9,093 bases of DNA from Congregibacter sp. (GTDB lineage Bacteria > Pseudomonadota > Gammaproteobacteria > Pseudomonadales > Halieaceae): assembly GCA_013911345.1 (NCBI GenBank), contig JACETJ010000041.1, positions 1 to 9,093 on the forward strand, written 5' to 3'. The position numbers and the translations under genes are program-made. The notes under the pieces were generated by a model. The model ran no database searches, was not told the origin of the DNA, and saw nothing but the letters and a program-made list of their open reading frames with translations. This document shows positions 1 through 9,093 of this stretch, piece after piece (the first letter of the stretch is position 1; the number at the start of each line of letters is the position of its first letter).

Positions 1-525
1 CCTGCCAAGAAAAAAGCCGTAGCCAAAAAAGCCGTAGCCAAAAAAGCACCTGCCAAAAAAGTCGCCAAGAAGAAAAGCACGGCCAAACTGGCGCGGGCCG
101 TGGGAGAGCTCCAAAAATTTGACGACTTCAAGCCTTACAAGCCAGGTCGTGGCGAGAGCTACATGAATGATGAGCAGATCGAGCACTTCAGAGGGATATT
201 GCTCAATTGGCGTGGTGAATTGGTCGATGAGGTCACTCGCACGGTCTCACATATGAAAGATGAGGCCGCCAACTTCCCCGACCCAGCAGATCGTGCCACG
301 CAGGAAGAAGAATTTAGTCTTGAGTTACGCACGCGAGACCGCGAGCGAAAGTTGATTAAGAAAATCGATTCAACGCTGGACCGATTGCAGAACGACGATT
401 ACGGCTACTGTGATGCCTGCGGCATCGAGATTGGTATTCAGCGGCTGGAGGCACGACCCACAGCGACCATGTGCATCGATTGTAAGACGCTGGCTGAAAT
501 CAAGGAGCGGCAGGAGCTGGGTTGA
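1..525 (+). CDS. dksA: RNA polymerase-binding transcription factor DksA, 5' end cut by window
   Basis: DksA binds in the RNA polymerase secondary channel and, with ppGpp, adjusts rRNA and amino-acid promoters. The reading frame is open from base 1, so the true start lies upstream; a GTG at 100 is in frame but would remove a Lys/Ala-rich segment that is clearly coding. The visible 174 residues comprise about 32 basic residues ([10 protein letters not shown] repeats), then the globular/coiled-coil part. The coiled-coil tip keeps DPADRA, the DxxDxA motif needed for activity. The C-terminal zinc finger has CDAC and CIDC pairs followed by [10 protein letters not shown], as in E. coli DksA. The stop TGA overlaps the TTG start of gluQ, so the two are probably co-transcribed. 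The oddity is the repetitive basic N-terminal extension, absent from the E. coli protein. Identification is secure; the N-terminus is not visible. Confidence 0.96.
7..75 (+). repeat. 15-bp tandem repeat encoding KKAVA units in DksA
   Basis: The unit aaaaaagccgtagcc occurs exactly at 10-24 and 25-39, degenerates at 40-54 (aaaaaagcacctgcc), and shortens at 55-66. It is in frame and encodes Lys-Lys-Ala-Val/Pro-Ala steps, resembling histone H1/AlgP-like tails. Exact copies containing A6 runs could change number by slippage without breaking the frame. Confidence 0.85.
512..516 (+). promoter_or_regulatory. Shine-Dalgarno AGGAG that fixes the TTG start of gluQ
   Basis: AGGAG lies inside the last codons of dksA with a 5-nt spacer to TTG 522. 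No ATG or GTG is suitably placed, so this site supports the rare TTG start and the coupled dksA/gluQ overlap. Confidence 0.65.
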
Positions 526-1391
526 GCGACTCACCAGAAGGCACTGATTCCCTACCCTATCGAGGGCGCTTCGCGCCCTCTCCGACCGGACCGCTGCATG
601 CGGGCTCGTTGGTCGCAGCTCTCGCGAGCTTCCTCGATGCGCGCCACCATAACGGCCACTGGCGGCTCCGCGTCGACGACATCGACCCACCCAGAGCTGC
701 CAGTGGTAGCGTCGACGCCATCAGCGAGGCCCTTGGTGCCCACGAGCTGATTTGGGACGACCCAACTCTCTTTCAATCCCACTCCTCGCAGCACTACGAC
801 AGGGCGCTTGATCAACTGATGGCATCCGGATGGCTGTTCCGATGTCTCTGTACCCGAGCCACACTCGACGCCAATGGCTGTTGTGGTCAGCACTGCCAAG
901 ATCAAAACATAAGCAGCGAAACGCCTCATAGTCTCCGTGTCAGGGTCGAGCCCGACCGGCTACAGGGATTTAGCGACCGGTTTATGGGGGAGCAACCTGC
1001 TGACGTCCGGACTGCGCCCAAAGACTTTATCGTAAAGCGACGCGATGGCCTCTACGCCTACCAACTGGCAGCAGCTATCGATGACGCCAAGCCCCATTTC
1101 ACTCACGTGGTCAGGGGCGCCGATCTGCTGGAATCGACGCATCGCCAACGCTGGCTTCAGCAACTCCTCGGGCTCGAGTCACCCGCTTACGCCCACGTGA
1201 GTATTCTGGTGGACCAGGCGGGTAACAAACTCAGCAAGCAGACCGGCGCGGCAGCACTGGACAACCACACGCCTGAACAGAACCTCCGCCAGTGTCTCCA
1301 GCACTTGCAACAAACATCCCCGCCGAGCTCGGCGCGGTGTGTCAAAGATATCCTCGACCACGCCACTAGCTGTTGGACTGTGAGAAGATAA
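522..1391 (+). CDS. gluQ: Glutamyl-Q tRNA(Asp) synthetase (GluQ/YadB)
   Basis: GluQ is a truncated GluRS paralogue that attaches glutamate to the queuosine base at position 34 of tRNA(Asp). The 289-residue protein has the class I start [14 protein letters not shown], with HAGS (26-29) as the HIGH signature, and KLSKQ (236-240) as the KMSKS signature. It lacks the GluRS anticodon-binding domain; total length fits GluQ (about 290-310), not full GluRS (about 470). A zinc site is present as C108-x-C110 and C121-x3-C125, where the E. coli protein uses Tyr for the third ligand. RVDDIDPPR matches the family's R-x-EDIDPPR segment. The start is TTG overlapping the dksA stop (TTGA). The dksA-gluQ pairing is typical of gammaproteobacteria. 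Confidence in the function is high. Confidence 0.94.
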
Positions 1392-1482
1392 TCAACGCCT
1401 CCAGAGTAATGTGTTACTTTTTAACTCGTGCATTTGCCGATGATCGGTAACACTGAGGCGACAAATCAAGGTGTGGGATGAG
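1392..1482 (+). promoter_or_regulatory. Upstream region of the sigma54 activator with inverted TGTTAC ... GTAACA half-sites
   Basis: This 91-bp gap holds TGTTAC at 1412-1417 and GTAACACT at 1447-1454, an inverted pair 29 nt apart. The same GTAACACT 8-mer occurs twice upstream of the candidate sRNA promoter (2857, 2878). A small inverted repeat CCGAT-G-ATCGG (1437-1447) abuts the second half-site. I see no convincing sigma70 or sigma54 promoter, and no terminator after gluQ. Half-sites of this form are, from memory, those described for CbrB at Pseudomonas crcZ, so autoregulation is a reasonable inference. Confidence 0.5.
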
Positions 1483-2832
1483 ATGCGGATACAGCTCATT
1501 GAGGCAGACCCAACATTACTGGGTGATTTGAGAAAGGCGTGCGAGCTCGCCGGGGCCGCGGTGCTGACAGATATCCCGCAAGGAGAGCGAAGTCTCGCTG
1601 ACTGGCACCCTCATTGCGACCTGGTGATTGCAGGACAGCACCCCGCTTTCTCCGACTTGGCAACGCTGAACCGAACGATCTGGCCCATTCCGATCGCCGC
1701 CCTCTTGCCCTCATCACGACCGCAAAGTGTGGTGCAAGCTGCCCGCTCTGGTGCAGTCGACGTCTGCGATCGAGGGGCTGATACCGCGCAACTTGCCGAT
1801 TGGGTCGCGCAGTTATGTGCCGAACATGAGACAACTCAGCCCAATACAGAGCACGACAACTATTTTTCGAGTGGCTCGTGCCCACTGATGCGGGAACTTG
1901 AGAGCACCATTGCTCGTGTCGCGCAGACAGATTCTACGGCGCTGATAGTAGGCGAAACGGGCACAGGCAAGGAACTGGCTGCGAGACAAGTCCATCGCAT
2001 CAGTTTGCGAGGTGACAAACCTATTGTGACCGTCAACTGTGCTGCTATTCCCGAAACACTCATTGAGTCGGAATTGTTTGGGTACGAGAAAGGCGCCTTT
2101 ACCGGCGCAACATCTAATCGACTTGGTTTGATTGAGGCCGCTGATGGCGGCACCCTGTTTCTGGATGAAATTGGTGAATTGCCGCTAGCCGCGCAGGCTC
2201 GACTATTACGCTTCATACAAGAAGGGGAGATTCGCAGAATCGGCTCCGTAAGCAGCAAGCGAGTCGATGTCCGTCTTATCTGCGCCACTCACCGAAACCT
2301 TGCAGAACTGGCAGCTCGAGGCGAGTTTCGGGAAGACCTTTTCTATCGGATCGACGTACTCAGGTTGGATATACCCCCCCTGCGAGAACGCGAGGGCGAT
2401 GTTATCGCTCTTGCAAATTGGCTCATCGACAGACAGGCGGTAAAATTAGGCGTGCCGGCAAAGCCACTATCAGAACACAGCCGCGACCTTCTGGCCGCAC
2501 ATCACTGGCCGGGAAATGTTCGTGAACTGCAAAATGTGATCGAGCGAGGGCTTGTGATGTCTCGAGGCGCTGATCTGCATATCAGCCTGCCAGCGGCGGC
2601 TACAACTCAGGCAGGTCATCCCCTACCTGAAAGCACCTCTGAGGTGACACAATCGGCGGATGAGAGCAGTGGTGAATTGTCTCTTGAGGATTACTTTCAG
2701 CGATTTGTGCTGCAGCATCAAGACGCGATGAATGAAACGGAGCTGGCACAAAAATTGGGCATCAGTCGCAAATGCCTATGGGAGCGGAGACAACGTTTTG
2801 GCATCCCGCGCCAAAAACAAAAAACCGCCTGA
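1483..2832 (+). CDS. CbrB-like sigma54-dependent activator with a degenerate (pseudo-)receiver domain
   Basis: This 449-residue protein has three parts. Residues 1-115 have receiver-like order (start RIQLIEADP), but the phosphoacceptor position in DLVIAG is Gly51 instead of Asp, one acidic-pocket Asp is Ala8, and the conserved KP-type Lys is Arg97. Residues about 130-370 form the AAA+ domain: Walker A GETGTGKE (157-164), the sigma54-contacting loop GAFTGA (204-209), Walker B LFLDEIGEL (D228-E229), the sensor region CATHRNL and WPGNVREL. The C-terminus has a Fis-type helix-turn-helix, ETELAQKLGISRKCLWERR. I chose ATG 1483 over GTG 1471 because the receiver fold normally begins at MRI. The position, between gluQ and pcnB, is that of cbrB in Pseudomonas, but the partner kinase gene cbrA is absent. 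Activation by phosphorylation therefore looks unlikely; ligand control or constitutive action is inferred. Orthology to CbrB rests on synteny and the HTH and is not proven. Confidence 0.85.
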   Translation: MRIQLIEADPTLLGDLRKACELAGAAVLTDIPQGERSLADWHPHCDLVIAGQHPAFSDLATLNRTIWPIPIAALLPSSRPQSVVQAARSGAVDVCDRGADTAQLADWVAQLCAEHETTQPNTEHDNYFSSGSCPLMRELESTIARVAQTDSTALIVGETGTGKELAARQVHRISLRGDKPIVTVNCAAIPETLIESELFGYEKGAFTGATSNRLGLIEAADGGTLFLDEIGELPLAAQARLLRFIQEGEIRRIGSVSSKRVDVRLICATHRNLAELAARGEFREDLFYRIDVLRLDIPPLREREGDVIALANWLIDRQAVKLGVPAKPLSEHSRDLLAAHHWPGNVRELQNVIERGLVMSRGADLHISLPAAATTQAGHPLPESTSEVTQSADESSGELSLEDYFQRFVLQHQDAMNETELAQKLGISRKCLWERRQRFGIPRQKQKTA

Positions 2833-2856
2833 ATATTTCGTTCTTGGTAGGAATTT

Positions 2857-2947
2857 GTAACACTGTGGTGCAGATCCGTAACACTTTTCTGCCTTGGCGG
2901 CCCGGATATCCGGTCAAAAACTGGACAACACAATGTTTTATAACACT
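2857..2947 (+). promoter_or_regulatory. Candidate upstream activator sites: repeated GTAACACT
   Basis: GTAACACT occurs exactly at 2857-2864 and 2878-2885, and as ATAACACT at 2940-2947. The starts are 21 and 62 bp apart, close to two and six helical turns, so all would lie on one DNA face. Relative to the predicted transcript start at about 2984, the first two lie near -127 and -106, a typical enhancer distance for a sigma54 activator; the third lies near -44. A weaker CAACAC sits at 2926-2931. The same 8-mer occurs upstream of the regulator gene, which suggests it is the regulator's site. Binding is inferred. Confidence 0.6.
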
Positions 2948-2957
2948 TTTTTGAATA

Positions 2958-2973
2958 TGGCATGTGACCTGCA
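2958..2973 (+). promoter_or_regulatory. Sigma54 (-24/-12) promoter driving the intergenic RNA
   Basis: TGGCATGTGACCTGCA matches the sigma54 consensus TGGCACG-N4-TTGCA except for T in place of C in the -24 element and C in place of T in the -12 element. The invariant GG (2959-2960) and GC (2971-2972) have the strict spacing required. It lies about 125 bp after a sigma54 activator gene and downstream of the GTAACACT repeats. The predicted start is at about 2984. Confidence 0.72.
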
Positions 2974-2983
2974 GTTATTAGAG

Positions 2984-3073
2984 CAGAGCCCCAATAATAA
3001 TAATGGGCCCAATAAAAAAAACGATGTCATAACGGACCTGGGTGGGGAAGGAAACTTCCCCATGTTTCGTTTT
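2984..3073 (+). ncRNA. Candidate CrcZ-like small RNA with two ARN (Hfq-binding) tracts
   Basis: The RNA is defined by the -24/-12 promoter upstream and a terminator hairpin at its end; both ends are predictions. It would be about 90 nt. It carries (AAU)4 at 2993-3004 and AAU-AAA-AAA-AAC at 3011-3022, each exactly four ARN triplets, the motif bound by the distal face of Hfq and matching the AAnAAnAA pattern of Pseudomonas CrcZ. GCCC (2988-2991) and GGGC (3005-3008) can pair and expose the first tract in a loop. AAAACG (3018-3023) could pair with CGTTTT (3068-3073), which might mask the second tract. CrcZ lies at this same place after cbrB in Pseudomonas but is about 400 nt with more CA motifs. 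By analogy it would sequester Hfq and relieve catabolite repression. Alternatives are an untranslated leader of pcnB, or an RNA with other targets. Confidence 0.58.
3042..3073 (+). terminator. Intrinsic terminator of the candidate sRNA
   Basis: An 8-bp stem (TGGGGAAG 3043-3050 with CTTCCCCA 3055-3062) closed by a GAAA tetraloop is followed by the T-rich run TGTTTCGTTTT. The stem is strong. The T-run is interrupted by a G and a CG, so some read-through into pcnB is likely. Confidence 0.62.
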
Positions 3074-3090
3074 GGGCCTCCTACTTCCTC

Positions 3091-3114
3091 TCATCTGACA
3101 TTTCATCTGACATT
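3091..3114 (+). repeat. Exact 12-bp tandem duplication upstream of pcnB
   Basis: TCATCTGACATT occurs twice head to tail (3091-3102 and 3103-3114), between the sRNA terminator and the pcnB start. Being exact and a multiple of three, it looks like a slippage duplication. No promoter or known operator is evident in it. The rest of 3074-3132 shows nothing I recognise. Confidence 0.9.
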
Positions 3115-3132
3115 GCTCCAGCGGCATCTCCC

Positions 3133-4437
3133 TTGGCGCCCGGCGGCACAGTGGATGCCAGCCCCTTGACGTCAAAGAGACCCGATGTACCCAGCTTTAA
3201 GTCCTCAGATTTTTCCCGGGGGGCGGTACTCGTGGTTGAGGAGCTAAAACAGCAAGGCTTCGACGCCTATGTTGTCGGCGGCGCAGTGCGAGATCTGCTA
3301 ATCGGCAAGCAGCCGAAAGATTTCGATGTCGCCACCAATGCCACCCCCGACCAAATTAAACAGTGCTTTCGCAATGCCCGAATCATAGGTCGCCGCTTTC
3401 AGATCGTTCACGTTCGGGTGGGGCGGGAAATCATCGAGGTCACCACGTTTCGTCGCGGTCATGATGTTGGGCGCTCCGCGCAAGACGCGCAATCAAGCCA
3501 GTCAGGTCGATTGTTGAGGGACAATGTATATGGATCGCTTGAGGAAGATGCCAAGCGGCGAGATCTCACCATCAACTCCCTGTATTACGATACATCTTCC
3601 CATCAGTTCATCGATCAACTGGGCGGCCAGGCTGACATCGCGGATCGCATTATCCGGATCATTGGCGACCCTGCAGAGCGGTATCGCGAAGACCCTGTCC
3701 GCATGCTGCGGGTTGTACGTTTTGCCGCGCGTCTCAAGTTTGATTTGGAACCCAATACCGAGGCAGCGATCGCCCTATGTCGCGGGTTACTTAACGATAT
3801 TCCGCCTGCGCGCCTTTTCGATGATTGGCTGAAGTTGTTCATGAACGGCTTCTCTGCACCCACATTCACGCTGCTGAGACAACACGAATTACTTCTCCCT
3901 CTAATGGGCGCAGCTGCCTGCTCTGCAATAGAGGGAGAACCTACACTTGAGTTGCAGCAGCTGGCGCTCGCCAATACGGATCGCCGGGTTGCTGACCAGC
4001 GACCTGTCACACCAGCATTCCTGCTTGCCGCGATTTATTGGCCCGCCGTGGAGGCGTGCGCGGCAAAGCTTGCAGCAGACGGGGAGTCGCCGCTTCAAGC
4101 TATGCACAGCGCAGGGCAACAAGTTGTCCAACAAGCGTGTCAACACCTCGCTATTCCCAAGCGCTTCTCTCTGGCAATGCGGGACATCTGGGATCTTCAG
4201 CCTCGTCTGGAGCGCATGCAGCCAAAGAAAATCAAAGATAACCTGGCCCATCGGTGGTTCCGCGCGTCATTCGATTTACGTTTACTCCGAGAACAAACTG
4301 ACGCCTTGGGAGACGACTGCTCCGCGTTCTGGACCGACCAGCAGAAACAACACCCGGAGCTGGTAGGTAGCGCACGAGCACGCCGCGAGGATCGCGGTGA
4401 ACGCCGACCCCGGCGGCGCAAAAATCGCGATTCATGA
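3133..4437 (+). CDS. pcnB: Poly(A) polymerase I
   Basis: PcnB adds poly(A) tails to mRNA and sRNA 3' ends, which promotes their decay. The nucleotidyltransferase head shows YVVGGAVRDLLIG and KDFDVATNATPDQ, with the catalytic Asp pair D63 and D65 counted from TTG 3133. Family segments RRDLTINSLYYD and GDPAERYREDPVRMLRVVRF follow. The basic tail RERRPRRRK-like C-terminus (RRPRRRKNRDS) is characteristic of PcnB rather than of CCA-adding enzyme. The length of up to 434 residues fits. No in-frame ATG exists at the 5' end: TTG 3133, GTG 3151 and TTG 3166 are all possible, none has a clear Shine-Dalgarno, and homology begins only around residue 18, so the start is unresolved. The stop overlaps the folK ATG (ATGA), implying coupling. 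It follows an activator and candidate sRNA, as in the Pseudomonas cbrB-crcZ-pcnB order. Confidence 0.93.
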   Translation: MAPGGTVDASPLTSKRPDVPSFKSSDFSRGAVLVVEELKQQGFDAYVVGGAVRDLLIGKQPKDFDVATNATPDQIKQCFRNARIIGRRFQIVHVRVGREIIEVTTFRRGHDVGRSAQDAQSSQSGRLLRDNVYGSLEEDAKRRDLTINSLYYDTSSHQFIDQLGGQADIADRIIRIIGDPAERYREDPVRMLRVVRFAARLKFDLEPNTEAAIALCRGLLNDIPPARLFDDWLKLFMNGFSAPTFTLLRQHELLLPLMGAAACSAIEGEPTLELQQLALANTDRRVADQRPVTPAFLLAAIYWPAVEACAAKLAADGESPLQAMHSAGQQVVQQACQHLAIPKRFSLAMRDIWDLQPRLERMQPKKIKDNLAHRWFRASFDLRLLREQTDALGDDCSAFWTDQQKQHPELVGSARARREDRGERRPRRRKNRDS

Positions 4438-4928
4438 AGCAGGCTTTGGTGGGTTTGGGATCTAATCTGGGGGAGCCACTGACGCAACTCGCTGCCGCAT
4501 ATCGGCGGTTGGCCGCTGATCCAGAAATCAACGTGGAAAGCGCTTCTCGCGTTTACCTGTCTGCGCCTCATGGCCCACAGGATCAGCCGGATTTCTGCAA
4601 TGCGGTGATATCTCTTCAAACATCGCTGACACCTCAGCGACTGCTAAAAGTGCTGCTCGCTACGGAAGCCAAGATGGGTAGAAAACGAGTCCGGCACTGG
4701 GGTGAGCGCTGCATCGACCTGGATTTGCTGACATACGAGAGCCTCGAAATAAGTTCTGCCGATCTGGTGTTACCCCACCCTCGCGCCCATGAACGTCGGT
4801 TCGTGCTCGATCCTTTGATTGAATTGCTTGGCGAAGACCACTGCCTGCCCGGCACAGGCGCTTTGCGTGCACTTCAGGCTCAGTGCGCAGAGCAAACGAT
4901 TCGCGTATTGTGTGATTTCCCGCGATGA
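4434..4928 (+). CDS. folK: 6-hydroxymethyl-7,8-dihydropterin pyrophosphokinase (HPPK)
   Basis: FolK transfers pyrophosphate from ATP to 6-hydroxymethyl-dihydropterin, the step before dihydropteroate synthase in folate synthesis, in the cytosol. The 164-residue protein is complete and close to the E. coli length (159). It shows the N-terminal VGLGSNLGEP, then SAPHGPQDQPDFCNAV, EAKMGRKRVRHWGERCIDLDLLTY (the signature containing the Mg-binding DLD) and LPHPRAHERRFVLDPL. The ATG overlaps the pcnB stop, and its own TGA overlaps the ATG of the next gene, so it sits in the middle of a translationally coupled trio. No separate promoter is visible. Nothing is unusual in the protein itself. Confidence 0.95.
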   Translation: MKQALVGLGSNLGEPLTQLAAAYRRLAADPEINVESASRVYLSAPHGPQDQPDFCNAVISLQTSLTPQRLLKVLLATEAKMGRKRVRHWGERCIDLDLLTYESLEISSADLVLPHPRAHERRFVLDPLIELLGEDHCLPGTGALRALQAQCAEQTIRVLCDFPR

Positions 4929-5632
4929 CCATGGCAGGAGAGAGTGAGTTGCCCGAGCAAAGCGCTTCATCTGGCGTCTCTCTGCGCGGCCGAACGGTGC
5001 CGGGCTACATTGCAGTGGAGGGACCTATTGGGGTCGGCAAAACAACCCTCGCGCGTCGCATCGCAAATACCTTTGACTACGACTTACTGCTCGAAGAGGC
5101 TGAACTAAACCCTTTTCTTGAGCGCTTTTATCAGAGTAGGCAGCAAACCGCGCTGGCGACGCAGCTGTTTTTTTTGTTCCAGCGCGTTCAAAAAATTACC
5201 GAGCTCAAACAGCGAGACATGTTCGATCAGGCCCGCGTTGCAGATTTTGTCTTGGAAAAGGATCCGCTTTTCGCACGAGTGAACCTAGAGCATGACGAAT
5301 ACGCACTGTACGAAAAAGTTTTCACCAAAATGCAGGTGGATGCGCCCGCTCCAGATCTGGTGATCTACCTGCAGGCGAGCCCCGATCGATTGCTTGAACG
5401 AATCGATCGGCGCGGTATCGACGCTGAGCGACTGATTGACCGCCGGTATCTTGAGCAGCTCAACGAGGTGTACAGCGAGTTCTTTCTTTACTACGATGCC
5501 GCGCCCCTGTTGATCGTCAATGCCAATGAGATCGATCTGGCACAGGGCGACAGGGACTATGAGCAGCTCGTGGATTACATGCTGAACATTAAAAAGGGTC
5601 GACATTACTTCAACCCTACTTTTTTTAGCTGA
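4925..5632 (+). CDS. Deoxynucleoside kinase (dAK/dGK-type)
   Basis: This enzyme family (dNK, related to deoxyadenosine/deoxyguanosine kinases) phosphorylates deoxynucleosides to monophosphates for salvage. The 235-residue protein has the P-loop GPIGVGKTT (33-41), a DFVLEKDPLFA segment corresponding to the family's substrate-binding acidic patch, and LLERIDRRGIDAER, the Arg-rich region preceding the lid. The substrate cannot be told from sequence alone. About 25 residues precede the usual start of homology at YIAVEG. ATG 4925 overlaps the folK stop (ATGA), ATG 4931 is close behind, and GTG 4997 would give the usual short N-terminus; none has an obvious Shine-Dalgarno, so the start is uncertain. 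A kinase of this type between folK and panB occurs in many gammaproteobacteria. Confidence 0.87.
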   Translation: MTMAGESELPEQSASSGVSLRGRTVPGYIAVEGPIGVGKTTLARRIANTFDYDLLLEEAELNPFLERFYQSRQQTALATQLFFLFQRVQKITELKQRDMFDQARVADFVLEKDPLFARVNLEHDEYALYEKVFTKMQVDAPAPDLVIYLQASPDRLLERIDRRGIDAERLIDRRYLEQLNEVYSEFFLYYDAAPLLIVNANEIDLAQGDRDYEQLVDYMLNIKKGRHYFNPTFFS

Positions 5633-5645
5633 ACACCTAGGTGTT
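5632..5645 (+). repeat. Perfect 14-bp palindrome between the kinase gene and panB
   Basis: AACACCTAGGTGTT is fully self-complementary and begins at the last base of the kinase stop codon. With no loop it is a poor hairpin and is followed by no T-run, so an operator is more plausible than a terminator. It lies 24 bp upstream of panB. Confidence 0.55.
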
Positions 5646-5656
5646 AACGAGACGTT

Positions 5657-5662
5657 GGGAGG
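5657..5662 (+). promoter_or_regulatory. Shine-Dalgarno GGGAGG that fixes the panB start
   Basis: GGGAGG lies 7 nt before ATG 5670. It selects this ATG over an in-frame TTG at 5655, which would place the site partly inside the gene. Confidence 0.8.
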
Positions 5663-5669
5663 CGACAGA

Positions 5670-6464
5670 ATGACCAAGCGCATCACCATCAGCACTTTGG
5701 ATGCCATGAAGGCGTCAGGTGACAAGTTTGTGATGATTACGGCCTACGACGCCACTTTTGCGCGGCTTGCCAGCGAGGCCGGGGCGGAGACTATTCTGGT
5801 CGGTGACTCACTGGGCATGGTGCTTCAGGGTCACGAGACAACCATCCCCGTCTCGCTCGATGCCATGGCTTATCACACTGAGTGTGTCGCGCGTGCGCGT
5901 CCTCATTCCCTTATCGTTGCCGACCTTCCGTTCATGAGCTTTTCCAATGCCGACGACACGCTCCATGCCAGCACGCGGCTCATGCAAGCCGGTGCGCAGA
6001 TGGTCAAATTGGAAGGTGGCACCTGGCTCAGCGATAGTATTCATCGGTTGGTTGAACGGGGTGTGCCGGTTTGCGCGCACCTGGGTTTGACCCCCCAATC
6101 AGTCAACGTGTTTGGCGGTTACCGAGTGCAGGGACGAACGCCGAAAGAGGCGAAGTCGATTTTGGCCGACGCCGTCGAAATTCAGGACGCCGGAGCCAGC
6201 CTGCTGGTTCTTGAATGTATTCCTGCCGAGCTGGCCGCCGATATCTCATCGAAACTCGATATCCCGGTCATTGGTATCGGAGCTGGCAGCGGCACCGACG
6301 CGCAGGTGCTCGTGCTCCACGATATGCTGGGCATGACAGAGACCGCGCCCAAATTCGTGCAGAACTTCATGGAGGGGGCCCCCTCGATTCAGGCTGCACT
6401 CAAGGCCTTCGTCGATGCAGTGAAAGCTGGCGAATATCCCAAGGAAGAGCACACCTACGCATAG
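5670..6464 (+). CDS. panB: 3-methyl-2-oxobutanoate hydroxymethyltransferase
   Basis: PanB transfers a hydroxymethyl group from methylene-tetrahydrofolate to alpha-ketoisovalerate, giving ketopantoate, the first committed step to pantothenate and CoA. From ATG 5670 the protein has 264 residues, equal to E. coli PanB. Metal ligands are present as D46 (LVGDSLGM), D85 (VADLPFM) and E115 (KLEGG), and the catalytic Glu is E182 (VLECIP). GIGAGSGTDAQVLVLHDMLG is also typical. A clear Shine-Dalgarno sets the start. The upstream folK supplies the folate branch used by this reaction. panC follows after 9 nt, so the two form an operon. A palindrome and a weak terminator-like hairpin just upstream may partly separate panBC from the pcnB-folK-kinase group. 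Confidence 0.97.
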   Translation: MTKRITISTLDAMKASGDKFVMITAYDATFARLASEAGAETILVGDSLGMVLQGHETTIPVSLDAMAYHTECVARARPHSLIVADLPFMSFSNADDTLHASTRLMQAGAQMVKLEGGTWLSDSIHRLVERGVPVCAHLGLTPQSVNVFGGYRVQGRTPKEAKSILADAVEIQDAGASLLVLECIPAELAADISSKLDIPVIGIGAGSGTDAQVLVLHDMLGMTETAPKFVQNFMEGAPSIQAALKAFVDAVKAGEYPKEEHTYA

Positions 6465-6473
6465 GCCCGCACA

Positions 6474-7331
6474 ATGAATGTCGTCTCAGACATGGCCGCC
6501 CTCGAAAAAGAGATGACGGCACTCAGACTCCGCGCTGGCCGCATCGCATTCGTGCCAACCATGGGGAACCTGCATGACGGCCATCTGGCTCTGGTCCGTC
6601 AGGCGCGTGCGGCCAGCGATGCGGTGGTGGTATCGGTCTTCGTGAACCCCATGCAGTTCGCCGCACATGAAGACCTGGATACCTATCCGCGCACTCTGGA
6701 TGACGACCTCAGCGCACTTCAGGAAGCCGGCGTAGATCTTGTCCTAACGCCCGATACAGACCACATCTATCCGGACGGCAGTGCTCGACACACAGCCATT
6801 CATGTACCCGTGCTGGGTGACGCGCTGTGTGGCAAGGATCGACCCGGGCACTTCGATGGTGTCTGCACCGTGGTCTACAAGCTATTCCAACTCGTGGGCC
6901 CCGACATTGCTGTGTTCGGCGAGAAAGACCTGCAGCAATTACTCATCATCAAAAAAATGGTTACCGACCTTAGCCTGCCCATCGACATACAGTCAGGGCC
7001 GACTCAACGTGCGGAAGATGGCCTCGCACTGAGCTCCCGCAACCAGTACCTGTCGGCATCAGAACGTGCCGTGGCGCCCTTACTGCGGCAAACCTTGCAA
7101 AGCTGTGGCGCGGCCCTGAGGGCAACACCGGACGATCCGCCGACGTTAATTATCGACCCTGCGAGGGAGGCACTGGAGCGCGCCGGGTTTACGGTCGATT
7201 ATCTAGAGCTCAGAGAGCTTGCGACGCTCCAGCTCGTCGATCGTATAGATCAAGATTGCGCACTGTTCGTCGCTGCACGGCTGGGCGAAACGCGCTTGAT
7301 TGACAACATCCAACTCGCCGCGAGCGGCTAG
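6474..7331 (+). CDS. panC: Pantothenate synthetase (pantoate--beta-alanine ligase)
   Basis: PanC joins pantoate and beta-alanine with ATP through a pantoyl-adenylate, the last step of pantothenate synthesis. The 285-residue protein matches the usual 280-285. VPTMGNLHDGH gives the HIGH-like residues H34 and H37; FVNPMQF, the GDALCGKDRPGHFDGVCTVV pocket, FGEKDLQQ and the KMSKS-equivalent LALSSRNQYL follow in order. The start ATG is 9 nt after the panB stop with no good Shine-Dalgarno, so translation probably depends on coupling to panB. The stop TAG shares bases with the stop of the opposing symporter gene (CTAG at 7328-7331), so there is no room for a dedicated terminator downstream. Confidence 0.97.
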   Translation: MNVVSDMAALEKEMTALRLRAGRIAFVPTMGNLHDGHLALVRQARAASDAVVVSVFVNPMQFAAHEDLDTYPRTLDDDLSALQEAGVDLVLTPDTDHIYPDGSARHTAIHVPVLGDALCGKDRPGHFDGVCTVVYKLFQLVGPDIAVFGEKDLQQLLIIKKMVTDLSLPIDIQSGPTQRAEDGLALSSRNQYLSASERAVAPLLRQTLQSCGAALRATPDDPPTLIIDPAREALERAGFTVDYLELRELATLQLVDRIDQDCALFVAARLGETRLIDNIQLAASG

Positions 7332-9046
7332 CTCGGAGACACTGGCACTCTGATCTCTTCAACCAGCTGTTGCACCGACGCCGGGGGCGGCGCGGTCAGG
7401 CGACTCACGGTCAGCGTGACACTGAAGTTCACGATTGCACCCACCACACCAAAGGCATTGGGCTCGATACCCAGAAACCAATTGGGCGGCAGATCGCCGA
7501 GGAAACTGGTGCCGGGGATGAACATGATCCCTTTGTGCTGAAAAACATATGCCAGCGTCACCCCGATCCCCGCCAGCATGCCCAACACAGCACCCTCTCG
7601 AGTCACCCGCTTTGAGAAAATGCCTAGCAGTAAGGCTGGGAACAGGGACGATGCCGCCAATCCAAAAGCCAGCGCTACCGTGCCCGCTGCAAAGCCCGGC
7701 GGGTTCAACCCCAAGTAACCTGCCCCCAGCACCGCCCCCGCCATCGCCAGACGCGAAGCCATGAGTTCCTGTCGCTCCGAAATGTCCGGCATCAGTGTGC
7801 GCTTAAGTAGGTCGTGGGAAACCGCCGACGAAATAGCCAGTAGGAGCCCCGCCGCGGTGGACAGCGCCGCCGCCAAGCCGCCTGCCGCGACCAACGCAAT
7901 GACCCAATTGGGCAGCTTCGCAATTTCGGGATTGGCCAGTACCAGAATGTCGTTATCCAGCGTCACCAATTCGTTGGTATCGGGATCAGCAGAGTACTGA
8001 ATCAGGCCGTCATCGTTTTTATCCTCGATACCCAAGAGACCCGTCTGCTCCCAGTTTTTGAACCACGCCGGCCGCTCCTCAACCGCAAGATGCTGGCCGG
8101 GCTGCGGCTCCAACGTCTGCAGTATGTTAAGCCGCGCCATGGCAGCGACAGCGGGTGCCGTAGTGTAAAGAATCGCAATGAACAACAGCGCCCAGCCGGC
8201 CGAGGTGCGGGCGGCGCGCACAGTCGGCACTGTGAAAAAGCGAATAATGACGTGGGGCAATCCTGCGGTACCGATCATCAACGAAGCAGTAAACGCAGCC
8301 ATATTGAGGGTGCTGCCGCGAACCGACGTGGTGTATTCCTGAAAGCCCAGATCCAGCAGGGTGCGGTCGAGTTTCTCCAGCAGATACGTGCCATCGGCAA
8401 GGGTAGAACCCAGCCCGATTTGTGGCACCGGCTGACCAGTCAGCTGCAGGCTGATAAAAATCGCCGGCACGGTATAGGCAAAAATCAGCACACAGAACTG
8501 GGCGATCTGGGTGTAGGTAATCCCTTTCATCCCGCCGAGCACGGCGTAGAAAAAAACGATGACCATCCCCGAGAACAGGCCGGTCTCATAGTCAGTCTCG
8601 AGAAAACGCGAGAAGGCCACACCGATACCTTTCATCTGCCCGATCACATACGTCACCGAGCAAATGATCAGGCAAATCACCGCCACTATCCGCGCAGTAT
8701 TGGAGTAGTAGCGATCGCCAATGAACTCAGGGACGGTGAACTTGCCGTATTTCCTCAGGTATGGCGCGATCAGCATGGCTAGAATCACATAGCCGCCGGT
8801 CCAGCCCATCAGAAATACCGAGCCACCATAACCGTTGTAAGAGAGACCAATGAGGCCCGCCATGGAGATGAACGACGCTGCCGACATCCAGTCAGCCGCC
8901 GTCGCCATGCCGTTAGCCACGGGGTGAATACCCTTCCCGGCGACGTAAAACTCCTGAGTCGACCCGGCACGTGAGCGGATCGCGATAAAAATATAGAGCG
9001 CAAAGGATGCGCCCACCACCAGGTAAGTCGTCTCAGTGAGGCTCAT
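7328..9046 (-). CDS. Sodium:solute symporter large subunit (SSS family, VC_2705-type)
   Basis: This 572-residue inner-membrane protein is a member of the solute:sodium symporter family, with roughly 13 hydrophobic segments. GGMKGITYTQ (171-180) and LSTAAGLLLAISSAVSHDL (about 395-413) resemble ActP/SSS helices; the Ser-Thr of the latter lies where the Na2 site is found in the family. Unlike ActP it has a long polar insert (about 307-378), with WFKNWEQTGLLGIEDKNDDG, a feature I associate with the VC_2705 subfamily that is paired with a small DUF4212 subunit. The insert includes an EF-hand-like loop (342-353). The start ATG overlaps the upstream stop (ATGA), and AGGAG (plus-strand 9055-9059) lies 8 nt before it. 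The substrate is unknown; acetate or another small carboxylate is possible. Its 3' end overlaps the panC stop on the other strand. Confidence 0.9.
   Translation of the reverse strand: MSLTETTYLVVGASFALYIFIAIRSRAGSTQEFYVAGKGIHPVANGMATAADWMSAASFISMAGLIGLSYNGYGGSVFLMGWTGGYVILAMLIAPYLRKYGKFTVPEFIGDRYYSNTARIVAVICLIICSVTYVIGQMKGIGVAFSRFLETDYETGLFSGMVIVFFYAVLGGMKGITYTQIAQFCVLIFAYTVPAIFISLQLTGQPVPQIGLGSTLADGTYLLEKLDRTLLDLGFQEYTTSVRGSTLNMAAFTASLMIGTAGLPHVIIRFFTVPTVRAARTSAGWALLFIAILYTTAPAVAAMARLNILQTLEPQPGQHLAVEERPAWFKNWEQTGLLGIEDKNDDGLIQYSADPDTNELVTLDNDILVLANPEIAKLPNWVIALVAAGGLAAALSTAAGLLLAISSAVSHDLLKRTLMPDISERQELMASRLAMAGAVLGAGYLGLNPPGFAAGTVALAFGLAASSLFPALLLGIFSKRVTREGAVLGMLAGIGVTLAYVFQHKGIMFIPGTSFLGDLPPNWFLGIEPNAFGVVGAIVNFSVTLTVSRLTAPPPASVQQLVEEIRVPVSPS
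7988..8023 (-). other. EF-hand-like loop in the symporter insert
   Basis: Residues 342-353 read DKNDDGLIQYSA: acidic or amide side chains at loop positions 1, 3 and 5, Gly at 6 and Ile at 8, as in an EF-hand or dockerin loop, but the position-12 acidic residue is Ala, followed by Asp354. Calcium binding is possible but not established. Confidence 0.4.
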
Positions 9047-9093
9047 GCCTCGGGCTCCTCGAACCCGAGACGCTTCTCAAGACGCGCCATCAC
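9043..9093 (-). CDS. C-terminal end of upstream gene, probably the symporter small subunit (DUF4212)
   Basis: The minus-strand frame is open from the window edge and ends in 16 residues (VMARLEKRLGFEEPEA) before a TGA that overlaps the symporter ATG (ATGA). The charged MxRLEKxxG tail resembles the C-terminus of the short two-helix DUF4212 proteins that precede VC_2705-type symporters. Too little is visible to identify it from sequence alone; the call rests on overlap and subfamily context. Confidence 0.6.
   Translation of the reverse strand: MMARLEKRLGFEEPEA

Follow-up and report, generated by a model that had tools for sequence, protein, structure and literature searches.

A predicted small RNA of about 90 nt between a cbrB-like gene and pcnB (positions 2984 to ~3074) is very probably a single-module RNA of the CrcZ type, i.e., a CbrB-driven decoy for Hfq and Crc that would work without input from CbrA. 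The window, by which we mean the whole stretch of DNA analysed (9,093 nucleotides), comes from an organism close to uncultured Luminiphilus (Halieaceae). The preliminary description of this DNA had suggested a shortened CrcZ-type Hfq decoy outside Pseudomonas. The conservation of the element, the orthology of the neighbouring cbrB, the GTAACA sites and the encoded partners, all of them evidence from sequence, lend support to this suggestion.

The Locus and the Predicted RNA

The window carries, in this order, dksA, gluQ, a sigma54 activator gene, the RNA element, pcnB, folK, a deoxynucleoside kinase gene, panB and panC; the names folK, panB and panC were assigned by inspection of the translated sequences. 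A gene for a VC_2705 family sodium/solute symporter (7328-9046, - strand) is convergent to panC. The placement of the element between a CbrB-like gene and pcnB, as originally described, was borne out by Pfam matches, by the orthology of cbrB and by the loci of relatives. A weak match to the Guanidine-II riboswitch (722-765, + strand; 20.5 bits against a cut-off of 32) is probably due to chance, as it is under the cut-off and lies within gluQ. The features of the locus are as follows:

522..1391, +, gluQ (Pfam tRNA-synt_1c), adjoining the 5' side of cbrB, where relatives with larger genomes have cbrA
1483..2832, +, CbrB orthologue, a sigma54 AAA+ activator with a CbrB-type C-terminal end (Pfam Sigma54_activat, 228 bits)
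1483..1836, +, pseudo-receiver domain of CbrB (phospho-Asp column occupied by Gly; Thr and Lys columns changed too)
2857..2862, +, candidate CbrB subsite of type R, GTAACA, at -127 (pair spacing kept; shuffles)
2878..2883, +, candidate CbrB subsite of type R, GTAACA, at -106 (position kept in relatives)
2958..2972, +, sigma54 -24/-12 promoter TGGCATGTGACCTGC (GG-N10-GC), at an equivalent position in relatives
2984..~3074, +, predicted small RNA of ~90 nt, minimal CrcZ type (promoter spacing, conservation, models R1 and R2)
2988..2991, +, 5' arm of a short predicted hairpin whose loop contains ARN tract 1 (predicted fold)
2993..3004, +, ARN tract 1 AATAATAATAAT, predicted Hfq distal-face site (sequence, alignment, shuffles)
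3005..3010, +, GGGCCC linker; 3005-3008 form the 3' arm of the short predicted hairpin
3011..3022, +, ARN tract 2 AATAAAAAAAAC, predicted Hfq distal-face site (sequence, alignment, shuffles)
3023..3042, +, near-invariant block GATGTCATAACGGACCTGGG with an ACCTGG core (one variable column among 21 sequences)
3042..3063, +, GNRA hairpin, candidate terminator (9 pairs, GAAA loop), followed by GTTTCGTTTT
3064..3074, +, moderately U-rich tail (read from the sequence)
3133..4437, +, pcnB, the downstream flank (Pfam PolyA_pol)

The GG-N10-GC spacing of the promoter places the predicted transcription start at 2984, and, as the U-tail is moderate, the position of the 3' end is less certain than any other part of the RNA. 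Reading of the sequence agreed with the parts that had been claimed for the element, namely the -24/-12 promoter (2958-2972, GG-N10-GC), the two tracts of four ARN triplets separated by GGGCCC, and the GNRA-loop hairpin with a T-rich tail, for which nine pairs were counted at 3042-3063.

The window has a single (ARN)4-N6-(ARN)4 arrangement, and none of 200 dinucleotide shuffles has one. The sigma54 motif by itself proves little, as TGGCAY-N6-TGC is common enough in the window (four matches vs 0.33 expected). Its other matches lie at 1603-1617 on the + strand and at 3146-3160 and 5692-5706 on the - strand. The fold of the single RNA is moderately better than the folds of shuffles (z -2.0; 10 of 200 shuffles were equally good). 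The Infernal search proposed earlier as a check gave a mixed answer: the Rfam CrcZ model landed on the element and on the correct strand (2985-3080, +), but at 17.7 bits (E 0.2 for this window), far under the 95-bit gathering score of RF01675.

Conservation and Distribution of the RNA

The loci used for comparison were the best 80 of 126 matches to PcnB. Among the matches listed, the closest PcnB proteins (68-85% identity, 21 loci) belong to uncultured Luminiphilus and other Halieaceae, and the next (~50% identity, 59 loci) to Halomonadaceae. The sigma54 promoter is present in all 19 of the 21 Halieaceae loci with enough upstream sequence, and the tract region in 20 of the 21, the remaining locus, L014, being too short to judge (only 236 nt upstream) and for that reason left out of alignment A1. 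This alignment of the window with 20 loci spans 92 columns at a mean identity of 92%. Changes in the ARN tracts fall mostly at the free third (N) position; the only broken tract among the 20 alignable relatives is tract 1 of L001, in which the final triplet is disrupted. The hairpin loop is GAAA, GCAA, GCGA or GAGA, all of the GNRA type, in the window and in 19 of 19 examined loci of the clade. The expectation that the ARN tracts, the -24/-12 elements and the hairpin would be conserved in relatives thus held.

Covariation supports the 5' hairpin around ARN tract 1 only in the cbrA-bearing clade, as far as can be judged from arm-swap tests. There, none of 2000 swaps was as good as the observed pairing. 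The same test gave no support for the window's clade, where 130 of 2000 swaps did as well as the observed pairing by energy and 730 by helix length, or for the mid clade (1952 and 2000 of 2000, respectively), and in pair counting on A1 no measure exceeded shuffles.

Of 140 family genomes, 78 gave a match to model R1, one per genome. Forty of these 78 genomes, comprising all 26 weakest matches and 14 others, were fetched; a cbrB homologue adjoins the match in 39 of 40, pcnB in 39 of 40, and at least one of the two in all 40. At one fetched locus, L150, the promoter fits poorly and pcnB was not matched; its genome (G049) has no CbrA-class match. The window, 19 Halieaceae loci and the 40 fetched loci made up the set of 60 sequences processed by script, and A2 holds 52 of these 60 (absent: L002, L005, L009, L136, L147, L161, L164 and L173). 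A second model, R2, rests on 52 sequences; it matched 131 of the 140 family genomes, and about 50 of these 131 had contributed sequences to it. Of 390 genomes sampled from the order, 67 gave a match to R2 and 71 to the Rfam CrcZ model, 19 of the latter above the cut-off. Twenty of the Rfam matches were fetched; a cbrB homologue lies within ~2 kb of 12 and pcnB within ~2 kb of 17. Many of these loci show GTAACA and a sigma54 site ahead of ARN-rich RNAs of ~80-410 nt.

In 15 of 26 fetched cbrA-bearing loci (L137, L139, L141, L142, L144, L145, L148, L149, L151, L152, L154-L156, L158 and L159) a second ACCTGG hairpin motif follows 95-258 nt past the first. ARN tracts of at least four triplets precede this second motif as a pair in 11 loci and singly in 2, with none in 2. 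No sigma54-like site was found ahead of the second module (within 140 nt, after the first module) in any of the 15. Hence, in these loci the hairpin need not terminate transcription. R2 gives at least two matches in 54 of the 83 genomes outside the cbrA-less block defined below and in 0 of the 57 inside it; together with the second modules of relatives, these counts indicate that the RNA of the window is the one-module form.

All 59 Halomonadaceae loci escaped R2 because their RNA is of a longer type. CbrB, recognised by a motif test, precedes pcnB in 55 of these 59 loci (L022-L080). In each of these 55, a sigma54 site has an ARN tract of at least four triplets no more than 70 nt downstream and a GTAACA no more than 140 nt upstream, the latter counted without shuffle control. 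The density of ARN tracts in the Halomonadaceae cbrB-pcnB gap is 5.3 per kb vs 0.05 elsewhere in the loci, and in sequence this gap looks like a long CrcZ.

CbrB and Its Candidate Upstream Sites

The CbrB homologue of the window shows 47-50% identity to CbrB at nine loci whose RNA scores over the Rfam CrcZ cut-off, and the C-terminal DNA-binding end is nearly identical between them. We call these nine reference loci Pseudomonas-type. Judged by its place and by the C-terminal similarity, the neighbour gene is a CbrB orthologue.

Additionally, the region upstream of the promoter holds two GTAACAC repeats (2857-2863 and 2878-2884) placed 21 bp apart (GTAACAC-N14-GTAACAC), which the preliminary description did not mention. 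Such a repeat pair occurred in 1 of 200 shuffles, with a mean of 0.01. In P. putida, the CbrB subsites TGTTAC (forward) and GTAACA (reverse) are spaced 20-25 bp (PMC6296734), and the two predicted R subsites of the window, 21 bp apart, fall within this range. The forward subsite F1 (TGTTAC) of the P. putida arrangement has no perfect match in the window. All 19 Halieaceae loci examined share the window's GTAACA pair and its spacing. Each of the 58 loci inspected for the site has a GTAACA at -105 to -108, and 6.7% of shuffles contain a copy anywhere in the region. Thirty-eight of the 58 have a pair spaced 19-25 bp vs 0.03% of shuffles; these counts omit L147, whose hairpin was unmatched by the script, and L161, which ends with its contig. 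A chance origin of the element was rejected on the shuffles of the ARN tract pair, of the GTAACAC repeat and of GTAACA in the loci.

Probable Loss of cbrA and Degeneration of the CbrB Receiver

In the window, cbrA is absent from its place beside cbrB, which gluQ adjoins directly. The same order is seen in the cbrA-less loci with upstream sequence from the window's clade and its sister clades. In relatives with larger genomes a kinase ORF precedes cbrB; PAS, HisKA and HATPase domains were recognised in the one example scanned. The ORF encodes ~1000 aa in most genomes and ~400 aa in G020-G023, where the CbrA-class kinase probably has no transporter part. Seventy-five of the 140 family genomes gave a CbrA-class match, and none of these is among the 57 in the block of the window's relatives (G001-G008, G065-G113), a block delimited on the lack of CbrA, so that this absence holds by construction. 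Some of its genomes have generic kinases at 28-36% identity, and 8 of the remaining 83 genomes also have no CbrA-class match. In a tree of the AAA+/HTH part of CbrB the cbrA-less rows lie on one side of a branch with 99% SH-aLRT, which requires one state change, and we read the missing cbrA in the clade as one loss. The tree was made by a quick method that gave a long-branch warning and contains 58 of the 60 sequences and three outgroup rows; L150 and L161, which have no cbrB ORF, are omitted, and the block as a single clade rests on 33 CbrB rows.

Concomitantly, the receiver domain has changed. CbrB of cbrA-bearing relatives has a standard intact receiver. In the window's CbrB, Response_reg gave no Pfam match up to E 0.1, and the phospho-Asp is lost in the window's subclade. 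Other cbrA-less subclades differ: this Asp is replaced by Glu in L162, L165 and L167-L170, and is retained with loss of the conserved Thr in L160, L163, L164, L166 and L171-L173. The domain still folds as a receiver in prediction: the AlphaFold2 model (pLDDT 82.6) has five beta-alpha units in a CheY-like fold, and its best PDB fold match, narrowly above many other receivers, is the orphan regulator HP1043. With no adjoining cbrA and a degenerate receiver, the window's CbrB cannot receive the usual carbon signal in the way it does in Pseudomonas.

Candidate Partners of the RNA

Hfq and RpoN are present in all eight Halieaceae genomes examined. The Hfq core of these relatives presumably equals that of Pseudomonas Hfq. 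Tyr25, a change of which in P. aeruginosa Hfq abolishes CrcZ binding (PMC4063720), is kept in the eight Hfq sequences inspected. Exonuclease III is encoded in 8 of 8 genomes (one protein was compared with PDB), and 7 of the 8 encode a second ExoIII-like protein without the DWN-type motif, which holds catalytic residues of ExoIII. One of these second proteins found Crc as its best PDB match, with 186.6 bits vs 126.8 for exonuclease. On these sequence grounds, the ExoIII-like proteins L095 and L097-L102, which lack the catalytic motif, are probable Crc proteins; no Crc-class match was obtained for G003, one of the eight genomes. A profile of six Crc-class members matched 127 of 140 family genomes with at least 256 bits, and the next class starts at 215 bits among the matches listed. 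G101, whose Crc-like match is partial and lies at the end of a contig, is scored here as a genome without Crc. NCBIfam names the Crc-class proteins scanned (L095, L099) exodeoxyribonuclease III.

The Proposed Mechanism and Alternative Readings

The conserved sites suggest that the adjacent CbrB, bound to the GTAACA repeats, activates the sigma54 promoter. The transcript would expose two (ARN)4 tracts, each able to fill the distal face of one Hfq hexamer. If the mechanism known from P. aeruginosa applies, it would compete with A-rich mRNA sites for Hfq and Crc and so relieve repression. As cbrA is missing and the receiver is not phosphorylatable, CbrB in the window's clade is probably constitutively active or otherwise controlled; a 40% activation in vitro is described for unphosphorylated Pseudomonas CbrB (PMC8871633), which makes a phosphorylation-free step plausible. 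Instead of reporting carbon via CbrA, the RNA may set a standing level of Hfq/Crc titration. With two ARN tracts instead of six it would be a weak sponge unless abundant. A more far-reaching version, which we hold only tentatively and rate as somewhat short of probable, is that of a decoy RNA detached from its sensor, in which, in streamlined marine Halieaceae, a pseudo-receiver CbrB rather than a phosphorelay sets the level of an unusually small Hfq/Crc sponge and the ACCUGG hairpin is a second functional part absent from Pseudomonas CrcZ.

The invariant block at 3023-3042 is something that a mere decoy does not need, and it is more conserved than the tracts. The RNA could also, or mainly, be a base-pairing sRNA, with the invariant GAUGUCAUAACGGACCUGGG block as its seed and the ARN tracts recruiting Hfq; the recurrence of the ACCUGG core in both modules, and also in the genomes of L229 and L231, points in this direction. 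We nevertheless regard this as rather unlikely, since the core is absent from two inspected RNAs over the cut-off (L232, L233) and the tracts are constrained too, as seen in the position of their changes. Less probable still is that the transcript is mainly a sigma54-driven leader of pcnB whose tracts and hairpin act in cis through Hfq. Although pcnB lies downstream in the same orientation, the U-tail is weak and the relatives' second modules without a sigma54 site imply read-through, in close relatives the PcnB match starts anywhere between ~140 and ~390 nt past ARN tract 1, while the RNA core is near invariant. Moreover, crcZ of Pseudomonas is described as a regulatory RNA gene forming a unit separate from cbrAB in passages of PMC8871633 that are silent on pcnB.

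Two further readings are very improbable. A peptide, MDLDGE..FP, can be read in many relatives from an ATG at the hairpin foot, in a frame of ~14 residues that is open to the end of the aligned stretch and has a common start in many cbrA-bearing relatives. However, the window's clade has ACG where these relatives have ATG, some others have GTG, the spacing from ARN tract 2 shifts by 1-3 nt between lineages, and the hairpin stem explains the conservation; for want of a conserved start codon and because of the frame-shifting spacing, the coding reading was rejected. The lack of cbrA, the degenerate receiver and the absent second module in the window's clade would also suit a relic decaying after the loss of cbrA, were it not that the RNA core is 92% identical over 21 sequences vs receivers of the same clade that are 25-70% identical to that of the window, and that 52 of 57 genomes of the cbrA-less block retain one RNA copy (R2). 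A single-module CrcZ-type decoy remains the preferred reading.

Comparison with Known Systems

CrcZ, CrcY and CrcX (RF01675 and kin; Pseudomonas, Azotobacter) share with the window the order cbrB-RNA-pcnB, the sigma54 promoter, the GTAACA CbrB subsites and (ARN)n tracts, and the window's relatives encode Hfq and probably Crc. The CrcZ RNA of P. aeruginosa, called an Hfq decoy, is 407 nt long and has six (ARN)n motifs with n of at least 4 (PMC4063720), in contrast to ~90 nt and two predicted tracts of four triplets each in the window. The window RNA also differs by its own ACCUGG-hairpin 3' half and by having neither an adjoining cbrA nor a phosphorylatable CbrB. The first module of the two-module RNA of cbrA-bearing relatives aligns with the window RNA, and the promoter type and GTAACA are shared; these relatives differ in their second module (15 of 26 fetched loci), which lacks a sigma54 site, and in the presence of cbrA and an intact receiver. 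HP1043 and other orphan pseudo-receiver regulators resemble the window's CbrB in having a degenerate receiver and no cognate kinase, and HP1043 is described as working independently of phosphorylation (PMC8345958). Unlike CbrB of the window, a sigma54 AAA+ activator, HP1043 is of the OmpR/PhoB type and has no decoy RNA. RsmY and RsmZ use GGA motifs. They titrate an RNA-binding protein (PMC8871633), as proposed for the window RNA, but act on RsmA/RsmN, whereas the window RNA would act on Hfq via its ARN tracts.

Implications for the Halieaceae

Our literature search, which left most subscription journals outside its range, found nothing joining CrcZ and Halieaceae, and no title or abstract among the matches listed placed CrcZ outside Pseudomonadaceae; two papers mention CrcZ together with Halomonas. 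Transcripts of cbrAB were reported in a seawater metatranscriptome, in passages that name no host (PMC5073097). The RNA, its promoter, the candidate activator sites and the candidate partners span the marine family Halieaceae and seem to extend, with a longer RNA, to Halomonadaceae, which contrasts with a 2022 review describing CbrAB-CrcZ, in the passages concerned, as unique to Pseudomonadaceae (PMC8871633). The clade of the window may be viewed as a natural experiment in which the kinase gene is gone, the receiver has decayed in three ways and the RNA has been kept. This would make it possible to test what becomes of a two-component activator after the loss of its kinase, and what the lower size of an Hfq decoy may be.
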